From: Candidatus Nitrosacidococcus sp. I8
GTDB taxonomy: Bacteria > Pseudomonadota > Gammaproteobacteria > Nitrosococcales > Nitrosococcaceae
Assembly: GCF_945836005.1 (NCBI RefSeq)
Contig: NZ_OX241534.1
Span: 620,001 to 684,000, forward strand
Reading direction: 5' to 3'
Length of the DNA stretch: 64,000 nucleotides
The stretch's first letter is position 1, and every line of letters starts with the position of its first letter. The notes below the pieces were generated by a model. It saw only the letters and a list, made by a program, of their open reading frames with translations, made no database searches and was not told the DNA's origin. A program made the translations under genes and the position numbers. This document shows positions 1 to 64,000 of this stretch, piece by piece.

Positions 1-784
1 CTATTCTGGTAATCTGTGCATAAATTCGTAAAATTTCAGGATGCTGTTCACGGAAAGACGATTGTTGAAGTTGATTTAGTATGGTTAATTCACTTAAACC
101 ATGAAGATCAGTGGGTGATGGGATAGAGGTTTCTACTGGACGGTTTAATAACACATTAATCCGAGCTTGAGTTTCCCGTAATTTGCGTTGTAGGGTAGCT
201 GCTTTTACTTTAAGTCGAGCTTGAGCCATCTGTGCTTGTAAAAAATCTTTTTGTTCTGATTTCCCTGCTCTATATTGATATTCATTGACCTGCTGTAGAG
301 TTTTAAACAATTTTTGATGTTTTTTATTAATACCAAGTGCTTTGTGTACATAGAACCATTCAGCATATAGAGTTTTAGCTGCGGTTGCCATTTGTAAGCG
401 TAGGACATTTTCATCTGTAATAGCTTCCTGAGCTTGTTCCTCTGCAACCTGTTTGCGAAGTGCTAATTTACCTGGCCAAGGAAGGGATTGGCTAAACTCA
501 ATTTTCTGGCTAAATCTTTGATGATTACCTAGGGTGGCAGGTGCTGTATAGTAACTTAATGTTGGGTCGTCTAAATTGCCAGAAGGAATAATACGATAAT
601 TTGCTGCGGTCACTGCTGCTTGTTGTGCCTTGATTCCTGGATTATGAGAAAGCACTAACTCTACAAGCTGGGTAATGGTGATACTCTCTGATAACCCTTC
701 CTGTAAAGCGTATAGGGGATGAGCAATTAGTTGAGCAAATATTCCTATTGCTAATATTAAAAAAATAGGGCTTTTGGGGACCAT
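1..784 (-). CDS. TolC-family outer membrane efflux protein, 5' part (cut by window edge)
   Basis: The frame is open from an ATG at 784 to the left edge, giving 261 residues with no stop, so the 3' end lies outside the window. Residues 1-26 look like a signal peptide ending LYA. The mature part has the layout of the first half of a TolC/CzcC-type channel: an early DDPTLSYY stretch, then FSQSLPWPGKLALR, typical of heavy-metal and drug efflux outer membrane factors, followed by long Ala/Gln/Lys-rich helices that would form the periplasmic tunnel. Such proteins pair with an adaptor and an inner-membrane pump, presumably further left. It is divergent from the PepSY gene, sharing the 785-957 spacer. 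The family is clear; substrate (metal or drug) cannot be told. Confidence 0.88.
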   Translation of the reverse strand, partial: MVPKSPIFLILAIGIFAQLIAHPLYALQEGLSESITITQLVELVLSHNPGIKAQQAAVTAANYRIIPSGNLDDPTLSYYTAPATLGNHQRFSQKIEFSQSLPWPGKLALRKQVAEEQAQEAITDENVLRLQMATAAKTLYAEWFYVHKALGINKKHQKLFKTLQQVNEYQYRAGKSEQKDFLQAQMAQARLKVKAATLQRKLRETQARINVLLNRPVETSIPSPTDLHGLSELTILNQLQQSSFREQHPEILRIYAQITRI

Positions 785-901
785 AAAATCCAATAGAAAT
801 TTTGTAATTATCTGAATAAAGATAGAACAATAGGACCAAAATAGCAAAATAGATGAATGGATTTCTAGCTATTGCAGAAAATAATTATCTTCTATACTGA
901 T

Positions 902-920
902 AATAAAGATTCTCATTATT
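902..920. promoter_or_regulatory. Putative Fur box upstream of the PepSY gene
   Basis: Read on the minus strand the site is AATAATGAGAATCTTTATT, which matches 17 of 19 positions of the classical Fur operator GATAATGAGAATCATTATT. It lies in the spacer between the divergent TolC and PepSY genes, 38 bp before the PepSY start and just upstream of its ribosome binding site (AGGAGA, 941-946). Iron-dependent repression of the PepSY-fetAB run is inferred. Confidence 0.65.
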
Positions 921-957
921 AATCTTAATTATAGAAATAGAGGAGATTTATTAAGCA

Positions 958-2058
958 ATGGAAAAAGTAACTTATCAAACGACTTATGACTTACCTCAAA
1001 ACGATGAGATCATACTTTCCCATCAAGCTTCTAAACAACTCCAATCAAGAGTAACCAGCAACCAGAGAGTTACAAAAACCCTTTTAAAGGCTCATGGTTA
1101 CTTAGGTATTCTATGTAGTTTATTTCTTTTCATTATTGTAGGAACGGGTATTTTATTAGGTTTTTACCAACAATTACGCTATGCTTCTGCTCCCTATAAA
1201 TTAGATAGTCCTGCGACTCACTCCTTATCTCCAAAAACATTAGTGGAGAAAATTCACGAGCATTACCCTCGGTATCAATTTACCGAACTTAGTCTTTCTT
1301 CAAATTTGTGGCATGCAGTAGTTGCAAAAGCTAAAAATGCGGATGGAGAAAACCAAGTAGTTTTTATTAACCCAGCGACAGGCTTTATTTTTGCATCCCA
1401 GCCAGCAAATCATCAAGACTGGCTTAGTTTTATTCATTCTTTACATCATGGAAAACCATTTGGGCTAATAGGGAAAATAATTGTAAGTGCTAGCGGATTT
1501 TTTCTATTATTTTTATGGTTAATGGGTTTTGTGCTTTGGTGGCGTAACCCTACCCGTGGGTATCATTGGCGTAGGAAGTCTTGGAAAATAAAATTACGGA
1601 GCCTACATCGAGGAGTAGGTCTAACCTTAGGTGGAGTAATTGGAATTATGGCTATTTTAGGTGCGTTACTCAATTTTGAAAAACCCTTGAGCCAGCGATT
1701 AGATCCTCTACCCTCAATTGGTACAGTAGCGATAAATCAACCTCTTAAAATAGTACAAGCTATTGAAAAAGGGCAAGAGATTTACTCTAAAGATGTACGC
1801 CTAGATCGAATTTATTTCCCTAAAGGTAAGCACACTTGGGTAGAGCTACGCTTCCAAGACCATGGGAAAGTTTATTTACATGGAGACAAGCCTATTAAGG
1901 TTATTTTACCCACTTCCCGCTGGATCTATTCACTATACTCGTTTCATACTTGGGAATTTTTAAAAATAGGTAGATCTTGGGTCATTTCAATTCTAGGTCT
2001 AATTACCCTAGGGCTTATCTCAAGCGGAATAATTACTTATTGGCGTAAAAGTACTTAA
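958..2058 (+). CDS. PepSY-associated transmembrane-helix protein (PiuB-like)
   Basis: 366 residues. A first membrane helix lies at about 45-70, a periplasmic PepSY-like segment at about 80-160, then helices at about 170-195 (after the LHHGKPFG motif), 215-240 (after SLHRGVGLTLGG) and 335-360. This repeated pattern of a Leu-His-x-Gly motif before a helix is characteristic of the PepSY_TM family, often found beside siderophore receptors and assigned to iron uptake or reductive iron release. AGGAGA precedes the start by 11 bases and a strong Fur box lies upstream. Only 11 bases separate it from the ABC pair that follows, so one iron-regulated operon is likely. The exact biochemical role is unknown. 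Confidence 0.8.
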   Translation: MEKVTYQTTYDLPQNDEIILSHQASKQLQSRVTSNQRVTKTLLKAHGYLGILCSLFLFIIVGTGILLGFYQQLRYASAPYKLDSPATHSLSPKTLVEKIHEHYPRYQFTELSLSSNLWHAVVAKAKNADGENQVVFINPATGFIFASQPANHQDWLSFIHSLHHGKPFGLIGKIIVSASGFFLLFLWLMGFVLWWRNPTRGYHWRRKSWKIKLRSLHRGVGLTLGGVIGIMAILGALLNFEKPLSQRLDPLPSIGTVAINQPLKIVQAIEKGQEIYSKDVRLDRIYFPKGKHTWVELRFQDHGKVYLHGDKPIKVILPTSRWIYSLYSFHTWEFLKIGRSWVISILGLITLGLISSGIITYWRKST

Positions 2059-2069
2059 GTACCATTCTA

Positions 2070-2669
2070 ATGCTTGCCGTATATGATCTATGCCGACCGG
2101 GGTTATTATCCTCAAGCTCATTTAAACTTGATTCTAGCGAATGTCTTAGCATACAAGGTGCATCAGGGTCGGGAAAAAGTGTACTCTTAAGAGCTATTGC
2201 TGATCTTGATCCAAATGAAGGTAGGGTAATGCTAGATAACCAGTGGAGAGAGACTATTCCAGCGTACCAATGGCGAAAACAAGTTATTTATTTATCACCT
2301 GAGTTAGGTTGGTGGAATGTCTGTGTTGTTGAGCATTTTTCATCTTGGGAGGCAGCACTTCCTTGGGTAAGGATATTAAATTTACCGGAGACTATTTACG
2401 CACGTACAATACAATCCCTATCTACGGGTGAACGTCAGCGGCTGGCTTTAATTCGAGCACTAGTTTTAAATCCACGGGTGCTCCTATTAGATGAACCTAC
2501 TTCAGGGCTTGATCCAGAGAGTGTCTATGCCGTAGAACATACGCTCATGTCCTGTCTTGATACAGGTATGAGCATTCTTTGGGTGACTCATAACCCTGCT
2601 CAAGCTTGCCGAATTTCAAAACGATGTTTATGGCTAGAAAAAGGTAGTACTCGAGAGGAAAATATTTGA
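2070..2669 (+). CDS. fetA: ABC transporter ATP-binding protein, FetA/YbbL-like
   Basis: 199 residues forming one compact ABC ATPase domain. Walker A is GASGSGKS (residues 30-37), the signature is LSTGERQR, Walker B is VLLLDEPTSGLD and the switch His sits in WVTHN. The protein is short, like E. coli FetA (YbbL). Its stop overlaps the next gene by four bases (TTGA at 2666-2669), so the two products are translationally coupled. With FetB it should form an inner-membrane exporter; E. coli FetAB is associated with iron export and oxidative-stress resistance. Placement directly after a Fur-box-controlled PepSY gene supports an iron role. The specific FetA name rests mainly on the FetB partner. Confidence 0.75.
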   Translation: MLAVYDLCRPGLLSSSSFKLDSSECLSIQGASGSGKSVLLRAIADLDPNEGRVMLDNQWRETIPAYQWRKQVIYLSPELGWWNVCVVEHFSSWEAALPWVRILNLPETIYARTIQSLSTGERQRLALIRALVLNPRVLLLDEPTSGLDPESVYAVEHTLMSCLDTGMSILWVTHNPAQACRISKRCLWLEKGSTREENI

Positions 2670-3457
2670 ACTCTATTACCCCTAGCTACTTTGATTTAGC
2701 AATTGCTTCAATACTCATATTGCTAAATGGGGGTTTATCTTTTTTTTTAGGATTAAAACTTGAAAGATCTCTAATTATTGCTAGCTTTCGCATGGTGCTA
2801 CAGCTAGCAATAATTAGCCTTGTGCTAAAAAAGCTATTTACTTTAAATTCTCCAGTATGGATAAGTTTTATTATCATCATTATGATGGCTTTTGCTGGCT
2901 GGGAAATATTAGTACGGCAAACCCATCGTTTGGTAGGATGGAGACTTTATGGTTTAGGAGCAGGGAGTATATTATTAGCCACTAGCCTAATAACACTCAC
3001 TTTCTTAGCTACAAACATACATCCAGATCCTTGGTATGATCCACGCTACCTATTACCACTGCTAGGCATGGTCTTAGGTAATACAATGACTGGAATTAGT
3101 CTTGGGCTACATAATCTTTTTTCTGGATTAATCAAAGATAAAATCTCTATTGAGAATCAACTGGCCTTAGGAGCAACTTATTGGATAGCTGTACTTCCTA
3201 TTATCCGTAATGCACTGCAAAGTGCGTTGATGCCTACTATTAATGCTATGGCAGCTACTGGCTTAGTGTGGTTTCCTGGGATGATGACGGGTCAAATATT
3301 AGCGGGGGTTTACCCAACTGAAGCGGTAAAATATCAAATATTAATTATGTTTTTCATCACGGGTAGTACAGGCTTTGGATCAATGAGTGCGGTGATTGGG
3401 GGAGCTTATTGGCTCACAGATTCGAGAGATCGCTTGCGTCTAGATCGATTTAGTTAA
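2666..3457 (+). CDS. fetB: ABC transporter permease, FetB/YbbM-like (UPF0014)
   Basis: 263 residues with about seven hydrophobic helices. Family-typical segments are visible: an N-terminal LILLNGGLSFFLGLKLERS helix, the block MVLGNTMTGISLGL near residue 143, LGATYWIAVLPIIRNA (coupling region to the ATPase) and GLVWFPGMMTGQILAGVYPTEAVKYQI, which closely matches the most conserved part of E. coli FetB. The start is a TTG overlapping the stop of fetA, the usual arrangement for a coupled ABC pair. Metal export, probably iron, is inferred from the family and the Fur-box context. Confidence 0.85.
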   Translation: MNSITPSYFDLAIASILILLNGGLSFFLGLKLERSLIIASFRMVLQLAIISLVLKKLFTLNSPVWISFIIIIMMAFAGWEILVRQTHRLVGWRLYGLGAGSILLATSLITLTFLATNIHPDPWYDPRYLLPLLGMVLGNTMTGISLGLHNLFSGLIKDKISIENQLALGATYWIAVLPIIRNALQSALMPTINAMAATGLVWFPGMMTGQILAGVYPTEAVKYQILIMFFITGSTGFGSMSAVIGGAYWLTDSRDRLRLDRFS

Positions 3458-3496
3458 TTATCTATTGGGTGAGCCATTAGTAGTTGACTTTTTATA

Positions 3497-3515
3497 TTAA
3501 ATGATTATCATTATC
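3497..3515. promoter_or_regulatory. Putative Fur box upstream of the HemS-like gene
   Basis: On the minus strand the site begins GATAATGATAATCATT and matches 16 of 19 positions of the Fur consensus GATAATGATAATCATTATC. A TTGACT hexamer (3484-3489) just upstream may be the -35 element, so bound Fur would cover the promoter. The HemS-like gene begins 41 bases after the box. Confidence 0.75.
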
Positions 3516-3556
3516 ATTTAAAGGAAATAAAATTACCACTAAGAGGTTATCTTAAA

Positions 3557-4576
3557 ATGCTTACTCTGACCGCCCCTTCTTACTCTTCAAGACAAAAAGA
3601 AGATACATTTAAAAGTGCTACGCATCAAAAAAATATAAGTGAGGTAGAAGTTTTAGCTAAAAAATGTGGAGGTACAGTAACCCGACTAAGTGGACTAAAA
3701 GATTTAATTCAAGAGTTACCCAAGCTGGGAAAAATAAGAGTAGTTATGAGTAATCCATATGCTATTCAGGGACAGATTGATCAATACGAACAAGCTACAC
3801 TACTAGGCAATCAAGGAAACGTTCAAGGGAACAGTACCTGTTTATGCCTACTATTAAATCATTGGCGTCATGGATTTGCTGTTCAAGATTGGGATAGTTA
3901 CGGAAAATTTTCTCAGAGCTTACAATTTTTTGATCGGGATGGGGTAGAAGTCTATAAAACATACCTTACTTCCAAGAGTAATCAATATACTTATAAAAAC
4001 TTAATATCTCATTATCATAGCTCCGATCAAACTCCTCGCCAATCTATTTCCCCTTTACCTAGTAAAGTTTATGCTGATTGTAATCAAGTAAACTTAGACC
4101 AACTACATCAATGTTGGCAAACAATGCAGGATCTTCAAGATTTACCCAAAATTTTCCATTACTTTGGCGTAAACCAGCTTAAAGGGCTAGAATCTGCAGG
4201 TACAGATTATGCAATACCTATTTCTATAGTCCATTTACAATTTATGCTAGGGTTACTGCAAGAATCAAAACTCCCTGTTGTATTTCATACTTATAATCAA
4301 GGAGGAATACAAGCCTACCAAGGCAAGGTTCAATATTATTCAGCAACTAGAAACGGTATTATTATTTTGGATACTTGTTTTTCTCTCCGTATTCGATCTT
4401 TAAAAGAAATAAGTATATGGATTATTCGTAAATTTAAGGGAAACAACGAAAGGGCAGTCATTAGCTTATATGATCGTTTTGGCACGCTCATTTTTCAGAT
4501 CTCTAGCCGGCTTGGATATGGACGTACTACAAAAAAGATTTGGCAACGGTTATTAACTAGCTTAGAGAAAATTTAG
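3557..4576 (+). CDS. HemS/ChuS-like haemin-handling protein lacking the canonical heme-ligand histidine
   Basis: 339 residues, no signal peptide, so cytoplasmic. It has two halves of the HemS/ChuS fold: residues about 30-150 (LPKLGKIRVVMSNPYAI, then FFDRDGVEVYKTYL) and about 180-335 (GGIQAYQGKVQYY, IWIIRKF, ISLYDRFGTLIFQI), the second matching the conserved VGNxGCIQIHTG and RKPTxDG blocks of the family. These proteins bind or degrade haem delivered by ABC importers. The N-terminus is shorter than in ChuS. The helix that carries the proximal His in ChuS (DVHQFF) reads DLQDLP here, placing Gln194 where ChuS has His193, so haem handling may differ. A strong Fur box lies upstream; the methyltransferase follows after 8 bases. 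Confidence 0.75.
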   Translation: MLTLTAPSYSSRQKEDTFKSATHQKNISEVEVLAKKCGGTVTRLSGLKDLIQELPKLGKIRVVMSNPYAIQGQIDQYEQATLLGNQGNVQGNSTCLCLLLNHWRHGFAVQDWDSYGKFSQSLQFFDRDGVEVYKTYLTSKSNQYTYKNLISHYHSSDQTPRQSISPLPSKVYADCNQVNLDQLHQCWQTMQDLQDLPKIFHYFGVNQLKGLESAGTDYAIPISIVHLQFMLGLLQESKLPVVFHTYNQGGIQAYQGKVQYYSATRNGIIILDTCFSLRIRSLKEISIWIIRKFKGNNERAVISLYDRFGTLIFQISSRLGYGRTTKKIWQRLLTSLEKI

Positions 4577-4584
4577 GAACTTTA

Positions 4585-5247
4585 ATGGAAAAATCTGATT
4601 TGATACCTAAAACTAAAGGATCTGTATTAAAGTGGCAGGCTCATATCTATGATTTTGAATGTACTTTAGTAGGACTAAGTAGCAGTTTTCGTCAAGTTAC
4701 CTTAAATTATGTTCAGCTTAACGCTGGAATGAAGGTGTTAGATATAGGCTGTGGTACAGGGGTACTTACTCGACTAGCTGCTGAGAAAATAGGGGATACG
4801 GGTGAAATTATTGGCATTGATCCATCGCCACAAATGATTTCTTTAGCTCAAAAAAAATCCCTGCAACTTCAAAGTACTGCTAAATTTAAATTAGAGGTTA
4901 TTGAAAATCTTCCTTTTCCAGATCGCTCTTTTGATCTAGTACTTTCTAGCTTGATGTTCCACCACTTACCTACTGATCTAAAATTAAAAGGGTTACAGGA
5001 AATATATCGAGTGCTTAGACCAGATGGACGATTTTTAGGGGCAGATATTGGAAAGCCTAAATACTCCTTGTGGTGGTTGGTACTGTGGCCTTATCTTATA
5101 ATTCCTAATATTGCAACGAATATTAAAGGAGAAATCCCTAATTATCTAAATCAGGCTGGATTTGAAAAAACGGAAACTTTGGGGTATTGGTTTTCCTTAA
5201 TTAATTTTTGGTCTGCAAAAAAACCGGCTTTTGCTCCTAAAAATTAA
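4585..5247 (+). CDS. Class I SAM-dependent methyltransferase
   Basis: 220 residues. SAM-binding motif I is VLDIGCGTGVLTRLA (about residues 50-64), followed by an acidic IGIDPSPQMI loop and the motif LPFPDRSFDLVLSSLMFHHL typical of the Methyltransf_11/UbiE-like group, then RVLRPDGRFLGADIG. The C-terminal part contains a hydrophobic WWLVLWPYLIIP segment, suggesting a membrane-associated substrate. It starts 8 bases after the HemS-like gene and likely shares its Fur-controlled transcript. Substrate unknown. Its 3' end overlaps the convergent DUF1523 gene by four bases. Confidence 0.8.
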   Translation: MEKSDLIPKTKGSVLKWQAHIYDFECTLVGLSSSFRQVTLNYVQLNAGMKVLDIGCGTGVLTRLAAEKIGDTGEIIGIDPSPQMISLAQKKSLQLQSTAKFKLEVIENLPFPDRSFDLVLSSLMFHHLPTDLKLKGLQEIYRVLRPDGRFLGADIGKPKYSLWWLVLWPYLIIPNIATNIKGEIPNYLNQAGFEKTETLGYWFSLINFWSAKKPAFAPKN

Positions 5248-5603
5248 TCTTTCTCTTTTATAATTTTTACTTTTGTTACATTCCAAAACCAAGAAAATAG
5301 ATTAGATCGCCAGCCATAGTAACGTATTTTTACTGGAGTTTTTTCCTGAGCTGCATAAGCAGCTAGTCCTTGAATATCTGCACTATTAAATTTTAAATGA
5401 GATAAAGAATCTTCATTCCGAAAAACCATCTGTTTATTATTAGCTTGTTTAATCGCAGTAATTCGATATTGATCTTTGTTATTTGTACGTTTTACTTCAG
5501 TATTAACCACGGTAAATATAGCATTTCTCGGCCATTGATAGCTTAAAAATAAGATAGCTATAATAGCGATAAGGGAAAATAAGACTGTCTTTAATGTATT
5601 CAC
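5244..5603 (-). CDS. DUF1523-family membrane-anchored protein
   Basis: 119 residues. One N-terminal helix (residues 5-24) is followed by a soluble domain with the family pattern: VNTEVKRT, then RNEDSLSHLKFNSADIQGLA, and the closing KIRYYGWRSNLFSWFWNVTKV, which resembles the conserved YGWRxxxxSxFPN block of DUF1523. The function of this family is not known. It probably sits in the inner membrane facing the periplasm. The end overlaps the convergent methyltransferase gene. Confidence 0.7.
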   Translation of the reverse strand: MNTLKTVLFSLIAIIAILFLSYQWPRNAIFTVVNTEVKRTNNKDQYRITAIKQANNKQMVFRNEDSLSHLKFNSADIQGLAAYAAQEKTPVKIRYYGWRSNLFSWFWNVTKVKIIKEKD

Positions 5604-5686
5604 TGAAGCACTCTTAAAAGTAAATATGTATTAATAACTATAAATTATAAGTAATAACTATTATCTTTAAAGTATATTACAATTTT

Positions 5687-6526
5687 CTACAGTTTGTGAT
5701 GCTCTTGATGAATAATTTGGGTCAATTTTTCATCTAACCCCGGTAAATTGTAAAGTGGAAGAGCAAATATATCCTGCAATACTTCCTTAATTTCTGTGGA
5801 TGAAACAAAGTATTTTCTTTCTGGATCTTTATTGAAGTTATAAGTAGTCAGTCTGTTATCTTTTAGTGCATAGTGACCATTATTACATCGTTTTACCACA
5901 ATAAGATGATTGATAAATAGGGATTTTGGATGGGTAGCTGTGAACCAATTTGTCATCTCAAAATCAGGAAAATATTGGGGTGTTAAATTAAATGTGTATA
6001 AAACACGCCACTGGTTTTCTACTAACGCAAGCAGTGTGAATTCATCTTTATCTTGGATAAATTTATAATCTTCGTGGGTAGTCTTCTGAACACTATTTGA
6101 TTTCAGTAATAAAGGTTGCGTTGGGACTAGCCCACCAAATCCCACATCTACATGAAACAGGGTATTATCGATATCTACTATCAAAATCATATGGGTTCTA
6201 GGATTTTGAGGTGATTCCTCTATTGCATTATTTCTCCAAACTCTTCCTATCGCCCCTTTTACTCTAAAGCCTATAGCTTCTAATATTTGTTTAAAAAATA
6301 GGCTATGCTCGAAACAGTAACCCCCTCGATGATCTTGTAAAAATTTTCTTTGAAGCGAATAAGTATCTAATTTTACTGGGATTCCTAAAAAAGGATTTAG
6401 GTTTTCAAAAGAAATATGATGGGTATGCTGTTTTTGCAGCAGAATTAAAGTAGCTAAATCTGGTGTAGGATTTGAGTATTGCCAGCTTATTCTCTTTAGG
6501 TAATTATTTAGGGTTTCTAAATTCAT
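5687..6526 (-). CDS. nat: Arylamine N-acetyltransferase
   Basis: 279 residues, the usual length for bacterial NAT. The Cys-His-Asp catalytic triad is visible: Cys71 in HRGGYCFEHS, His112 in RTHMILIVDI and Asp127 in HVDVGFGG. The N-terminal ISFENLNPFLG block is also diagnostic. The enzyme transfers acetyl from acetyl-CoA to arylamines and hydrazines, or serves in secondary metabolism. It appears monocistronic. The motif that normally reads RGGxCxELN has His in place of Leu (FEHS), a minor change. Confidence 0.92.
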   Translation of the reverse strand: MNLETLNNYLKRISWQYSNPTPDLATLILLQKQHTHHISFENLNPFLGIPVKLDTYSLQRKFLQDHRGGYCFEHSLFFKQILEAIGFRVKGAIGRVWRNNAIEESPQNPRTHMILIVDIDNTLFHVDVGFGGLVPTQPLLLKSNSVQKTTHEDYKFIQDKDEFTLLALVENQWRVLYTFNLTPQYFPDFEMTNWFTATHPKSLFINHLIVVKRCNNGHYALKDNRLTTYNFNKDPERKYFVSSTEIKEVLQDIFALPLYNLPGLDEKLTQIIHQEHHKL

Positions 6527-6837
6527 TTAGATCAATAGTTTTTAAATACACAGCTAGATATTAATCTTCTTGAGAAGAAACTGGTAGGATTTAAGATCCA
6601 GAATACTAATACAGCAAAAGATAATTTCTCAAACCGTAATTATTATTATGGAAAAAAATAGTTTGTATAGAAATTTTAACAGTTAAGTATTTTAGGTAGC
6701 TATAAATCTCTGTACAAATTGCCTAAAAGTGTTTAAATCTTTCTTAAAGATTTAAGTTTATTTTTTACTTTCTTGCATAAGGTGTAATATTTAGTTATGT
6801 TTTCTAAATAATGCTTTTTAAAAAAAGAGGGAAATAA
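6527..6837. other. Intergenic region, AT-rich, no gene seen
   Basis: 311 bases between the divergent nat gene and a small membrane-protein gene. It is very AT-rich and carries several poly-A/T runs. A short palindrome TTCTTGAGAA lies near 6567. AGAGGGA just before 6838 is the ribosome binding site of the next gene. No other gene, tRNA or clear promoter could be recognised. Confidence 0.6.
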
Positions 6838-7071
6838 ATGCGCTATAGAGAAACTTCTCCAGAAGATGTAGTAGGTATTCAAGATACTGGAGCCGATGAA
6901 GGTATCATGATGGTCACCGCCATTTACTCTTTAATAGTGGGTGTTGGTATTTGTATTTTAGGAATTAAAAAGCGGGTCTTCTGGGCAGTTATTTCAGGGG
7001 CAAGTATGGCACTTGCAAGTATAGCTTATCTTATAGCATCAGCTTTAGGTTATGCTAATATCTGGCATTAA
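6838..7071 (+). CDS. Small membrane protein of unknown function
   Basis: 77 residues. The polar N-terminus (MRYRETSPEDVVG) is followed by two predicted membrane helices, about residues 24-44 and 48-70, with a short KKR loop between them. AGAGGGA lies a few bases before the ATG, which supports this as a real gene. I do not recognise the family. A strong hairpin follows 27 bases after the stop, so it is probably a monocistronic unit. Confidence 0.6.
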   Translation: MRYRETSPEDVVGIQDTGADEGIMMVTAIYSLIVGVGICILGIKKRVFWAVISGASMALASIAYLIASALGYANIWH

Positions 7072-7098
7072 ACATAGATTTCAAGCGTAACTTTGTAT

Positions 7099-7120
7099 AT
7101 CCCATGTGAACACATGGGAT
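7099..7120. terminator. Hairpin after the small membrane protein gene
   Basis: A near-perfect inverted repeat: ATCCCATGTG (7099-7108) and CACATGGGAT (7111-7120). Outer arms GCGTA (7085-7089) and TACGC (7123-7127) could extend it. Only a short T-rich stretch follows, so termination is plausible but not certain. It lies between convergent genes and could serve both. Confidence 0.55.
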
Positions 7121-7159
7121 TTATACGCATTTATGTTTGGTGGTCCTAAAACTCCTGAC

Positions 7160-7540
7160 CTAATCTTCTTCTCTAAGGAATTCTTCGTCATCTATATTTA
7201 AAAAATTATCTATTTCATTTAAATCTTCATCTTCAGAGTTATTTTTTCCTTTATCTATCGATTGGATATTTTTAATGATTTTAGGCAGGCTAAAGCTTTC
7301 TTTAGCAGCCAAATAGCTTTTCTTTAGCTCTTTAGTAAGATCTGCCTCATTTTCATCTAACTCTTCCATTTTTTCTTCAACAATAGTTCGGCGATATTCT
7401 AAAATTGCTCCTTTTTTAAAATTAAATAAATAAATCGTTTCATCACTGCCTGTATGTAGCTCATAATCTAAAACAATAGGTGTACTTTTCTCTCCAGAAT
7501 TAAGATATCCATACCAGAGTGCTTTATCATCTATACTCAT
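7160..7540 (-). CDS. Acidic hypothetical protein
   Basis: 126 residues, no signal peptide or membrane helix. The first 60 residues look like a small beta-rich domain (IVLDYELHTGS, IYLFNFKKGAILEY), followed by a helical KEL-rich stretch and a very acidic tail (SEDEDLNEIDNF, DDEEFLREED). I do not recognise the family and see no functional motif. It is a single gene with an AT-rich upstream region shared divergently with the Sel1 gene. Confidence 0.55.
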   Translation of the reverse strand: MSIDDKALWYGYLNSGEKSTPIVLDYELHTGSDETIYLFNFKKGAILEYRRTIVEEKMEELDENEADLTKELKKSYLAAKESFSLPKIIKNIQSIDKGKNNSEDEDLNEIDNFLNIDDEEFLREED

Positions 7541-7710
7541 TTTTATACCCTTTATATAATTGATTTTTAAATTCTAGGTTATTTAATTGAAGAGTTAAAA
7601 AAAATCAAGGATGATAAATGTACTTAATTTGGTTTAATTAATCTATACATAAAGTGCAAAAAATTTACTTTTTTATACTAAAAAAATTCATGCAGGAGAT
7701 TTCACGCTTA

Positions 7711-8502
7711 ATGTATCAAGCAATAAAATTTTCCACCCACCAGAAGATAATATTTTTAATATTATTTCTAAGCCTATTCTCATTTGCTCAAGCTGATGAA
7801 CAAGAACCTACTTATGAGTTTAAAGATCTTAGCCCTATTGAGAAAAAAGAAGATCCGCAAATTTCAGCCCATCTTGATTTGGGTAGAAAAGCCTATAAGA
7901 GCCAAGATTACAATACAGCTCTTAAAGAACTCAAACCTCTTGCGGAAAAGGGTAATAAAAATGCTCAATATTATATGGGGTTAATGTATGCTAATGGACA
8001 TGGATTACCCTTAGATACTAAAAAAGCTGAACAATGGTTTGATAAATTTGTTCAACAAATCGGAATGGATGGTAAATTCAATTTAGGAGTCATGTACTAC
8101 CAAGGAAGTGGGGTGCCGCAAAATTATGAGATAGCAATCAATTGGTTTAAAAAAGCAGCTAAAGATGGAGATTATGAGGCTCAATTCAATCTTGGTTATT
8201 TCTATGAAAATGGCTATGGTGCTGAAGAAGATCTGAAAGAAGCTATTAAGTGGTATCAAGAAGCAGCCAATCATGGTTTAGCACAGGCTCAAATTAAACT
8301 AGGAGAATTCTATAGCGATGGCTATGGAGTTGCCCAAAATAATGTACAGGCTTATTTTTGGCTTAGCCTTGCAGCAGAGCAAGGAAATAAAGAAGCAACT
8401 GAATTTAGAGATTCCATTGCTAAAGAAATGACAAAAAAACAAATCGATGAAGCAATTGCTTTAACAAAACAATGGAGTCCTACAAGCTTGCCTATGAAAT
8501 AG
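7711..8502 (+). CDS. Secreted Sel1-repeat (TPR-like) protein
   Basis: 263 residues from the ATG at 7711, chosen because AGGAGA (7694-7699) lies 11 bases before it and because the product then starts with a good signal peptide ending SFAQA; an upstream GTG at 7654 and ATG at 7690 remain possible. After the signal come four to five Sel1 repeats, seen as AQYYMGLMYANGHGLPLD, FNLGVMYYQGSGVPQN, AQFNLGYFYENGYGAEED and AQIKLGEFYSDGYGVAQN, ending with the common AYFWLSLAAEQGNKEA. Sel1 proteins are scaffolds for protein contacts, often in envelope stress or signalling. The partner is unknown. The end overlaps convergent metA by 11 bases. Confidence 0.85.
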   Translation: MYQAIKFSTHQKIIFLILFLSLFSFAQADEQEPTYEFKDLSPIEKKEDPQISAHLDLGRKAYKSQDYNTALKELKPLAEKGNKNAQYYMGLMYANGHGLPLDTKKAEQWFDKFVQQIGMDGKFNLGVMYYQGSGVPQNYEIAINWFKKAAKDGDYEAQFNLGYFYENGYGAEEDLKEAIKWYQEAANHGLAQAQIKLGEFYSDGYGVAQNNVQAYFWLSLAAEQGNKEATEFRDSIAKEMTKKQIDEAIALTKQWSPTSLPMK

Positions 8503-9580
8503 CAGTATTTCGACAACGTAACCCTAAAGGATCATGAGGATTTACTCCCTCTTTGAAAGGAATGCAGCGATCGTGATGAGTAACCTGATAGACATTACCA
8601 ATCCAATTATTTAATACAGTTTCTGCTGTGTCATGCCATGTATTATCTAAAGAGTTTACAACTAATGATTCGGGAAAATCAGGGATAGATGAACCATTAT
8701 CTCTAGCTATGATAATTTGATCTTTATATTCTTCTAAAATTGCTTGGCTTTTTAAGCAAAAATAATTTTTAGGGAAAGGAGGGTAATCTTCTCGTTGTCT
8801 ATGGACAAAGCGTAATACTTCACGTTTATATTCTTTTAGCAGACTAATGCTGTCGTATTCTGGATGGCCTTGAAAAAATACAATGCGAAATAGATCTTCG
8901 CTAACTGCCAGATGGACTCCTCCCTTTTCGCTTTCTGCTAGGATATGAATACCTGCCTTTTTAAATTGATCCATACTAATATCATTGAATCGGGAGTGGG
9001 GCACATCAAAGCGAGTATTTGCCCCCCGAACTAAAGGGTGGTTTCGATCCACAACCTGATGAGAGAAAACACCCCAACGTTTAACCGGCAGTCTTTGACG
9101 TGGTTGATGATAACGAAACTCTAGCACTGCATGGGTTGCAAGACAGGAACATAAGGTAGAGGTGACATTATCATAAGCCCAATTAATAATCTTAATTAAA
9201 GGCTCCCAAAATGGTTCAAGAGAAAGTTGGGGTTGGGTAACATTAGCACCTGTAATGATTAACGCATCTAATCCTTCTTCTTGAAGTTGCTCAAAGGGTT
9301 GGTAGTACTTTTTAATATATTCGGTTGCCTCTTGGCTACGGTTAATTTCTGGTAGAGTAAAAGGATGTAGATAAAATTGGGCAATTTGATTACTCTCTCC
9401 AATAAGGCGAAAAAATTGTCGCTCAGTTGCTGCAAGAGCTGCATCTGGCATCATATTTAACAATCCAATGTGCATACCACGAATATCTTGGCGGATAGCT
9501 ACTTCCTTGGGAATAATCGTTTCCCCCTCTTGTCTCAATCGCTCAAAAGTGGGTAAATCAGAGTTAGCAACTAAAGGCAT
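8492..9580 (-). CDS. metA: MetA-type homoserine O-acyltransferase
   Basis: 362 residues. It has the MetA glutamine-amidotransferase-like fold: LLNMMPDAALAATERQ, the LIITGAN loop, the nucleophile Cys146 in STLCSCLATHA, the FDVPHSR block and the QGHPEYD motif that carries the catalytic His239 and Glu241. It activates homoserine with succinyl- or acetyl-CoA in methionine synthesis. The position known in MetA enzymes to separate acetyl (Glu) from succinyl (Gly) users appears to be Thr115 here, so the acyl donor cannot be assigned. It is about 50 residues longer than E. coli MetA at the C-terminus. The P-loop ATPase gene lies immediately upstream, 13 bases away, suggesting one operon. Confidence 0.85.
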   Translation of the reverse strand: MPLVANSDLPTFERLRQEGETIIPKEVAIRQDIRGMHIGLLNMMPDAALAATERQFFRLIGESNQIAQFYLHPFTLPEINRSQEATEYIKKYYQPFEQLQEEGLDALIITGANVTQPQLSLEPFWEPLIKIINWAYDNVTSTLCSCLATHAVLEFRYHQPRQRLPVKRWGVFSHQVVDRNHPLVRGANTRFDVPHSRFNDISMDQFKKAGIHILAESEKGGVHLAVSEDLFRIVFFQGHPEYDSISLLKEYKREVLRFVHRQREDYPPFPKNYFCLKSQAILEEYKDQIIIARDNGSSIPDFPESLVVNSLDNTWHDTAETVLNNWIGNVYQVTHHDRCIPFKEGVNPHDPLGLRCRNTAIS

Positions 9581-9593
9581 AGGTCGTTTATTA

Positions 9594-10439
9594 TTAAGCT
9601 TGTCTTGCGATTGCGGTTTCTAGTAACTGTAAAAAACTTCTTTCATCATTGACTTCTGCGAGCTCATTTGTAGTAATAGTATAGCCAATACTATCTGCAA
9701 CGGCTTGATAACGTGGGAGTCTGGCATAAAATAAGCGAGGAAAGACCCAACGAGCAAATTCATCAGGATCTATTAAAGCCACATATGGGAGCTCTTTTTC
9801 TTGACTATATTGAGCAAGCTGCTCATCTAGAAAATCGTCTCTAAAATAGAGAGGTTTAGGATATTCTTCAGCACGTTTAATGAGGGCTTGCTCATTTTTT
9901 TCAGTAGTTTTAATATACAAAATTAAAGTATGCTGTGCTAGAGTAGTCAAAACGCTAGCATCATTTAGTTCTGAAATACTTCCCCCCGCATCATTTATAA
10001 AATGCTGGTAACCATAAATACTGCGAGATTTATGGATAAACTCAGGCACATCTTTCATCGCAGCAATTTCTGCTTGCCGGTGTAATTCTTGCCGGCGTTT
10101 AAATTCTTTTAATCCTAATCCCCCTAGCTCTGGATTACCTAATTTTCCTAAAAAACTAGATACGGGACTTAAGTTATCTACGGTAATGTTATTACGAATA
10201 TGAATGGAGTCTGACCGAAGTAAATCCCTTAAAAAAGGGATATGTATCATTTGTTGCTTGATATTATCAAGAATAGACTCATCTAAATAGCGGGCACCAA
10301 TCCGGTAATCCCCAGAATAATGAAACCAATTATGCTTATAGAGCATAGAGGCAAGATAAGTTTTCCCTACCCCGGACATACCGAGCAGAGTAATTGCCTT
10401 ATTTTTCCAATCTTTAAACCTTTTAACCGTAAATTTCAT
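9594..10439 (-). CDS. P-loop ATPase of unknown role, upstream of metA
   Basis: 281 residues. Walker A is LGMSGVGKT (K26, T27), and a possible Walker B is FINDAGGS near residue 147. The protein contains short conserved-looking blocks such as SGDYRIGARYLDE and RLPRYQAVADSIGYTI that resemble nucleotide kinases, but no kinase signature that I can name. It is cytoplasmic. It is co-directional with metA (13-base gap), so a link to methionine metabolism is possible but unproven. Confidence 0.65.
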   Translation of the reverse strand: MKFTVKRFKDWKNKAITLLGMSGVGKTYLASMLYKHNWFHYSGDYRIGARYLDESILDNIKQQMIHIPFLRDLLRSDSIHIRNNITVDNLSPVSSFLGKLGNPELGGLGLKEFKRRQELHRQAEIAAMKDVPEFIHKSRSIYGYQHFINDAGGSISELNDASVLTTLAQHTLILYIKTTEKNEQALIKRAEEYPKPLYFRDDFLDEQLAQYSQEKELPYVALIDPDEFARWVFPRLFYARLPRYQAVADSIGYTITTNELAEVNDERSFLQLLETAIARQA

Positions 10440-11063
10440 ATTATATTACTTGATCTATCAATTGTTATGTTATTGAAGATTATATGAGTTCCCAATGTGG
10501 TAATAGATACTCAACTTATTATTGAGTTGTAGGATAGAAAAATAGGGCTTAAATTCAGAAATACAGTACTTATAATTTAATGAAAAAAGAACCTATTGAA
10601 TAGTTATTATTGGACTTCTATAGCTAATTTATTATAAATTTCTTATCTTAACCAAAAATCTATCATGAGAAATCAATCTTTACCAGTACTTAACTTATCA
10701 TTGTTGCAGTAGAATTTTACGTATAAAGTAGTTTCCCTAAAAATGATAGAAGTTAATAACTAGTAGTATTAAAGGATTTCTCAACTATATATTCTGCTAA
10801 GGAAATTCTTGAAAAAAAATGGATATTCATAGAATAATGAAATAGACTCTATCTCTATAGAGTATAAGATTAGATCATAGATAAAAATTCTTTATAATAC
10901 ATAGCAAGAAGAGCCTTATTGATTTCAGTGTCACCCTGTAAAATGGGCATTACTCTTCAAACTACCAGTGACCATACTAGTTAACTCGTTGAGAATAACA
11001 TCTTCTCTGTAATGAATTAGCTAATCTCGCTAAAAATACACCAGAATTTTCAAAGCCACTCCT
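10440..11063. other. Long AT-rich intergenic region
   Basis: 624 bases between the divergent ATPase gene and the first CotH gene. No open frame with a ribosome binding site was found. A small hairpin ACTCTAT-CTCT-ATAGAGT lies at 10846-10863. No ribosome binding site is visible in front of the CotH start at 11064. The length suggests either a regulatory region or decayed sequence flanking the CotH island; nothing else is recognisable. Confidence 0.55.
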
Positions 11064-13319
11064 ATGAGTTTCAGAATAAAAACTTTACTATTAATCATAG
11101 TAAGCATCAGTATTATATTCAATACAACAAATGTAAACGCATCTGCAACCCTACAAGAGACTAAGCATACTGAACTACATGAAGTTATCTTTTCTCAACC
11201 TTCAGGATTTTACAAAAAAGACTTTACACTCACCCTAAGCCATCCAGATAACAATGTAATCATCTATTACACCTTAGATGGATCAGAGCCTGATCCCAAT
11301 AACTTAAAGGGTAGTACCTATCGGTATAAAAATAACTACGAGCAACCACCTAATAAACCTAAAGATAACTTTCTATACCATCGTTATAAAACCTATCAAT
11401 ATAGCCAACCCATTCTTATCAAAGATAGAACAAATGAGCCTGATAGAATTTCTCAAATTTCTACCACAACAGATAAATGGCCTTTTTATTTTCCCCAACC
11501 TTGGGGAGTGTATGAGGTTAATAAAGTCATTAATAGAATAAATTATTTTCCTAATAGAGTAATTCGTAAATTTCACAAAATTACTACTGGTGAAATAACC
11601 CCTATAGGTACAAAAACATTTATTCCGCTGATTACTACAAAAAACTACAGTAATAAAGGTACCTCAGTTAGAGCTATTGCAGTAAGTCAAGAAGGGATAA
11701 AGAGTCCTATAGTTACTCATACCTTTTTTATCTGGGATAAAAATATTTTTCATTCACCCATTATCGCACTCACCGCACCAGAAAAAAATTTGTTTGATTA
11801 CGATGAGGGAATATTTGTCGCAGGTAAAGATTATGATGAGTGGCTTATTACCGATCCAAATTGGATGATTACTGATATTAAAGCTCCAGCAAATTGGCGC
11901 CGAAAAGGTAAACGTATAAAAGCTACTCTAGAGCAGATTGATTCAAATCAATCATACCCAAACTTAAATATAGAGATAAAGATTCATGGCAACAGTTCTC
12001 GTGTAAATACAGACAAAAACTTTAGAATTTATTTAAAGAAAAATCAATCCTTAGTGGGTTTCACCCCTAATGGGGAAGATTTAAAAGGACTACGTTTTAA
12101 TTTTATAATTGATGGAAGAGAGAGTACTAATAGTACTGGAATTGTTTTTATTTCCGATACTACGGCACAAAGGATAGTAGAAGGATTATCTTTTGGTACC
12201 CAAAGCTCTTATGGTTATCGAAATATCTTTTTAAATGGAGAGTACTATGGCGTTAGAAATATACGAGATGTAAAAGATACCCGCTATATTCGCTATTTCT
12301 ACCATCTGCCGCATAAGAAAAAAATACAATTGCTCTTTAATAAATTTAATAATGAAATTTCTACTACTAAAAGGCTTCCTCCTATTTTAAAAGGGGACTT
12401 CCAAGAATGGAAAGACCTTAACCAAGCCTTTAATCAAAAAGAGAATCAAAATATAGATTTTGCTCAAAAATATATCGATATCAACAGCTTTATTGATTAT
12501 TATGTTGCTGAAATTTTTCTAGCTAATAAAGACTGGCCAGATAATAATTATGCTTTTTGGAAATACTTAGGAAAGTATAATCAAAACAGCTCTACCTCAG
12601 ATGGTAGGTATCGTTGGCTTATTTATGATTTAGATGCTACTTTCAAAGATATTAATACTAATTATCTAGAAAAGGCTATTGATATTCGCACCCAACAATA
12701 CTTATTTACTTCTATATTTCGTTCTCTGCTAAATAACTTAGAATTCAAAGAACAATTTATTACTCGGTTTAGCGATTTAATGAATACTACCTTTGTCCCT
12801 GAGCGAATGGTTAAGATTATTGAAAATACGAAACAAGAAGTAGAAAAAGATGTCCCACTTCACATTAAGCGCTGGAAATCTCGTAATATAAACGACTGGA
12901 AAAGTGATGTATCAAATATGGTTAATTTTGCTCGAGAACGTCCAGCTATTCAATACCAGCAGCTACAAGATTTTTTCAAACTAAGTAGTATTTATCAGCT
13001 TAAGGTAGATGTAAATGATCCAGGGTTTGGATCGATAAAAATTAATACACTTCACTTAGGGTTAAAAGATAATGAATTAACAAAACCAGTAGCAGCTAGT
13101 CATTTACCTACTCTGATGGAAGATGTTTTGGCATTTCCTTGGCAAGGTAAATATTTTCAGGATTTACCGCTCAAACTAGAGGCTATTCCTAAACTTGGCT
13201 ATCAATTTAGCTATTGGCAGGGAGAGGGGCTTAGTCAAGAGCAAATAATCAATTCTATTTTAGAGTTACTGCCACAATCTAATATAAAACTTGTCGCCGT
13301 GTTCGAGAAAGTGAATTGA
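11064..13319 (+). CDS. Secreted CotH-family kinase-like protein, copy 1
   Basis: 751 residues. Signal peptide about 1-27 (ends NVNASA). Residues about 40-75 form a chitobiase/hexosaminidase C-terminal-like beta domain (PSGFYKKDF, YYTLDGSEPD). The CotH domain spans about 225-640: KIHGNSSRVNTDKNFRIYL near 306, YGVRNIRDVKDTRYI near 398, DWPDNNYAFWK, and the metal-site motif IYDLDATF near 522. The C-terminus (about 650-751) resembles a divergent InlB B-repeat (AIPKLGYQFSYWQGEG). CotH of Bacillus is an atypical protein kinase; export with surface-type domains suggests extracellular phosphorylation, which is inference. It shares its whole 3' third, apparently identical, with copy 2. No Shine-Dalgarno is visible. 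Confidence 0.85.
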   Translation: MSFRIKTLLLIIVSISIIFNTTNVNASATLQETKHTELHEVIFSQPSGFYKKDFTLTLSHPDNNVIIYYTLDGSEPDPNNLKGSTYRYKNNYEQPPNKPKDNFLYHRYKTYQYSQPILIKDRTNEPDRISQISTTTDKWPFYFPQPWGVYEVNKVINRINYFPNRVIRKFHKITTGEITPIGTKTFIPLITTKNYSNKGTSVRAIAVSQEGIKSPIVTHTFFIWDKNIFHSPIIALTAPEKNLFDYDEGIFVAGKDYDEWLITDPNWMITDIKAPANWRRKGKRIKATLEQIDSNQSYPNLNIEIKIHGNSSRVNTDKNFRIYLKKNQSLVGFTPNGEDLKGLRFNFIIDGRESTNSTGIVFISDTTAQRIVEGLSFGTQSSYGYRNIFLNGEYYGVRNIRDVKDTRYIRYFYHLPHKKKIQLLFNKFNNEISTTKRLPPILKGDFQEWKDLNQAFNQKENQNIDFAQKYIDINSFIDYYVAEIFLANKDWPDNNYAFWKYLGKYNQNSSTSDGRYRWLIYDLDATFKDINTNYLEKAIDIRTQQYLFTSIFRSLLNNLEFKEQFITRFSDLMNTTFVPERMVKIIENTKQEVEKDVPLHIKRWKSRNINDWKSDVSNMVNFARERPAIQYQQLQDFFKLSSIYQLKVDVNDPGFGSIKINTLHLGLKDNELTKPVAASHLPTLMEDVLAFPWQGKYFQDLPLKLEAIPKLGYQFSYWQGEGLSQEQIINSILELLPQSNIKLVAVFEKVN

Positions 13320-13410
13320 TTTAATTACCTTTTAAAGCTAAATTTTTAAATTTATTAGGGCTATAATATCGGACTCATAATAGAGCTCTATCTCCATTAA
13401 TCGTTAGACT

Positions 13411-13438
13411 CTAATTCACAAAATTACCCCACTGTATT
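13411..13438. repeat. Upstream repeat of CotH copy 2 (partner 19433-19460)
   Basis: The 28 bases directly before the ATG, beginning CTAATTCACAAAATTA and ending CCACTGTATT, are the same in front of copies 2 and 4. Copy 3 lacks them because its ATG is fused to the end of the VTC gene. The shared block may carry the translation start signals, although it holds no Shine-Dalgarno sequence. Confidence 0.75.
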
Positions 13439-15642
13439 ATGAACTCTAGAATACAAGCACTATTACTGATAAGTATATATAGCCTGTTTAACATAGCATC
13501 TCTAAAAGCAGACACAACTGCACAAGCCAGCCTAGAGAAAAACCCAACAACCCCTAACGAAGTTATCTTTTCTCAACCTTCAGGATTTTACAAAGAAGAC
13601 TTTACCCTTACCCTAAGCCATCCAGATAACAACATCACCATTTATTACACCCTAGATGGATCAGAGCCTGATCCCAACAACTTAAAGGGTAGTACCTATC
13701 GCTATAAAAATAACTATGAGCAACCACCTAATAAACCTAAAGATAACTTTCTATACCATCGTTATAAAACCTATCAATATAGCCAACCCATTCTTATCAA
13801 AGATAGAACAAATGAGCCTGATAGAATTTCTCAAATTTCTACCACAACAGATAAATGGCCCTTTTATTTTCCTCAGCCTTGGGGGGTATATGAAGTCAAT
13901 AGAATTGTTGAAAAAATAAATATAATAACCCATAAAGAAACGATTCCTTTACCCTTAATTACTTTAAAAAAGCATGGCTATAAAGGTACACCATTCAGGG
14001 CAATTGCGGTTAATGAATTTGGAATAAAAAGCCCGATTACTACCCATACTTTCTTTATTGGTAACCGAGAAGAATTTCATCTACCTATTATTGCTTTAAC
14101 TGTTCCAGAGAAGGATTTATTTGATTACGACGAGGGAATATTTGTCGCAGGTAAAGATTATGATGAATGGCTAAGCTCTAATCCTGAAAGATTAAAACCC
14201 TCTAGATCTGATAGTACACCAGCTAACTGGCGTAGAGAAGGTAAATCTACCAATAGAAAGCCCGCAACTTTAGAGCCACTTAATCTAGATCAAATATCAC
14301 TTTCTTTAGACACACAATTAAAACTACAGGGGAATAGTTCCCGTAGTGCATTTGATAAAAGTTTTAGAATTTATTTAAAGAAAAATCAATCCTTGGTGGG
14401 TTTCACCCCTAATGGGGAAGATTTAAAAGGACTAAATTTTAATTTTAGAGTAAGCAATAACTTTATTCTTGACGCTGCAGCACAAAGGATAGTAGAAGGA
14501 TTATCTTTTGGTACCCAAAGCTCTTATGGTTATCGAAATATCTTTTTAAATGGAGAGTACTATGGCGTTAGAAATATACGAGATGTAAAAGATACTCGCT
14601 ATATTCGCTATTTCTACCATCTGCCGCATAAGAAAAAAATACAATTGCTCTTTAATAAAGCCGATAATGAAACTCCAACTAATAAGGATTTACCTCCTAT
14701 TTTAAAAGGGGACTTCCAAGAATGGAAAGACCTTAACCAAGCCTTTAATCAAAAAGAGAATCAAAATATAGATTTTGCTCAAAAATATATCGATATCAAC
14801 AGCTTTATTGATTATTATGTTGCTGAAATTTTTCTAGCTAATAAAGACTGGCCAGATAATAATTATGCTTTTTGGAAATACTTAGGAAAGTATAATCAAA
14901 ACAGCTCTACCTCAGATGGTAGGTATCGTTGGCTTATTTATGATTTAGATGCTACTCAAAGACTTTCAAAGATATTAATACTAATTATCTAGAAAAGGCT
15001 ATTGATATTCGCACCCAACAATACTTATTTACTTCTATATTTCGTTCTCTGCTAAATAACTTAGAATTCAAAGAACAATTTATTACTCGGTTTAGCGATT
15101 TAATGAATACTACCTTTGTCCCTGAGCGAATGGTTAAGATTATTGAAAATACGAAACAAGAAGTAGAAAAAGATGTCCCACTTCACATTAAGCGCTGGAA
15201 ATCTCGTAATATAAACGACTGGAAAAGTGATGTATCAAATATGGTTAATTTTGCTCGAGAACGTCCAGCTATTCAATACCAGCAGCTACAAGATTTTTTC
15301 AAACTAAGTAGTATTTATCAGCTTAAGGTAGATGTAAATGATCCAGGGTTTGGATCGATAAAAATTAATACACTTCACTTAGGGTTAAAAGATAATGAAT
15401 TAACAAAACCAGTAGCAGCTAGTCATTTACCTACTCTGATGGAAGATGTTTTGGCATTTCCTTGGCAAGGTAAATATTTTCAGGATTTACCGCTCAAACT
15501 AGAGGCTATTCCTAAACTTGGCTATCAATTTAGCTATTGGCAGGGAGAGGGGCTTAGTCAAGAGCAAATAATCAATTCTATTTTAGAGTTACTGCCACAA
15601 TCTAATATAAAACTTGTCGCCGTGTTCGAGAAAGTGAATTGA
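13439..15642 (+). pseudogene. CotH-family gene copy 2, frameshifted
   Basis: The reading frame is intact for 517 codons (13439-14992) and then resumes in another frame to 15642. Compared with copy 1, the only lesion is an 8-base insertion CAAAGACT at 14957-14964, immediately after the YDLDAT codons; it looks like an imperfect tandem duplication next to TTCAAAG. After the insertion the remaining 678 bases seem identical to copy 1 (12642-13319). The N-terminal 400 bases instead match copies 3 and 4, including the signal peptide, so this copy is a mosaic. As read it would give a truncated protein that keeps the DLD motif but loses the rest of the kinase fold and the C-terminal domain. Recent inactivation, phase variation or an assembly error are all possible. 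Confidence 0.8.
14957..14964. other. 8-base frameshifting insertion in CotH copy 2
   Basis: Copy 1 reads GCTACT-TTCAAAG; copy 2 reads GCTACT-CAAAGACT-TTCAAAG. The inserted bases duplicate the flanking ACT/CAAAG elements, as expected from replication slippage. Removing them would restore a full-length frame ending at 15642. Confidence 0.8.
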
Positions 15643-15665
15643 TTATATTCTATTTATATTTAAAC

Positions 15666-15694
15666 AAATAATAGTAGAGAGCAAAACCAGTAAT
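15666..15694. repeat. Repeat after CotH copy 2 (partner 19357-19385)
   Basis: A 29-base block beginning AAATAATAGTAGAGAGC and ending AAACCAGTAAT occurs here and, with one A/G change, right after CotH copy 3 (19357-19385). It marks the 3' flank of the duplicated CotH cassette and implies that the copies arose by tandem duplication including downstream DNA. Confidence 0.75.
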
Positions 15695-15810
15695 TTTTTA
15701 TATATAAGCACTTTGAGTCCCTCTATTTATTATAATATTAGGAATTAGTAGAGTAGAATAGATTCTCTCCCTCTTACTTAATTTTATATAAATTTAATGA
15801 AAAAAATATT

Positions 15811-16383
15811 ATGTTAGAAGCTGAATTTATTAAACTTTTAATCAGTTTCACTATAAATACCCTAGCAGTAGCTATTTTACTGTTTGGTATGTTTTGGCCA
15901 CGGTACAAAAATAAAGAAATTACCCTGGCTGCAGCTTTATTTAATACTTTCACTTTTGGTGTTCTTTCTATCTTATCTAATGTAGATTTTAGTATTGCGG
16001 CAGGTTTTGGTTTATTTGCGATTCTCGCCTTATTTAATTTACGATCTGAGGCAATAGATAAATCCAGTATTGCTTACTTTTTCGGTGGTATCTCTATTGC
16101 GGTTATTACCTCAATAGGGGGGGCTAGCTTTAGCTTTGTAATTACAATACTAACTATTGTATTAGGATTAGTCTATTTAGTAGACCACCCTAAGATATTC
16201 CGTTATACCGGACAGATCAACGTTACTTTAGATTCTATCCCGCAAAATATTCTGGCTGAATCTGAACTCTTATATAAAGAATTATCGCAACGACTTAATG
16301 TAGAAGTAATTTCTGCAAAAGTCCTTTCTATAAATTATGTGACTGAAGTTGTAAAAATAGAAATTAGCTACAAAATTTCATAA
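15811..16383 (+). CDS. DUF4956 membrane protein
   Basis: 190 residues. About four membrane helices (residues 8-28, 38-58, 60-80 with FGLFAILALFNLRSEAID, and 95-125) are followed by a soluble C-terminal tail (VTLDSIPQNILAESELL) of ferredoxin-like appearance. The FGLFAILALFNLR block is diagnostic of DUF4956. In many bacteria this family sits beside VTC-domain polyphosphate polymerases and CotH proteins, exactly as here; its biochemical role is not known. It lies three bases before the VTC gene, so the two are co-transcribed. Confidence 0.85.
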   Translation: MLEAEFIKLLISFTINTLAVAILLFGMFWPRYKNKEITLAAALFNTFTFGVLSILSNVDFSIAAGFGLFAILALFNLRSEAIDKSSIAYFFGGISIAVITSIGGASFSFVITILTIVLGLVYLVDHPKIFRYTGQINVTLDSIPQNILAESELLYKELSQRLNVEVISAKVLSINYVTEVVKIEISYKIS

Positions 16384-16386
16384 GCT

Positions 16387-17202
16387 ATGGAGTTTAAAAA
16401 TACTCTTCAAGGCTTTACAGGAATTAGCTTAGCTGAGCTAAAAGATCGTGCTGAATTAATGCAGCGTGCTAATAACAAGTATGTTTTAGACACAAATACG
16501 CTTATTATTTTTCTAGAGGCGATGCAAAATGATTTTTGCATATTAGAAATCAATAAGATTAGAGATTTTACCTATCATAATATTTATTGGGATAGCCCAA
16601 ATTTACGTACTTTTTACGATCACAATAAAGATCGACGTAAACGTTTTAAGGTGCGTTTTCGCTATTACCTAGAAAGTAATTTATTTTTCTTCGAGGTAAA
16701 AATTAGGGAAGCTCGAAGTATTACTTATAAATATCGACTACCTATCGATATAGAAACTTATCAAACAAAGAGATTACCTGAAGCATTGTTCAGGTTTCTT
16801 AGTGAAAAAATATACCAACATTATGCTTACACATTAGCTAATGATTTTATTCCAAGTATTCAAAATAGTTATCTACGCTTAACCCTAGTTGCAAAAGAGA
16901 GTGTTGAGCGAATTACGGTAGATCATCAGCTTCTTTTTACCTTTGAACAACAAAAGGATAACCTACCCTTCAATCGGTATATTATTGAAGTAAAATCTAC
17001 TACAGGACGCAGTAGCGTAGATCGTTGGTTACAACACAATCATTATCGCCCTGTAAGTAAATGCTCAAAATATAGCATAGGTGTAAGTTTGCTTAAATTA
17101 ACTCATAAAAACACTCAATTTACCCCAACTATTCGCCGAGCGTTTCATAAACCTATGGATAGTTTTAAACATATATCTCTATCCGTAAAGCCCCCTTCAT
17201 GA
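16387..17202 (+). CDS. VTC-domain (polyphosphate polymerase-like) protein
   Basis: 271 residues, no signal peptide, so cytoplasmic, perhaps held at the membrane by the DUF4956 partner. It has the VTC tunnel pattern: an N-terminal Lys in RANNKYVLD, IYWDSPNLRTFYDH, basic strands KRFKVRFRYY, FFEVKIREARSITYKYR, and a late IIEVKS pair of Glu and Lys. In yeast Vtc4 such Lys/Arg/Glu residues line a tunnel that makes polyphosphate from ATP. Whether this copy makes polyphosphate or another phosphate-containing product is not known. Its last four bases overlap the start of CotH copy 3 (ATGA, 17199-17202), indicating translational coupling. Confidence 0.85.
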   Translation: MEFKNTLQGFTGISLAELKDRAELMQRANNKYVLDTNTLIIFLEAMQNDFCILEINKIRDFTYHNIYWDSPNLRTFYDHNKDRRKRFKVRFRYYLESNLFFFEVKIREARSITYKYRLPIDIETYQTKRLPEALFRFLSEKIYQHYAYTLANDFIPSIQNSYLRLTLVAKESVERITVDHQLLFTFEQQKDNLPFNRYIIEVKSTTGRSSVDRWLQHNHYRPVSKCSKYSIGVSLLKLTHKNTQFTPTIRRAFHKPMDSFKHISLSVKPPS

Positions 17203-19358
17203 ACTCTAGAATACAAGCGCTATTACTGATAAGTATATATAGCCTGTTTAACATAGCATCTCTAAAAGCAGACACAACTGCACAAGCCAGCCTAGAGAAA
17301 AACCCAACAACCCCTAACGAAGTTATCTTTTCTCAACCTTCAGGATTTTACAAAGAAGACTTTACCCTTACCCTAAGCCATCCAGATAACAACATCACCA
17401 TTTATTACACCCTAGATGGATCAGAGCCTGATCCCAACAACTTAAAGGGTAGTACCTATCGCTATAAAAATAACTATGAGCAACCACCTAATAAACCTAA
17501 AGATAACTTTCTATACCATCGTTATAAAACCTATCAATATAGCCAACCCATTCTTATCAAAGATAGAACAAATGAGCCTGATAGAATTTCTCAAATTTCT
17601 ACTACCTTTGATGAAAAACCAGATTATTTTCCTCAAAAAAATCAGGGCTCAAATAATACAAACAGAATAATTAAAGGTACTCCAGTACGTGCTATTGCTG
17701 TCAATGAGGCTGGAGTAAAAAGCCCGATGATTACCCATACTTTTTTTATTGGCAGTCAAGAAGAGTTTCACTTGCCTATTATCGCTTTGACTGTGCCAGA
17801 GAAAGATTTATTTGGCTACGATGAAGGGATATTTGTTGTAGGTCGTGATTATGATGAGTGGTTAGCCACTGAACCAGAGCAACTTAAACCTTCTCGGGCA
17901 AGTAGTACACCGGCTAATTGGCATAGAAAAGATAAAGTCGCTACAAGAAAAAATGCTGCTATGGAGCAGCTTAATTTAAACCAAGAATCACCGAATTTAG
18001 ATGTAAAAATAAGTATTCATGGAAATGGATCTCGAATGAATCGAGACAAGAGCTTTAGGATCTATTTAGGTAGATATCAATCCTTAGCACACTTTGTCCC
18101 CAATGGTAGTTCTTTAAAAGAATTACGTTTTAATTTTAAGGTAGGAAAACGTAAAACAAATAATTTTATTACTTTTATCACAGATACTGCAGCTCAAAGA
18201 ATCATAGCAGGATTATCCTTTGGTACCCAAAACTCCTACGGCTATCGGAATATCTTCTTAAATGGAGAATATTATGGCATTAGAAATATCCAAGATGTAA
18301 AAGATACTCGCTATATTCACCATTTTTACCACTTGAATCATAGAAAAAAAATAGAATTACTCTTTAATAGATCCAATAATGAAATTCCTAATAATGAATA
18401 TCATCTCCCTATTCTAAAAGGAAGTTTTCAAGAATGGAGGAAAATTAACCAAGCCTTTGAACAAAAAGAAAATCAAAATATAAACTTTGCCCAAAAATAT
18501 ATCGATATCAACAGCTTTATTGATTACTATATCGCTGAAATTTATCTGGCTAATAGAGACTGGCTAGATAATAATTATGCTTTTTGGAAATACTCAGGGA
18601 AGAATCGTGAGAATAACCCTATCGCAGATGGTAGGTATCGTTGGCTTATTTATGATTTAGATGCTACTTTCAGAGAAAGTAATACTAATTCTTTAGAAAA
18701 GACTACTGATATTAATGATCGGCAATATCTATTTACCTTTATATTTTCTACGTTACTTAAAAATCCTGAGTTTAAAGAGCGATTTATTACTCGATTTAGC
18801 GATTTAATGAATACCACGTTTGTTCCTGATCGAATGGTTAGGGTGATTGAAAATATGAAACAAGAAGTAGAAAAAGATGTCCTACTTCACATTAAACGCT
18901 GGAAATCTCCTATTAGCATAGAAGCTTGGCAAGATAATATTAACATTATGGTTAATTTTGCTCGAGAGCGTCCAGCTATTCAATATCAACAGCTACAGGA
19001 TTTTTTCAAGCTAGACGATACTTATCAGCTTAAGGTAGCTATAAATGATCAAGCTGCAGGGACAGTAAAAGTCAATACGCTTCAGTTAGGATTAAAGGAT
19101 AATGAATTAACAAAGCCAGTGGCAGCAAGTAGTGCTGCTATATTAATGGAGCAAGTACTGGCTTTTCCTTGGCAGGGTAGGTATTTTAAAGAATTACCCC
19201 TTAAACTAGAGGCTATTCCTAAACTTGGCTATCAATTTAGTCATTGGCAAGGAGAGGGATTTACTCAAGAACAAGCAATTAATCCTATTTTAGCGTTACA
19301 GCCAAAATCTAATATAAAGCTTGTTGCCATGTTTGAAAAAGTGAACTATGTACAGTAA
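17199..19358 (+). CDS. Secreted CotH-family kinase-like protein, copy 3
   Basis: 719 residues. The signal peptide (about 1-25, NSRIQALLLISIYSLFNIA) is identical to copies 2 and 4. Domains follow the same order: chitobiase-like beta domain (about 40-80), CotH domain with IHGNGSRMNRDKSFRIYL near 272 and IYDLDATF near 485, and an InlB-like C-terminal repeat near 672. The start overlaps the stop of the VTC gene by four bases, tying a CotH product directly to the polymerase gene. Bases 17199-17974 appear identical to copy 4 (19461-20236), after which the two diverge. The variable part covers the CotH N-lobe and may set substrate choice; this is inference. Confidence 0.85.
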   Translation: MNSRIQALLLISIYSLFNIASLKADTTAQASLEKNPTTPNEVIFSQPSGFYKEDFTLTLSHPDNNITIYYTLDGSEPDPNNLKGSTYRYKNNYEQPPNKPKDNFLYHRYKTYQYSQPILIKDRTNEPDRISQISTTFDEKPDYFPQKNQGSNNTNRIIKGTPVRAIAVNEAGVKSPMITHTFFIGSQEEFHLPIIALTVPEKDLFGYDEGIFVVGRDYDEWLATEPEQLKPSRASSTPANWHRKDKVATRKNAAMEQLNLNQESPNLDVKISIHGNGSRMNRDKSFRIYLGRYQSLAHFVPNGSSLKELRFNFKVGKRKTNNFITFITDTAAQRIIAGLSFGTQNSYGYRNIFLNGEYYGIRNIQDVKDTRYIHHFYHLNHRKKIELLFNRSNNEIPNNEYHLPILKGSFQEWRKINQAFEQKENQNINFAQKYIDINSFIDYYIAEIYLANRDWLDNNYAFWKYSGKNRENNPIADGRYRWLIYDLDATFRESNTNSLEKTTDINDRQYLFTFIFSTLLKNPEFKERFITRFSDLMNTTFVPDRMVRVIENMKQEVEKDVLLHIKRWKSPISIEAWQDNINIMVNFARERPAIQYQQLQDFFKLDDTYQLKVAINDQAAGTVKVNTLQLGLKDNELTKPVAASSAAILMEQVLAFPWQGRYFKELPLKLEAIPKLGYQFSHWQGEGFTQEQAINPILALQPKSNIKLVAMFEKVNYVQ

Positions 19359-19385
19359 ATAATAGTAGAGAGCGAAACCAGTAAT
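19357..19385. repeat. Repeat after CotH copy 3 (partner 15666-15694)
   Basis: Same 29-base block as after copy 2 with one substitution (GCG for GCA in the middle). It overlaps the stop codon of copy 3. Confidence 0.75.
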
Positions 19386-19432
19386 CTTTAGGGGATCGAT
19401 CTGTATAGTCACTATCTAGCTAGCATTAGAAA

Positions 19433-19460
19433 CTAATTCACAAAATTACCCCACTGTATT
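19433..19460. repeat. Upstream repeat of CotH copy 4 (partner 13411-13438)
   Basis: Identical to the 28 bases before CotH copy 2; see that entry. It shows that the duplicated cassette includes DNA upstream of the coding region. Confidence 0.75.
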
Positions 19461-21617
19461 ATGAACTCTAGAATACAAGCGCTATTACTGATAAGTATAT
19501 ATAGCCTGTTTAACATAGCATCTCTAAAAGCAGACACAACTGCACAAGCCAGCCTAGAGAAAAACCCAACAACCCCTAACGAAGTTATCTTTTCTCAACC
19601 TTCAGGATTTTACAAAGAAGACTTTACCCTTACCCTAAGCCATCCAGATAACAACATCACCATTTATTACACCCTAGATGGATCAGAGCCTGATCCCAAC
19701 AACTTAAAGGGTAGTACCTATCGCTATAAAAATAACTATGAGCAACCACCTAATAAACCTAAAGATAACTTTCTATACCATCGTTATAAAACCTATCAAT
19801 ATAGCCAACCCATTCTTATCAAAGATAGAACAAATGAGCCTGATAGAATTTCTCAAATTTCTACTACCTTTGATGAAAAACCAGATTATTTTCCTCAAAA
19901 AAATCAGGGCTCAAATAATACAAACAGAATAATTAAAGGTACTCCAGTACGTGCTATTGCTGTCAATGAGGCTGGAGTAAAAAGCCCGATGATTACCCAT
20001 ACTTTTTTTATTGGCAGTCAAGAAGAGTTTCACTTGCCTATTATCGCTTTGACTGTGCCAGAGAAAGATTTATTTGGCTACGATGAAGGGATATTTGTTG
20101 TAGGTCGTGATTATGATGAGTGGTTAGCCACTGAACCAGAGCAACTTAAACCTTCTCGGGCAAGTAGTACACCGGCTAATTGGCATAGAAAAGATAAAGT
20201 CGCTACAAGAAAAAATGCTGCTATGGAGCAGCTTAACCAAAATCAATTATCCCCTAGTTTAAATGTAGAATTAAAAATCCATGGTAATGGTTCTCGAATG
20301 GATTCATATAAGAGCTTTAGGGTCTACTTAGAGGAAAACCAATCGTTAAAAGGTTTTGTCCCTAATGGAGAGAGGTTAACCGGGTTACGGTTAAATTTTA
20401 GACATGATGGGATACCTCATGGAATTATCAGATCGAGCAATTTTGTTACTGATACCGCAGCCCAAAGAATCACAGAAGGATTATCTTTTGGTACCCAACA
20501 TTCCTATGGCTATCGTAATATCTTCTTGAATGGAGAATATTATGGGATTAGAAATATCAGAGATGCCAAAGATAATCGCTATGTTAGTCACTTCTATCAT
20601 TTAGCCCATCGAAAAAAAATAGAGATATTATTCAACAAAGCCAATAATGAAGTCCCCACGAACGAAGATCTCCCTTCGCTTTTAAAAGGAAATTTTGAAG
20701 AGTGGAATAAACTTAACCAAGCCTTTGAGCAAAAAGAAAATCAAAATTTAGATTTTGCTCAAAACTATATCGATGTAGAGAGCTTTATTGATTATTATAT
20801 TGCCGAGATCTTTTTAGCCAACACGGATTGGCCTCAAAATAACTATGCCTTTTGGAAATATTTAGGTAAGGCTGTAGAAAATAATCTAACTTCTGATGGA
20901 AGGTATCGCTGGCTAATATATGATTTAGATGCCGCTTTTCTGAAAATAAATAATAAATCATTAGAAAGAGCGACTGTTACCGATTCTGAGCGATACCCCT
21001 TTACCTTCATGTTCTCCACTTTACTTAAAAGTCCTGAGTTTAAAGAACGATTTATTACTAGGTTTAGCGATTTAATGAATACCACTTTCGTACCAGAGCG
21101 AATGGTAAAAATTATAGAAAATACGAAAAAAGAAGTAGAAAAAGACATTCTGCTTCACATTGAACGCTGGAAATATCCACCTAGTATGGAGGAATGGAAA
21201 AATAGTATTAATCTTATGATTGGATTTGCTCGTCAGCGTCCTGCTATTCAGTACGAACAACTACAAGATTTTTTTAAGCTGGATAATACTTATCAAGTTA
21301 AAGTAGATGTCAATGATTCTGCTTCTGGGATAGTTACAGTAAATACGCTTCAGTTAGGGTTAAAGGACAATGAATTAACAAAGCCAATAGCAGCAACTGA
21401 TTCTGCCATATTTATGGAAGATGTTTTAGCTTTGCCTTGGCAAGGTAAGTATTTTAAACAGCTACCTCTTAAACTAGAGGCTATTCCTAAATCTGGCTAT
21501 CAATTTAGTCATTGGCAAGGAGAAGGGCTTACTCAAGCACAGATGATTCATCCTATTTTAGCGTTACAGCCAAAATCTAATATAAAGCTTGTTGCCGTAT
21601 TTGAGAGGGAAAATTAA
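19461..21617 (+). CDS. Secreted CotH-family kinase-like protein, copy 4
   Basis: 718 residues with the same layout as copy 3: signal peptide, chitobiase-like beta domain, CotH domain (IHGNGSRMDSYKSFRVYL near 272; IYDLDAAF near 488) and InlB-like C-terminal repeat (IPKSGYQFSHWQGEG). The first 776 bases appear identical to copy 3, then the two diverge in a patchwork way. The 28 bases before the ATG match those of copy 2. A perfect 20-base palindrome covers its stop codon and probably ends the transcript of the island. Confidence 0.85.
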   Translation: MNSRIQALLLISIYSLFNIASLKADTTAQASLEKNPTTPNEVIFSQPSGFYKEDFTLTLSHPDNNITIYYTLDGSEPDPNNLKGSTYRYKNNYEQPPNKPKDNFLYHRYKTYQYSQPILIKDRTNEPDRISQISTTFDEKPDYFPQKNQGSNNTNRIIKGTPVRAIAVNEAGVKSPMITHTFFIGSQEEFHLPIIALTVPEKDLFGYDEGIFVVGRDYDEWLATEPEQLKPSRASSTPANWHRKDKVATRKNAAMEQLNQNQLSPSLNVELKIHGNGSRMDSYKSFRVYLEENQSLKGFVPNGERLTGLRLNFRHDGIPHGIIRSSNFVTDTAAQRITEGLSFGTQHSYGYRNIFLNGEYYGIRNIRDAKDNRYVSHFYHLAHRKKIEILFNKANNEVPTNEDLPSLLKGNFEEWNKLNQAFEQKENQNLDFAQNYIDVESFIDYYIAEIFLANTDWPQNNYAFWKYLGKAVENNLTSDGRYRWLIYDLDAAFLKINNKSLERATVTDSERYPFTFMFSTLLKSPEFKERFITRFSDLMNTTFVPERMVKIIENTKKEVEKDILLHIERWKYPPSMEEWKNSINLMIGFARQRPAIQYEQLQDFFKLDNTYQVKVDVNDSASGIVTVNTLQLGLKDNELTKPIAATDSAIFMEDVLALPWQGKYFKQLPLKLEAIPKSGYQFSHWQGEGLTQAQMIHPILALQPKSNIKLVAVFEREN

Positions 21618-21625
21618 TTTTCCCT
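21606..21625. terminator. Palindromic terminator at the end of the CotH island
   Basis: AGGGAAAATT followed directly by AATTTTCCCT is a perfect 10-base inverted repeat spanning the stop codon of CotH copy 4, followed by TTATA. It fits a Rho-independent terminator, though the T-tract is short. Confidence 0.6.
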
Positions 21626-21725
21626 TTATAGGCGAACGCTATAAATTCTCCCCCATTAAAAGCCTAACCCTTATAAGGTACACTTAGTCATTCCTTTGTT
21701 GAAAAATTTATAGGAGTTACTACCC

Positions 21726-22832
21726 ATGAAAACACGTGCTGCGATTGCTTGGGAGGCAAATAAACCTCTTGTAGTTGAAAATATCGAACTTTCAGGTCCT
21801 AAGGAGGGTGAAGTATTAGTAGAGCTTAAAGCTACAGGTATTTGCCATACAGACTATTACACCCTTTCTGGATCCGATCCTGAAGGACTTTTTCCTTCTA
21901 TACTTGGTCATGAAGGTGCTGGGGTAGTGGTGGAAGTGGGTGCAGGAGTGAAATCCCTCAAAATAGGGGATCACGTCATTCCCTTGTACACTCCAGAATG
22001 TCGTGAATGTAAGTTTTGTTTATCTAAAAAAACCAATCTTTGCCAAGCTATTCGCCAGACTCAGGGGCAAGGATTAATGCCTGATGGCACTGCTCGATTC
22101 TCTTTTAAAGATAAATCTATATTCCACTATATGGGCACCTCTACTTTCTCAAATTATAGTGTGATCCCAGAAATTGCTTTGGCTAAAATTCGGCAGGATG
22201 CTCCTTTTGATAAGGTATGTTATATCGGCTGCGGAGTAACCACTGGAATTGGGGCAGTGGTCTTTACTGCTCAGGTAGAAACGGGGGCTAATGTAGCTGT
22301 CTTTGGATTAGGTGGCATTGGGTTGAATGTGATTCAAGGTGCCAAAATGGTAGGGGCTAATAAGATTATTGGTATTGATACTAATCCAAATCGAGAAATG
22401 ATGGCTCGTCAATTTGGGATGACTGATTTTGTTAATCCTAATAAAATTGAAAATGTAGTAGATACTATTATTCAACTCACCAGTGGCGGAGCAGATTATA
22501 GTTTTGAGTGTATTGGTAATACTCAAGTCATGCGCCAGGCACTAGAATGCACGCATAAAGGGTGGGGGCGAAGTATTATTATTGGCGTAGCTCCTGCAGG
22601 GGCTGAAATTAGCACCCGTCCATTCCAATTGGTTACTGGGCGAAAATGGGAAGGATCTGCCTTTGGAGGTGCAAGAGGTCGAACCGATGTACCTAAAATT
22701 GTAGATTGGTATATGGAAGGAAAGATTAATATCGATTCTTTGATTACCCATACCTTAGCACTAGAGGATATTAATGAAGGCTTTGATTTAATGAAAGCAG
22801 GTAAATCAATTCGAGCAGTGGTAGTTTATTAA
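21726..22832 (+). CDS. frmA: Class III alcohol dehydrogenase / S-(hydroxymethyl)glutathione dehydrogenase
   Basis: 368 residues, the normal length. Catalytic zinc ligands are Cys40 (TGICHTD) and His62 (LGHEGAG); structural zinc Cys92, 95, 98 and 106 lie in PECRECKFCLSKKTNLC. The NAD-binding GLGGIGLN loop is present. The enzyme oxidises the glutathione adduct of formaldehyde to S-formylglutathione, and also reduces S-nitrosoglutathione, a useful reaction in an organism that meets nitric oxide during ammonia oxidation. The gene for the next enzyme, S-formylglutathione hydrolase, follows after 24 bases but is broken. Confidence 0.93.
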   Translation: MKTRAAIAWEANKPLVVENIELSGPKEGEVLVELKATGICHTDYYTLSGSDPEGLFPSILGHEGAGVVVEVGAGVKSLKIGDHVIPLYTPECRECKFCLSKKTNLCQAIRQTQGQGLMPDGTARFSFKDKSIFHYMGTSTFSNYSVIPEIALAKIRQDAPFDKVCYIGCGVTTGIGAVVFTAQVETGANVAVFGLGGIGLNVIQGAKMVGANKIIGIDTNPNREMMARQFGMTDFVNPNKIENVVDTIIQLTSGGADYSFECIGNTQVMRQALECTHKGWGRSIIIGVAPAGAEISTRPFQLVTGRKWEGSAFGGARGRTDVPKIVDWYMEGKINIDSLITHTLALEDINEGFDLMKAGKSIRAVVVY

Positions 22833-22856
22833 TCAAATAGTATTGGAGGAATATTA

Positions 22857-23664
22857 TGCTAGAAGTTTGTAGTTCCCATGCTTGTTTTGGTGGTACTCAA
22901 TACTATTATCAGCATCAATCTAAAGTGATTGGGTTACCCATGCGATTTTCTGCTTACATACCACCCCAAGCAAAAAAAGGTCCAGTACCTGTATAACGAG
23001 TACAGAAGAAACCTTTATGATTAAGGCGGGGGCACAACGGTTAGCTGCAGAATATGGCATTATACTGGTTAGTACGGATACCAGCCCGAGACAAACAGGA
23101 ATTATTGGCGAAACTGATAGCTGGGATTTAGGAGCAGGGGCTGGATTTTACTTGGATGCTATTCAAAACCCATGGTCTCAACATTTTAAGATGGAAAGCT
23201 ATATCACTCAAGAACTCTATGCACTTGTACTTAAAGAATTTCCGGTAGATAGTAATAAAGTAGGAATTTGGGGACATTCCATAGGTGGTCATGGTGCTTT
23301 AAAGCATCCAAAATTATACTGCTCTGTTTCAGCTTTTTCACCTCTTGCTGCCCCTATTTATTCATCATTGGGGCAAAAAGCATTTAGCCATTATCTGGGA
23401 GAAAATCGCCAACTTTGGCGTAGATATGATGCCACTGCATTAATTGAAGATGGTTATCGGATGCCAGAGCCTCTTATTGATCAAGGATTAAATGATGAAT
23501 TTTTATCAGAACTATGCCCAGATCGTTTAGAAACCGCTTGTAAAGTAGTAAATCAGCCGCTTACTTTGAGATACCATAAAAATTATGATCATGGCTATTA
23601 TTTTGTCAGCACGTTTATTATCGATCATATGAAGCATCACTTAGATATTTTTTCCAACCGCTAA
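22857..23664 (+). pseudogene. fghA: S-formylglutathione hydrolase, disrupted
   Basis: GGAGGA precedes an ATG at 22857. The frame reads MLEVCSSHACFGG, GLPMRFSAYIPPQAKKG and PVPV, then hits a stop at 22995. Homology resumes in another frame with TEETFMIKAGAQRLAAEYGI. The expected linking block (family pattern VLYWLSGLTC) is missing, so about 20 or more bases are lost around 22996-23003. A second loss is likely after the nucleophile motif GHSIGGHGAL, where several residues normally precede KHPKLYCSVSAF. The C-terminal HGYYFVSTFI with the catalytic His is kept. A shortened product from 23017 would lack the start of the hydrolase core. Formaldehyde oxidation would then need another thioesterase, or frmA here serves in nitrosoglutathione reduction. 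Confidence 0.8.
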
Positions 23665-23755
23665 TTTTTTTATTATATTTTTCTTTTAATTTAAAAAAAT
23701 TGGTCTACTTTTATAAGTGCCTTTATTTAATTATTATTTCAGGAGGGCATAATTA

Positions 23756-24175
23756 ATGAATATTAAAGAGAGACTAATAGATGCGGGAAGAGAGCTTACA
23801 AGGATAGGGCAGGATTTAGAGCTGCTCGAGCAAAATATTAATATAGGGAAAAACAGACACGAGCGAGTCGTACACGGAGAAAGAATTGAGCAACTAGAAA
23901 TAAAATTAAAGGAATTTAAACATCAATTCTTACAGTTGGAAAGTAGTATCGTTTGCGGACACAAGAAATTTGAAAAGGAATTTCATACCCACTTAGAAGA
24001 GATTAAACATCGTCATCACCATTTTGAGAATAAGCTAGGAGATGTCCATTTAGCTCATGCGGAATCATGGAATTTAGGCGAGAATTTACCTATTGGTACA
24101 GCAATATTTGACGGTATTGGCCAATGGGTGACTCATCTATTTCGCCGTGATCGCAAGCTTGAACATCATACCTAG
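23756..24175 (+). CDS. Charged coiled-coil protein, twin copy 1
   Basis: 139 residues, strong ribosome binding site AGGAGG (23741-23746). The sequence is almost wholly helical and charged, with heptad-like stretches over residues 5-100 (LEQLEIKLKEFKHQFLQLE), a His-rich patch (KHRHHHFENKLG) and an amphipathic C-terminal helix (IGQWVTHLFRRDRKLE). No signal peptide or membrane helix. It is clearly homologous to 24448-24870. I do not recognise the family. It lies upstream of nitrosocyanin but the hairpins between them argue for separate transcripts. Confidence 0.65.
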   Translation: MNIKERLIDAGRELTRIGQDLELLEQNINIGKNRHERVVHGERIEQLEIKLKEFKHQFLQLESSIVCGHKKFEKEFHTHLEEIKHRHHHFENKLGDVHLAHAESWNLGENLPIGTAIFDGIGQWVTHLFRRDRKLEHHT

Positions 24176-24196
24176 CTTTAAATCATAAAATCGATA

Positions 24197-24246
24197 AAGG
24201 GATGCCTTAATTTCTATATTTTTAGTTATTAACATAAGCATCCCTT
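24197..24246. terminator. Hairpin after twin copy 1
   Basis: Arms AAGGGATGC (24197-24205) and GCATCCCTT (24238-24246) with a long AT-rich loop, extended by CTTA/TAAG. A similar AGGGAT hairpin follows copy 2. A T-rich stretch follows; termination is plausible. Confidence 0.5.
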
Positions 24247-24447
24247 GTTCTTAATTTATAGGATTACAATCGTTTCTGCAATAAAAATTTAATACTTATA
24301 TTTAAGTATTAAGTAGCTTAAGACTTAATGTATTTTAGTTTTTCATAAAAGTTAAAAATTTCTCTTTCTTTACCTGGAAAGGTGGAGTACATTAATAGAT
24401 GTATTCTAAATACCTTTTTAAATTATTTTATCCGGGAGGGTAGAGCC

Positions 24448-24870
24448 ATGAATATTGAAGAAAGGTTAATTGAATCAGGAAGAGAATTAGCAAAATTGGG
24501 ACAAGATATCGATCAACTTGAACAAAATCTAAATATAGGTAGTAATCAAGATAAGCGAGCAGTTCATAGAGAAAAAATTGAAAATCTAGAGCTAAAATTA
24601 CTAGAATTTAATCAGAGATTCCTGCAACTAGAGCACAATATTATCGATGGTCACAAGGAATTTGAGAGAGAATTTCATACCCATTTAGAAGCCATGAAAC
24701 ACCATTATCGCTCCATTGAGGATCAATTAGGAGGAGTGCGGCTAGCCCATGCCGAATCTTGGCACTTGGGTGAAGGAGCGTCTATGATAACCGCTATTTT
24801 TGATAAGATAGGTAACTGGGTTGATCAATTACTTCGCCGTAACCGGAATTTAGAAGGACATCGTACTTAA
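24448..24870 (+). CDS. Charged coiled-coil protein, twin copy 2
   Basis: 140 residues from the ATG at 24448, chosen because GGGAGG lies just upstream (24434-24439) and because this start aligns exactly with copy 1 (MNIEERLIESGRELAKLGQD against MNIKERLIDAGRELTRIGQD). A longer frame from 24382 is unlikely. It shares with copy 1 the central KEFEREFHTHLE block, the LAHAESWHLGE motif and the amphipathic tail (IGNWVDQLLRRNRNLE). Function unknown. The two conserved His-containing motifs (FHTHLE and LAHAESW) could bind a metal, but this is only a suggestion. Confidence 0.68.
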   Translation: MNIEERLIESGRELAKLGQDIDQLEQNLNIGSNQDKRAVHREKIENLELKLLEFNQRFLQLEHNIIDGHKEFEREFHTHLEAMKHHYRSIEDQLGGVRLAHAESWHLGEGASMITAIFDKIGNWVDQLLRRNRNLEGHRT

Positions 24871-24895
24871 TGAAGTAGTTTATTTTAGAATAAGA

Positions 24896-24948
24896 ATTAA
24901 AGGGATATTCGGCTTAAAGTGAGGTATTAGCGTGGATATCCCTTTAAT
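24896..24948. terminator. Hairpin after twin copy 2
   Basis: Perfect 13-base arms: ATTAAAGGGATAT (24896-24908) and ATATCCCTTTAAT (24936-24948) around a 27-base loop. It recalls the hairpin after copy 1, so the duplicated unit may have included its terminator. Confidence 0.6.
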
Positions 24949-25153
24949 TTATGAATCTAAAATAGACCTAACCCTATTTAGGATAGGTCAATATTGATTG
25001 ACATTACTATACTTACTCTCTAAAGTATTTGGGTAAAAATCTTTATTCATATAGTAATAAAGCTAACTATGCTTTATTTCTAGCTTGGTTAGAAATAACT
25101 CTTAGTTTTTAATAATAAATTTTTGTTAATTTTAGGTTGAGGAATATTAAGTT

Positions 25154-25564
25154 ATGAAAATAACTAAAGCAATATTAATTGGTTTTTTAAGTGCATTATT
25201 TGTAGGTGCTGCTCAAGCAAAGGAAGTTGATTTCACGGTAGTAATGGAAGCTGATGATATCAATATTCCAGAGCTCAAAGTAGAAGGAGTAACTATTAAG
25301 AATATTCGTGAATTCCATGTACTCAACGAACCTGCTGGTCTTGTAGTACATAAAGGTGATACCGTTAAAATTACCGTAGACAACAAGTCTCCTATTAGTG
25401 AAGGATTTGCTATTGATGCTTATGGCATTAAAGAAACCATTAAAGCTGGAGAAAAAGCAACAATTAATTTAACTGCAAATAAGACAGGCGCTTTCACCAT
25501 TTGGTGCCATCTCCATCCTAAAGGAATTCACCTACCCGGTTCTTTAAATGTAGTAGAAGACTAA
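25154..25564 (+). CDS. ncyA: Nitrosocyanin (red copper protein)
   Basis: 136 residues. Signal peptide 1-22 (ends AAQA), so periplasmic. The mature part closely follows the Nitrosomonas europaea protein as I know it: [43 protein letters not shown] and [11 protein letters not shown]. All four ligands of the red copper site are present: Glu83 (ISEGF), Cys118, His121 and His126. The Cys loop has His119 where N. europaea has Gln. Nitrosocyanin is abundant in ammonia oxidisers and is thought to act in electron transfer or catalysis around hydroxylamine/NO chemistry, but its reaction is unproven. The gene stands alone, with a strong terminator after it. Confidence 0.93.
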
Positions 25565-25600
25565 TCTTAAATTTAGTATAGTACAATACTACTCTTAATT

Positions 25601-25631
25601 AGAGGCGGTAATATATTACCGCCTCTTTTTA
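25601..25631 (+). terminator. Strong Rho-independent terminator after nitrosocyanin
   Basis: Arms AGAGGCGGTAAT (25601-25612) and ATTACCGCCTCT (25615-25626) form a 12-base GC-rich stem, followed by TTTTT. This is the clearest intrinsic terminator in the window, fitting a highly expressed single gene. Confidence 0.9.
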
Positions 25632-25811
25632 TTTATGCTTATCAAGCCAAGTTAATTTAATCCCTACTACATAGAGATTAATAATCCTAAACTAGCGGTT
25701 AAACACCTCTAAAACCATAAGAAATAATTATTAAGGTTAATTTAATTCGGCAGCCTTAATATTTATTTTGATGATCCCCTTCAAAAATACAAATATATAA
25801 GGGAAAGTACT

Positions 25812-27674
25812 ATGAAAGTTAAAGCGAACTTATTTTATACAATGGTAATTATATTTTTTGCTTTAATTTTCTCTCCATCTGTTAGTGCTGGAGAAAATGA
25901 GGCTTTTACTACTGAAGAGCTTGATCAAATATTAGCACCTATCGCTCTTTATCCCGATAGCTTATTAGCCCAGCTACTGATGGCTTCTACTTATCCTACT
26001 GCGATTAGTGAGGCTGCTAAGTGGTCAAGTGAAAATCCTACTTTAGAAGGATCAGCGGCAGTGAGGGCAGTTGAAAATAGAGACTGGGATCCAAGCGTAA
26101 AATCCATAGTGGCTTTCCCTCAAATCCTATCTACCATGAACGATAATCTAGATTGGGTACAACGATTAGGTTATGCGTTTATAAATCAAGAAAAAGAATT
26201 ATGGGATCGGGTTCAATACCTCCGCAAAAAAGCAAAAGAAGCGGGTAATTTAAAATCTAATGATAAATATCAGGTAAGCACAAAAGCGCAAACCATCATT
26301 GTTCAGTCACCTAATCCTGAAGTTGTCTATGTCCCTTACTATAATCCATCCATAGTATATGGTCCTTGGTGGTGGCCTTCTTATCCACCTATCTGGTGGA
26401 ATCCTTGGCCTAGTTATGGACTATACCCTGGCTGGGGGGGTGGTTTCGCCTGGGGAGGGGTTGGAATTTCTATTGGGGCTGGATTCTTTTTTGGCGGAAT
26501 TAACTGGGTGTATGGCTATTCACAAATAGCCTATTTTAATAGTTTTTATTATCCCTATGGACTCTATGGTTATGGTAGTCATAGGGGACCTATGAGGTGG
26601 CACCATCGTAGTTATGGGCGGCTTGACGGGTATGATCGCAATAGAATCCCTTATAAAGGTGGCGGACAAAGATATACCCCTTCAGTAAGAGATCGCACTA
26701 TTCCTAATCTTAATAATCGTAGTAACGGCGGAAGGTCTTTTACGGGTGCAGGCAGCAGAGGAAATCAATTAGCCCCAAGTGCGATACAAAGAAGTACGCC
26801 TTCTGTAAATGGTCAACAAATCCCAAGCTTAAATAAAGATGCTCAAGGAAAGTTATTAAATAATGGTGGACGTGTTGCTCCTCAAGCAATACAAAGATCT
26901 GTACCTTCGACCACAAACCAGCAAATTCCTCAGTTTGATCGTAATATTCAAAAACCTACTACCAACAATCGTCAACCTATTGCCCCTAGATCTATTCAGG
27001 GAAATACTCCTCCCTCTATAGAAGGGCAGCAGGTGCCTAGCTTTAATAGAAATATTCAGAATAGTAGCGGGTCACGGCTTGCTCCTCAAACGATAACACC
27101 GCCTAGATCTGCAACCGAACGTATTCCCCAATTTAATCGTAATAACATCCAAAGACCTGAAATTGGTAGCCACCAACAATTTAATCCTCAGACTATTCAA
27201 AGATCTTCACCTACCATAACGAACCAGCAGCAAGTGCCTAACTTTAATAGAAATATTCAGAGTAGTGATGGAACACGACTTGCTCCTCAAATAATTACAC
27301 CACCTAGATCTGCAACCGAGCGTATTCCCCAATTTAATCGCAATAATATCTCAGCCCCACGATCTAATGCGTCTATACCTAGATCTATGCCTAGCGTGAC
27401 AAATCAGCAGCAAGTACCTCAATTTAATCAAAACACCCAAAGACCAATGAATAATAGAGAGGCGGATCCTCAGACAATTCAAAGATCTGCACCTATGATA
27501 AGGCAGCCAGCACCACAAATGAGATCAGGAGGATTTAGAGCAGCCCCCTCGTTTAACAGTGGTAATCGTGGATTTGGATCGACACCTTCATTCAATAATG
27601 GCAGTGGAGGAATGGGAAATGCACCTGCTGATGCTGGTGGCAGAGGTGCTAGTGTTTGGGGCAGAGGACGCTAG
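25812..27674 (+). CDS. DUF3300 secreted protein with a Gln/Asn/Pro-rich repeat tail
   Basis: 620 residues. Signal peptide about 1-26 (ends SVSAG). Residues 33-190 match DUF3300: LDQILAPIALYPDSLLAQLLMA, RDWDPSVKSIVAFP, and VVYVPYYNPSIVYGPWWWP. A Gly/Trp/Tyr-rich stretch follows (about 190-250), then a 350-residue low-complexity tail of repeats such as IPQFNRNIQ and QTIQRSAP. The family is known in envelopes of Gram-negative bacteria but has no proven function. The tail is probably disordered and surface or cell-wall associated. AAGGGAAAG precedes the ATG. A palindrome at the stop serves as terminator. Confidence 0.82.
   Translation: MKVKANLFYTMVIIFFALIFSPSVSAGENEAFTTEELDQILAPIALYPDSLLAQLLMASTYPTAISEAAKWSSENPTLEGSAAVRAVENRDWDPSVKSIVAFPQILSTMNDNLDWVQRLGYAFINQEKELWDRVQYLRKKAKEAGNLKSNDKYQVSTKAQTIIVQSPNPEVVYVPYYNPSIVYGPWWWPSYPPIWWNPWPSYGLYPGWGGGFAWGGVGISIGAGFFFGGINWVYGYSQIAYFNSFYYPYGLYGYGSHRGPMRWHHRSYGRLDGYDRNRIPYKGGGQRYTPSVRDRTIPNLNNRSNGGRSFTGAGSRGNQLAPSAIQRSTPSVNGQQIPSLNKDAQGKLLNNGGRVAPQAIQRSVPSTTNQQIPQFDRNIQKPTTNNRQPIAPRSIQGNTPPSIEGQQVPSFNRNIQNSSGSRLAPQTITPPRSATERIPQFNRNNIQRPEIGSHQQFNPQTIQRSSPTITNQQQVPNFNRNIQSSDGTRLAPQIITPPRSATERIPQFNRNNISAPRSNASIPRSMPSVTNQQQVPQFNQNTQRPMNNREADPQTIQRSAPMIRQPAPQMRSGGFRAAPSFNSGNRGFGSTPSFNNGSGGMGNAPADAGGRGASVWGRGR
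27075..27149 (+). repeat. Direct repeat in the DUF3300 tail, unit 1 (partner 27276-27350)
   Basis: A 75-base unit encoding RLAPQTITPPRSATERIPQF plus FNRNNI recurs at 27276-27350 with mostly third-position changes. Selection on the protein sequence, rather than recent duplication, probably keeps the units alike. Confidence 0.75.
27276..27350 (+). repeat. Direct repeat in the DUF3300 tail, unit 2
   Basis: Second copy of the unit at 27075-27149; see that entry. Confidence 0.75.
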
Positions 27675-27693
27675 TTTAAGTAACTTAAACTAG
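27671..27693. terminator. Bidirectional terminator between convergent genes
   Basis: CTAGTTTAAG and CTTAAACTAG form a 10-base stem with a TAA loop. The hairpin overlaps the TAG stop of the DUF3300 gene and ends just before the stop of the convergent AEC gene, so it can serve both strands. Confidence 0.7.
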
Positions 27694-27695
27694 CT

Positions 27696-28607
27696 TTATC
27701 CCAGCTTTAATATGAAGTACCAACCAGCCATGGTTATAAAAGAGGTGAGTATTCCGATGCCCACTATCATAGAGCTTAAGTTAGGGCGTAGCCCATAGGA
27801 GATTGCAATAATAGATCCAGTAATCATAGGCCCAGTAGCAGCTTCCATAACGCTAACTTCAAAAGGGATTCCTGATTGGTTAAATACAAATTTATAAACA
27901 CTATAGATGGTAAGTGGAATTAAAATTAATTTAACAAATAAGCCAATAGAAATATAACGCCAATACCCACTTTCTAATTCTATTTTTAACTGATAGCCTA
28001 CAGAAATTAAAGCAATAGGAGCTACTGTATCCGCTAACGGTTTAATAGCACCCTTAATGACTTCTGGAAAATGCCAGCCAAAGAGTGCCATAGTAAAACC
28101 AATTAAAAAAACCAAGAAAGGTGGAAATTTAAAAACCGCTTTTCCAATTTGAAAAAAATTAGCTCCTCCTTCGGAATGAATGGTGGCAACCATAATTCCT
28201 AGAGTAGATAGCACCACAAAAGATCCTGGAAGATCTACCATAATAAGCGTTTGTAATCCCTCTGCCCCATAAAGAGCACTAATAACAGGAATACCTACAA
28301 AAGAGGTATTCCCTAAGCCACTGGTGAGAATGAGTGCACCTATCAGGTTTCGAGACCAATTGAGTTTCTTACCTAGTAAAGTAAAAAATAGCCAAGCAAA
28401 AACAAACCCTATCCAAGCAACACTTACAGGGAAGAGTAACTTCGGACTTACCGTAATATTTGGCAGATAATATAGTGCCATCATAGGTAAGGCGATATAT
28501 ATGACATATTGATTTAATACGATTGGGGTTTCTTCTGATGAAATTTTAAATTTTCTTAACAAAAACCCTAGTAAAAGGCATAAGAAAAGTAGAATTAAAT
28601 TTGACAT
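27696..28607 (-). CDS. AEC-family (auxin efflux carrier-like) transporter
   Basis: 303 residues with about ten hydrophobic helices. Family marks include the N-terminal LLLGFLLRKF, the middle block LTSGLGNTSFVGIPVISALYG and the C-terminal EAATGPMITGSIIAISYGL. Bacterial members export or import organic acids such as malate. Substrate unknown. It lies 21 bases downstream of valS on the same strand and may be read through from it. Confidence 0.85.
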   Translation of the reverse strand: MSNLILLFLCLLLGFLLRKFKISSEETPIVLNQYVIYIALPMMALYYLPNITVSPKLLFPVSVAWIGFVFAWLFFTLLGKKLNWSRNLIGALILTSGLGNTSFVGIPVISALYGAEGLQTLIMVDLPGSFVVLSTLGIMVATIHSEGGANFFQIGKAVFKFPPFLVFLIGFTMALFGWHFPEVIKGAIKPLADTVAPIALISVGYQLKIELESGYWRYISIGLFVKLILIPLTIYSVYKFVFNQSGIPFEVSVMEAATGPMITGSIIAISYGLRPNLSSMIVGIGILTSFITMAGWYFILKLG

Positions 28608-28628
28608 TAAATATATAGAATTAAAAAA

Positions 28629-31424
28629 CTAAGTTTTGAGTGCTGCTATTTTAGTGTGCTGCTCTTCTATCGCTTTTAGAGATACTACAAGTTCTTCTGC
28701 TTTTTGCCGTTCTTTTGCCACCACTTCAGCAGGTGCTCGTTCAACATAATTAGTATTGGCTAGTTTATTTTGAATCTGTGCTAGGATTTTACGGATTTTT
28801 TCCATCTCCCGATCTAACCTTGCCAACTCTGCTTGAGCATCGATTAGTCCGGCTAAAGGGATAAAAATTTCAAGATTACCTATTAAAGCGGTTGCAGAAG
28901 GGGGAGGAGCTTCCTCATTTAGCCAATGAATAGAATCTATCTTAGCTAACGTTTTTAATAACGAATCATGAGAATCTACTTTAATCTGATCGCTCTCTAT
29001 CTTAGATTGGAGCAAAATAGGTACTTGCTTATTAGGTGAAACATTCATTTGGGAGCGAATTGAGCGTACTTCAGTAATAAAGGCAATCACCCAGTTAATC
29101 TCTTCAATCGCATTTTGATTAATTTGGTTAGGGTTTGCTGTAGGGTAGGACTGCTTCATAATAGTTTCCCCCTGATGAGTAGATAAAGGAGAAACCTGCT
29201 GCCATATTTCTTCAGTAATAAAAGGAATAATAGGATGGAGTAAACGTAATAGAGTTTCTAAAATTTCGATTAAAGTTTGGCGAGTGCCTTGCTTTTGCAC
29301 CTCAGAAGTTTCAGGGCTATTTAAAATAGGTTTGGCAAATTCTAAATACCAATCGCAATATTCATTCCAAGTAAAATCATAGAGTGCTTGAGCACCATGA
29401 TCAAAACGATAGGTTGCAAAACTATCAGTAACTTGCTGGATAGTCAGCTGAAAGCGGGAATAAATCCACTGCTCTGGCATACCTAAGATAATTTCTTGCC
29501 CAGAATAGGTAACATTTGAATCCACATTCATTAATACAAAGCGAGCGGCATTCCAGAGTTTATTACAAAAATTACGATAGCCTTCAATGCGTCCTAAATC
29601 AAAGCGAATGTCTCGCCCACCTGTAGCTAAAATAGCAAAAGTAAACCGTAGTGCATCACAGCCAAAAGCAGGAATACCTTGAGGAAATTCTTTTTTAGTT
29701 GCTTTTTCAATACCTTTAGCAAGAGCTGGCTGCATTAACCCTGTGGTACGCTTGGCAAGCAGGGATTCTAAATCGATCCCATCAATTAAATCTAAAGGAT
29801 CGAGCACATTGCCTTTAGATTTGGACATTTTCTGCCCTTCTGAATCTCGCACTAGACCGTGAATATATACTTCTTTAAAAGGAACTTGCCCTGTAAATTT
29901 AAGTCCCATCATAATCATCCGGGCTACCCAGAAGAAAATAATGTCGAAGCCTGTAATCAATACGCTGGTGGGATAAAAAGAGCGAAGCTGTTCCGTATCT
30001 TCAGGCCAGCCTAGAGTAGAGAAGGGCCATAAGGCAGAAGAAAACCAAGTATCTAGCACATCCTCATCTTGGATAAGCACAAAATTGCTAGAGAGACGAT
30101 ATTTTTCCCTTACTTTTTCTTCACTAGCGGCTACATAGACTTTACCTTGAGAATCATACCAAGCAGGAATGCGATGCCCCCACCAAATTTGTCGAGAGAT
30201 ACACCAATCCTGAATATTTTCCATCCATTGAAAATAAATTTTGCTCCAATTTTCAGGAACAAACTTTATTTTTTCTTCTTTGACTGCCTTAATTGCAGGT
30301 GCTGCCAGTATTTTAGCATTTACAAACCATTGATCTGTTAGATAAGGCTCAACCACCGCTTGGGAGCGATCACTACGAGGTACCATCAATTTGTGATCTT
30401 CAATTTTTTCTAAAAGCTCAGCATTCTCTAAATCTGCAACAATCTGCTTTCTTGCCTCAAGCCGGTCTAATCCTTGGTATCTTTTAGGAATAAGTGAATC
30501 GGCACTAATATGAGCATCTATAGTAAAGATATTAATTAATCCTCTATGGGGCTGAGTAGATAATTTATCTTGATGCCGCTGCCATACCTCATAGTCATTG
30601 AAATCATGAGCTGGAGTGATCTTGACGCAACCACTACCAAATTCTGGATCTACATAGCTATCTCCAATAATAGGAATCACCCGATTGGTAAGAGGAAGAG
30701 TTAGGGTTTTTCCAATAAGATCTTGATAGCGAGGATCTTCTGGGTGAACGGCTACAGCTACGTCCCCAAGCATAGTCTCTGGGCGAGTAGTCGCCACAAT
30801 CATATAGCCACTGCTTTCAGTAAGAGGATAACGCATATGCCAAAGATGACCTTGTTCTTCTTCTGAAAGTACTTCTAGATCAGAAATAGCAGTATGGAGC
30901 ACCGGATCCCAGTTAACTAGCCGTTTGCCTCGATAAATAAGCCCTTCATCAAAAAGCTGCTCAAAAACAGTAGCGACTGCTCGAGATAAGCTTTCATCCA
31001 TAGTAAAGCGTTCTTGCCCCCAATCTGCTGAAGCCCCCATACGACGAAGCTGGCGAGTAATAGTGCCTCCTGATTGGGCTTTCCATTCCCAAATACGTTG
31101 GGTAAAATGCTCTCGACCTAAATCATGACGAGTTTTTCCTTCTTTATTGAGCTGCCTTTCTACTACCATTTGAGTAGCAATGCCTGCATGGTCCGTTCCT
31201 ACTTGCCATAAGGTATTATTTCCCTTCATTCGATGGTAGCGAATTAAAATATCCATCAAGGTATCCTGAAAGGCATGACCCATATGAAGATGACCTGTCA
31301 CATTAGGGGGGGGGATCATAATACAATAGGGTGTACCCTCTCCTTGGGGAGTAAAATAGCCTTTTTCTTCCCAAAGTTGATACCAACGCTGTTCAATTTC
31401 TTGTGGGTGATAACTTTTATCCAT
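28629..31424 (-). CDS. valS: Valyl-tRNA synthetase
   Basis: 931 residues, close to E. coli ValS (951). The HIGH motif is GHLHMGH (residues 44-50) in [20 protein letters not shown] is intact in [18 protein letters not shown] near residue 555. The editing domain ([17 protein letters not shown]) and the [16 protein letters not shown] block are present, and the C-terminal coiled coil ([20 protein letters not shown]) is complete. It charges tRNA-Val in the cytoplasm and clears mischarged Thr. Start ATG at 31424 agrees with the family. Confidence 0.97.
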
Positions 31425-31504
31425 GAAGTATAAATTGCTAAATAAAGTAGTTAAAAAATTTTAGAAATAGAAAATATTATTTAATTTATTTTGCCTCTAT
31501 TAAG

Positions 31505-31915
31505 GTGTATAGTGCCGTGGAAGAACCTATATCTACTTATTCGATTCCTCTTAAGTTTAGAAAGCTAGAGAATCTACATATTTTATTCTGGCTTTTTAAG
31601 GATATTAGCTGGTGTTTGATCTGGAAACCGTTAGGAATTGCGATGATTTTCCCAACCCTAATAGCCGCAATAATTATTACTCTGCATACCAGAAATATAT
31701 TTGCAGAGTTATGCCATAATCTTGCCGTTATTTTCTGGATTAGTGCTAATTCCTACTGGATGGTCATAGAATTCTTAGAAATTGATGATTCTATAATTGC
31801 TTATTCCATTACTTATAAATATTTAGCTGTCATTCCCTTTTCTTTAGGGATATTTATTTTGTTGTATTACTATTCATGGTATAGCTTGAAAAATAGAATT
31901 AATCCCTCCCCTTAG
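31505..31915 (+). CDS. Small integral membrane protein of unknown function
   Basis: 136 residues from a GTG at 31505. Three to four membrane helices (about 42-62, 74-95, 103-130). The pattern LFKDISWCLIWKPLGIAMIFPT and HNLAVIFWISANSYWMVIEFL recalls a conserved group of small bacterial membrane proteins without a named function. It is divergent from valS. No nearby gene suggests a role. Start choice is uncertain because no clear ribosome binding site is visible. Confidence 0.65.
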   Translation: MYSAVEEPISTYSIPLKFRKLENLHILFWLFKDISWCLIWKPLGIAMIFPTLIAAIIITLHTRNIFAELCHNLAVIFWISANSYWMVIEFLEIDDSIIAYSITYKYLAVIPFSLGIFILLYYYSWYSLKNRINPSP

Positions 31916-31929
31916 CATAAGGACAGAGC

Positions 31930-32592
31930 TTAATACAATAATCTAGCGAAATCTTTTACAATATAATCTGCTTCAGATAATTCCTCTTTAGTGTTAGTTG
32001 TGGTTAATGCTACCACTTTCATTCCTGCTGCTTGCCCAGAGGTAATCCCTGCAATGGAGGCTTCAAAGACTAAACAATATTGAGAAGCGACATTTAATTT
32101 TTGAGCAGTTAAAAGATAAATTTCAGGATCAGGCTTTCCTCTCTGAATATCTGCACTATAAACTACCTCTTCAAAATATTGCCTGATAGGCAAATGGTCA
32201 AACATAAAATTAATATTAGTAAGTATCCCTGAGGTAGCAATAGCCAGTTTTATTTGCCTTTCTCTAAGAAAATTTAGAATCGAAGTAAGCCCTGATACTT
32301 CCTTAATATGAGGTTGATGTATTTTTTGATAAATTTCCTCTTTTTCAAGGGTAAGTGCTATTGCTTCATCGGCTGGCATTTTACGATTAAATACAATCTC
32401 TAAAGTATCTTTATTGGTTTTTCCGCTCAGATGCTCCTTAAAAAAGGATTTAGTCATGGATACTCCCTTATTTTTTAAAGAGATAAGCCAGCTCTCTAAA
32501 TGATAGTCATTATTATCAATAATGGTGCCATCTAAATCGAAAATAGCTGCTTTGATGTGGCATTGATGAATAATTTCGCTTATTTTGTTCAT
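31930..32592 (-). CDS. HAD-superfamily hydrolase (beta-phosphoglucomutase-like)
   Basis: 220 residues. Motif I FDLDGTIID holds the nucleophile Asp19 and acid/base Asp21; motif II is ATSG, motif III the Lys in RGKPDPEIY. Motif IV, usually FEDS, reads FEAS, so one acidic magnesium ligand is replaced by Ala. The cap is of the small helical type seen in phosphatases and phosphoglucomutases. Substrate is unknown. The altered motif IV may lower or change activity. It is divergent from the HTTM-DCC gene. Confidence 0.8.
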   Translation of the reverse strand: MNKISEIIHQCHIKAAIFDLDGTIIDNNDYHLESWLISLKNKGVSMTKSFFKEHLSGKTNKDTLEIVFNRKMPADEAIALTLEKEEIYQKIHQPHIKEVSGLTSILNFLRERQIKLAIATSGILTNINFMFDHLPIRQYFEEVVYSADIQRGKPDPEIYLLTAQKLNVASQYCLVFEASIAGITSGQAAGMKVVALTTTNTKEELSEADYIVKDFARLLY

Positions 32593-32678
32593 TCTTTTAA
32601 GGGTATTCTGGCTAATGTATTATGATAGTGAGTATTTTTTGAAAAGATAGATTGCTTATTCATTCTTACCATTTCCTT

Positions 32679-34595
32679 ATGTTATATCAAAAACTACGCT
32701 CTGCCATTTTCCAAGGACTCCAAAAACAAGTACCCATCACTGGGCTTGCTGTTTTTCGTATTTTTTTAGGGTTAGTAATTTTTCAAGAAGTTGCTTTTCT
32801 TTATTACTTTCGTAGTCTTATTTTTGATCCTACTCCAAATGTGGAAATTGCCTCTCCTACTATTCATCTATTTTTATTACTCTGGGGGTTTGCTGCACTC
32901 TTTTTAATATTGGGCTATCGTACTCGATTTGCAGCTGGAGTTAATTATTTTTTCTGGGTCATTTTTACTATCTTTACCCCCATGTGGCGTAACTTTGATG
33001 GTGGCTTTGATCAATTAATGATTGGTACAGGGTTTCTGTTACTTTTTCTACCTGCAGAAAGAGGGTTATCTCTAGATAATTTAAGAGCTAAATTAAGTCT
33101 TTCTACCCCTAAAAATCACTATATTCCGCTCCAAACCACCTCGGTTTTAAGCTATTACCTGCCCTTGGTCATTTCTGTTGGGCTAGTTTATTTAGATTCT
33201 GATATTCATAAATTTTTTGCACCCCAATGGCAAAATGGACTTGGAGCATGGGCACCTGCCATCATGCCTTATTATATTTCTGCCCTCAATATGAACTGGC
33301 TATTAAACTTTGAGGGGCTACAAAAACTCATAAGCTATTCCATTATTATTTTTGAATTTCTCTTTATTTTTATCTGCTATTTCCGTATTTTTCGTGTCCC
33401 TGTGCTGATTTATGGATCAGCTCTTCATTTAGGGATTATTTTTACCCTGAATATTTATCCCTTTGGCTTTGCTATGCTTGCCCACTATTGCCTGATGGTG
33501 CCTTTTGCTTGGTGGCGAAAGATTAAAACTTGGGCTCAATTTAATAGCTCAGAACTTACTGTTTTATATGATCAAAACTGCCCCTTATGTAATCGTACCG
33601 CTATCATTATTCATCACTTTGATGGATTCAATGGGGTTTCTTTCAAGGGGTTGCAGGATCATCGAGAGTCATATCCACAAATCAGTCAATTTACAGAAGA
33701 TCAGCTTCTTAAAGATCTTTATAGTATCGATTCCCATAACCAAGTTTATTTTGGAATCGATACCTATATTCAGATTTTTAAAGCGATGAAATATACCGCA
33801 CCTTTAGGCTGGATAATAAGTATCCCTGGTATTTATCATATAGGAAGCTGGATATATCGGAGGATAGCAGATAATCGTGCTCGGATTACCTGTGATGAGC
33901 AATGTTTATTACCTTTAAATAAAACTGAAAAAAAGAGTTCTTTTATTGATAGGTTATATGATCGTTATGGAAAAACAGAGCAAAAACAGTCTACTAGGAT
34001 TACTAAATTCTTAGTACTTATTCTGTTATTACAACTCAATAGCTCTATTCATTATGGTGTTTTTTACCGTTTAAATATTAAAGCTACCGAAGAAATAGGA
34101 CAGCTAGCCTCTCAAATCAGCAATCAAATCCTTGCCCTATCTAATGCTTTTTTAGGAATTACTCCCCATGCTTTTTATCTCCACGATCATCTTCAAGACT
34201 ACAACCATATTTTAGCTCTTACTTACTTAGATAAAGAAGGTAAGGAGCAATGGCTACCCTTTGTTAATCAAGAAGGACGATTGGTTGCTCCTAACTGGGG
34301 AAGAGTTCAGTCTATGTGGGCTAATGTAGCAGTTACGCCCCATATTAATGCTTATCGTCTTCATAAATTTGTTGGTAAGGTTACTGCATTTTGGGGACCT
34401 AGCATAGGAGCTGATTTACAGGATGCAGTCTTTATTATTAAAGCAAAGAATATAGCAGTACTTTTAGAGCATTGGGAAAAAGATTTGCGAAATAAAAATA
34501 TAAAACAACCTTGGGTAGATATTGGTAAAGTGGTTTGGAAACAGCAAGTGATGGAAATTAAGTTTAACTCAGGGATCAATATAGAATCCTTATAA
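32679..34595 (+). CDS. HTTM membrane protein fused to a DCC (DUF393) thiol-oxidoreductase domain
   Basis: 638 residues from the ATG at 32679; a TTG at 32652 is an alternative. Residues about 20-285 form a multi-helix HTTM domain related to the membrane part of vitamin K-dependent gamma-carboxylase (VFRIFLGLVIFQE, PMWRNFDGGFDQLMIG). About 295-410 is a DCC domain opening with LYDQNCPLCNR, the expected CxxC-type motif that gives the DUF393 family its name. The remaining C-terminal part (about 430-638) includes one more membrane helix and a soluble domain. The family is found in many bacteria with unknown function. No partner genes are obvious. Confidence 0.78.
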   Translation: MLYQKLRSAIFQGLQKQVPITGLAVFRIFLGLVIFQEVAFLYYFRSLIFDPTPNVEIASPTIHLFLLLWGFAALFLILGYRTRFAAGVNYFFWVIFTIFTPMWRNFDGGFDQLMIGTGFLLLFLPAERGLSLDNLRAKLSLSTPKNHYIPLQTTSVLSYYLPLVISVGLVYLDSDIHKFFAPQWQNGLGAWAPAIMPYYISALNMNWLLNFEGLQKLISYSIIIFEFLFIFICYFRIFRVPVLIYGSALHLGIIFTLNIYPFGFAMLAHYCLMVPFAWWRKIKTWAQFNSSELTVLYDQNCPLCNRTAIIIHHFDGFNGVSFKGLQDHRESYPQISQFTEDQLLKDLYSIDSHNQVYFGIDTYIQIFKAMKYTAPLGWIISIPGIYHIGSWIYRRIADNRARITCDEQCLLPLNKTEKKSSFIDRLYDRYGKTEQKQSTRITKFLVLILLLQLNSSIHYGVFYRLNIKATEEIGQLASQISNQILALSNAFLGITPHAFYLHDHLQDYNHILALTYLDKEGKEQWLPFVNQEGRLVAPNWGRVQSMWANVAVTPHINAYRLHKFVGKVTAFWGPSIGADLQDAVFIIKAKNIAVLLEHWEKDLRNKNIKQPWVDIGKVVWKQQVMEIKFNSGINIESL

Positions 34596-34618
34596 CATCT
34601 CCTATTAAAAATAACACA

Positions 34619-35263
34619 ATGAAATCTATATTAAATTTTATTTTATCTTTACTCTTGTGTCTTCCCATTATAGCTTTTAGTGCTACAAAAATGCCTCAAC
34701 AGGAAGTGGCTGAAAAATTTTGGGCAGCTATAAAATCAGATGATGAAAAATCGTTGGCTAAATATACTGCTGCTCAATCTATCAAAGAAGGTGAAATCAC
34801 ATCGCCACTACCTAGTATCTCAAACTTTAAGCTAGACAAAGGGGTAACTCTTGAAGATGATGAGGCAAAAATTAAGACAACCATTACTTTAATAGATGAA
34901 AAAACTCAAAAAACTACAGAAATTCCTACAATTACTGTGCTTATTCAAGAAGGTAGAACGTGGAAGGTTCTCTATAGAGAATCAATAGGAGTAGTAACTG
35001 AAGCTCGTGAGCTTACTAATTTACTTGGAAACTTTCAGAATTTAAGTGATGTGTTTGGAAAAAACCTAAATGATTCGGTTGATAAATTACAGCAATCCTT
35101 ACCTGCTATGGAGGAAAAGCTGAGAACTATGCGGGAAAAGCTCAATACCCAAATGCCTGAGTTTAAAGATCGATTAAATGGAATAACCAACGAATTAAAT
35201 AAATTATTTAATGATCTGCAAAAGAATTTACAAGAAAACCCACCTACAAAGAAAGATATATAA
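34619..35263 (+). CDS. Exported protein with NTF2-like and coiled-coil parts, unknown function
   Basis: 214 residues. Signal peptide about 1-21 (ends AFSA). Residues about 25-125 (AEKFWAAIKSDDEKSLAKY, then VLIQEGRTWKVLYRESIG) look like a DUF4878/NTF2-like cone fold of the sort used in lipoprotein-like envelope proteins. About 130-205 is a coiled coil (DSVDKLQQSLPAMEEKLR). It begins 23 bases after the HTTM-DCC gene and is probably co-transcribed. I cannot assign a function. Confidence 0.65.
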   Translation: MKSILNFILSLLLCLPIIAFSATKMPQQEVAEKFWAAIKSDDEKSLAKYTAAQSIKEGEITSPLPSISNFKLDKGVTLEDDEAKIKTTITLIDEKTQKTTEIPTITVLIQEGRTWKVLYRESIGVVTEARELTNLLGNFQNLSDVFGKNLNDSVDKLQQSLPAMEEKLRTMREKLNTQMPEFKDRLNGITNELNKLFNDLQKNLQENPPTKKDI

Positions 35264-35267
35264 AATA

Positions 35268-36122
35268 CTACGAACATCGGTCATAAATCGCAAAGAGTTG
35301 GTTTATTTCATTTTCATTGATTTTACTATCGTAATATAAAGCATGGAGCTTAAATTCTGTAGGAATAATGAGTTGCTTTCCTGTTAAAAGGGTATCAAAA
35401 TCAGTACCACCTAGCAGTTTCAAAGCATGGGTAAGATAAAGACGGTCAATTTGGTTATTCTTAACTAAAGTATGAAATACTTGGGATCCAGCTGCCATAT
35501 AAATGGTTTTCATCCCTATTTGCCCTAACATAGTAATGAGTTGTTGACCTTTCACTTGAGCACCACTACCTGCAATAATAATACGAGCCCCTTTTTCTTC
35601 TAATTTTTGTATTTTTTCTAAATTCCCATCAGATCCAGTAGCAACATAAATCGATCGATCAGAATCTAATAGTTTTTCTGAAAGGGTAAAATCAAGGCTA
35701 CTACTGATAATAATAATGGCAGGTTGTGGTGATAGTCCTTGAGATACTCTCCATTTAATCAAATCTTGGTAGCTTGATTTTGTACTGATAGGGAATCCAT
35801 CTTGGGCTGTATTTTGTGCTAACTGTCGCATATAACGCCCACTGACCAGTATGCCATCGGCTTGAGCAGCCAGCTCTTGAAACAAACGCCAATCTCTTTT
35901 ATTCCCAATTGCTTCTGGTACGACATGTGCTTTAGTTTTAGAATGCACTAAGGAGATTCTTCCATCTAAGCTAGTAATAAAATTTGCATAAACAAATGGA
36001 CGTAAATTGCTACCTAATTTTCGTAAATTTTGATGTAAGAAAAGATTTTCTAGCGATATACTCTCACTGAAATCAGGAAAAATTTTTATTAGCTGGTTAT
36101 GACAATTTTTGCTAGAATTCAT
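35268..36122 (-). CDS. RibD C-terminal domain (dihydrofolate reductase-like) reductase
   Basis: 284 residues. The motif PFVYANFITSLDGRISL (residues about 41-57) marks the RibD_C fold, followed by RDWRLFQELAAQADGILVSGRYM and a late VFHTLVKNNQIDRLYLTHALKLLGG. These NADPH-dependent enzymes reduce pyrimidine intermediates of riboflavin synthesis, but the deaminase half is absent, so this is a stand-alone reductase of uncertain substrate. It is a single gene, convergent with the exported coiled-coil gene. Confidence 0.8.
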   Translation of the reverse strand: MNSSKNCHNQLIKIFPDFSESISLENLFLHQNLRKLGSNLRPFVYANFITSLDGRISLVHSKTKAHVVPEAIGNKRDWRLFQELAAQADGILVSGRYMRQLAQNTAQDGFPISTKSSYQDLIKWRVSQGLSPQPAIIIISSSLDFTLSEKLLDSDRSIYVATGSDGNLEKIQKLEEKGARIIIAGSGAQVKGQQLITMLGQIGMKTIYMAAGSQVFHTLVKNNQIDRLYLTHALKLLGGTDFDTLLTGKQLIIPTEFKLHALYYDSKINENEINQLFAIYDRCS

Positions 36123-36192
36123 GATTGATATGACAATTTTTGTTAATATCTACTTACTTACATTTTAAACATAGATAATAAAGGATTAGAAA

Positions 36193-36396
36193 ATGAGTGT
36201 AGATAAAGAAATGGTAGAAGCACTGTGCGCTGAACTACAACAACTATGCACAGATTTAGATTTAACGGGAGAGAATTCAAAAAATAATTACGTAACAAAT
36301 ACTCAAGCCTATCAACCCTCTTCTAATAAACTAGGGTTTGATCAGGCTATGCTAGGGTTAGGTAGACTTAGTTTCTTTACTCAGAATATAGATTAA
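36193..36396 (+). CDS. Small hypothetical protein
   Basis: 67 residues with an AAAGGA ribosome binding site nine bases ahead. The first half (MSVDKEMVEALCAELQQLC) looks helical; the rest is polar. No signal peptide or motif. I do not recognise the family. It lies 67 bases before the Nudix gene on the same strand. Confidence 0.45.
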   Translation: MSVDKEMVEALCAELQQLCTDLDLTGENSKNNYVTNTQAYQPSSNKLGFDQAMLGLGRLSFFTQNID

Positions 36397-36463
36397 ACTA
36401 TATTAGCTTATAAATAAAAAATTCTACCCATGAGCACTTAAGCTAAAACTGATCCTTTATTTT

Positions 36464-37324
36464 ATGAGTTACTTACAACACATTCTAGACTGTAATCAGT
36501 ATTCTCTATCCAACTTTCGTTCCTTTTATGTGAATGGACTCAAAGTAGGCCAGCTAAAACATGATTTTGCTGAAATACTTAAGACTTGGCCAAAATTATT
36601 TACAGTCTCTTCGGTTGCAGTTTCTCTAAACCCTACACTTGATTCTTTTATCGCTAAGACTCAAGCAATGGCTGAAGTTTCCCAATCTTTGGTAGAAAAA
36701 GGAGTGATTCCTAATTTACGCCAAGAAGCTTATCCAGTCACATCTTCTTCTCGAAAAAAAGCATTGTTTACTATTGATAGAGGGGTAATCCCTCATTTTG
36801 GAATAAAAGCTTTTGGTCAGCATTTAAATGGCTTTGTTAGAGATCAAGGGCAACTAAAAATCTGGGTGGGTCGACGTGCTAAAAACAAATGGAGTGATTC
36901 AAATAAGCTAGATAATATGGTAGCAGGGGGATTACCTCATGATATTTCCTTAGCAGATAATCTTGCTAAAGAATGCTGGGAAGAAGCCGGTATCCCTTTA
37001 GAGCTAAGCAAACAAGCTTACCCAGTAGGCTACATTTCTTATCAAGTGGAGTCAGCCAAAGGATTACTCAAACCAGATGTTATTTATTGTTACGATTTAG
37101 AGCTTCCTGCTGACTTTACTCCTCAATGCCAAGATGGGGAAGTAGAAGAATTTTATTTATGGTCAATGGATAAAGTTGCAGATATTGTGTGTCATTCAGA
37201 TGAATTTAAGAAAAATTGCAATCTTGTCATTATTGATTTCCTGATTCGCCATGGCTTCATTACCCCAGATCATCCTGAGTATTTTGATTTGGTTTCTGGA
37301 TTACGATCTCCTTTATCTACTTAA
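36464..37324 (+). CDS. Nudix hydrolase with DUF4743 N-terminal domain
   Basis: 286 residues. The N-terminal half (LSNFRSFYVNGLKVG, DRGVIPHFGIKAFGQHLNGF) matches DUF4743, found in front of Nudix domains related to thiamine pyrophosphokinase-associated enzymes. The Nudix helix is LAKECWEEAGI at about residues 167-177, with GGLPHDIS upstream. Such proteins hydrolyse damaged thiamine diphosphate forms in eukaryotic homologues; the bacterial substrate is unproven. It is convergent with the cas2/3 gene, with a single base between the two stop codons. Confidence 0.82.
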   Translation: MSYLQHILDCNQYSLSNFRSFYVNGLKVGQLKHDFAEILKTWPKLFTVSSVAVSLNPTLDSFIAKTQAMAEVSQSLVEKGVIPNLRQEAYPVTSSSRKKALFTIDRGVIPHFGIKAFGQHLNGFVRDQGQLKIWVGRRAKNKWSDSNKLDNMVAGGLPHDISLADNLAKECWEEAGIPLELSKQAYPVGYISYQVESAKGLLKPDVIYCYDLELPADFTPQCQDGEVEEFYLWSMDKVADIVCHSDEFKKNCNLVIIDFLIRHGFITPDHPEYFDLVSGLRSPLST

Positions 37325-37325
37325 A

Positions 37326-40300
37326 TTATTCTTTAACAAACTGCCAACCAATTAAATCATTGTATTCTAAGCATTTACCACCCTGAAAATCATCTCCAGA
37401 GGAAAGAGAGAGCGCGTTAGTAATATAGTATTTACCTTCTAACCCCCTTTGTGCTAACTGAGCCCGCCAATCCTCATTGAGCTGATGGCAGTTAAGCACC
37501 TTATTATCAAAATAAGATTGATGAAGGGAGCTGTATTTATTTATTTCTTTTACTAGGTAATTAATCCCTTTAGTTTGTTTTTCCTTTTTTACGACCCCTT
37601 TTTTATCACCTTGATCAAGGTACCTCCAACCTTCCTCTTCTTCTGGATCAAACCACAGTAAATTTAAATTCCTATCTTTACGAAAAGGGCAAAGCTGACT
37701 ATGTTTTTGGGTAAATATCATGGAGGAGTTATTGCCTTCAATAAAATACATAGCTTTTTTCTCCTCCTGATCATCTTCAAGAAGTATTTTGAGTTGCCCA
37801 TGTTCAAGTTGACTCATATTGGAATAGTAGTACTTCTTTGCCTCTATGTTCTCTTCAGTCTTCTCTGGAGCTTGAAGAGTAAAGCGAGAATCAATAGATT
37901 TTTTTAATCCGTTAAGATCAAATACTTGAGAAAGATCATTTCTTTGTTTAGGATCTAGTGCAAACTTCCCTGATTCTGGACCGGGCAAACTAAACCCTAA
38001 GGCTTGATCTCCATATTCTAATTTTCGCATCGTTTGACTCATCATTCCTATATTCCCTTGAGAGACCTGTAAATCTCGCCGATGCCGCCATACTCTACCT
38101 GCCATTTGAATTAAAGACCAATAGGAGTTAGGCTCTACAATAGACCAATCATAATCATGATCTCGGCCTACTTCAGAAATGGGCGAAGTACTTACCACCA
38201 CCAATAAATGTTTTTTCCCTTGCTGCTGGCAAGCGTTCAGAATTTTAGAAAAATCAGAATCCTCATGGGGTTGTCGATTACTACGTTTTAATAACTTATT
38301 GAGAGTTTGTTCCATATGATGGCGAATTAAGGGCAGATGCTTAGCGTGGTAACAAACGAGCTTAAGCTGTACATGTTCGTTTAAATCAAACTCATGGTTA
38401 AGCCAATAATAGGCAAACCCTCGAGTATGTTTAGTATTAGTCCATCGTACACAGCCAATGGAGTAATGAATACCTGTTGTGGGATCTTGTTGATTCCATT
38501 GCTGATGTAACTCCCAACAAGTAGCCATTACGTTTTGATATGCTTTATTTTGGCTATCTGTTATGGGCACTAAATTAGAATGTAAACGACGGCGTACAGG
38601 CTGTTGCTTATTTATTTCTAGTAATTTAGCGATAAATCCTTGGTGACGATTTACGAAATCCTTTTTATCTTTAATCTCACTGATTTTAATACGTTCCGAA
38701 TGATGACTAAACCAACCACAAGCAATAGGCGTAGGATTTATGCCTTGTAATTGTTGCCAACGATGAAATCCTGTCTCATAAGCCTGATAAAAGCTATGAG
38801 CAATAGCAGGTGGTAGCGTAGCTGAAGAGAGTAATAATTTTCGCCCATTAAACCCCACCGCATAGGCTAATTTTAATAGGGCAGGTAAGTCCTCTGTGGA
38901 AAAACTATCAATTTCATCAATAATAAGATCTGAGCTTGCTAGCCGAAATCCCAATAATGCCGCAGAAGCCTTTTGGCTTTGAATAAATGGCATTAAATGA
39001 TCTACGGTACAAATTAAGATGGGAACTTGTAGTAAATGATTGAGCTTAGGATTATTTGGTGCATTTAATTCTTCAGGCCAAGGACTATCTGGATCATAAT
39101 CAAATACGCCACTTAGCCCGCCATAAAAATCATCATCTAATGTGCTACTCTCTCTTCCTGATTGCTCTTGCTCTGTAAGATTAGAGTCAATACTTTCTTG
39201 CTCTTTGCCTAACTCATGAAGGGCAATGGTTAACGCACCACCTACCATCACCGCACACTGATCCTTACTTTCATTGAGGGTGCCAAATCCTAAATCATCA
39301 CGATATTCATCCCCCGTTTGTAAGGTTAGAGTGCGCAATCCAAGGGCAACAGTAAAGCGGTAGTTTTCATGCTTATGGAGTGCAGCTAGAATTCGAGCGT
39401 TTCCTCGGGTTTTTCCTGATCCAGTTTCTGCCATAATCAAACCAAAAAAACCGGATTGCTCTAAATTTTCTACTTTAAGTAATTTATGCTCTGCCTCTTG
39501 CTGCCACTTAAAAGCATCTACCGTAATAGGACTTTTTAATGAAGGCGGAGAATATTCAATTGTTTTCGCATTTTTGTTTTGCTGAAGTTGGGATAAATGA
39601 TTAAACCCTCTGCCTGCTAATTTGCCCACTCGTTCTAAATGACTAGCAAGAGTTTGCCTAAGCTGACCTTGATAACTGTTGGCAAAACATTGTTGTCCCT
39701 GTTTAGATTGGGAGTCAATGGCATATTCTTTAGAGGCAGTACTAGAAATTTTATGATCGGCTAGCACTAGTGCACAACGAGCATGATAGCGTGCTGCACT
39801 ATACCAAAGAGCATAATCATGGACAGGAAGTGCATGCTCTTCTAGTAGATAATGTGCTCGGCGAGCATGTTTTATAATCTCATTAACTAATTTTGGAGAT
39901 TGCTGCCAAGCAGGATCATATTCTGTTGCTAAAGCTAATCCCTTTAAGATCGATTCAGGTTGATTTAAATAAGTTTCTTCTAGAGGACTAAAACTTTCTT
40001 CATGGCCATCGGGTAATTTATGATGAGAAAGGATGAGAAAACACAAGACGCTTAATAAGAGAGGTAACCCTTGTTTTTCTTCCTCTCTTATAGATCCCCA
40101 TGGCGGCTGTAATGTACTGCCTTCGCTCGGCATTAAATGCTGCCAAGCTGATTCTGGGGTTTCTTGCCAAATTTGATTTAGTTTTTCGTATACATTTTTT
40201 GAATCAGCAAGAGCATTGAGCCATTGATTATCAGTAATATGATCCAAAGATCTATTTGAATTTACCTTATTTCGTCTACGGCGACGGGGAGCAGGTGAAG

Positions 40301-40829
40301 ACTCCGATTCTATTGCCGGTGTATCTGTGATGACTGGTGGGCAAAGTAACTCAATAATCCGTAAAAGTAAGAGTAAAGAAAGCCGCTCATGGCGAATAGG
40401 ATCGCTCTGATTAACTTTAGAATCTCGTAGTTTTGCCTGAAAGCAAGCTCCATGCTTACCAAAATCATGAAAAAGCCCAGCTAGAATACAAAGATGGCTT
40501 AATAAACGAATGGCTGGAGGAGTTTCTTCTTCCTTTGGTAAAGGGGTTGCACTATAGCTAAAACAAAAGGTGCCATCATAATTAAAATGTCGCCGACTCC
40601 CTACAATCCACACTAATTCGGTTTGATAACGACCTTTAATTCGATGACAGGCAATGGCACTATGGCGGCTGGCAGTTTTAGTGAGGGCTTGGCGTATATC
40701 CCTAAGCCCTTCTTCGCTCATCCGAGCAAGCCAAGTTCGCCGTCCAATTTGGGTACCATAGTGGGATAGAATTCTCCGAGATCGCTTCCAAGCTGCCTTT
40801 TCACATTCACTGATAAAAAGTACGATCAT
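37326..40829 (-). CDS. cas3: Type I-F Cas2-Cas3 fusion (Cas3f)
   Basis: 1167 residues, normal for I-F. The N-terminal about 95 residues form the Cas2-like domain (MIVLFISECEKAAWKRSRRI). An HD nuclease domain follows with His121-Asp122 (LFHDFGKHG). The helicase core has Walker A MAETGSGKT near residue 468, a LIIDEIDSF Walker B near 640 and LLLSSATLPP. It unwinds and degrades DNA marked by the Csy complex and, through Cas2, joins Cas1 in spacer capture. Its ATG overlaps the cas1 stop (ATGA). The pair runs leftward, away from csy1. Confidence 0.93.
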   Translation of the reverse strand: MIVLFISECEKAAWKRSRRILSHYGTQIGRRTWLARMSEEGLRDIRQALTKTASRHSAIACHRIKGRYQTELVWIVGSRRHFNYDGTFCFSYSATPLPKEEETPPAIRLLSHLCILAGLFHDFGKHGACFQAKLRDSKVNQSDPIRHERLSLLLLLRIIELLCPPVITDTPAIESESSPAPRRRRRNKVNSNRSLDHITDNQWLNALADSKNVYEKLNQIWQETPESAWQHLMPSEGSTLQPPWGSIREEEKQGLPLLLSVLCFLILSHHKLPDGHEESFSPLEETYLNQPESILKGLALATEYDPAWQQSPKLVNEIIKHARRAHYLLEEHALPVHDYALWYSAARYHARCALVLADHKISSTASKEYAIDSQSKQGQQCFANSYQGQLRQTLASHLERVGKLAGRGFNHLSQLQQNKNAKTIEYSPPSLKSPITVDAFKWQQEAEHKLLKVENLEQSGFFGLIMAETGSGKTRGNARILAALHKHENYRFTVALGLRTLTLQTGDEYRDDLGFGTLNESKDQCAVMVGGALTIALHELGKEQESIDSNLTEQEQSGRESSTLDDDFYGGLSGVFDYDPDSPWPEELNAPNNPKLNHLLQVPILICTVDHLMPFIQSQKASAALLGFRLASSDLIIDEIDSFSTEDLPALLKLAYAVGFNGRKLLLSSATLPPAIAHSFYQAYETGFHRWQQLQGINPTPIACGWFSHHSERIKISEIKDKKDFVNRHQGFIAKLLEINKQQPVRRRLHSNLVPITDSQNKAYQNVMATCWELHQQWNQQDPTTGIHYSIGCVRWTNTKHTRGFAYYWLNHEFDLNEHVQLKLVCYHAKHLPLIRHHMEQTLNKLLKRSNRQPHEDSDFSKILNACQQQGKKHLLVVVSTSPISEVGRDHDYDWSIVEPNSYWSLIQMAGRVWRHRRDLQVSQGNIGMMSQTMRKLEYGDQALGFSLPGPESGKFALDPKQRNDLSQVFDLNGLKKSIDSRFTLQAPEKTEENIEAKKYYYSNMSQLEHGQLKILLEDDQEEKKAMYFIEGNNSSMIFTQKHSQLCPFRKDRNLNLLWFDPEEEEGWRYLDQGDKKGVVKKEKQTKGINYLVKEINKYSSLHQSYFDNKVLNCHQLNEDWRAQLAQRGLEGKYYITNALSLSSGDDFQGGKCLEYNDLIGWQFVKE

Positions 40830-41713
40830 CGCTGGGTAATCTCTTTAATGGCTTGGAATAGAAAAGTAATCGCATCACTTTGATCTAGCCATGCAATACA
40901 AGCTTGGCGCATTTGCTGATCCGACTGACCCGCCGCCGCCTGCTGAAAAGCAATAGGCATCACGCAAGTATCTTTAATGATATCTGCCACATCAAAGACC
41001 AATGCTCCTCGCCGGGTCATACCATGAATCAAAGGCAGTGCATGGGGAATTCCTAACACCCATAACACTACGGCACTAATGCCGTAAGCCAAATAATTAC
41101 CGTGATCTAAATAACTATTAAAAGGATCTAGATAATCCCGTTTACCCGGATCTCGAGTAAAGTTTTTTACTTGAGTACATTGTGCCCACAAGCCATAGAG
41201 TTTTTTTGCAAATTCAGCCTCTCGGCTAAGGATAGCTTGGGTATCCTCTGCAGTTTCAATTTGAGAAAGATAATAGCTTGCTAAATCTTCAACTACAGAT
41301 TGAGGAGGCTTTGGATCGGCTATCTTAAACCATCGCTTTAATAAGAATTCTGCCCGTTTTCTTTGAAAAATTTTTGCAGCGCCCAATCGTTTATGCTCAT
41401 CTTGCCATAGAGTAATCCAAGCTTGGCAATACTCGGTAGGGCGATATTCATTCAAGCTTGCTAAAAATAAAGGCGTACCGCCACCGCCTACAAAAGCTAC
41501 CATCACTTGAGCACTGGCTAATAATCGAGCAGCTGCTTGGGTAAGGGAAGTACCACTACCTAGCAAAATAACATTGGTGTTTTCTGGTGGAATCGAAAAA
41601 AATTTAGTCAGTGCCTTTTCGTCTCTGGCATAAACAACTCGTTCGTCTTTTGCCATAATTCGGCAGTGCTCTAAATAATAGAGTCCTTGTCGATGAGATG
41701 GAAGAATCGACAT
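40826..41713 (-). CDS. cas1: Type I-F Cas1 integrase
   Basis: 295 residues. Features of Cas1f: ILPSHRQGLYYLEHCRI at the start, VILLGSGTSLTQAAARLLA, the VGGGGTPLF loop and GISAVVLWVLGIPHALPLIHGMTRRGALVFDVAD, containing the metal-binding His and Asp residues. It inserts new spacers with the Cas2 part of Cas3. The start lies 155 bases from the divergent csy1 start, so adaptation and interference genes have separate promoters in the shared spacer. Confidence 0.93.
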   Translation of the reverse strand: MSILPSHRQGLYYLEHCRIMAKDERVVYARDEKALTKFFSIPPENTNVILLGSGTSLTQAAARLLASAQVMVAFVGGGGTPLFLASLNEYRPTEYCQAWITLWQDEHKRLGAAKIFQRKRAEFLLKRWFKIADPKPPQSVVEDLASYYLSQIETAEDTQAILSREAEFAKKLYGLWAQCTQVKNFTRDPGKRDYLDPFNSYLDHGNYLAYGISAVVLWVLGIPHALPLIHGMTRRGALVFDVADIIKDTCVMPIAFQQAAAGQSDQQMRQACIAWLDQSDAITFLFQAIKEITQR

Positions 41714-41868
41714 AAAATCACCCTAAGATATTTGCTTGATTATTAAAAACTCTCTAATCAGAGAGGTGAAAATTTACGTCAATATATGACAAAAACTTTA
41801 CAAAAAAGTGACATTTAGTGTTAAATAATATGACAATTTTTGTAAAAGTATAATAATTATAATCACCC
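41714..41868. promoter_or_regulatory. Divergent promoter region between cas1 and csy1
   Basis: 155 bases, very AT-rich. For csy1 a candidate -10 TATAAT lies at 41849-41854. A TATGACAATTTTTGT motif at 41829-41843 is also found at 36129-36143 in front of the small gene at 36193. GTGACA (41809-41814) could be a -35 element. No operator can be named with confidence. Confidence 0.5.
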
Positions 41869-43236
41869 ATGTTTATAGAAAACTTAAACCAATATCTTAA
41901 CATTGATAAAAAATCTACTAAAGATTTTAAAGCAATTTTATTAAGACATAGTAGTGTACCTCTCTTTATAGCTGAGGATGAAATTCCTTTATTACTTAAA
42001 ATTGCTTTAAGTCTTTGCTATGGAGACATCCCTTCTGATAAAGAATGGGAAATACTGCTTAATGAACAAGCAATGGAGGAGAGGGCAAAAGAAGCTTTAA
42101 GAGCAAAAGTTATTGATAAAACTATTGGGGGAACATTTATTTGGGCTGCATTAGTGACAGAGATAGGCACTCATCATCCTAAATCCCGTAACGATAAAAT
42201 TAGCTCTGGATCAATTACTGCAACTAACCTAATCCCACCTCCTAAAAAACTAGGCTTAGTGACTTCTGCCCATCTTGAAAATATTAAAAGTCTTTCTGGA
42301 TCAGGCAATGGTGCCTACGTTGCGCACTATCAATGGCTTAGTTTTACCTATGAAGACTCTCAGGGAACTCTTAGCATTCTTGAACGAGTAGCAAGACAAG
42401 ATCAAATCTTAAAGCAAATTCTATTAGATCTTGGGATTTCTACAGAAGACTGGGATTATTTTCATCAAGCTGTAGTCAATCACTTCAGTACCTCTAATGA
42501 TGCCCCGTTAGATCGCCAGCTAAAACAAATTTTTATTCCTGATCCTACCTGCGGTGGAGATGACTATCTTGTGATAAGCCCCCTATCTGCTACAAGGATG
42601 GTAGCTGCTTTCAAACAATATCGGGAAAAACTACGAGAAGAATCAGCATATATTGTTACCTCTTCATTAAAAGTAGGGGGTACTAAACCACAAAATGCAG
42701 GCAGTTTAATCAATGAACTAGGAGGGCATTTACATTTATTAAAAATGACTATACCTAGTGCTCACTTAAATAATAATTATTATCGGCGATTAAAACAATT
42801 GACTGCCTCAAGTGCTCCTTATTTATTTTTGCCTATAGCAAAAAAAGAGGCAGAAAAATTAGAAAAATGGTTAGAAATCGATTGGAATACTACCTATGGT
42901 AATCGCCAAGATCACTTAGATCAGTTAGAAAAAAAGATTTCAGCTTGGCTTATTCCAGAATTAGAAGCTCAAGATCAGTTTCTAAGCTGGATAGCCAGCC
43001 ATCACCCGGATGCAATTAAAGCTAGAGAAAATCTTGAAACTAAACAATTACCTCATTGGGTAAATGTTTTGCTTGGATTAAATAGCTTGCCTATCAGTAA
43101 CCAACAGTTTACCCAAGCATTACAAAAGGATGCGTATCAAGCCCTAACTTTTTATTTTAAATCTCTACTAGATGATGCTCTCTACCAGCTAGTTACAGAT
43201 GCATTCAACCGTTCAATTAATTATTTACACCACTAG
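41869..43236 (+). CDS. csy1: Csy1 (Cas8f), large subunit of the I-F surveillance complex
   Basis: 455 residues, slightly longer than Pseudomonas Csy1. Family segments include GNGAYVAHYQWLSFTYED, a DPTCGGDDYLVISPL-like block and GSLINELGGHLHLLKM, GGTKPQNAGSLINELGG being the most diagnostic. Csy1 recognises the CC PAM and binds the 5' handle of the crRNA with Csy2. First gene of csy1-csy2-csy3-csy4; eight bases separate it from csy2. Confidence 0.92.
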   Translation: MFIENLNQYLNIDKKSTKDFKAILLRHSSVPLFIAEDEIPLLLKIALSLCYGDIPSDKEWEILLNEQAMEERAKEALRAKVIDKTIGGTFIWAALVTEIGTHHPKSRNDKISSGSITATNLIPPPKKLGLVTSAHLENIKSLSGSGNGAYVAHYQWLSFTYEDSQGTLSILERVARQDQILKQILLDLGISTEDWDYFHQAVVNHFSTSNDAPLDRQLKQIFIPDPTCGGDDYLVISPLSATRMVAAFKQYREKLREESAYIVTSSLKVGGTKPQNAGSLINELGGHLHLLKMTIPSAHLNNNYYRRLKQLTASSAPYLFLPIAKKEAEKLEKWLEIDWNTTYGNRQDHLDQLEKKISAWLIPELEAQDQFLSWIASHHPDAIKARENLETKQLPHWVNVLLGLNSLPISNQQFTQALQKDAYQALTFYFKSLLDDALYQLVTDAFNRSINYLHH

Positions 43237-43244
43237 GGGGTTGC

Positions 43245-44153
43245 ATGGATCAGTACTATTTATTATTACCTATGATAAAGATTACCAATATAAATTGGGA
43301 GAGTAGCCACTTAACGTGTTCCCTTCCTTTGACTGCCATTGCTGGATTTGCAGATTGCTTAGTTAATTTTGAGCTCGATAAGCATGCACCAGAAGCCAAT
43401 ACAGATTTAAAAGGATTTGCCGTATGCCTTCATGAAGGGGAAATTTATGACGGACTGACAAAAAACCCCTTAGCCCTATGCAAAGGCAATGGAAATAAAC
43501 CAAATGAAGACGATTTGATAAATCCGCCGATTATTCCTGAACTCAAAGGTCACGCTATTTTGAGCTTAGTCATTAAATTAGAAGTAAGCAATAAATCTGC
43601 TATGGATGCTTGGATTGAACAAAGGGCAAATCAGATACTATATGCTTGCCGAATTGCTGGAGGAGATATTATTCAAGCAGGAAAGCCTCGAATTTTTTCT
43701 AAAATAAAAGAGCTCGCCCAAGCCATGAATCAATTACCTACTGGCTGGTTTATTAAAGACCGAGCAGAACTCATTGCTAAAGAAGAAGATCCTTTTAAAG
43801 CCCTCATGGATGCAGTAGCTTGGTTTCCTCCTGAAACCGATTCAGACTCAGCAGAAAAACAACCTAAGCAACGTCGCTATCCCGGCTGGCTTTATGCTAC
43901 TTGTGTGGGTTATCAATTACTCGAAGAACCTCAAGATCGCCCCAATCGCAGTCATGGTGTAAAAGATAGCGATCCAGTTAATCATGCCTATGCAGAACCT
44001 GCCCATAGTCTTGCAGAACTTATTTGGGTGCGTAAGTTACTACCACTTTTCTCAAAAGAAACCTCTGATACTGATGATAACTGGCTTCAAGGATTACTTT
44101 GGGATTGGAAAACCCATCGGGAAAGTAAAACTGTCTATTTATCTGCCAAATAA
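43245..44153 (+). CDS. csy2: Csy2 (Cas5f)
   Basis: 302 residues, RAMP fold. Recognisable parts: LPMIKITNINWESSHLTC, LPLTAIAGFADCL, AVCLHEGEIYDGLTKNPL and PRIFSKIKELAQAMNQLPTGWFI, then GWLYATCVGYQLLEEP near the end. It holds the 5' handle of the crRNA with Csy1. Second gene of the interference operon. Confidence 0.92.
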   Translation: MDQYYLLLPMIKITNINWESSHLTCSLPLTAIAGFADCLVNFELDKHAPEANTDLKGFAVCLHEGEIYDGLTKNPLALCKGNGNKPNEDDLINPPIIPELKGHAILSLVIKLEVSNKSAMDAWIEQRANQILYACRIAGGDIIQAGKPRIFSKIKELAQAMNQLPTGWFIKDRAELIAKEEDPFKALMDAVAWFPPETDSDSAEKQPKQRRYPGWLYATCVGYQLLEEPQDRPNRSHGVKDSDPVNHAYAEPAHSLAELIWVRKLLPLFSKETSDTDDNWLQGLLWDWKTHRESKTVYLSAK

Positions 44154-44197
44154 CAATTCGTTTTTAGAAAAAAACCATTTTATATTGAGGAGCACTT

Positions 44198-45259
44198 ATG
44201 CCATCTGTAGAAATTCCATCTTTACTTAATTACACCCGCAGTATTGTCCCCAGTGAAGGGACATTCTGGATTAATCCAAATGATCCCCTAACAATTCAAG
44301 AAAAAACAGTACTAGGTACCATCGCCAATTACAGCGGTGTTTATAAAGGAAACAAACAACAAGACGAAGAGGCAATTAATAAACAAATGCTAGCAGGGGA
44401 TAATAATATCCAACGGATAGATAGCTGCCATTTGCCATCGGGTACTGATACTTTTACCCTACGTTTTAGCCTTAAATTTCTGGCCAATGCCAATGCGCCA
44501 GAGAGCTGTAATATTCCAGAGTTTAGAAATGATCTAGAGGAAATTGCTGCACTTTATCAAGAAAAAGGAGGATTTAGCGTCCTTGCCGAGCGTTATTTTG
44601 CTAACTTAATCAATGGTAAATTTCTCTGGCGTAATCGCTACGGTGCTCAGCGTACTATTATGTTAAGTGCTCCTTTCCATAAAGATTTAAAAGAAGCTAG
44701 TTTTGATATTATTGATCAACCTCATTTACCTGAAGATAAAATAGCTGAATTCCAACCTTGGATTCATCATATTGCCGATGCTTTCAGTGGTAAAATTCCA
44801 TTTTTTATCTTGGATGTTACTGCTAAAATTACCATAGGCGATGGTCAAGAAGTTTACCCCAGCCAAGAGTTTGTGGATAAAGGATCTCAAGGGGGAAAGG
44901 GGGGGAAATCAAAAACCCTATTTTCAGTCAAGGTTAATGGGCAACAAGTCGCTGCTATGCACAGCCAAAAAATTGGTAATGCCATTCGCACCATTGATAA
45001 CTGGTATCCAGATGCCCATGCCAATCATCTTTTAGCCGTAGATCCTTTCACAGTAGACAAACGTAAAGCCACCACAGTACGTTTACCAGATAAGGAAAAG
45101 TCAGATTTTTACAGCCTGCTTAAAAATCCTGAAGAACTGAAAAAACAACTTCAAGACACCACAAACGCCAAAAATCTCAATGGCAACATTCACTATTTTA
45201 TGGCAGTACTTATTCGAGGTGGAGTCTTTAGTGGTGAAAGTAAGAAAGAGAAAAAATAG
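44198..45259 (+). CDS. csy3: Csy3 (Cas7f), backbone subunit
   Basis: 353 residues. Typical Cas7f text: IPSLLNYTRSIVPSEGTFW, IQRIDSCHLPSGTDTFTLRFSL, GKFLWRNRYGAQRTIML and VKVNGQQVAAMHSQKIGNAIRTIDNWY. Six copies per complex coat the spacer part of the crRNA. GAGGAG precedes the ATG. A Lys/Gly-rich loop (GSQGGKGGKSKTLF) is a local low-complexity insert. Confidence 0.94.
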   Translation: MPSVEIPSLLNYTRSIVPSEGTFWINPNDPLTIQEKTVLGTIANYSGVYKGNKQQDEEAINKQMLAGDNNIQRIDSCHLPSGTDTFTLRFSLKFLANANAPESCNIPEFRNDLEEIAALYQEKGGFSVLAERYFANLINGKFLWRNRYGAQRTIMLSAPFHKDLKEASFDIIDQPHLPEDKIAEFQPWIHHIADAFSGKIPFFILDVTAKITIGDGQEVYPSQEFVDKGSQGGKGGKSKTLFSVKVNGQQVAAMHSQKIGNAIRTIDNWYPDAHANHLLAVDPFTVDKRKATTVRLPDKEKSDFYSLLKNPEELKKQLQDTTNAKNLNGNIHYFMAVLIRGGVFSGESKKEKK

Positions 45260-45271
45260 GAGCATTTCGCT

Positions 45272-45871
45272 ATGTTTTCAGAATACATTGAAATTCATGC
45301 CCAAGGAATAGCCGAAGACACTCACTTTATCTTAGGCAAACTATTTACTCGGATTCATGGCATTTTAAAATCCCACTCTCTAAACATTGCTTTAGGATTT
45401 CCAGATCTAAAAGAATACTCGCCGGGCAAACTCATCCGTTGTTTTGGTGTTACTAAAGATTTAGCTCAGTTAGAGCAAAACGATGGGCTACTTCAGCTTG
45501 AAAAGAGAAATATGATTTTAATTAACCCCATTGCCAGTGTACCCAAAAATCATGACAAAATAGCCTATCGGCGACTACGAGATCCAGAAAAAACAACCCA
45601 TAGCTTTAAAAAACGACTGAGTCTTCGCAATGGGAAAAGAGGGATCCTACCCCACTTATCTCCCATTGATTTAAAAAACAACATCAATGACGTTGAAGAA
45701 AAGGAGAAGATAAAACGACCACCTTATTTAATTTTAGAGCGTAATGGGCAAAAGCTACCCATCCATATTGGTACAGAAAGACTAAAGCTTGATTTAGATC
45801 TTTGCCAATTTAATACCTATGGATTTGCAAAAAAGATGAAGGAATGCTACGCAGCAGTTCCTTCCTTTTAA
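45272..45871 (+). CDS. cas6f: Csy4 (Cas6f), crRNA-processing endoribonuclease
   Basis: 199 residues, a little longer than Pseudomonas Csy4 (187). The catalytic His29 is at the same position (TRIHGILK). Other marks: LGFPDLKEYSPGKLIRCFG, YRRLRDPEKTTHSFKKRLSLR (arginine-rich helix that reads the repeat hairpin) and the C-terminal FNTYGFAK. It cuts the array transcript after the CCGCC-GGCGG stem. AGGAG overlaps the csy3 stop region. Last gene of the operon; the leader and array follow. Confidence 0.92.
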   Translation: MFSEYIEIHAQGIAEDTHFILGKLFTRIHGILKSHSLNIALGFPDLKEYSPGKLIRCFGVTKDLAQLEQNDGLLQLEKRNMILINPIASVPKNHDKIAYRRLRDPEKTTHSFKKRLSLRNGKRGILPHLSPIDLKNNINDVEEKEKIKRPPYLILERNGQKLPIHIGTERLKLDLDLCQFNTYGFAKKMKECYAAVPSF

Positions 45872-46050
45872 ACTTTCCTATTTTAAGGAATTTATTTTTT
45901 GTAATAAAAACAATAAACTAAATAATTAGTAAAAAAAGGAAGGTTTTTTATTGAAATTTAAGTATGCTGATCCTACTTTTAAAGCGAATTCTCAGATAAA
46001 ACGTGGGGTTATGTTTGACTAGCTTTACAGGATCTTTAACAATTTTTACT
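45872..46050 (+). promoter_or_regulatory. CRISPR leader
   Basis: 179 AT-rich bases between csy4 and the first repeat. The leader end is assigned here because the degenerate repeat is at the opposite end of the array and the array runs in the same direction as csy4. The leader ends TTTAACAATTTTTACT before the first repeat. The array promoter is presumed to be here. Confidence 0.75.
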
Positions 46051-47159
46051 GTTCACCGCCGGATAGGCGGTTTAGAAAAATGGATAAATAATCTTAAGTG
46101 GGATGGGGTGGTTCACCGCCGGATAGGCGGTTTAGAAATTGTATCCTAGTTCTTCAATGAAATCAAAGAGGTTCACCGCCGGATAGGCGGTTTAGAAATT
46201 CGCTGTAGTAAAGACTGTAGCATGAAACAAGTTCACCGCCGGATAGGCGGTTTAGAAAAGGGCATACATTTAGCACTCTGTGACTGATAAGTTCACCGCC
46301 GGATAGGCGGTTTAGAAATCAAAGATACAAGAGCACAGTAGAAAAATCTAGTTCACCGCCGGATAGGCGGTTTAGAAATATTTCGCTAAGTGCTTGATAA
46401 CCCTAGAATTGTTCACCGCCGAATAGGCGGTTTAGAAAATACATAAAGGTCGTAGGGGTTTGAAATTTCACGTTCACCGCCGGATAGGCGGTTTAGAAAT
46501 ATAGCAAGTAGTATAGTGCTAACTTAACCCTGTTCACCGCCGGATAGGCGGTTTAGAAACCTCGTGAGGTGTAGGATCAGGGCATAACATAGTTCACCGC
46601 CGGATAGGCGGTTTAGAAATTCAAGCTGTACACAAGTAGAACCGATTACCCGTTCACCGCCGGATAGGCGGTTTAGAAATTCAAGCTGTACACAAGTAGA
46701 ACCGATTACCCGTTCACCGCCGGATAGGCGGTTTAGAAATCCTCATCTCGGTGTCAAATTCGTTCTGCAAAGTTCACCGCCGGATAGGCGGTTTAGAAAT
46801 TCAGAAACGTATCTGCTTGCTCGAGTTTCCCGTTCACCGCCGGATAGGCGGTTTAGAAATTATTAGGAGAATAAAAACGAATGACTAACACGTTCACCGC
46901 CGGATAGGCGGTTTAGAAAACGGATGCAGATAGAGTAATCGGCATCGCTGAGTTCACCGCCGGATAGGCGGTTTAGAAATAACACGCTGCACAGTAGAGC
47001 AACCATGATCGGTTCACCGCCGGATAGGCGGTTTAGAAAATTAACTTTGAAGCAGCAACGAGTTGTATCTGGTTCACCGCCGGATAGGCGGTTTAGAAAT
47101 AGTGAATACGAACAAGCGACTTGGACACCTAGTTCACCGCCGGATAGGCAGCTTAAATT
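46051..47159 (+). CRISPR. Type I-F CRISPR array, 19 repeats and 18 spacers
   Basis: Repeats are 28 bases, starting GTTCACCGCC and ending GGCGGTTTAGAAA, with a CCGCC/GGCGG stem and a five-base GGATA loop: the I-F type, with CCGCC/GGCGG replacing the commoner CTGCC/GGCAG stem. The repeat at 46411 has a G to A change in the loop. The last repeat (47132-47159) is degenerate: its 3' part is GGCAGCTTAAATT, closer to the common I-F consensus in the stem, which creates one mismatch. Spacers are 32 bases except one of 33 (46439-46471). Spacers at 46620-46651 and 46680-46711 are identical. No spacer source could be determined by eye. Confidence 0.98.
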
Positions 47160-47434
47160 TATCTATTTTTATATATTTCTTTACGGTGACCTATACGAAG
47201 GATTAAGATTTGTATCTCTTGATCTTGTATATTACAAATTATTCTGTGGTTGCCTACTCGATATTTCCAAAAATTTCCCAACTTTGATCCTTTAAGTATT
47301 TGACCGATACTACGGGGGTTATCTAGTAAAGTAAGTCTTTTCCGTAAAAAAGATATGATTCTTTTAACTGCGATTCGATCAAGATCGGCTAGTTCTCTTA
47401 TTGCTTTATCACTAATTTTAATTTTCCAAGTCAA
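47159..47434 (-). CDS. RelE/ParE-family toxin
   Basis: 91 residues, normal size. Sequence pattern of a RelE-type mRNA interferase: WKIKISDKAIRELADLDR, RIISFLRKRL, then GNFWKYRVGNHRIICNIQDQEIQILILRIGHRKEIY, where the basic residues and the late RIGHRKEIY block are typical. It overlaps the antitoxin gene by 17 bases. Its stop codon (47159-47161) touches the last CRISPR repeat, and it is convergent with the array. Confidence 0.9.
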   Translation of the reverse strand: MTWKIKISDKAIRELADLDRIAVKRIISFLRKRLTLLDNPRSIGQILKGSKLGNFWKYRVGNHRIICNIQDQEIQILILRIGHRKEIYKNR

Positions 47435-47642
47435 TGTTTTTTTCTAAATCCTCTAAACTCTGCCACTGACCATGTCCTGCTCGTATCTCTGCTAATCTTT
47501 GCTCTGCTAAGTGCAGATCCTCTAAGCTATCTAAATACTCTGTGATTGCTTCACGGATATAATAATCTTCAGTGTGCCCCGTTGTCTTAGCAAGCACTGC
47601 TAATCGGGTTTCAATATTCTTAGGTAATTCAATTTTAATCAT
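47418..47642 (-). CDS. Ribbon-helix-helix antitoxin
   Basis: 74 residues. The N-terminus (IKIELPKNIETRLAVLAKTTGHTEDYYIREAI) has the strand plus two helices of a ribbon-helix-helix DNA-binding domain; the C-terminal part (HLAEQRLAEIRAGHGQWQSLEDL) would bind and neutralise the RelE-type toxin. Antitoxin-first order with overlap is standard for RelBE-like modules. Autoregulation at its own promoter is expected from the family. Confidence 0.88.
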   Translation of the reverse strand: MIKIELPKNIETRLAVLAKTTGHTEDYYIREAITEYLDSLEDLHLAEQRLAEIRAGHGQWQSLEDLEKNIDLEN

Positions 47643-47734
47643 TATTTAATCTCTCGTAAGTATCTTGTTACTCTAATAAATTTCCCATTATAAAAAAACG
47701 TAAAGATAAATTACAGCTCAATCCTATTTACTGC

Positions 47735-47751
47735 CGAACAAAAAGTTCGGA
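47735..47751. promoter_or_regulatory. Inverted repeat between the antitoxin and the next gene
   Basis: CCGAAC-AAAAA-GTTCGG, 6-base arms and a 5-base spacer, sits about 90 bases from each of the two divergent gene starts. It could be an operator or a weak hairpin; the distance from the antitoxin start is large for an autoregulatory site. Confidence 0.35.
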
Positions 47752-47838
47752 GAATCTTATGAAAGATATTTAACCTAAATACTTGTATAATCACTGGTTA
47801 ATTACTTAATTAAAAAAATAAATATATAGAGCACTGTA

Positions 47839-48354
47839 ATGAAAAAACTGTTTTTTATACCTATCCTCTTCATTCATATTCAAGCAAAAGCATGGGTTGA
47901 TAATCTTGCTAATGATTCTTTGGAAGGTTATCCCATCTATTCTATAGGGGTAATCAGTGAAGATGGGGATGAGGAGCTTATTTTTGATTGTAGTAAAAAT
48001 GGGGTAGAGAGCACTTTATTGCTTAATGAAAAGATTACCGTAATTTATACAAGCTATCTTGCCTATGATGCTTATGCAGGGTTTTATGATGGAAAGAAGC
48101 CTGAATTATATCGAGATATTGTCTATAAAATTGATAATAATCGTGTAGAGCGATCAGGAAGTAATATAGTTCGCCACGATATAGGGTTATTAAAATTACG
48201 TGGGACTATGGATAGATATTCTCCTTGGGACATCCTCCGTCAAATGAAAGATAAGTCAGAAATCACCATGCAGGTAGAGGGACTAACTATGGACTTTGAT
48301 ATTAGTGGGGTCAGCGAATATTATCCTAAATTTAAAGAATACTGCAATTTCTAA
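47839..48354 (+). CDS. Exported protein of unknown function
   Basis: 171 residues with a signal peptide (MKKLFFIPILFIHIQAKAW). The mature part is mostly beta with repeated short strands (YPIYSIGVISEDGDEELIFDC) and two Cys residues, one near the end (EYCNF), that could form a disulfide. No family recognised. It lies alone between the toxin-antitoxin module and the ABC export operon. Confidence 0.6.
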   Translation: MKKLFFIPILFIHIQAKAWVDNLANDSLEGYPIYSIGVISEDGDEELIFDCSKNGVESTLLLNEKITVIYTSYLAYDAYAGFYDGKKPELYRDIVYKIDNNRVERSGSNIVRHDIGLLKLRGTMDRYSPWDILRQMKDKSEITMQVEGLTMDFDISGVSEYYPKFKEYCNF

Positions 48355-48376
48355 AATAGAAATGATATTAATTTGA

Positions 48377-49543
48377 TTAAGTAGATCGTAGAGAATCTAC
48401 GATATTCATCCGTGCTGCACGGACTGCAGGTAAAAATCCACCGATCAATCCCATAAATAAAGAGAAAATAATGGCTTGTCCCATAATTTTCTCTGTCAAA
48501 ATAAAGCTAAAGGCAAGTTCTGAGAAGGTTTGCCAATTCATGGTGGAAATGGTGAAGAATTGCATAAATGAAGCTATAAGTAAACCTATTGAACCACCAA
48601 TTAGGCTTAAAGCAAGGGATTCTAGAAGAAAAGCAGATAAAATACTGCTTCTTGGAAAACCAAGAGCACGAAGAGTGCCAATCTCTGTGGTACGGTTTGC
48701 CACAGATGCGTACATGGTAATCATAGCACCAATCATGGCACCGATAGAGAAAATAATACTTAAAGATACTCCTAAGACTTTCAGAAATCGTGACATCATT
48801 TCTGATTGTTCAGCATAAAAAGTAATTTCTCGCTTTGCTAGAATGGTCAACCGTTGGTCGCTTTCTAAAAGGGTTTTGGTTTGCTCAAAAGCACTAGGAT
48901 CGGCTAATTTAAAAATTATAGAAGAATAAGCATTACGGCGAAAGGCTTGCATCAGTTGATTGACATCTCCCCATACTTCAGAGCTAAATCCTGTTTTTCC
49001 TCCATCAAAAATACCCACAATGGTCCATTTATTCATACCGAGATGAATTTGATCCCCCACATGAGTACGGCTAAAACTCTCTGCTAGCTTATTGCCTACA
49101 ATGACTTCACTTGCTCCGGGGCGAAACATTCTTCCTTCAATAAGATGAACTTGGGGGCGCAGTGCTAATCCCGTACTAGAAATTCCCCGAACGGTCACAT
49201 TAGAGGGTTTGCTAGTCATTTTTTTAGGGAGCACAATCAGTACAATGAGCTCTTTTGAAATGAGCCTTTCTCCTTGAGAGTTATAAGCTATTTTAGGTAA
49301 GCTAGTAATGATTCCTGTTTGCTCTCGATCAATAGTACTTTGTACTTCGGTTTCTGCTGCATGGCGAAGTACAATCATGTTATCTGGACTACCGGTAGCG
49401 ACCAAGGTTTCTTTTAACCCAGCAGAGAGCATGAGTACAGTGGCAAAGACGAAAACCACTAAACTCATGCCAATAGCAGTGAGTAGGGCAGTGAGCTTGC
49501 GTGTCCAAAGATTACGAATAATGTAGATAAAAGGAATCTTCAT
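48377..49543 (-). CDS. ABC transporter permease (FtsX/MacB type), second permease
   Basis: 388 residues from the ATG at 49543 (MKIPFIYIIRNLWTRK); a longer frame upstream overlaps the previous gene and is not credible. One N-terminal helix, a large periplasmic domain (about 45-250) and three C-terminal helices with the FtsX pattern (TEIGTLRALGFPRSSILSAFLLESLALSLIGG). Last gene of a four-gene operon: adaptor, ATPase, permease, permease. Such systems export lipids, peptides or drugs through an outer membrane channel. Confidence 0.85.
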   Translation of the reverse strand: MKIPFIYIIRNLWTRKLTALLTAIGMSLVVFVFATVLMLSAGLKETLVATGSPDNMIVLRHAAETEVQSTIDREQTGIITSLPKIAYNSQGERLISKELIVLIVLPKKMTSKPSNVTVRGISSTGLALRPQVHLIEGRMFRPGASEVIVGNKLAESFSRTHVGDQIHLGMNKWTIVGIFDGGKTGFSSEVWGDVNQLMQAFRRNAYSSIIFKLADPSAFEQTKTLLESDQRLTILAKREITFYAEQSEMMSRFLKVLGVSLSIIFSIGAMIGAMITMYASVANRTTEIGTLRALGFPRSSILSAFLLESLALSLIGGSIGLLIASFMQFFTISTMNWQTFSELAFSFILTEKIMGQAIIFSLFMGLIGGFLPAVRAARMNIVDSLRST

Positions 49544-49557
49544 GAAAAATGAAGGCG

Positions 49558-50724
49558 CTAACCAATATCTCGAAAACCACTCAGGATAGGGGTAGTTGCT
49601 CCACGCCAAGCAGGGATTGCCGCTGCACTTAGTCCTACCATAATGGCAGCACCAATAGAAAGCCAAGCAGTTTGAGTAGTTACCCTAAAGACAGGAAAGA
49701 AAGTACCTATTTTAGTGACAAAAATATGGGCCGTGGGATAAAGAAGAATAAGCCCTAAAATACCTCCCGTGATAGCAATAATGAAGGATTCTCCGAAAAC
49801 CAATAGTGCAATAAAATTGCCAGAGAATCCGAGTGCTTTTAAGGTAGCATATTCCCGTTTTCGTTCTCTAGCACTCATTGCCATGGTATTTGCCATAATT
49901 GCCATAATGATAATAATCACTAGAAATGAAACAATTTTAATCACGGTAACGATGGCCTCTGTCATAGCAACAAAACTGAGCTGAAAGACTTTTTCCGTTT
50001 CAGTGAGAGTTTCTGCAGGGGAATTTTTAAATTGACTATCAATTTCCTGAGAAATTTTAGCTGCTTGGCTAGAATCCTCTAACCCAATAATATAGATTCC
50101 CACGTGATCCACGTTTTCATTGGTCGCTTTGCCTTCTTTAATCCGCTCATTTAAAAGCTGCCAATGAAACATAAATAGGGTTTCATCGACCCCTTTTGTC
50201 TCTCCTCGATAAATTCCCCGAAGGATAAAATTCCAGTTTCCGGGGTAAATCACACCTCGAATTGGAATCGTATCCCCGATTTTCCAACCATACTTATTGG
50301 CTAATCGTTCACCTGCTACTACTCCTTGTCGATCAAGAAAGAAGGCTTTTTTCTGATCGACAGGAAGTACATATTCAGGATAAAGATCAAGATAACTTCT
50401 AGGTTCAATGGCAAATTGGGGGAAAAAATTTTTTTCACTGATATAAATACCGCCAAACCAAACGGAATAACTAATCGTCGACACTCCTTTGGTTTGTTGA
50501 ATTTTATTTTTATAACTTAGGGGCAGGGGGAAAAGTAGAGAAATAGCATTGCGGGTGATTAAGCGAGCAGCTGAAGCAGATTCTGCCTTACCATACCAGG
50601 CATCTACTACGGTGCGTAGTAAACCAAAAGCACTAATGGCGATCACAATCCCAATCACGGTAAGTAAGGTGCGAAGTTTTTGCCGAAAGGCATTACGGGT
50701 AATGAGTAGTAGTAAATAGGACAT
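49558..50724 (-). CDS. ABC transporter permease (FtsX/MacB type), first permease
   Basis: 388 residues from the ATG at 50724; a TTG two codons upstream is an alternative. Architecture is like its neighbour: a helix at about 18-38, a periplasmic domain, and three C-terminal helices (IKIVSFLVIIIIMAIMANTM, KREYATLKALGFSGNFIALLVFGES, and the last at about 350-375). Fourteen bases separate it from the second permease. Two different permeases imply a heterodimeric channel. Confidence 0.85.
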   Translation of the reverse strand: MSYLLLLITRNAFRQKLRTLLTVIGIVIAISAFGLLRTVVDAWYGKAESASAARLITRNAISLLFPLPLSYKNKIQQTKGVSTISYSVWFGGIYISEKNFFPQFAIEPRSYLDLYPEYVLPVDQKKAFFLDRQGVVAGERLANKYGWKIGDTIPIRGVIYPGNWNFILRGIYRGETKGVDETLFMFHWQLLNERIKEGKATNENVDHVGIYIIGLEDSSQAAKISQEIDSQFKNSPAETLTETEKVFQLSFVAMTEAIVTVIKIVSFLVIIIIMAIMANTMAMSARERKREYATLKALGFSGNFIALLVFGESFIIAITGGILGLILLYPTAHIFVTKIGTFFPVFRVTTQTAWLSIGAAIMVGLSAAAIPAWRGATTPILSGFRDIG

Positions 50725-50746
50725 GAGCAAGTAGCCTAAGAAATCA

Positions 50747-51412
50747 TTATTGATTCAGCACTCCTTTATCTAGATGTTTTACCAAGTGAGCACAATCTGC
50801 AGCCGCTTGATCGTGGGTAACCATAATAATAGTTTTTCCTAAATCCCGATTAAGCTGTTGTAATAATTTAAGAATGTCTTTTGCCGATTCCCTATCTAAA
50901 TCTCCAGTAGGCTCATCGGCAACAATGAGGGTAGGGTCAGTCACTAAAGCACGGGCAATAGCTACTCGTTGTTGTTGCCCACCTGAAAGTTGAGAAGGAT
51001 AGTGATCCATTCGATCTTTAAGTCCAACAATGGTAAGTACTAGGGAAGCGTGCTCCTTTCTTTCTTTACGAGTTAAATCAGTGAGGGATAAAGGTAACTC
51101 CACATTTTCAAGTGCGGTAAGTACCGGCATTAAATTATAAAACTGAAAAATAAACCCTACATGTTCAGCTCGCCATCGTGCCAAATCTTTTTCCGCTAAG
51201 GTAGCAATATCTACCCCATCTACATATAATTGTCCGCTGCTTGGGGTATCAATCCCCGCTATTAAATTCAGTAGAGTACTCTTTCCAGAGCCAGATGGCC
51301 CCATCAAAGCAATAAATTCTCCATCAGTAATAGTTAAATTAATGTCTTCAAGGACAGGTACGGTTTGATTACCCCGTTGGTAGAATTTACTGATTCCTTT
51401 TATTTCTACCAT
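50747..51412 (-). CDS. ABC transporter ATP-binding protein (LolD/MacB type)
   Basis: 221 residues. Walker [10 protein letters not shown], signature [15 protein letters not shown], Walker [13 protein letters not shown], switch His MVTHD. The length and the motif [22 protein letters not shown] place it in the LolD/MacB/FtsE group, which drives mechanotransmission-type exporters. It lies between the adaptor and the permeases (11 and 22 base gaps). Confidence 0.93.
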
Positions 51413-51423
51413 ACCAATAGATA

Positions 51424-52632
51424 CTAATCCGTAATAGGAAGAATACGAGCGTTGTCTTTAAGGGTTTCCGGTGGGTTAATCACAACTTCATCATCTAGGT
51501 TAAGCCCTTGTTTAAGCACTACCGAATCTCCCCAAGCTTCTCCTAGTATTAGGGTGGTTAAATGAGCAATATTATCTTGAATCTGAAAGGCATAATTTTG
51601 ATTGTTTTTAGTCACAATGGCTGTTTTAGGAATGACAGTACGAGGTGTTAAATCTTCAGGTGAAAGAGCTTGAGATAAGAAAGAAACCCTAGCACTCATA
51701 TCAGGTAAAATCCGCTTATCTTGATCAATAAAGCTAATTTTTACTAGTACCGTAGCCTTAGATCGATCTACGGTAGGAACAATCATGTGGACACGACCAC
51801 GAATACGCTTATCTGGGAAGGCATCAAATTGGATTTGGCAAGGTTGGTGGATTTCTACCTGCATCAGGTTTGCCTCTGATACATCTGCTTCTATTTGTAA
51901 GGTACTCATGTCTGCCATAGAAACCACTGCTCCTTTGGATTGAGTAGCTGGGGAGAGAGGAACAATCACATCACCTACATCGGCATGTTTTTCTAAAATC
52001 ACCCCATCAAAGGGAGCACGGATCAAAGTATACTCTACAGCAACTTTAGCAGCCTGATAGGCTGCTTTAGTAGCAGTAATAGTTGCTTCTGCACTTTGTA
52101 TAGCTGCCTTTGCAGTATTATAACGAGCTTCGGCTGCATCATAGGCAGACTGGGTTGCCAACTTTCTTTTTGCTAACCCTACCAATCTGGTCAGCTCGAT
52201 TTGAGCATTTTCTAATTCTGCTTGAGCTTCCAATAGACCTGCTTTAGCTACAGCAATATTAGCTTTGGCTTGAGCTTGTGCTGCTAGTACATCTTGATTT
52301 TCCAGTTGAGCAATAATATCCCCTTTTTTTATATGATCGCCTTCCTCAACATTTAATACTTCTAATTGCCCAGTACCTTTAGAGGCAATATCTGCTTTGG
52401 TTTGAGGCACTACATAACCGGTAGCATTGAATAAAGTGTAATTTTGAGCAGGATAAACTTGAGAAATGGTACTTATTTTTACTTTAATTCCTTTATGGAA
52501 AAATTGAATGTAGAAAAATGAGGAAATGCTAACGAATAAAAAAGAAAAAATAACTAACCATTTATATTTTATTTTAGATTTATTATCTTTATCCCTATGG
52601 CGAGCAATTTTTAGCTTTTCTAATTCCTCCAT
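51424..52632 (-). CDS. Periplasmic adaptor (HlyD/MacA-type membrane fusion protein)
   Basis: 402 residues. One membrane anchor at about 26-46, then a lipoyl-type half motif (GTGQLEVLNVEEGDHIKKGDIIAQLEN), a long Ala-rich alpha hairpin (about 115-205), the second lipoyl half (IRAPFDGVILEKHADVGDVI) and beta-barrel domains. First gene of the export operon. It would bridge the inner-membrane ABC pump to a TolC-type channel; no channel gene is in this operon. Confidence 0.9.
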   Translation of the reverse strand: MEELEKLKIARHRDKDNKSKIKYKWLVIFSFLFVSISSFFYIQFFHKGIKVKISTISQVYPAQNYTLFNATGYVVPQTKADIASKGTGQLEVLNVEEGDHIKKGDIIAQLENQDVLAAQAQAKANIAVAKAGLLEAQAELENAQIELTRLVGLAKRKLATQSAYDAAEARYNTAKAAIQSAEATITATKAAYQAAKVAVEYTLIRAPFDGVILEKHADVGDVIVPLSPATQSKGAVVSMADMSTLQIEADVSEANLMQVEIHQPCQIQFDAFPDKRIRGRVHMIVPTVDRSKATVLVKISFIDQDKRILPDMSARVSFLSQALSPEDLTPRTVIPKTAIVTKNNQNYAFQIQDNIAHLTTLILGEAWGDSVVLKQGLNLDDEVVINPPETLKDNARILPITD

Positions 52633-52655
52633 GAAATTGTCAATTTAAAGTATTT

Positions 52656-53315
52656 TTACTTAGCTTGTTTTTTTACTCTCTGCCATTTTGCTCTAGCAAT
52701 TTCTATCACCATAGGCAGGATAGAGAGGAAAATAATCCCTAAAATAACCTTTTCAAAATTATTTTTTACAAAGGTGTTATTTCCAAACCAATAGCCAGCA
52801 AAGATAAGTAATAGAACCCATAGACTACCGCCAATAACGTTGTAGGAAAGAAATTTTCTATAGTGCATGTAGCCAATACCAGCAACAAATGGAGCAAAGG
52901 TTCTTACAATAGGAACAAAGCGGGCTAGAATAATTGTTTTTGCTCCATATTGTTCAAAAAAATTATGAGTTTTATTTAAATGCTTAGGATTAACTAGCGG
53001 TTTTCCCCTAAAATGCCAATCTAATACCTTATGTCCAAATAATTTGCCGATAGTATAATTAACCGTATCTCCTAAAATAGCAGCAGTGATTAGTAAAACA
53101 AATGCTATCCATATATTTAATCCATCTTCATGGGCTGTAAAAACACCTACGGTAAATAGTAAAGAATCCCCAGGAAGAAGTGGCATAACCACTAGACCAG
53201 TTTCAATAAAAATGATTAAAAATAAAATGGCATATACCCATATTCCATACTGGGCAAGCATGGCACCTAAGTGAGTATCGAAATGGAGAAAGAAACTTAA
53301 GGAATGGCTTAACAT
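52656..53315 (-). CDS. DedA-family membrane protein
   Basis: 219 residues, about five helices. The DedA signature FIETGLVVMPLLPGDSLLF and the FxRFxPxxRTxAPFxAGxxxM block (LARFVPIVRTFAPFVAGIGYMHYRKF) are complete. Bacterial DedA proteins flip lipid carriers or phospholipids and protect against pH and membrane stress. Located 23 bases upstream of the adaptor gene and possibly part of the same transcript. Confidence 0.92.
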   Translation of the reverse strand: MLSHSLSFFLHFDTHLGAMLAQYGIWVYAILFLIIFIETGLVVMPLLPGDSLLFTVGVFTAHEDGLNIWIAFVLLITAAILGDTVNYTIGKLFGHKVLDWHFRGKPLVNPKHLNKTHNFFEQYGAKTIILARFVPIVRTFAPFVAGIGYMHYRKFLSYNVIGGSLWVLLLIFAGYWFGNNTFVKNNFEKVILGIIFLSILPMVIEIARAKWQRVKKQAK

Positions 53316-53406
53316 AAATGAAATTAGAGATTGTTTTTAAAGTTATGATGATGAATTCTAATTTATTTTTATGCTTAAATTAAGGAAGTAGAGAAAAAAT
53401 ATATTT

Positions 53407-54165
53407 ATGCTATTTCATTACCAATCTCAAGGGGAAGGTGTTCCTTTAGTTATCTTACATGGTCTATTTGGTTCTATGAGTAACTGGCGTAGTATAGCAT
53501 CTAAATTTTCAAATGATTTCAAGGTGATTACCCTTGATTTACCTAACCATGGTTATTCCCCTGCACAGGATTTTTTTAACTATCGGACTTTAGCACAAGA
53601 TATTGCTTATTTTCTAATTGAAAATAATTTTAGTCCAGCCATTTTACTTGGCCATTCTTTTGGTGGAAAAATTGCGATGCAATGTGCCTTAGATTTTCCC
53701 GATCAGGTAAGCAGTTTAATTGTAGTAGATATTGCTCCTAGGGCTTATAATTCCTCTCATAATTTTATTTTTGATGCCTTAGCTTCATTAGACCTTTCAC
53801 ACTACAGTAGCCGATCTGAGATTGATAAAGTGCTTTCTTTAAAAATTATGGATGTGAAAGTACGGCAGTTTTTATTAATGAATTTAGAGAAAACCAAAGA
53901 ATCTTATTTTTGGCGTATTAATTTGTTTAATTTAAGAAATAATTATCAAGAAATTTGCGCACCTATTATAGGAAACCATCCGTATAAAGGTAAAAGTTTG
54001 TTTATAAAAGGGGAAGATTCTAGCTATATTGCCTCAGGTGATGAGCAAGAAATTTATTGCTGGTTTCCTTATGGCGCTATCTACTCTATCCCGAATGCAG
54101 GCCATTGGGTGCATGTTGATTCCCCTAAGTTATTTTTAGAGACTATACTAGCATTTCTAAAATAA
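53407..54165 (+). CDS. Alpha/beta-fold hydrolase (YbfF-like esterase)
   Basis: 252 residues. The order is typical: LHGLFGSMSNWRSIA oxyanion region, DLPNHGYSP, nucleophile motif LGHSFGGKIAMQ with Ser about 95, and a C-terminal NAGHWVHVDSP with the catalytic His. The match to the E. coli YbfF acyl-CoA esterase group is good in these blocks. Substrate unproven. It precedes gnnA by 16 bases and may be in the same transcript. Confidence 0.85.
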   Translation: MLFHYQSQGEGVPLVILHGLFGSMSNWRSIASKFSNDFKVITLDLPNHGYSPAQDFFNYRTLAQDIAYFLIENNFSPAILLGHSFGGKIAMQCALDFPDQVSSLIVVDIAPRAYNSSHNFIFDALASLDLSHYSSRSEIDKVLSLKIMDVKVRQFLLMNLEKTKESYFWRINLFNLRNNYQEICAPIIGNHPYKGKSLFIKGEDSSYIASGDEQEIYCWFPYGAIYSIPNAGHWVHVDSPKLFLETILAFLK

Positions 54166-54181
54166 TATCTTGTTTATCAAA

Positions 54182-55129
54182 ATGACTTTTAAGCAGGAAA
54201 AAATAAGAACAGCAGTCATTGGCGTAGGCTATTTAGGGAAATTTCACGCCCAAAAATATGCCCACTTACCTCATTCAGATTTTATTGCTGTTGTAGATAT
54301 CGATCATGATTCAGCTCATCGTACTGCTCAGGAATATGGTGTGCTAGTTTTTACTGATTATCATGATTTATTTGGAAAAGTAGATGCAGTTAGTATTGTA
54401 GTTCCCACCGAGTATCACTATCAAGTAACTAAAGACTGTCTAGAAGCAGGTATCCATGTCCTATTAGAGAAACCTATTACCCCTACCCTTGAACAAGCCG
54501 ATGATCTCATTCGGATCGCAAAAGAAAATAAATTAATTTTTCAAATAGGGCACTTAGAGCGGTTTAACGCAACTACTCTTGCCCTTAAGGAATTTATTGA
54601 CGATCCAAAGTTTATTGAGTCCCACAGACTTGCTCATTTTAATCCTAGAGGAACAGATGTTAGTGTCATATTGGATTTAATGATTCATGATATTGATATT
54701 ATTTTAAGCATAGTCAATGCACCTGTTAAAGAAATTCGCGCTAATGGAGAATCAGTGCTTACTCGAGATACAGATATTGCTAATGCTCGGATTTTATTTG
54801 AAAATGATTGTGTTGCTAATGTAACTGCTAGTCGAATCAGTATGAAAATACAGCGTAAAATGAGAATTTTTCAAAAAGATGCTTATATTTCCGTAGACTT
54901 TCTTAAAAAGAAATTAAGTATCTTCCGTAAAGGTACAAGAGAGGCTTTTCCAGGGATACCAGAAATTACTAGTAAGGTGCATTATTTTGATCGCAGTGAT
55001 GCCATTATGTCTGAAATTGATTCTTTTTTACAGATCATCATCACACATGGTAAACCAGTAGTCAGTGGAAAAGAGGGTAGAGAAGCACTTGCGGTTGCGC
55101 TTCAAATTAGTCAGCTACTTAAAAATTAA
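54182..55129 (+). CDS. gnnA: UDP-GlcNAc 3-dehydrogenase (GnnA-like, Gfo/Idh/MocA family)
   Basis: 315 residues from the ATG at 54182; a TTG at 54170 is an alternative. Nucleotide-binding loop GVGYLGKFHAQKY, then the EKP motif LLEKPITPTLEQADDL and the HIDHDIDI-like block MIHDIDIILS, typical of the family. The specific call rests on context: in Acidithiobacillus ferrooxidans gnnA and gnnB lie between lpxA and lpxB, and oxidise then transaminate C3 of UDP-GlcNAc. Here gnnA-gnnB-lpxB-lpxA is the same set. Cytoplasmic. Confidence 0.8.
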   Translation: MTFKQEKIRTAVIGVGYLGKFHAQKYAHLPHSDFIAVVDIDHDSAHRTAQEYGVLVFTDYHDLFGKVDAVSIVVPTEYHYQVTKDCLEAGIHVLLEKPITPTLEQADDLIRIAKENKLIFQIGHLERFNATTLALKEFIDDPKFIESHRLAHFNPRGTDVSVILDLMIHDIDIILSIVNAPVKEIRANGESVLTRDTDIANARILFENDCVANVTASRISMKIQRKMRIFQKDAYISVDFLKKKLSIFRKGTREAFPGIPEITSKVHYFDRSDAIMSEIDSFLQIIITHGKPVVSGKEGREALAVALQISQLLKN

Positions 55130-55161
55130 AAATAAATAAAATTAATTTAGAAAAATATTCT

Positions 55162-56265
55162 ATGCTACCCATGGTAGATTTAACAGCACAGTATCAGGTG
55201 CTTAAGGAAGAACTTAATGAAGCGGTATTACACACTTTAGCTAATGGTCAATTTATTCTTGGTCCTAATGTAGAGGATTTTGAAAAAGAAGTAGCAGCTT
55301 ATTTAGGTGCACAATATGCCATCAGCGTTGCTTCTGGTACAGATGCCCTTCATTTAGCACTCATTGCTGCAGGAATTAAAGCTGGGGATGAGGTGATTAC
55401 TTCTCCCTTTACTTTTATTGCTACAGCAGAGGCTATTTGTTATGTAGGAGCTCATCCAGTATTTGTCGATATAGATGAAAAAACATTTAACTTAGATACT
55501 AACCAAATAGAAGCAGTGATTACTCCTGCTACTCGAGCTATCTTGCCTGTCCATTTATTTGGGCAGGGGGCAAATATGGAGCGTTTACAGGTAATTGCTG
55601 ATCAACATGAGTTACTTATCATAGAGGATTGTGCCCAATCTTTTGGTGCAGAGATTAATGGAAAAAAAACAGGCACGCTAGGATTTACTGGGTGTTTTAG
55701 TTTTTTTCCAAGTAAAAATTTAGGCTGTTATGGAGATGGGGGACTTATTACTACCTCCTCTGAAGAGATTGCCGAACACCTTAGGGTACTGAGAAATCAT
55801 GGAAGCTCAAAGCGCTACCATCATACCGAATTAGGCTTTAATAGCCGTTTAGATGAATTACAAGCAGTGATTCTACGAGTCAAACTAAAATATATTGATC
55901 AATTTAATCAAGCAAGAAACCAAATCGCTCAACAATATACACAAACACTTATTAATCTACCTCATTGTATTCCTCCTTATAAAGAAGCGGGAAATACCCA
56001 TGTATATCATCAATATACCTTACTCTCTGCCTATCGAGATGAAATAATGAAAGCATTTACAGAGCAGCACATTGCTTCAGCTATTTATTATCCTATTCCA
56101 TTACATCAACAGATTGTTTTTAAACAAAAATATCAAGATGTACATTTTCCAGTCAGTGAGCAAATTGCTAAACAATGCTTATCATTACCTATTTTTCCAG
56201 AAATGAGCAAGCCTCAGATAGAGCAAGTGCTTAATGTTGTTCAAGGTGTGTTACTTGGAAAATGA
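55162..56265 (+). CDS. gnnB: UDP-3-keto-GlcNAc aminotransferase (GnnB-like, DegT/DnrJ family)
   Basis: 367 residues. Features of PLP sugar aminotransferases: MVDLTAQYQVLKEEL at the start, SVASGTDALHLAL, the EDCAQSFGAEINGKKTGT loop and the PLP lysine in FFPSKNLGCYGDGG. It would produce UDP-2-acetamido-3-amino-2,3-dideoxyglucose (UDP-GlcNAc3N) from the ketone made by GnnA. It follows gnnA after 32 bases and overlaps lpxB. Confidence 0.82.
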   Translation: MLPMVDLTAQYQVLKEELNEAVLHTLANGQFILGPNVEDFEKEVAAYLGAQYAISVASGTDALHLALIAAGIKAGDEVITSPFTFIATAEAICYVGAHPVFVDIDEKTFNLDTNQIEAVITPATRAILPVHLFGQGANMERLQVIADQHELLIIEDCAQSFGAEINGKKTGTLGFTGCFSFFPSKNLGCYGDGGLITTSSEEIAEHLRVLRNHGSSKRYHHTELGFNSRLDELQAVILRVKLKYIDQFNQARNQIAQQYTQTLINLPHCIPPYKEAGNTHVYHQYTLLSAYRDEIMKAFTEQHIASAIYYPIPLHQQIVFKQKYQDVHFPVSEQIAKQCLSLPIFPEMSKPQIEQVLNVVQGVLLGK

Positions 56266-57409
56266 TCAGCATTCACAGTTAGTTGCTATTGTCGCAGGAG
56301 AGGCTTCTGGGGATCATCATGGGGCTGATTTAGTCTCTAAAATACGAGAAACCTCATCTAAACCGATTCGTTTTTGTGGCATTGGTGGATCCCATATGAA
56401 AGCTGCTGGGGTAGAAGTATTACATGAATCAGCCCACCTAGCAGTGGTAGGGATAGTAGAGATTTTTTCTCACTTTAGAAAAATTTATAGTGTATTACGA
56501 AAGATGCGGCAATTTCTTAAAGAAAACCGTCCTGATTTATTAATTTTAATAGATTATCCAGAATTTAATTTACGACTTGCTAAAACTGCAAAACAGCTAG
56601 GGATAAAGGTTCTATATTACATTAGCCCCCAGATATGGGCATGGCGAGAGCATCGTGTCCATCAAATTGGGAAGCTAGTAGATATGATGGCAGTCATTTT
56701 CCCGTTTGAAATACCCTTTTATGAACGATCCGGGGTTCCTGTTTGCTTTGTAGGTCATCCCTTAAAAAATAAGGTAAAAAGCAATTTAACTCGTAATGAA
56801 GCACTAATTAAATTTGGATTAGAATCTCGCTACCCAACTTTAGGATTGTTTCCCGGTAGTAGAAAAAGTGAAATAAAACTAATTTTACCTGTATTAATTC
56901 AAGCTGCAGAGAAAATCTCTTCAAAGATACCTAATACTCAGTACTTGTTGCCCTTAGCATCTACACTGACTGAAGCAGAACTAGCACCTTTCTTGATACA
57001 GAGTACAGTGCCTATTCAAGTGATTTCTAATCGCCCTTATGATGTGATGGTAGCTTGTAATGGTATCGTTGCAGCCTCAGGAACAGTGACATTAGAAGTT
57101 GCTTTAATGGGAATTCCTATGGTAGTGGTGTATAAAATGAAATCTTTGACTTATTGGGTAGGTAGATTATTAGTTAAAATAAAGTATATTGCACTGTGCA
57201 ATATTATTGCAGAGGATAGAATAGTCACTGAGCTTATTCAAGCGAAGGCTACGCCTGATCAAATAGCAAAAGAAATTTTAGATTTGCTACACAATAACGA
57301 TAAAGTTGGGACTATGAAAAAAAAATTCAAAATAGTTAAAGATAGACTAGAGGTACCATCGCAAATAAGTATAAGTAATCTTGCTTTAGAGATGCTAAAT
57401 ACTATTTAG
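56234..57409 (+). CDS. lpxB: Lipid-A-disaccharide synthase
   Basis: 391 residues. Conserved parts: IVAGEASGDHHGADL, FCGIGGSHMKAAGVE, IDYPEFNLRLAKTAKQLG, YYISPQIWAWREHRVHQI, FVGHPLKNK and LGLFPGSRKSEIKLILPV. The enzyme joins UDP-diacylglucosamine and lipid X into the lipid A disaccharide at the inner membrane. The frame begins inside gnnB (32-base overlap); a TTG at 56255 preceded by AAGGTG would also give a normal N-terminus, so the start is uncertain. It converges on lpxA with six bases between. Confidence 0.93.
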   Translation: MLFKVCYLENDQHSQLVAIVAGEASGDHHGADLVSKIRETSSKPIRFCGIGGSHMKAAGVEVLHESAHLAVVGIVEIFSHFRKIYSVLRKMRQFLKENRPDLLILIDYPEFNLRLAKTAKQLGIKVLYYISPQIWAWREHRVHQIGKLVDMMAVIFPFEIPFYERSGVPVCFVGHPLKNKVKSNLTRNEALIKFGLESRYPTLGLFPGSRKSEIKLILPVLIQAAEKISSKIPNTQYLLPLASTLTEAELAPFLIQSTVPIQVISNRPYDVMVACNGIVAASGTVTLEVALMGIPMVVVYKMKSLTYWVGRLLVKIKYIALCNIIAEDRIVTELIQAKATPDQIAKEILDLLHNNDKVGTMKKKFKIVKDRLEVPSQISISNLALEMLNTI

Positions 57410-57415
57410 ATTTAA

Positions 57416-58201
57416 TTATTTTATTTTTGAATCTTCCTTTTCTACAGCAAAGCGATGAAACCCTCGCTTCGATTTCACTAAAAGCCAATTTCTAAGATAA
57501 GTAATTTCTGGAGTATTCTCTAAATTACTCAAATCTCTATTACCATTACGTAACTGCCAAAAAGCTTGCTCTAATACTCGATAGTGCTGACCCTGAATAC
57601 CGCCACGACGTAGCCCTACTACATTTAATCGGTAATGGTGCACTGGATGACCACCTACAATAGTATATGGAAAAACATCTTGGCCTACCGAGCCATTGCC
57701 TTGTACCATTGCGTAAGCACCTATCCTTGCATATTGGTGTACGACCGCTGATCCTCCTAAAACTGCCCGATTGCCTATTTCTACATGACCACCTAGTAAA
57801 GCATTATTAGTCAAAATGACATGATTGCCAATAGAGCAGTCATGAGCAATATGGCTATACGCCATGAAATAGCCATCATTTCCTATTTTCGTAGGGCGAT
57901 CTGGGTGAGTTGATCGATGAATAGTCACTCCTTCTCGTAAAATATTACGATCCCCAATGGAGACCCATGTTTCTATATTTTTATCAAAAGAGAGATCTTG
58001 AGGGAGATCGCCAATAACGACATGGCTATGAATTTTATTTTGCGTGCCTAACTGTACATAGGAATGAATAACTACATGAGAGCTAATACTTGTTCCATCT
58101 CCTATTGTTACTGGAGCATGGATAACTGTATATGGTCCTACTGTAACATTTTTTCCTAACGTGGCATTTGGATCAATAATTGCGGTGGAGTGAATACTCA
58201 T
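57416..58201 (-). CDS. lpxA: UDP-GlcNAc(3N) acyltransferase
   Basis: 261 residues, left-handed beta helix of hexapeptide repeats from about residue 7 to 185. Catalytic His120 lies in SHIAHDCSIG (His125 in E. coli). The C-terminal helical part is complete. LpxA transfers a hydroxyacyl chain from ACP to the 3-position of UDP-GlcNAc, or, in species with GnnAB, to the 3-amino group of UDP-GlcNAc3N. The usual lpxD-fabZ-lpxA-lpxB order is broken: lpxA is alone on the minus strand facing lpxB. Confidence 0.93.
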   Translation of the reverse strand: MSIHSTAIIDPNATLGKNVTVGPYTVIHAPVTIGDGTSISSHVVIHSYVQLGTQNKIHSHVVIGDLPQDLSFDKNIETWVSIGDRNILREGVTIHRSTHPDRPTKIGNDGYFMAYSHIAHDCSIGNHVILTNNALLGGHVEIGNRAVLGGSAVVHQYARIGAYAMVQGNGSVGQDVFPYTIVGGHPVHHYRLNVVGLRRGGIQGQHYRVLEQAFWQLRNGNRDLSNLENTPEITYLRNWLLVKSKRGFHRFAVEKEDSKIK

Positions 58202-58244
58202 AGGGTAGGGCGATTTGAAAAAGTTGGAGATCTATTGATATAAT

Positions 58245-59033
58245 TTACCAAGTATTTCTTAGTTCTCTTAGTTTTAAGAAAATGATTTCAGGGTTAATAT
58301 CAGCTAAATCTGGAAAAATTATTTGCAGGCTATTAATAATAGATGAGCTATGTAAGCGAAAAAATGTGTTAATTTCTTTCTCTAGCCCTAGGGTAGATAC
58401 AAAAGGGCTGCTAGGATTTTGGTGCTGTACTTTGTGCAATAAGGAAACTGCTTGTTTATTATCAGTTTCATAATGGAGAGTGAAGTTTAGGTTATTTACA
58501 ATATACTCGTGACCTGGATAGATCTGAGTATTATCGGGAAGTTTAGCAAGCTGATTAATAAACGTATGATAAAGTACGCTTGGATTCCCCCCATTGTGAC
58601 AATTACCCGCACCTGCATTAAACAATGTATCACCACAAAAGAGAGCAGGGATATCTGTATGGGCATATAAACAAATATGGCTTAGGGTATGCCCAGGGGT
58701 ATCTAGCACTTCCAGTTCAACTGTTCTACCTACTGTAACTTTATCTCCTGCATTTAATCCTTGATCTATACCTGTAATCTTATTCTTTGCATTACTATGA
58801 GCAAGTAACTTGGCTCTAGTTTGAGCAATAAGTTTCTGGTTACCTCCTGTATGATCTTCATGCTCATGAGTATTTAATATTTGGGTAATCTGCCATCCAT
58901 GATTTTTAGCGATTGCTAAACATTTAATGTGGTCAAGAGGATCAATAGCAAGAGCTTCACCCGTTTCTGGGCAGGCAATAAGGTAATTAAAATTACGATA
59001 GGCATTCCCTGTCCAAATCTGTTCAACAATCAT
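58245..59033 (-). CDS. gloB: Hydroxyacylglutathione hydrolase (glyoxalase II)
   Basis: 262 residues. Metallo-beta-lactamase zinc motif THEHEDHTGG, further ligands in LDTPGHTLSHICLY and FCGDTLFNAGAGNC, and IYPGHEYIVNNL, a strong glyoxalase II signature. It hydrolyses S-lactoylglutathione to lactate in methylglyoxal detoxification. It lies between lpxA and ispG on the same strand. Confidence 0.93.
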   Translation of the reverse strand: MIVEQIWTGNAYRNFNYLIACPETGEALAIDPLDHIKCLAIAKNHGWQITQILNTHEHEDHTGGNQKLIAQTRAKLLAHSNAKNKITGIDQGLNAGDKVTVGRTVELEVLDTPGHTLSHICLYAHTDIPALFCGDTLFNAGAGNCHNGGNPSVLYHTFINQLAKLPDNTQIYPGHEYIVNNLNFTLHYETDNKQAVSLLHKVQHQNPSSPFVSTLGLEKEINTFFRLHSSSIINSLQIIFPDLADINPEIIFLKLRELRNTW

Positions 59034-59052
59034 GAGCTACTCTTAAAGTAGT

Positions 59053-60204
59053 TTAGTTTGCTGGAGATTTAGTTTTGTCAGCAATAATTAAATCAAGCTC
59101 TTGTTTTAGCCGAGGTAGAATCTCAGTGTATCGAAAACTTCCTAAAGTTTCCGTTCCTTTCTTAAGATTTACTGCTTTAGGACCACACCAAAGCCCAAGA
59201 TCTGCATCATCTGTCTCGCCAGGACCATTTACTCGGCATCCCATCACTGCAATGGTTACTGCATAGTCTGCGGCGTATTCTGTCATTGCTTTTACTTCAT
59301 GAGCTAGCTCGATAAACGCTTCATTTTCCACTCGAGAGCAGCTTGGGCAGCTAATAATATTTAAACTCTTAAGCCCATAGTCTACTACACTGCGTACTCG
59401 TCCTGCAGCAATATCAGCAATAATTTTCCGTCCTGCTTCTATCTCCTCACCTTTACGATCAAAAGGTAAAGTAAGAGAGACTCGTACAGTGTCTCCAATA
59501 CCTCGACTGATAAGCTGCTCGAAAGCAATTCTGGTTTTGATAATTCCATCCGGTGGCATGCCTGCCTCTGTTACTCCTAAATGAAGGGGAATATCCGGAC
59601 GTTCAGCGGCAAAACGCTTATTTAACTCGATGACTTTACTGGGATCGGAATCCTTTAAAGAAACACAATATCGAGTAAACCCTAGATTATCTAAAAATAT
59701 ACAGTGATCAAATGCACTGGCAAGCATGGGAGAAATAGAATCCCCTTCAGGAAATGCTGCTGCTTTATTTGGATCTACCGATCCGCCATTTACTCCAATT
59801 CGGATAGCGCAGTCATTTTCTCCAGCCACATCTACAAGAAATTTTACTTTGTCCTGCCAAGGTTTATTCTTTTCATGATGGTATAAATGACCAGGATTAT
59901 AGCGAATTTTATCTACATGGGGTGCTACATCTTTAGCAAGACGGTAATTCTCTTGCAGATCAACAGATAGATTAGCTTTCGTTTGAGAGCGAATTTTAGC
60001 AAGTGCTTCTACATCTTTTTTTGTATCTGCTGCAATACGAATAATATCTGCTCCTGCTGCAACTAAATTACTTACTTGCTTAGTAGTCGCCTCAATGTTT
60101 TGTGTATGAGTAGCACACATGCTCTGTACTGCAATTGGATTTCCATCACCAATAGTAATACTGCCAATAGCAACAGCTCGAGTAGGGTTACGTGGCACTT
60201 TCAA
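59053..60204 (-). CDS. ispG: 4-hydroxy-3-methylbut-2-enyl diphosphate synthase
   Basis: 383 residues. TIM-barrel start ([19 protein letters not shown]) and the iron-sulfur half with [11 protein letters not shown] and [17 protein letters not shown], which carry the cluster cysteines and the catalytic Glu. It catalyses the penultimate step of the MEP isoprenoid pathway, which feeds hopanoid synthesis by the neighbouring genes. Cytoplasmic, oxygen-sensitive. gloB follows it after 19 bases. Confidence 0.95.
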
Positions 60205-60317
60205 GGTTTACGCTCCTTTAAACTTAAATATCTTTTATGAATTATTAAATAATAGTTCGTTACTAATATAGCTATCAAAATTGTTTAAGAGAGCTAGAGA
60301 GTTTATAAAAAAATTGT

Positions 60318-63032
60318 CTATATTCCCCTTAAAGAAGTAGATTTCTCTGGATTTGAAGTAAGTAATGCAGGAAGAAAAATTAAAGTACATAGTAGAGTAA
60401 ATACGATACCAATAGTAAGAATTAATCCCATACTAGCCATTCCTGGATGAGAAACTAGAAGTAAATTACCAAGACTAAACATAGTAGTTAACGTAGTAAA
60501 CACTAAAGCACGACTTGTACTGGTACGAAGTAAATCATTTCGATCATTAGGGGCTTGTCGTACTCTCTCTACCATATAAATACCGCTGTCTACACCCACT
60601 CCAAGTAATAGAGGTAAAGCAACTACATTAGCAAAATTAAAATAAATATGAAATGTAGCCATAGTAGTACCTAATAATAAACCCGCAAGTGCAAGTGGTA
60701 CCAAAACTAACAGAACATCTTTAAGGCTACGTAGCAAAAGAAACAATACAACTATAATTGCAATAAGTGCATAAGAGAAAGCATGCTGTAAAGCATCGAC
60801 AATAGCTTCTCCAGATCTAAGCTGAAGTACTAAGGGGCCCGTTGCACTAGGAGATATCTCATGAATTTTATTTACAAACCTACGTAAAGACTGAAGATCA
60901 TCAATATCAAAATCTTTTGTAGGAAAAATTTCTACTCGATGAGTACCATCTGCTGCAATCCAGCGATCCCTAAGATCAGAGGGTAGGATATTCATCGTAA
61001 TTGCTTCAGCTTTTAGAGAGTTTTGTAGCTGACTTAAGTTTTCAGGCAACGTATCTAATAAGTTATGTTCTAGACGAAGCAACGTTTGCTTCTGAGTAGC
61101 TTGATCTTCCTGTTCAATAGTAGAAACCAAATATTGGATATCTTCTTCAAGGCGTTGAATTGCTAAAAAATCCTTAGGAGAAGGATCTTTTAAATAAGAA
61201 TCCAAGGTATGAAGAAATGTATTTAAGGTAGGCAGAACTTGCTTAGGATCAGGATCAGCACTTGGCTTTATTGATGCATCTAATAAAAGTGGACCTACAA
61301 GTAAACTTAAATCATCAATGGTCTCTAACTTTTCTTCTTGATCATCAGGTATAAAGTCTTTAGCAGTGATTACCTTGTCTACTGAGTCTATTTTTTTAGC
61401 CAGCAAGGCAATTTTTTGAGCCTCTTCCGCATTAGAAGCAAGTATAATAGCACTCCACATAGGAATAGTTTCAGTTTTCATCAGCTCTCTTATTGTAGAA
61501 ACTGATTCTGAATTAGGGTTGCGCAAATTAAGCGGATCGTAATCAAACCTTACTTGAGGTAGAAAGGGTAGAGTTGCTAACCCTAATATTAAGCCTCCTA
61601 AGAGAATTTGTTTCCTATACCGTAATGGCCAGCTATATATAAAATTAAATTTACTTTCGGTCTTTGATTCGTAGATATTTGAGATATTTTTAACAGGTAA
61701 ATAGCGTAGTATGGCAGGAAGGAGAAGCAAGGTAAGGCTCAGGTTAATAAACATTCCTGTGCCTGCAATTAAGCCTAATTCGGCAACACCAGAGAATTTA
61801 GTAGGGATAAATGAATAAAAGCCAATCATAGTAGTAACAGCACATAATATAAGGGCAATCCCAGTTTCAGATGCTGTTATTTTCAATGCTTTTAGTCTAT
61901 GTGCTCCCTGATTTACAAGCTGCTGATAGCGCATACAAAATTGAATATCGTATTCGGTACTTAGCCCAACATAAAGTACACCAAACGCAGTTGAGATAAT
62001 ATTGAGATGCCCGATATAAAATGCAGCAAACCCTGCGGTAAGGGTTAGACCAACTACTAATCCTAATAAAATAGTAAGTGAAAATGCGATTGATCGAAGC
62101 CCTATATATAATAAGGTCCCTGTCATGATCAGGGCTAAAATCCCAGCAAGGGTATTTCCTGTTAAAGCACTTTCTAATTCTTCATGGGCAAGATCTACAT
62201 CACCGGTAAGCCGTATTCTCACTCCGTGTTCAGGATCTAAATGATGAGATTTAGCAACATCTCTAATCTCATCAATGGCATCCTTTGCAGGCAGCATCTG
62301 GCTGTAATCCATCTGAGGCTGCACAATAATAAATTGACGCTCTCCACTCTTTGATAAAGAAGATCCTCGATTCATAAGCTCTTGCCAAGAAAGCAAGTGA
62401 GCCTGTCCTTTTAAAGTACTTTCTATAGTTTCATTAATAGAGGAGAAAATTGATTCTAAATCAAGAGTAGTTTCTTTTTTCTGTTTTGCAGAAATAATAT
62501 CATCGAGCATCCCAAAGAAATTATTTAATGTGGGATCTTGAGTCAATTTACCTAGAAACGGTTGTGCCTCAGCTAGATTATCTGATACTTTATCTAAATC
62601 TTTGAGATCTAGATACATCAATCCATTGCGTTTGAAGAAATCATTTGATTCAGGTGCATAAACACTTTTAATGAGAGAATTTTTCTCAAGTGCGTTAGTA
62701 AGCTGCTTAGTAGCGTCCCAAGTATGTTCTGGAATATCCCCCTCAACAAGGATGAGTAAAGTATCCTGATATTGAGGAAATAACTTATCATAATTTTTGC
62801 TTGCTATACGGAAAGGGAGATCTGGAGACAAGATATTTCCTGTATCCATATCTACACCTAAATGCCCTGATACGTAAAAAAGCACCCACCCTGAGAATAA
62901 AAGGGTAGACATGATAACCCAAAGAGAAAAGCGATACACTACATGAATACATTGGGTAATAAAACGAGTAACAAAATGACTAGCAGCCTTAGCAAAAGAA
63001 TTTTCTTTCTCTCTTGGCAAATGATCAAACAT
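60318..63032 (-). CDS. hpnN: Hopanoid-associated RND transporter HpnN
   Basis: 904 residues, about twelve membrane helices in two halves of the MMPL/RND type. The first half has NTLAGILALIMTGTLLYIGLRS and FGVLYVGLSTEYDIQFCMRYQ; the second has LPLLLGVGVDSGIYMVERVRQ. Two large periplasmic loops (about 60-290 and 500-730) are rich in helices. In Rhodopseudomonas HpnN moves hopanoids to the outer membrane. The HpnN call rests on these features and on hpnM and hpnH directly upstream. Confidence 0.85.
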   Translation of the reverse strand: MFDHLPREKENSFAKAASHFVTRFITQCIHVVYRFSLWVIMSTLLFSGWVLFYVSGHLGVDMDTGNILSPDLPFRIASKNYDKLFPQYQDTLLILVEGDIPEHTWDATKQLTNALEKNSLIKSVYAPESNDFFKRNGLMYLDLKDLDKVSDNLAEAQPFLGKLTQDPTLNNFFGMLDDIISAKQKKETTLDLESIFSSINETIESTLKGQAHLLSWQELMNRGSSLSKSGERQFIIVQPQMDYSQMLPAKDAIDEIRDVAKSHHLDPEHGVRIRLTGDVDLAHEELESALTGNTLAGILALIMTGTLLYIGLRSIAFSLTILLGLVVGLTLTAGFAAFYIGHLNIISTAFGVLYVGLSTEYDIQFCMRYQQLVNQGAHRLKALKITASETGIALILCAVTTMIGFYSFIPTKFSGVAELGLIAGTGMFINLSLTLLLLPAILRYLPVKNISNIYESKTESKFNFIYSWPLRYRKQILLGGLILGLATLPFLPQVRFDYDPLNLRNPNSESVSTIRELMKTETIPMWSAIILASNAEEAQKIALLAKKIDSVDKVITAKDFIPDDQEEKLETIDDLSLLVGPLLLDASIKPSADPDPKQVLPTLNTFLHTLDSYLKDPSPKDFLAIQRLEEDIQYLVSTIEQEDQATQKQTLLRLEHNLLDTLPENLSQLQNSLKAEAITMNILPSDLRDRWIAADGTHRVEIFPTKDFDIDDLQSLRRFVNKIHEISPSATGPLVLQLRSGEAIVDALQHAFSYALIAIIVVLFLLLRSLKDVLLVLVPLALAGLLLGTTMATFHIYFNFANVVALPLLLGVGVDSGIYMVERVRQAPNDRNDLLRTSTSRALVFTTLTTMFSLGNLLLVSHPGMASMGLILTIGIVFTLLCTLIFLPALLTSNPEKSTSLRGI

Positions 63033-63059
63033 GATAAAAGATGGTTTTATATTAAAATT

Positions 63060-63695
63060 TTACTTACTTTCCTTAGCAATCGCAGCTTCTCGATACTGCT
63101 TACTTTTTTCTTTAACCTGATCAAGTAACGCATCATAGCCTTGTGTTTTAATGACTTGGCGATATTCAGTTCTTCTAACTGCTAAATCACTTACCCCATC
63201 AGCAATTACATTGACGATACGCCAGTTACCATCTATGTTTCTCAGAAGATAATCAAATATAACATTAGTATCATCATGGTTAGTTAGTCTACTCCTAACT
63301 CGCATCCCTCCCTTTTTAAGGGGATATTCGCCTTCAATATTAAATTCTTCATTACTATAACCATCAAAATGACGTGCGTAATCCGAAATAGATAAAATTT
63401 GGAATGCATCAACAAATTGAATACTCTGCTCATCTGTAAGGGACTTCCAAGAAGATCCAAGGGTATAACGAGCAATGAATGGGATATCTAAAGTTTCTGT
63501 TACTACAGGTAAAAGTTGTTTATAGCGACCATCGAAACCTAGCTTCTTAGCATTTTTCATTACAGATAAAAGCTCTGCTTGTAACTTTTCAATAACTGAA
63601 GAAGGTGCATCCGCAAAGGTTGAGGGTGTTATTAACAAAAACAAAATACCTATAAATAGTGATGTAACCCTCATTCCTACTAACTTTCGATTCAT
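63060..63695 (-). CDS. hpnM: HpnM / MlaC-family periplasmic lipid carrier
   Basis: 211 residues. Signal peptide to about residue 28 (ends TFADA). The core (YKQLLPVVTETLDIPFIARYTLGSSWKSLT, then IVNVIADGVSDLAVRRTEYRQVI) is that of the MlaC/toluene-tolerance family, whose members carry phospholipids across the periplasm. Adjacent to hpnN and hpnH, it is most likely HpnM, the hopanoid-linked member. hpnN starts 27 bases downstream. Confidence 0.85.
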   Translation of the reverse strand: MNRKLVGMRVTSLFIGILFLLITPSTFADAPSSVIEKLQAELLSVMKNAKKLGFDGRYKQLLPVVTETLDIPFIARYTLGSSWKSLTDEQSIQFVDAFQILSISDYARHFDGYSNEEFNIEGEYPLKKGGMRVRSRLTNHDDTNVIFDYLLRNIDGNWRIVNVIADGVSDLAVRRTEYRQVIKTQGYDALLDQVKEKSKQYREAAIAKESK

Positions 63696-63802
63696 AATGC
63701 TGTTTTTAATTCCGTATATAATTACAGTTATTAATGGTATAGCTAAAGCCTACAGATCTTGTACCTGTTTCAATAATTAAATATCCCTTAATTAAAGAGA
63801 TA

Positions 63803-64000
63803 TTAAGATATATCTTCTCCCTTCTGAGATAAATGGGTTTCTATTGGTGTTGGAGAAGCCGTTTGTTTTTGTGAATACTTAATTGGTAGCTCTGGGACCA
63901 AGGGACCTTTTAATTTAGGACCTCTCAGAAATACGGAAAGTGCTTTTATAGGATGTGCCACAGTATCATTCACCGCAGTAGGTTCATAGCCACAATGAGC
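63803..64000 (-). CDS. hpnH: Radical SAM adenosylhopene synthase HpnH, 3' part (cut by window edge)
   Basis: The minus strand is open from the right edge for 65 codons to a TAA at 63803-63805. The sequence CGYEPTAVNDTVAHPIKAL and LRGPKLKGPLVPELPI matches the conserved C-terminus of HpnH, which attaches adenosine to diploptene/hopene to start side-chain synthesis of extended hopanoids. The last 25 residues are a polar tail. The catalytic part lies beyond the window. It is the first visible gene of hpnH-hpnM-hpnN. Confidence 0.88.
   Translation of the reverse strand, partial: AHCGYEPTAVNDTVAHPIKALSVFLRGPKLKGPLVPELPIKYSQKQTASPTPIETHLSQKGEDIS

Follow-up and report, generated by a model that had tools for sequence, protein, structure and literature searches.

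An island of DUF4956, VTC and CotH genes in Candidatus Nitrosacidococcus sp. I8 as a candidate envelope-tied polyphosphate system

The island and its surroundings

The stretch of DNA considered here (the window) comprises 64,000 nucleotides of Candidatus Nitrosacidococcus sp. I8. An island of CotH, DUF4956 and VTC genes, all on the plus strand, is located at 11064-21617 of this window and is flanked by genes with orthologs in the sister genus:

9594..10439, minus strand: left flank, P-loop protein; sister-genus ortholog (L153:9995-10837) beside the equivalent site
11064..13319, plus strand: CotH1, intact, 751 aa, with a CHB_HEX_C_1/Fn3_assoc N-terminal region
13439..15642, plus strand: CotH2, frameshifted copy
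14957..14964 (about), plus strand: 8-nt insertion CAAAGACT relative to CotH1, breaking the CotH2 frame within the kinase domain
15811..16383, plus strand: DUF4956 protein, 190 aa, PF16316 profile
16387..17202, plus strand: VTC-type triphosphate tunnel enzyme, predicted polyphosphate polymerase, 271 aa, PF09359 profile
17199..19358, plus strand: CotH3, intact, 719 aa; start overlaps the VTC stop (ATGA)
19461..21617, plus strand: CotH4, intact, 718 aa
21726..22832, plus strand: right flank, zinc alcohol dehydrogenase; sister-genus ortholog, 85% identical, at the equivalent site

The island was not found in any of the 19 relatives sampled, and the equivalent site in the sister genus is island-free and occupied by an unrelated gene. 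Its GC content is 33.7%, compared with 36.4% for the window. On the reading we favour, this ammonia oxidiser obtained a DUF4956-VTC-CotH system by horizontal transfer. One more CotH domain is encoded elsewhere in the genome, unlinked to the island.

Mosaic CotH copies

The three intact copies match the CotH profile (PF08757) above cut-off, with E values of 2.7e-31, 7.5e-30 and 6.4e-36. The initial annotation counted four CotH genes; three are intact and the fourth, CotH2, is split by its insertion into ORFs 13439-14992 (517 aa) and 15103-15642 (179 aa), the insertion falling directly after the second catalytic-Asp motif, DLDAT. A set of four intact genes was therefore rejected, as were phase variation of CotH2 through tandem repeats, which are absent, and programmed frameshifting, the lesion being a plain 8-nt insertion. 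The surface domains attributed to these proteins were retained in part: chitobiase-like (CHB_HEX_C_1) and Fn3_assoc domains score above cut-off, whereas the InlB-like Flg_new_2 match, C-terminal in CotH1, lies slightly under the curated cut-off in all CotH copies. The N-termini look like Sec signal peptides, as judged by reading the sequence rather than with a prediction tool.

In Bacillus subtilis CotH the catalytic Asp pair is D228 and D251, and substitution inactivates the kinase (PMC7821199). The corresponding Asp490 and Asp522 are kept in CotH1, and equivalents are kept in CotH3 and CotH4, as mapped through the alignment of L084, a related locus, with 5JD9 and then through alignment of the CotH copies. 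By profile, motifs and N-termini, the intact proteins are predicted to be secreted CotH kinase-like proteins. They share family membership and both catalytic Asp residues with the Bacillus spore-coat kinase (5JD9), but differ from it in being fused to chitobiase-like/InlB-like regions, linked to VTC-DUF4956 and found in a non-spore setting. A single-sequence search with CotH4 against PDB sequences returned no credible relative, for which a profile or a better relative is needed, and no phosphorylation target for CotH was recognised within the island.

At the DNA level the copies are mosaics with common tracts of identical or near-identical sequence. The first 776 nt of CotH4 are identical to CotH3; in CotH2, the 5' 404 nt match CotH3/4 and the 3' half matches CotH1. 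Gene conversion that homogenised tandem-amplified copies piecewise is the best explanation of this pattern. Among the intact CotH1, CotH3 and CotH4, dN/dS is 0.16-0.24, which implies purifying selection. This bears on whether the island is a redundant kinase cluster, recently gained, now without function and on its way to being lost. Such decay would fit the CotH2 frameshift, the lack of the island in all sampled relatives and its low GC content; however, the constraint on the intact CotH copies, their preserved catalytic residues and the intact DUF4956 and VTC genes speak against it, and we regard it as very improbable.

The ATG of CotH3 (17199) does overlap the VTC stop codon as ATGA, an arrangement that had been taken to tie the two genes functionally. 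Identity between CotH3 and its paralogues starts exactly at this ATG, so the 5' end of CotH3 has probably been overwritten recently and the overlap argues less strongly for coupling than was claimed. The junction is nevertheless tight in relatives too: in six related loci (L025, L028, L031, L084, L089 and L092) VTC and CotH overlap or leave almost no gap.

A predicted polyphosphate polymerase and its membrane partner

The VTC protein matches PF09359 with an E value of 2e-26 (93.5 bits against a cut-off of 23), and its predicted structure (pLDDT 91) forms a complete triphosphate tunnel. When this model was compared with the PDB, ranks 1-7 were occupied by chains of Vtc4, Vtc2 and the VTC complex, which aligned over 209-227 residues with Z of 16.1-17.5, with yeast Vtc4 as the best match at Z 17.5 and other tunnel enzymes at Z 14.9 or less. 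The modelled tunnel fold is thus nearer to polyphosphate polymerases than to triphosphatases. Residues K31, R90, R92, E103, K105, R164, R175, E201 and K203 are invariant across 59 homologues; R90, R92 and E201 are the equivalents of R264, R266 and E426, named as catalytic in yeast Vtc4 (PMC9911596), the correspondence being drawn by motif, aided by a yeast Vtc2 alignment, and not by superposed residues. The catalytic motifs, whose loss had been proposed as evidence against the system, are intact in VTC and, by alignment, in CotH1, CotH3 and CotH4.

Like the yeast VTC complex (Vtc4 with the Vtc1/Vtc3 membrane domain), the island combines a tunnel polymerase fold and its catalytic residues with a dedicated membrane partner. 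It differs in that no SPX domain was found in the 271-aa VTC protein and that its membrane component is encoded by a gene of its own and belongs to a different family (DUF4956/MgtC-like). A single-sequence search with VTC against PDB sequences gave no credible relative, and here too a profile or a better relative is needed. In the literature searched we found no characterised bacterial VTC enzyme, and DUF4956 is scarcely treated there.

The DUF4956 protein matches PF16316 above cut-off (E 2.4e-36) and consists of five TM helices followed by an ACT/ferredoxin-like tail. In hhalign comparisons, the long DUF4956 subtype aligns with MgtC (PF02308) over the TM part and the tail with a probability of 92% (E 5.8e-7), and with the short subtype at 73%; the short subtype, to which the protein in the window belongs, reaches 0.5% against MgtC directly, and PHO4 control profiles reach 0.1-0.4%. 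The Pfam MgtC profile matches 18 of 54 short members, all weakly (best E 0.0015), and DUF4956 is set apart from the MgtC/YhiD family by its conserved motif GFGLFAILALFxLRSE. DUF4956 may thus be a distant relative of MgtC, bridged only by the long subtype. Searches of the PDB with the DUF4956 model gave Foldseek E values of 0.098 or more and left the membrane part without a clear solved counterpart; the best VIA Z, 6.4, does not rise above the noise seen with helical models. The weak structural matches include some ACT-domain proteins, and the MgtC fold is not listed among them, which excludes nothing. Relatives of MgtC are tied to phosphate control (PMC12345266, PMC6658541).

Linkage in other genomes

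DUF4956 adjoins VTC in 75 of the 77 related loci that could be evaluated; in a sample of 398 genomes the two co-occur with one exception (Fisher p ~3e-14; 2e-6 when counted by family). CotH is linked in 5 of the 7 VTC genomes of this sample. Among 50 genomes with DUF4956-VTC, 41 lack CotH altogether, which makes it an optional partner; it is linked in six of the nine genomes that carry it. The survey suggested in the initial annotation therefore found a nearly absolute DUF4956-VTC pair with CotH in a minority, and since the same families are linked again in other genomes, the island is not a chance assembly. The trio occurs in the orders DUF-VTC-CotH, CotH-VTC-DUF and DUF-CotH-VTC. Among the nearest relatives found are three Hydrogenophaga loci (L025, L028 and L031; 46-53% identity for DUF4956, 32-37% for CotH), which share the order DUF4956-VTC-CotH and, in L028, where scanned, the same CotH domain architecture; each has one CotH and no tandem copies.

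Other genes take the third position elsewhere. A phytase-like protein is the partner in 26 of 80 loci (~0.2% expected), a PiT phosphate transporter in 10 and a phosphate-selective porin (Porin_O_P) in three; in one locus VTC is fused to the phytase-like protein. These data indicate that DUF4956-VTC is a core pair whose third gene is exchangeable and encodes a phosphate-handling protein that is exported or acts in transport. They also suggest that the core, recurring beside varied phosphate genes, represents a poorly explored phosphate system of the cell envelope.

Relation to the Pel-associated trio

That these families co-occur was already known. A cotH-PPP-DUF4956 trio constitutes accessory genes of Gram-positive Pel loci, such as SIR_1594-1592 of Streptococcus intermedius, and adjoins pel genes in streptococci, clostridia and bifidobacteria (PMC7112168, PMC12345266). 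The statement that the system has no described function did not stand: a 2025 study of S. intermedius reported that deletions of DUF4956 and CotH alter the amount of Pel and aggregation, and no aggregation phenotype was reported for deletion of the VTC ortholog (PMC12345266), so that CotH has no obvious need for VTC in that organism.

The published survey did not find the trio outside Pel loci (PMC12345266). This is contradicted by its presence in Gram-negatives, where 9 of 10 trio genomes tested lack PelG and the sole PelG lies on a different contig from the trio. PelG is also absent from the genome studied here and no pel genes were recognised in the island, which was therefore rejected as a Pel locus. 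The two systems share a secreted CotH, a polyphosphate polymerase-like VTC and a DUF4956 with a putatively MgtC-like TM part and an ACT tail, but the island lacks pel genes, belongs to a Gram-negative ammonia oxidiser and has an amplified, mosaic CotH. CotH and DUF4956-VTC could still tune how much of a Pel-like or other matrix polymer is produced or kept at the surface, as the position of the published trio beside pel genes and its effect on Pel level might suggest; given the distribution of PelG just described, and with no polysaccharide genes recognised in the island, we consider this improbable.

Proposed mechanism and significance

The reading we favour, to which we give an even chance, is an acquired DUF4956-VTC-CotH system in which secreted, envelope-modifying kinases are fed by, or regulated together with, a membrane-bound polyphosphate synthase. 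Judging from fold and catalytic residues, VTC would use ATP on the cytoplasmic side of the membrane to make polyphosphate. DUF4956, its near-obligate membrane partner, would anchor or regulate the polymerase and, by analogy with the membrane domain of yeast Vtc1/3/4, may pass the chain outward. CotH, translated with VTC, would be the exported effector kinase; family biochemistry and the S. intermedius mutants suggest that it may phosphorylate envelope or matrix components and so alter the surface and aggregation. In this lineage its gene would have been amplified in tandem and then homogenised piecewise via gene conversion. When the pH is acidic, large aggregates are formed by 'Ca. Nitrosacidococcus tergens' (1.8 Mb genome), similar to the present organism in genome and physiology (PMC13170337).

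Rather less probable, but possible, is that DUF4956-VTC is a self-contained module for phosphate storage and homeostasis, with cytosolic polyphosphate controlled through the ACT-like tail and no export; its partners would merely be co-regulated by phosphate, and CotH would act independently on the surface. Partners that vary between genomes yet remain phosphate-related, the many genomes without CotH, the connection of MgtC relatives with phosphate control and the lack of an aggregation phenotype in the S. intermedius VTC mutant are consistent with such a module. On the other hand, the trio is permuted but kept together in several lineages, the VTC-CotH junction is tight in the six loci named above and a VTC-phytase-like fusion exists, which suggest a coupling closer than shared regulation.

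A more specific form of the coupled synthase and kinase system, which we consider unlikely, is that polyphosphate made by DUF4956-VTC, and threaded by it across the inner membrane, is used there by extracytoplasmic enzymes, either as a phosphate donor or as a substrate. These would be the CotH kinases here, and phytase-like proteins and porins elsewhere. If true, it would explain how secreted bacterial kinases function where ATP is scarce. The DUF4956-VTC pair is widespread though little treated in the literature searched, and the island offers a concrete candidate both for an envelope-tied bacterial polyphosphate synthase and for the supply from which secreted kinases draw phosphate.

Host genome and layout of the island

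The host genome is a single contig of 1.85 Mb. Its size and low GC content appear to fit 'Ca. Nitrosacidococcus', with a genome of 1.8 Mb (PMC13170337), and a nitrosocyanin gene at 25154-25564 indicates that the host is probably a gammaproteobacterial ammonia oxidiser. A CRISPR array of 18 repeats (Rfam CRISPR-DR4) occupies 46051-47099. All genes considered within the island lie on the forward strand:

11064-21617, + strand: CotH1, broken CotH2, DUF4956, VTC, CotH3 and CotH4, in this order

According to a genome-wide domain search, VTC and DUF4956 are each present once, both inside the island, and one additional CotH-like domain (G000:C1:1435156-1436121, locus L004) is located away from them.

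Conservation of the DUF4956-VTC pair

The initial annotation called for a survey of co-occurrence, and this revealed conserved linkage. Among 398 genomes of the phylum, DUF4956 was found in 8, VTC above cut-off in 7 and CotH above cut-off in 30; all 7 VTC genomes carry DUF4956 in the same neighbourhood (Fisher p 2.7e-14, or 2e-6 counted by family, both indicative only), and five of them also encode CotH no more than a few kb away, with the genes arranged in three different orders. A DUF4956 profile retrieved 80 loci, which come from related genera and are non-independent. VTC adjoins DUF4956 in 75 of these; of the other five, three are cut off by the contig edge, and the remaining two, from Nitrotoga, are missing VTC. 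These Candidatus Nitrotoga loci (L048, L056) encode a short DUF4956, which in L048 lies upstream of Na/Ca and Na/H exchanger genes.

CotH occurs in 9 of the 50 genomes contributing profile-found loci and is linked to DUF4956-VTC in six, including L071, where it lies ~2.6 kb upstream (contig coordinates). Other neighbours of the pair are a phytase-like protein (PF13449; 26 of 80 loci), PiT/PHO4 (10) and Porin_O_P (3). With a mean of 1.7 phytase-like matches per genome, chance adjacency is expected in only ~0.2%; the phytase-like gene stands between DUF4956 and VTC in 3/75 loci (L039, L057, L060), and a natural VTC-phytase-like fusion of 600 aa exists in Thauera phenolivorans (L037:10598-12397). 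In Castellaniella (L027:2553-8836), an AraC-type regulator and then a 1805-aa YadA-like trimeric autotransporter adhesin are encoded downstream of DUF4956-VTC.

VTC, DUF4956 and CotH proteins

The closest structural matches of the VTC model (pLDDT 91, pTM 0.87) are yeast Vtc4 and the VTC complex (Foldseek E 9e-13), ahead of other tunnel enzymes; the model aligns with PDB entry 3g3r at Z 17.5 over 214 residues. The possibility that catalytic residues had been lost was not borne out. In VTC, K31, R90, R92, E103, K105, R164, R175, E201 and K203 are invariant across 59 aligned homologues; by motif, R90/R92 and E201 are equivalent to Vtc4 R264/R266 and E426, substitution of which inactivates the yeast enzyme (PMC9911596). 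Both catalytic aspartates of Bacillus CotH (D228 and D251; PMC7821199), mapped via alignment of a relative to structure 5JD9, are kept in CotH1, CotH3 and CotH4 (D490 and D522 in CotH1 numbering). Judged by sequence, the CotH proteins begin with apparent Sec signal peptides that have no lipobox.

DUF4956 is modelled as five TM helices followed by a beta-alpha-beta-beta tail (pLDDT 78). The short subtype found here is connected by a profile link (73%) to the long subtype (L012, L013, L017), whose profile aligns to MgtC across 171 columns with a probability of 92% (E 5.8e-7); PHO4 transporters, used as control, scored 0.1-0.4%. MgtC ranks second in frequency among Pfam matches of short members (18/54), although these matches are weak. 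The Streptococcus intermedius ortholog is reported to combine an MgtC TM domain with an ACT domain (PMC12345266).

Origin of the island and remodelling of CotH

DUF4956 is absent from all 19 relatives examined, five of them from the host's own family. In the sister genus (G398), flanking genes on both sides of the island are in conserved order:

Identity of flanking gene products to the sister genus
P-loop protein: 78%
homoserine succinyltransferase-like: 79%
alcohol dehydrogenase: 85%
esterase: 68%
nitrosocyanin: 71%

The site itself holds an unrelated 798-aa kelch-like gene (L153:7119-9515), whose product reads as secreted. Either the host lineage thus gained the island, or every other lineage sampled has lost it.

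The trio recurs in Hydrogenophaga in the order DUF4956-VTC-CotH, with a single CotH of the same domain architecture (locus scanned, L028). Since identity to CotH1 is 69-72% for the window copies and 32-37% for the Hydrogenophaga proteins, CotH was amplified within the host lineage. Four CotH genes were initially annotated; three are intact, and CotH2 is broken inside its kinase domain by an 8-nt insertion near 14957. The intact copies, with dN/dS of 0.16-0.24, are thus being kept functional.

The copies share tracts of 264-776 nt, identical or one base apart, between which DNA identity falls to 40-92% in most 50-column windows. Apart from one mismatch, the first 404 nt of CotH2 are common to CotH3 and CotH4, and the latter two do not differ over the 776 nt that begin at the start codon. 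At the 3' end, 683 nt, stop included, are the same in CotH1 and CotH2, as is a preceding 264-nt tract. Recent gene conversion among tandem paralogues is probably the best explanation of this pattern, though assembly error may be the source of the identical tracts. The reported overlap of the CotH3 start with the VTC stop (ATGA) is present, but identity to the paralogues starts at that same ATG, so the overlap alone is no proof of old coupling. CotH lies 3' of VTC, at -7 to 36 nt, in the Hydrogenophaga loci and in L084, L089 and L092.

Relation to known systems and possible function

Co-occurrence of the three families was correctly noted: the trio adjoins pel in streptococci, clostridia and bifidobacteria (PMC7112168), and VTC and CotH genes had already been listed together at one locus of Clostridium perfringens (PMC2879425). 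The statement that the system has no described function goes too far, as S. intermedius lacking the DUF4956 or CotH ortholog loses more than half of its aggregation in artificial sputum and has an altered amount of Pel; for the VTC mutant, none of these effects is reported (PMC12345266). The same authors found no trio away from the Pel locus (PMC12345266), which is contradicted here, since PelG is missing in nine of ten trio-bearing genomes and lies on a different contig from the trio in the tenth.

In the best model, VTC and DUF4956 would form a membrane-bound polyphosphate synthase, and CotH, once exported, would act as its effector and modify components of the envelope or matrix. Strong aggregation at acidic pH is seen in 'Ca. 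N. tergens' (PMC13170337), and one might speculate that the system could serve this behaviour. The island is real, conserved and described only in part. It shares its three families with the Gram-positive Pel-locus trio and is a new, Gram-negative and Pel-independent form of that known association, whose biochemistry can be tested.
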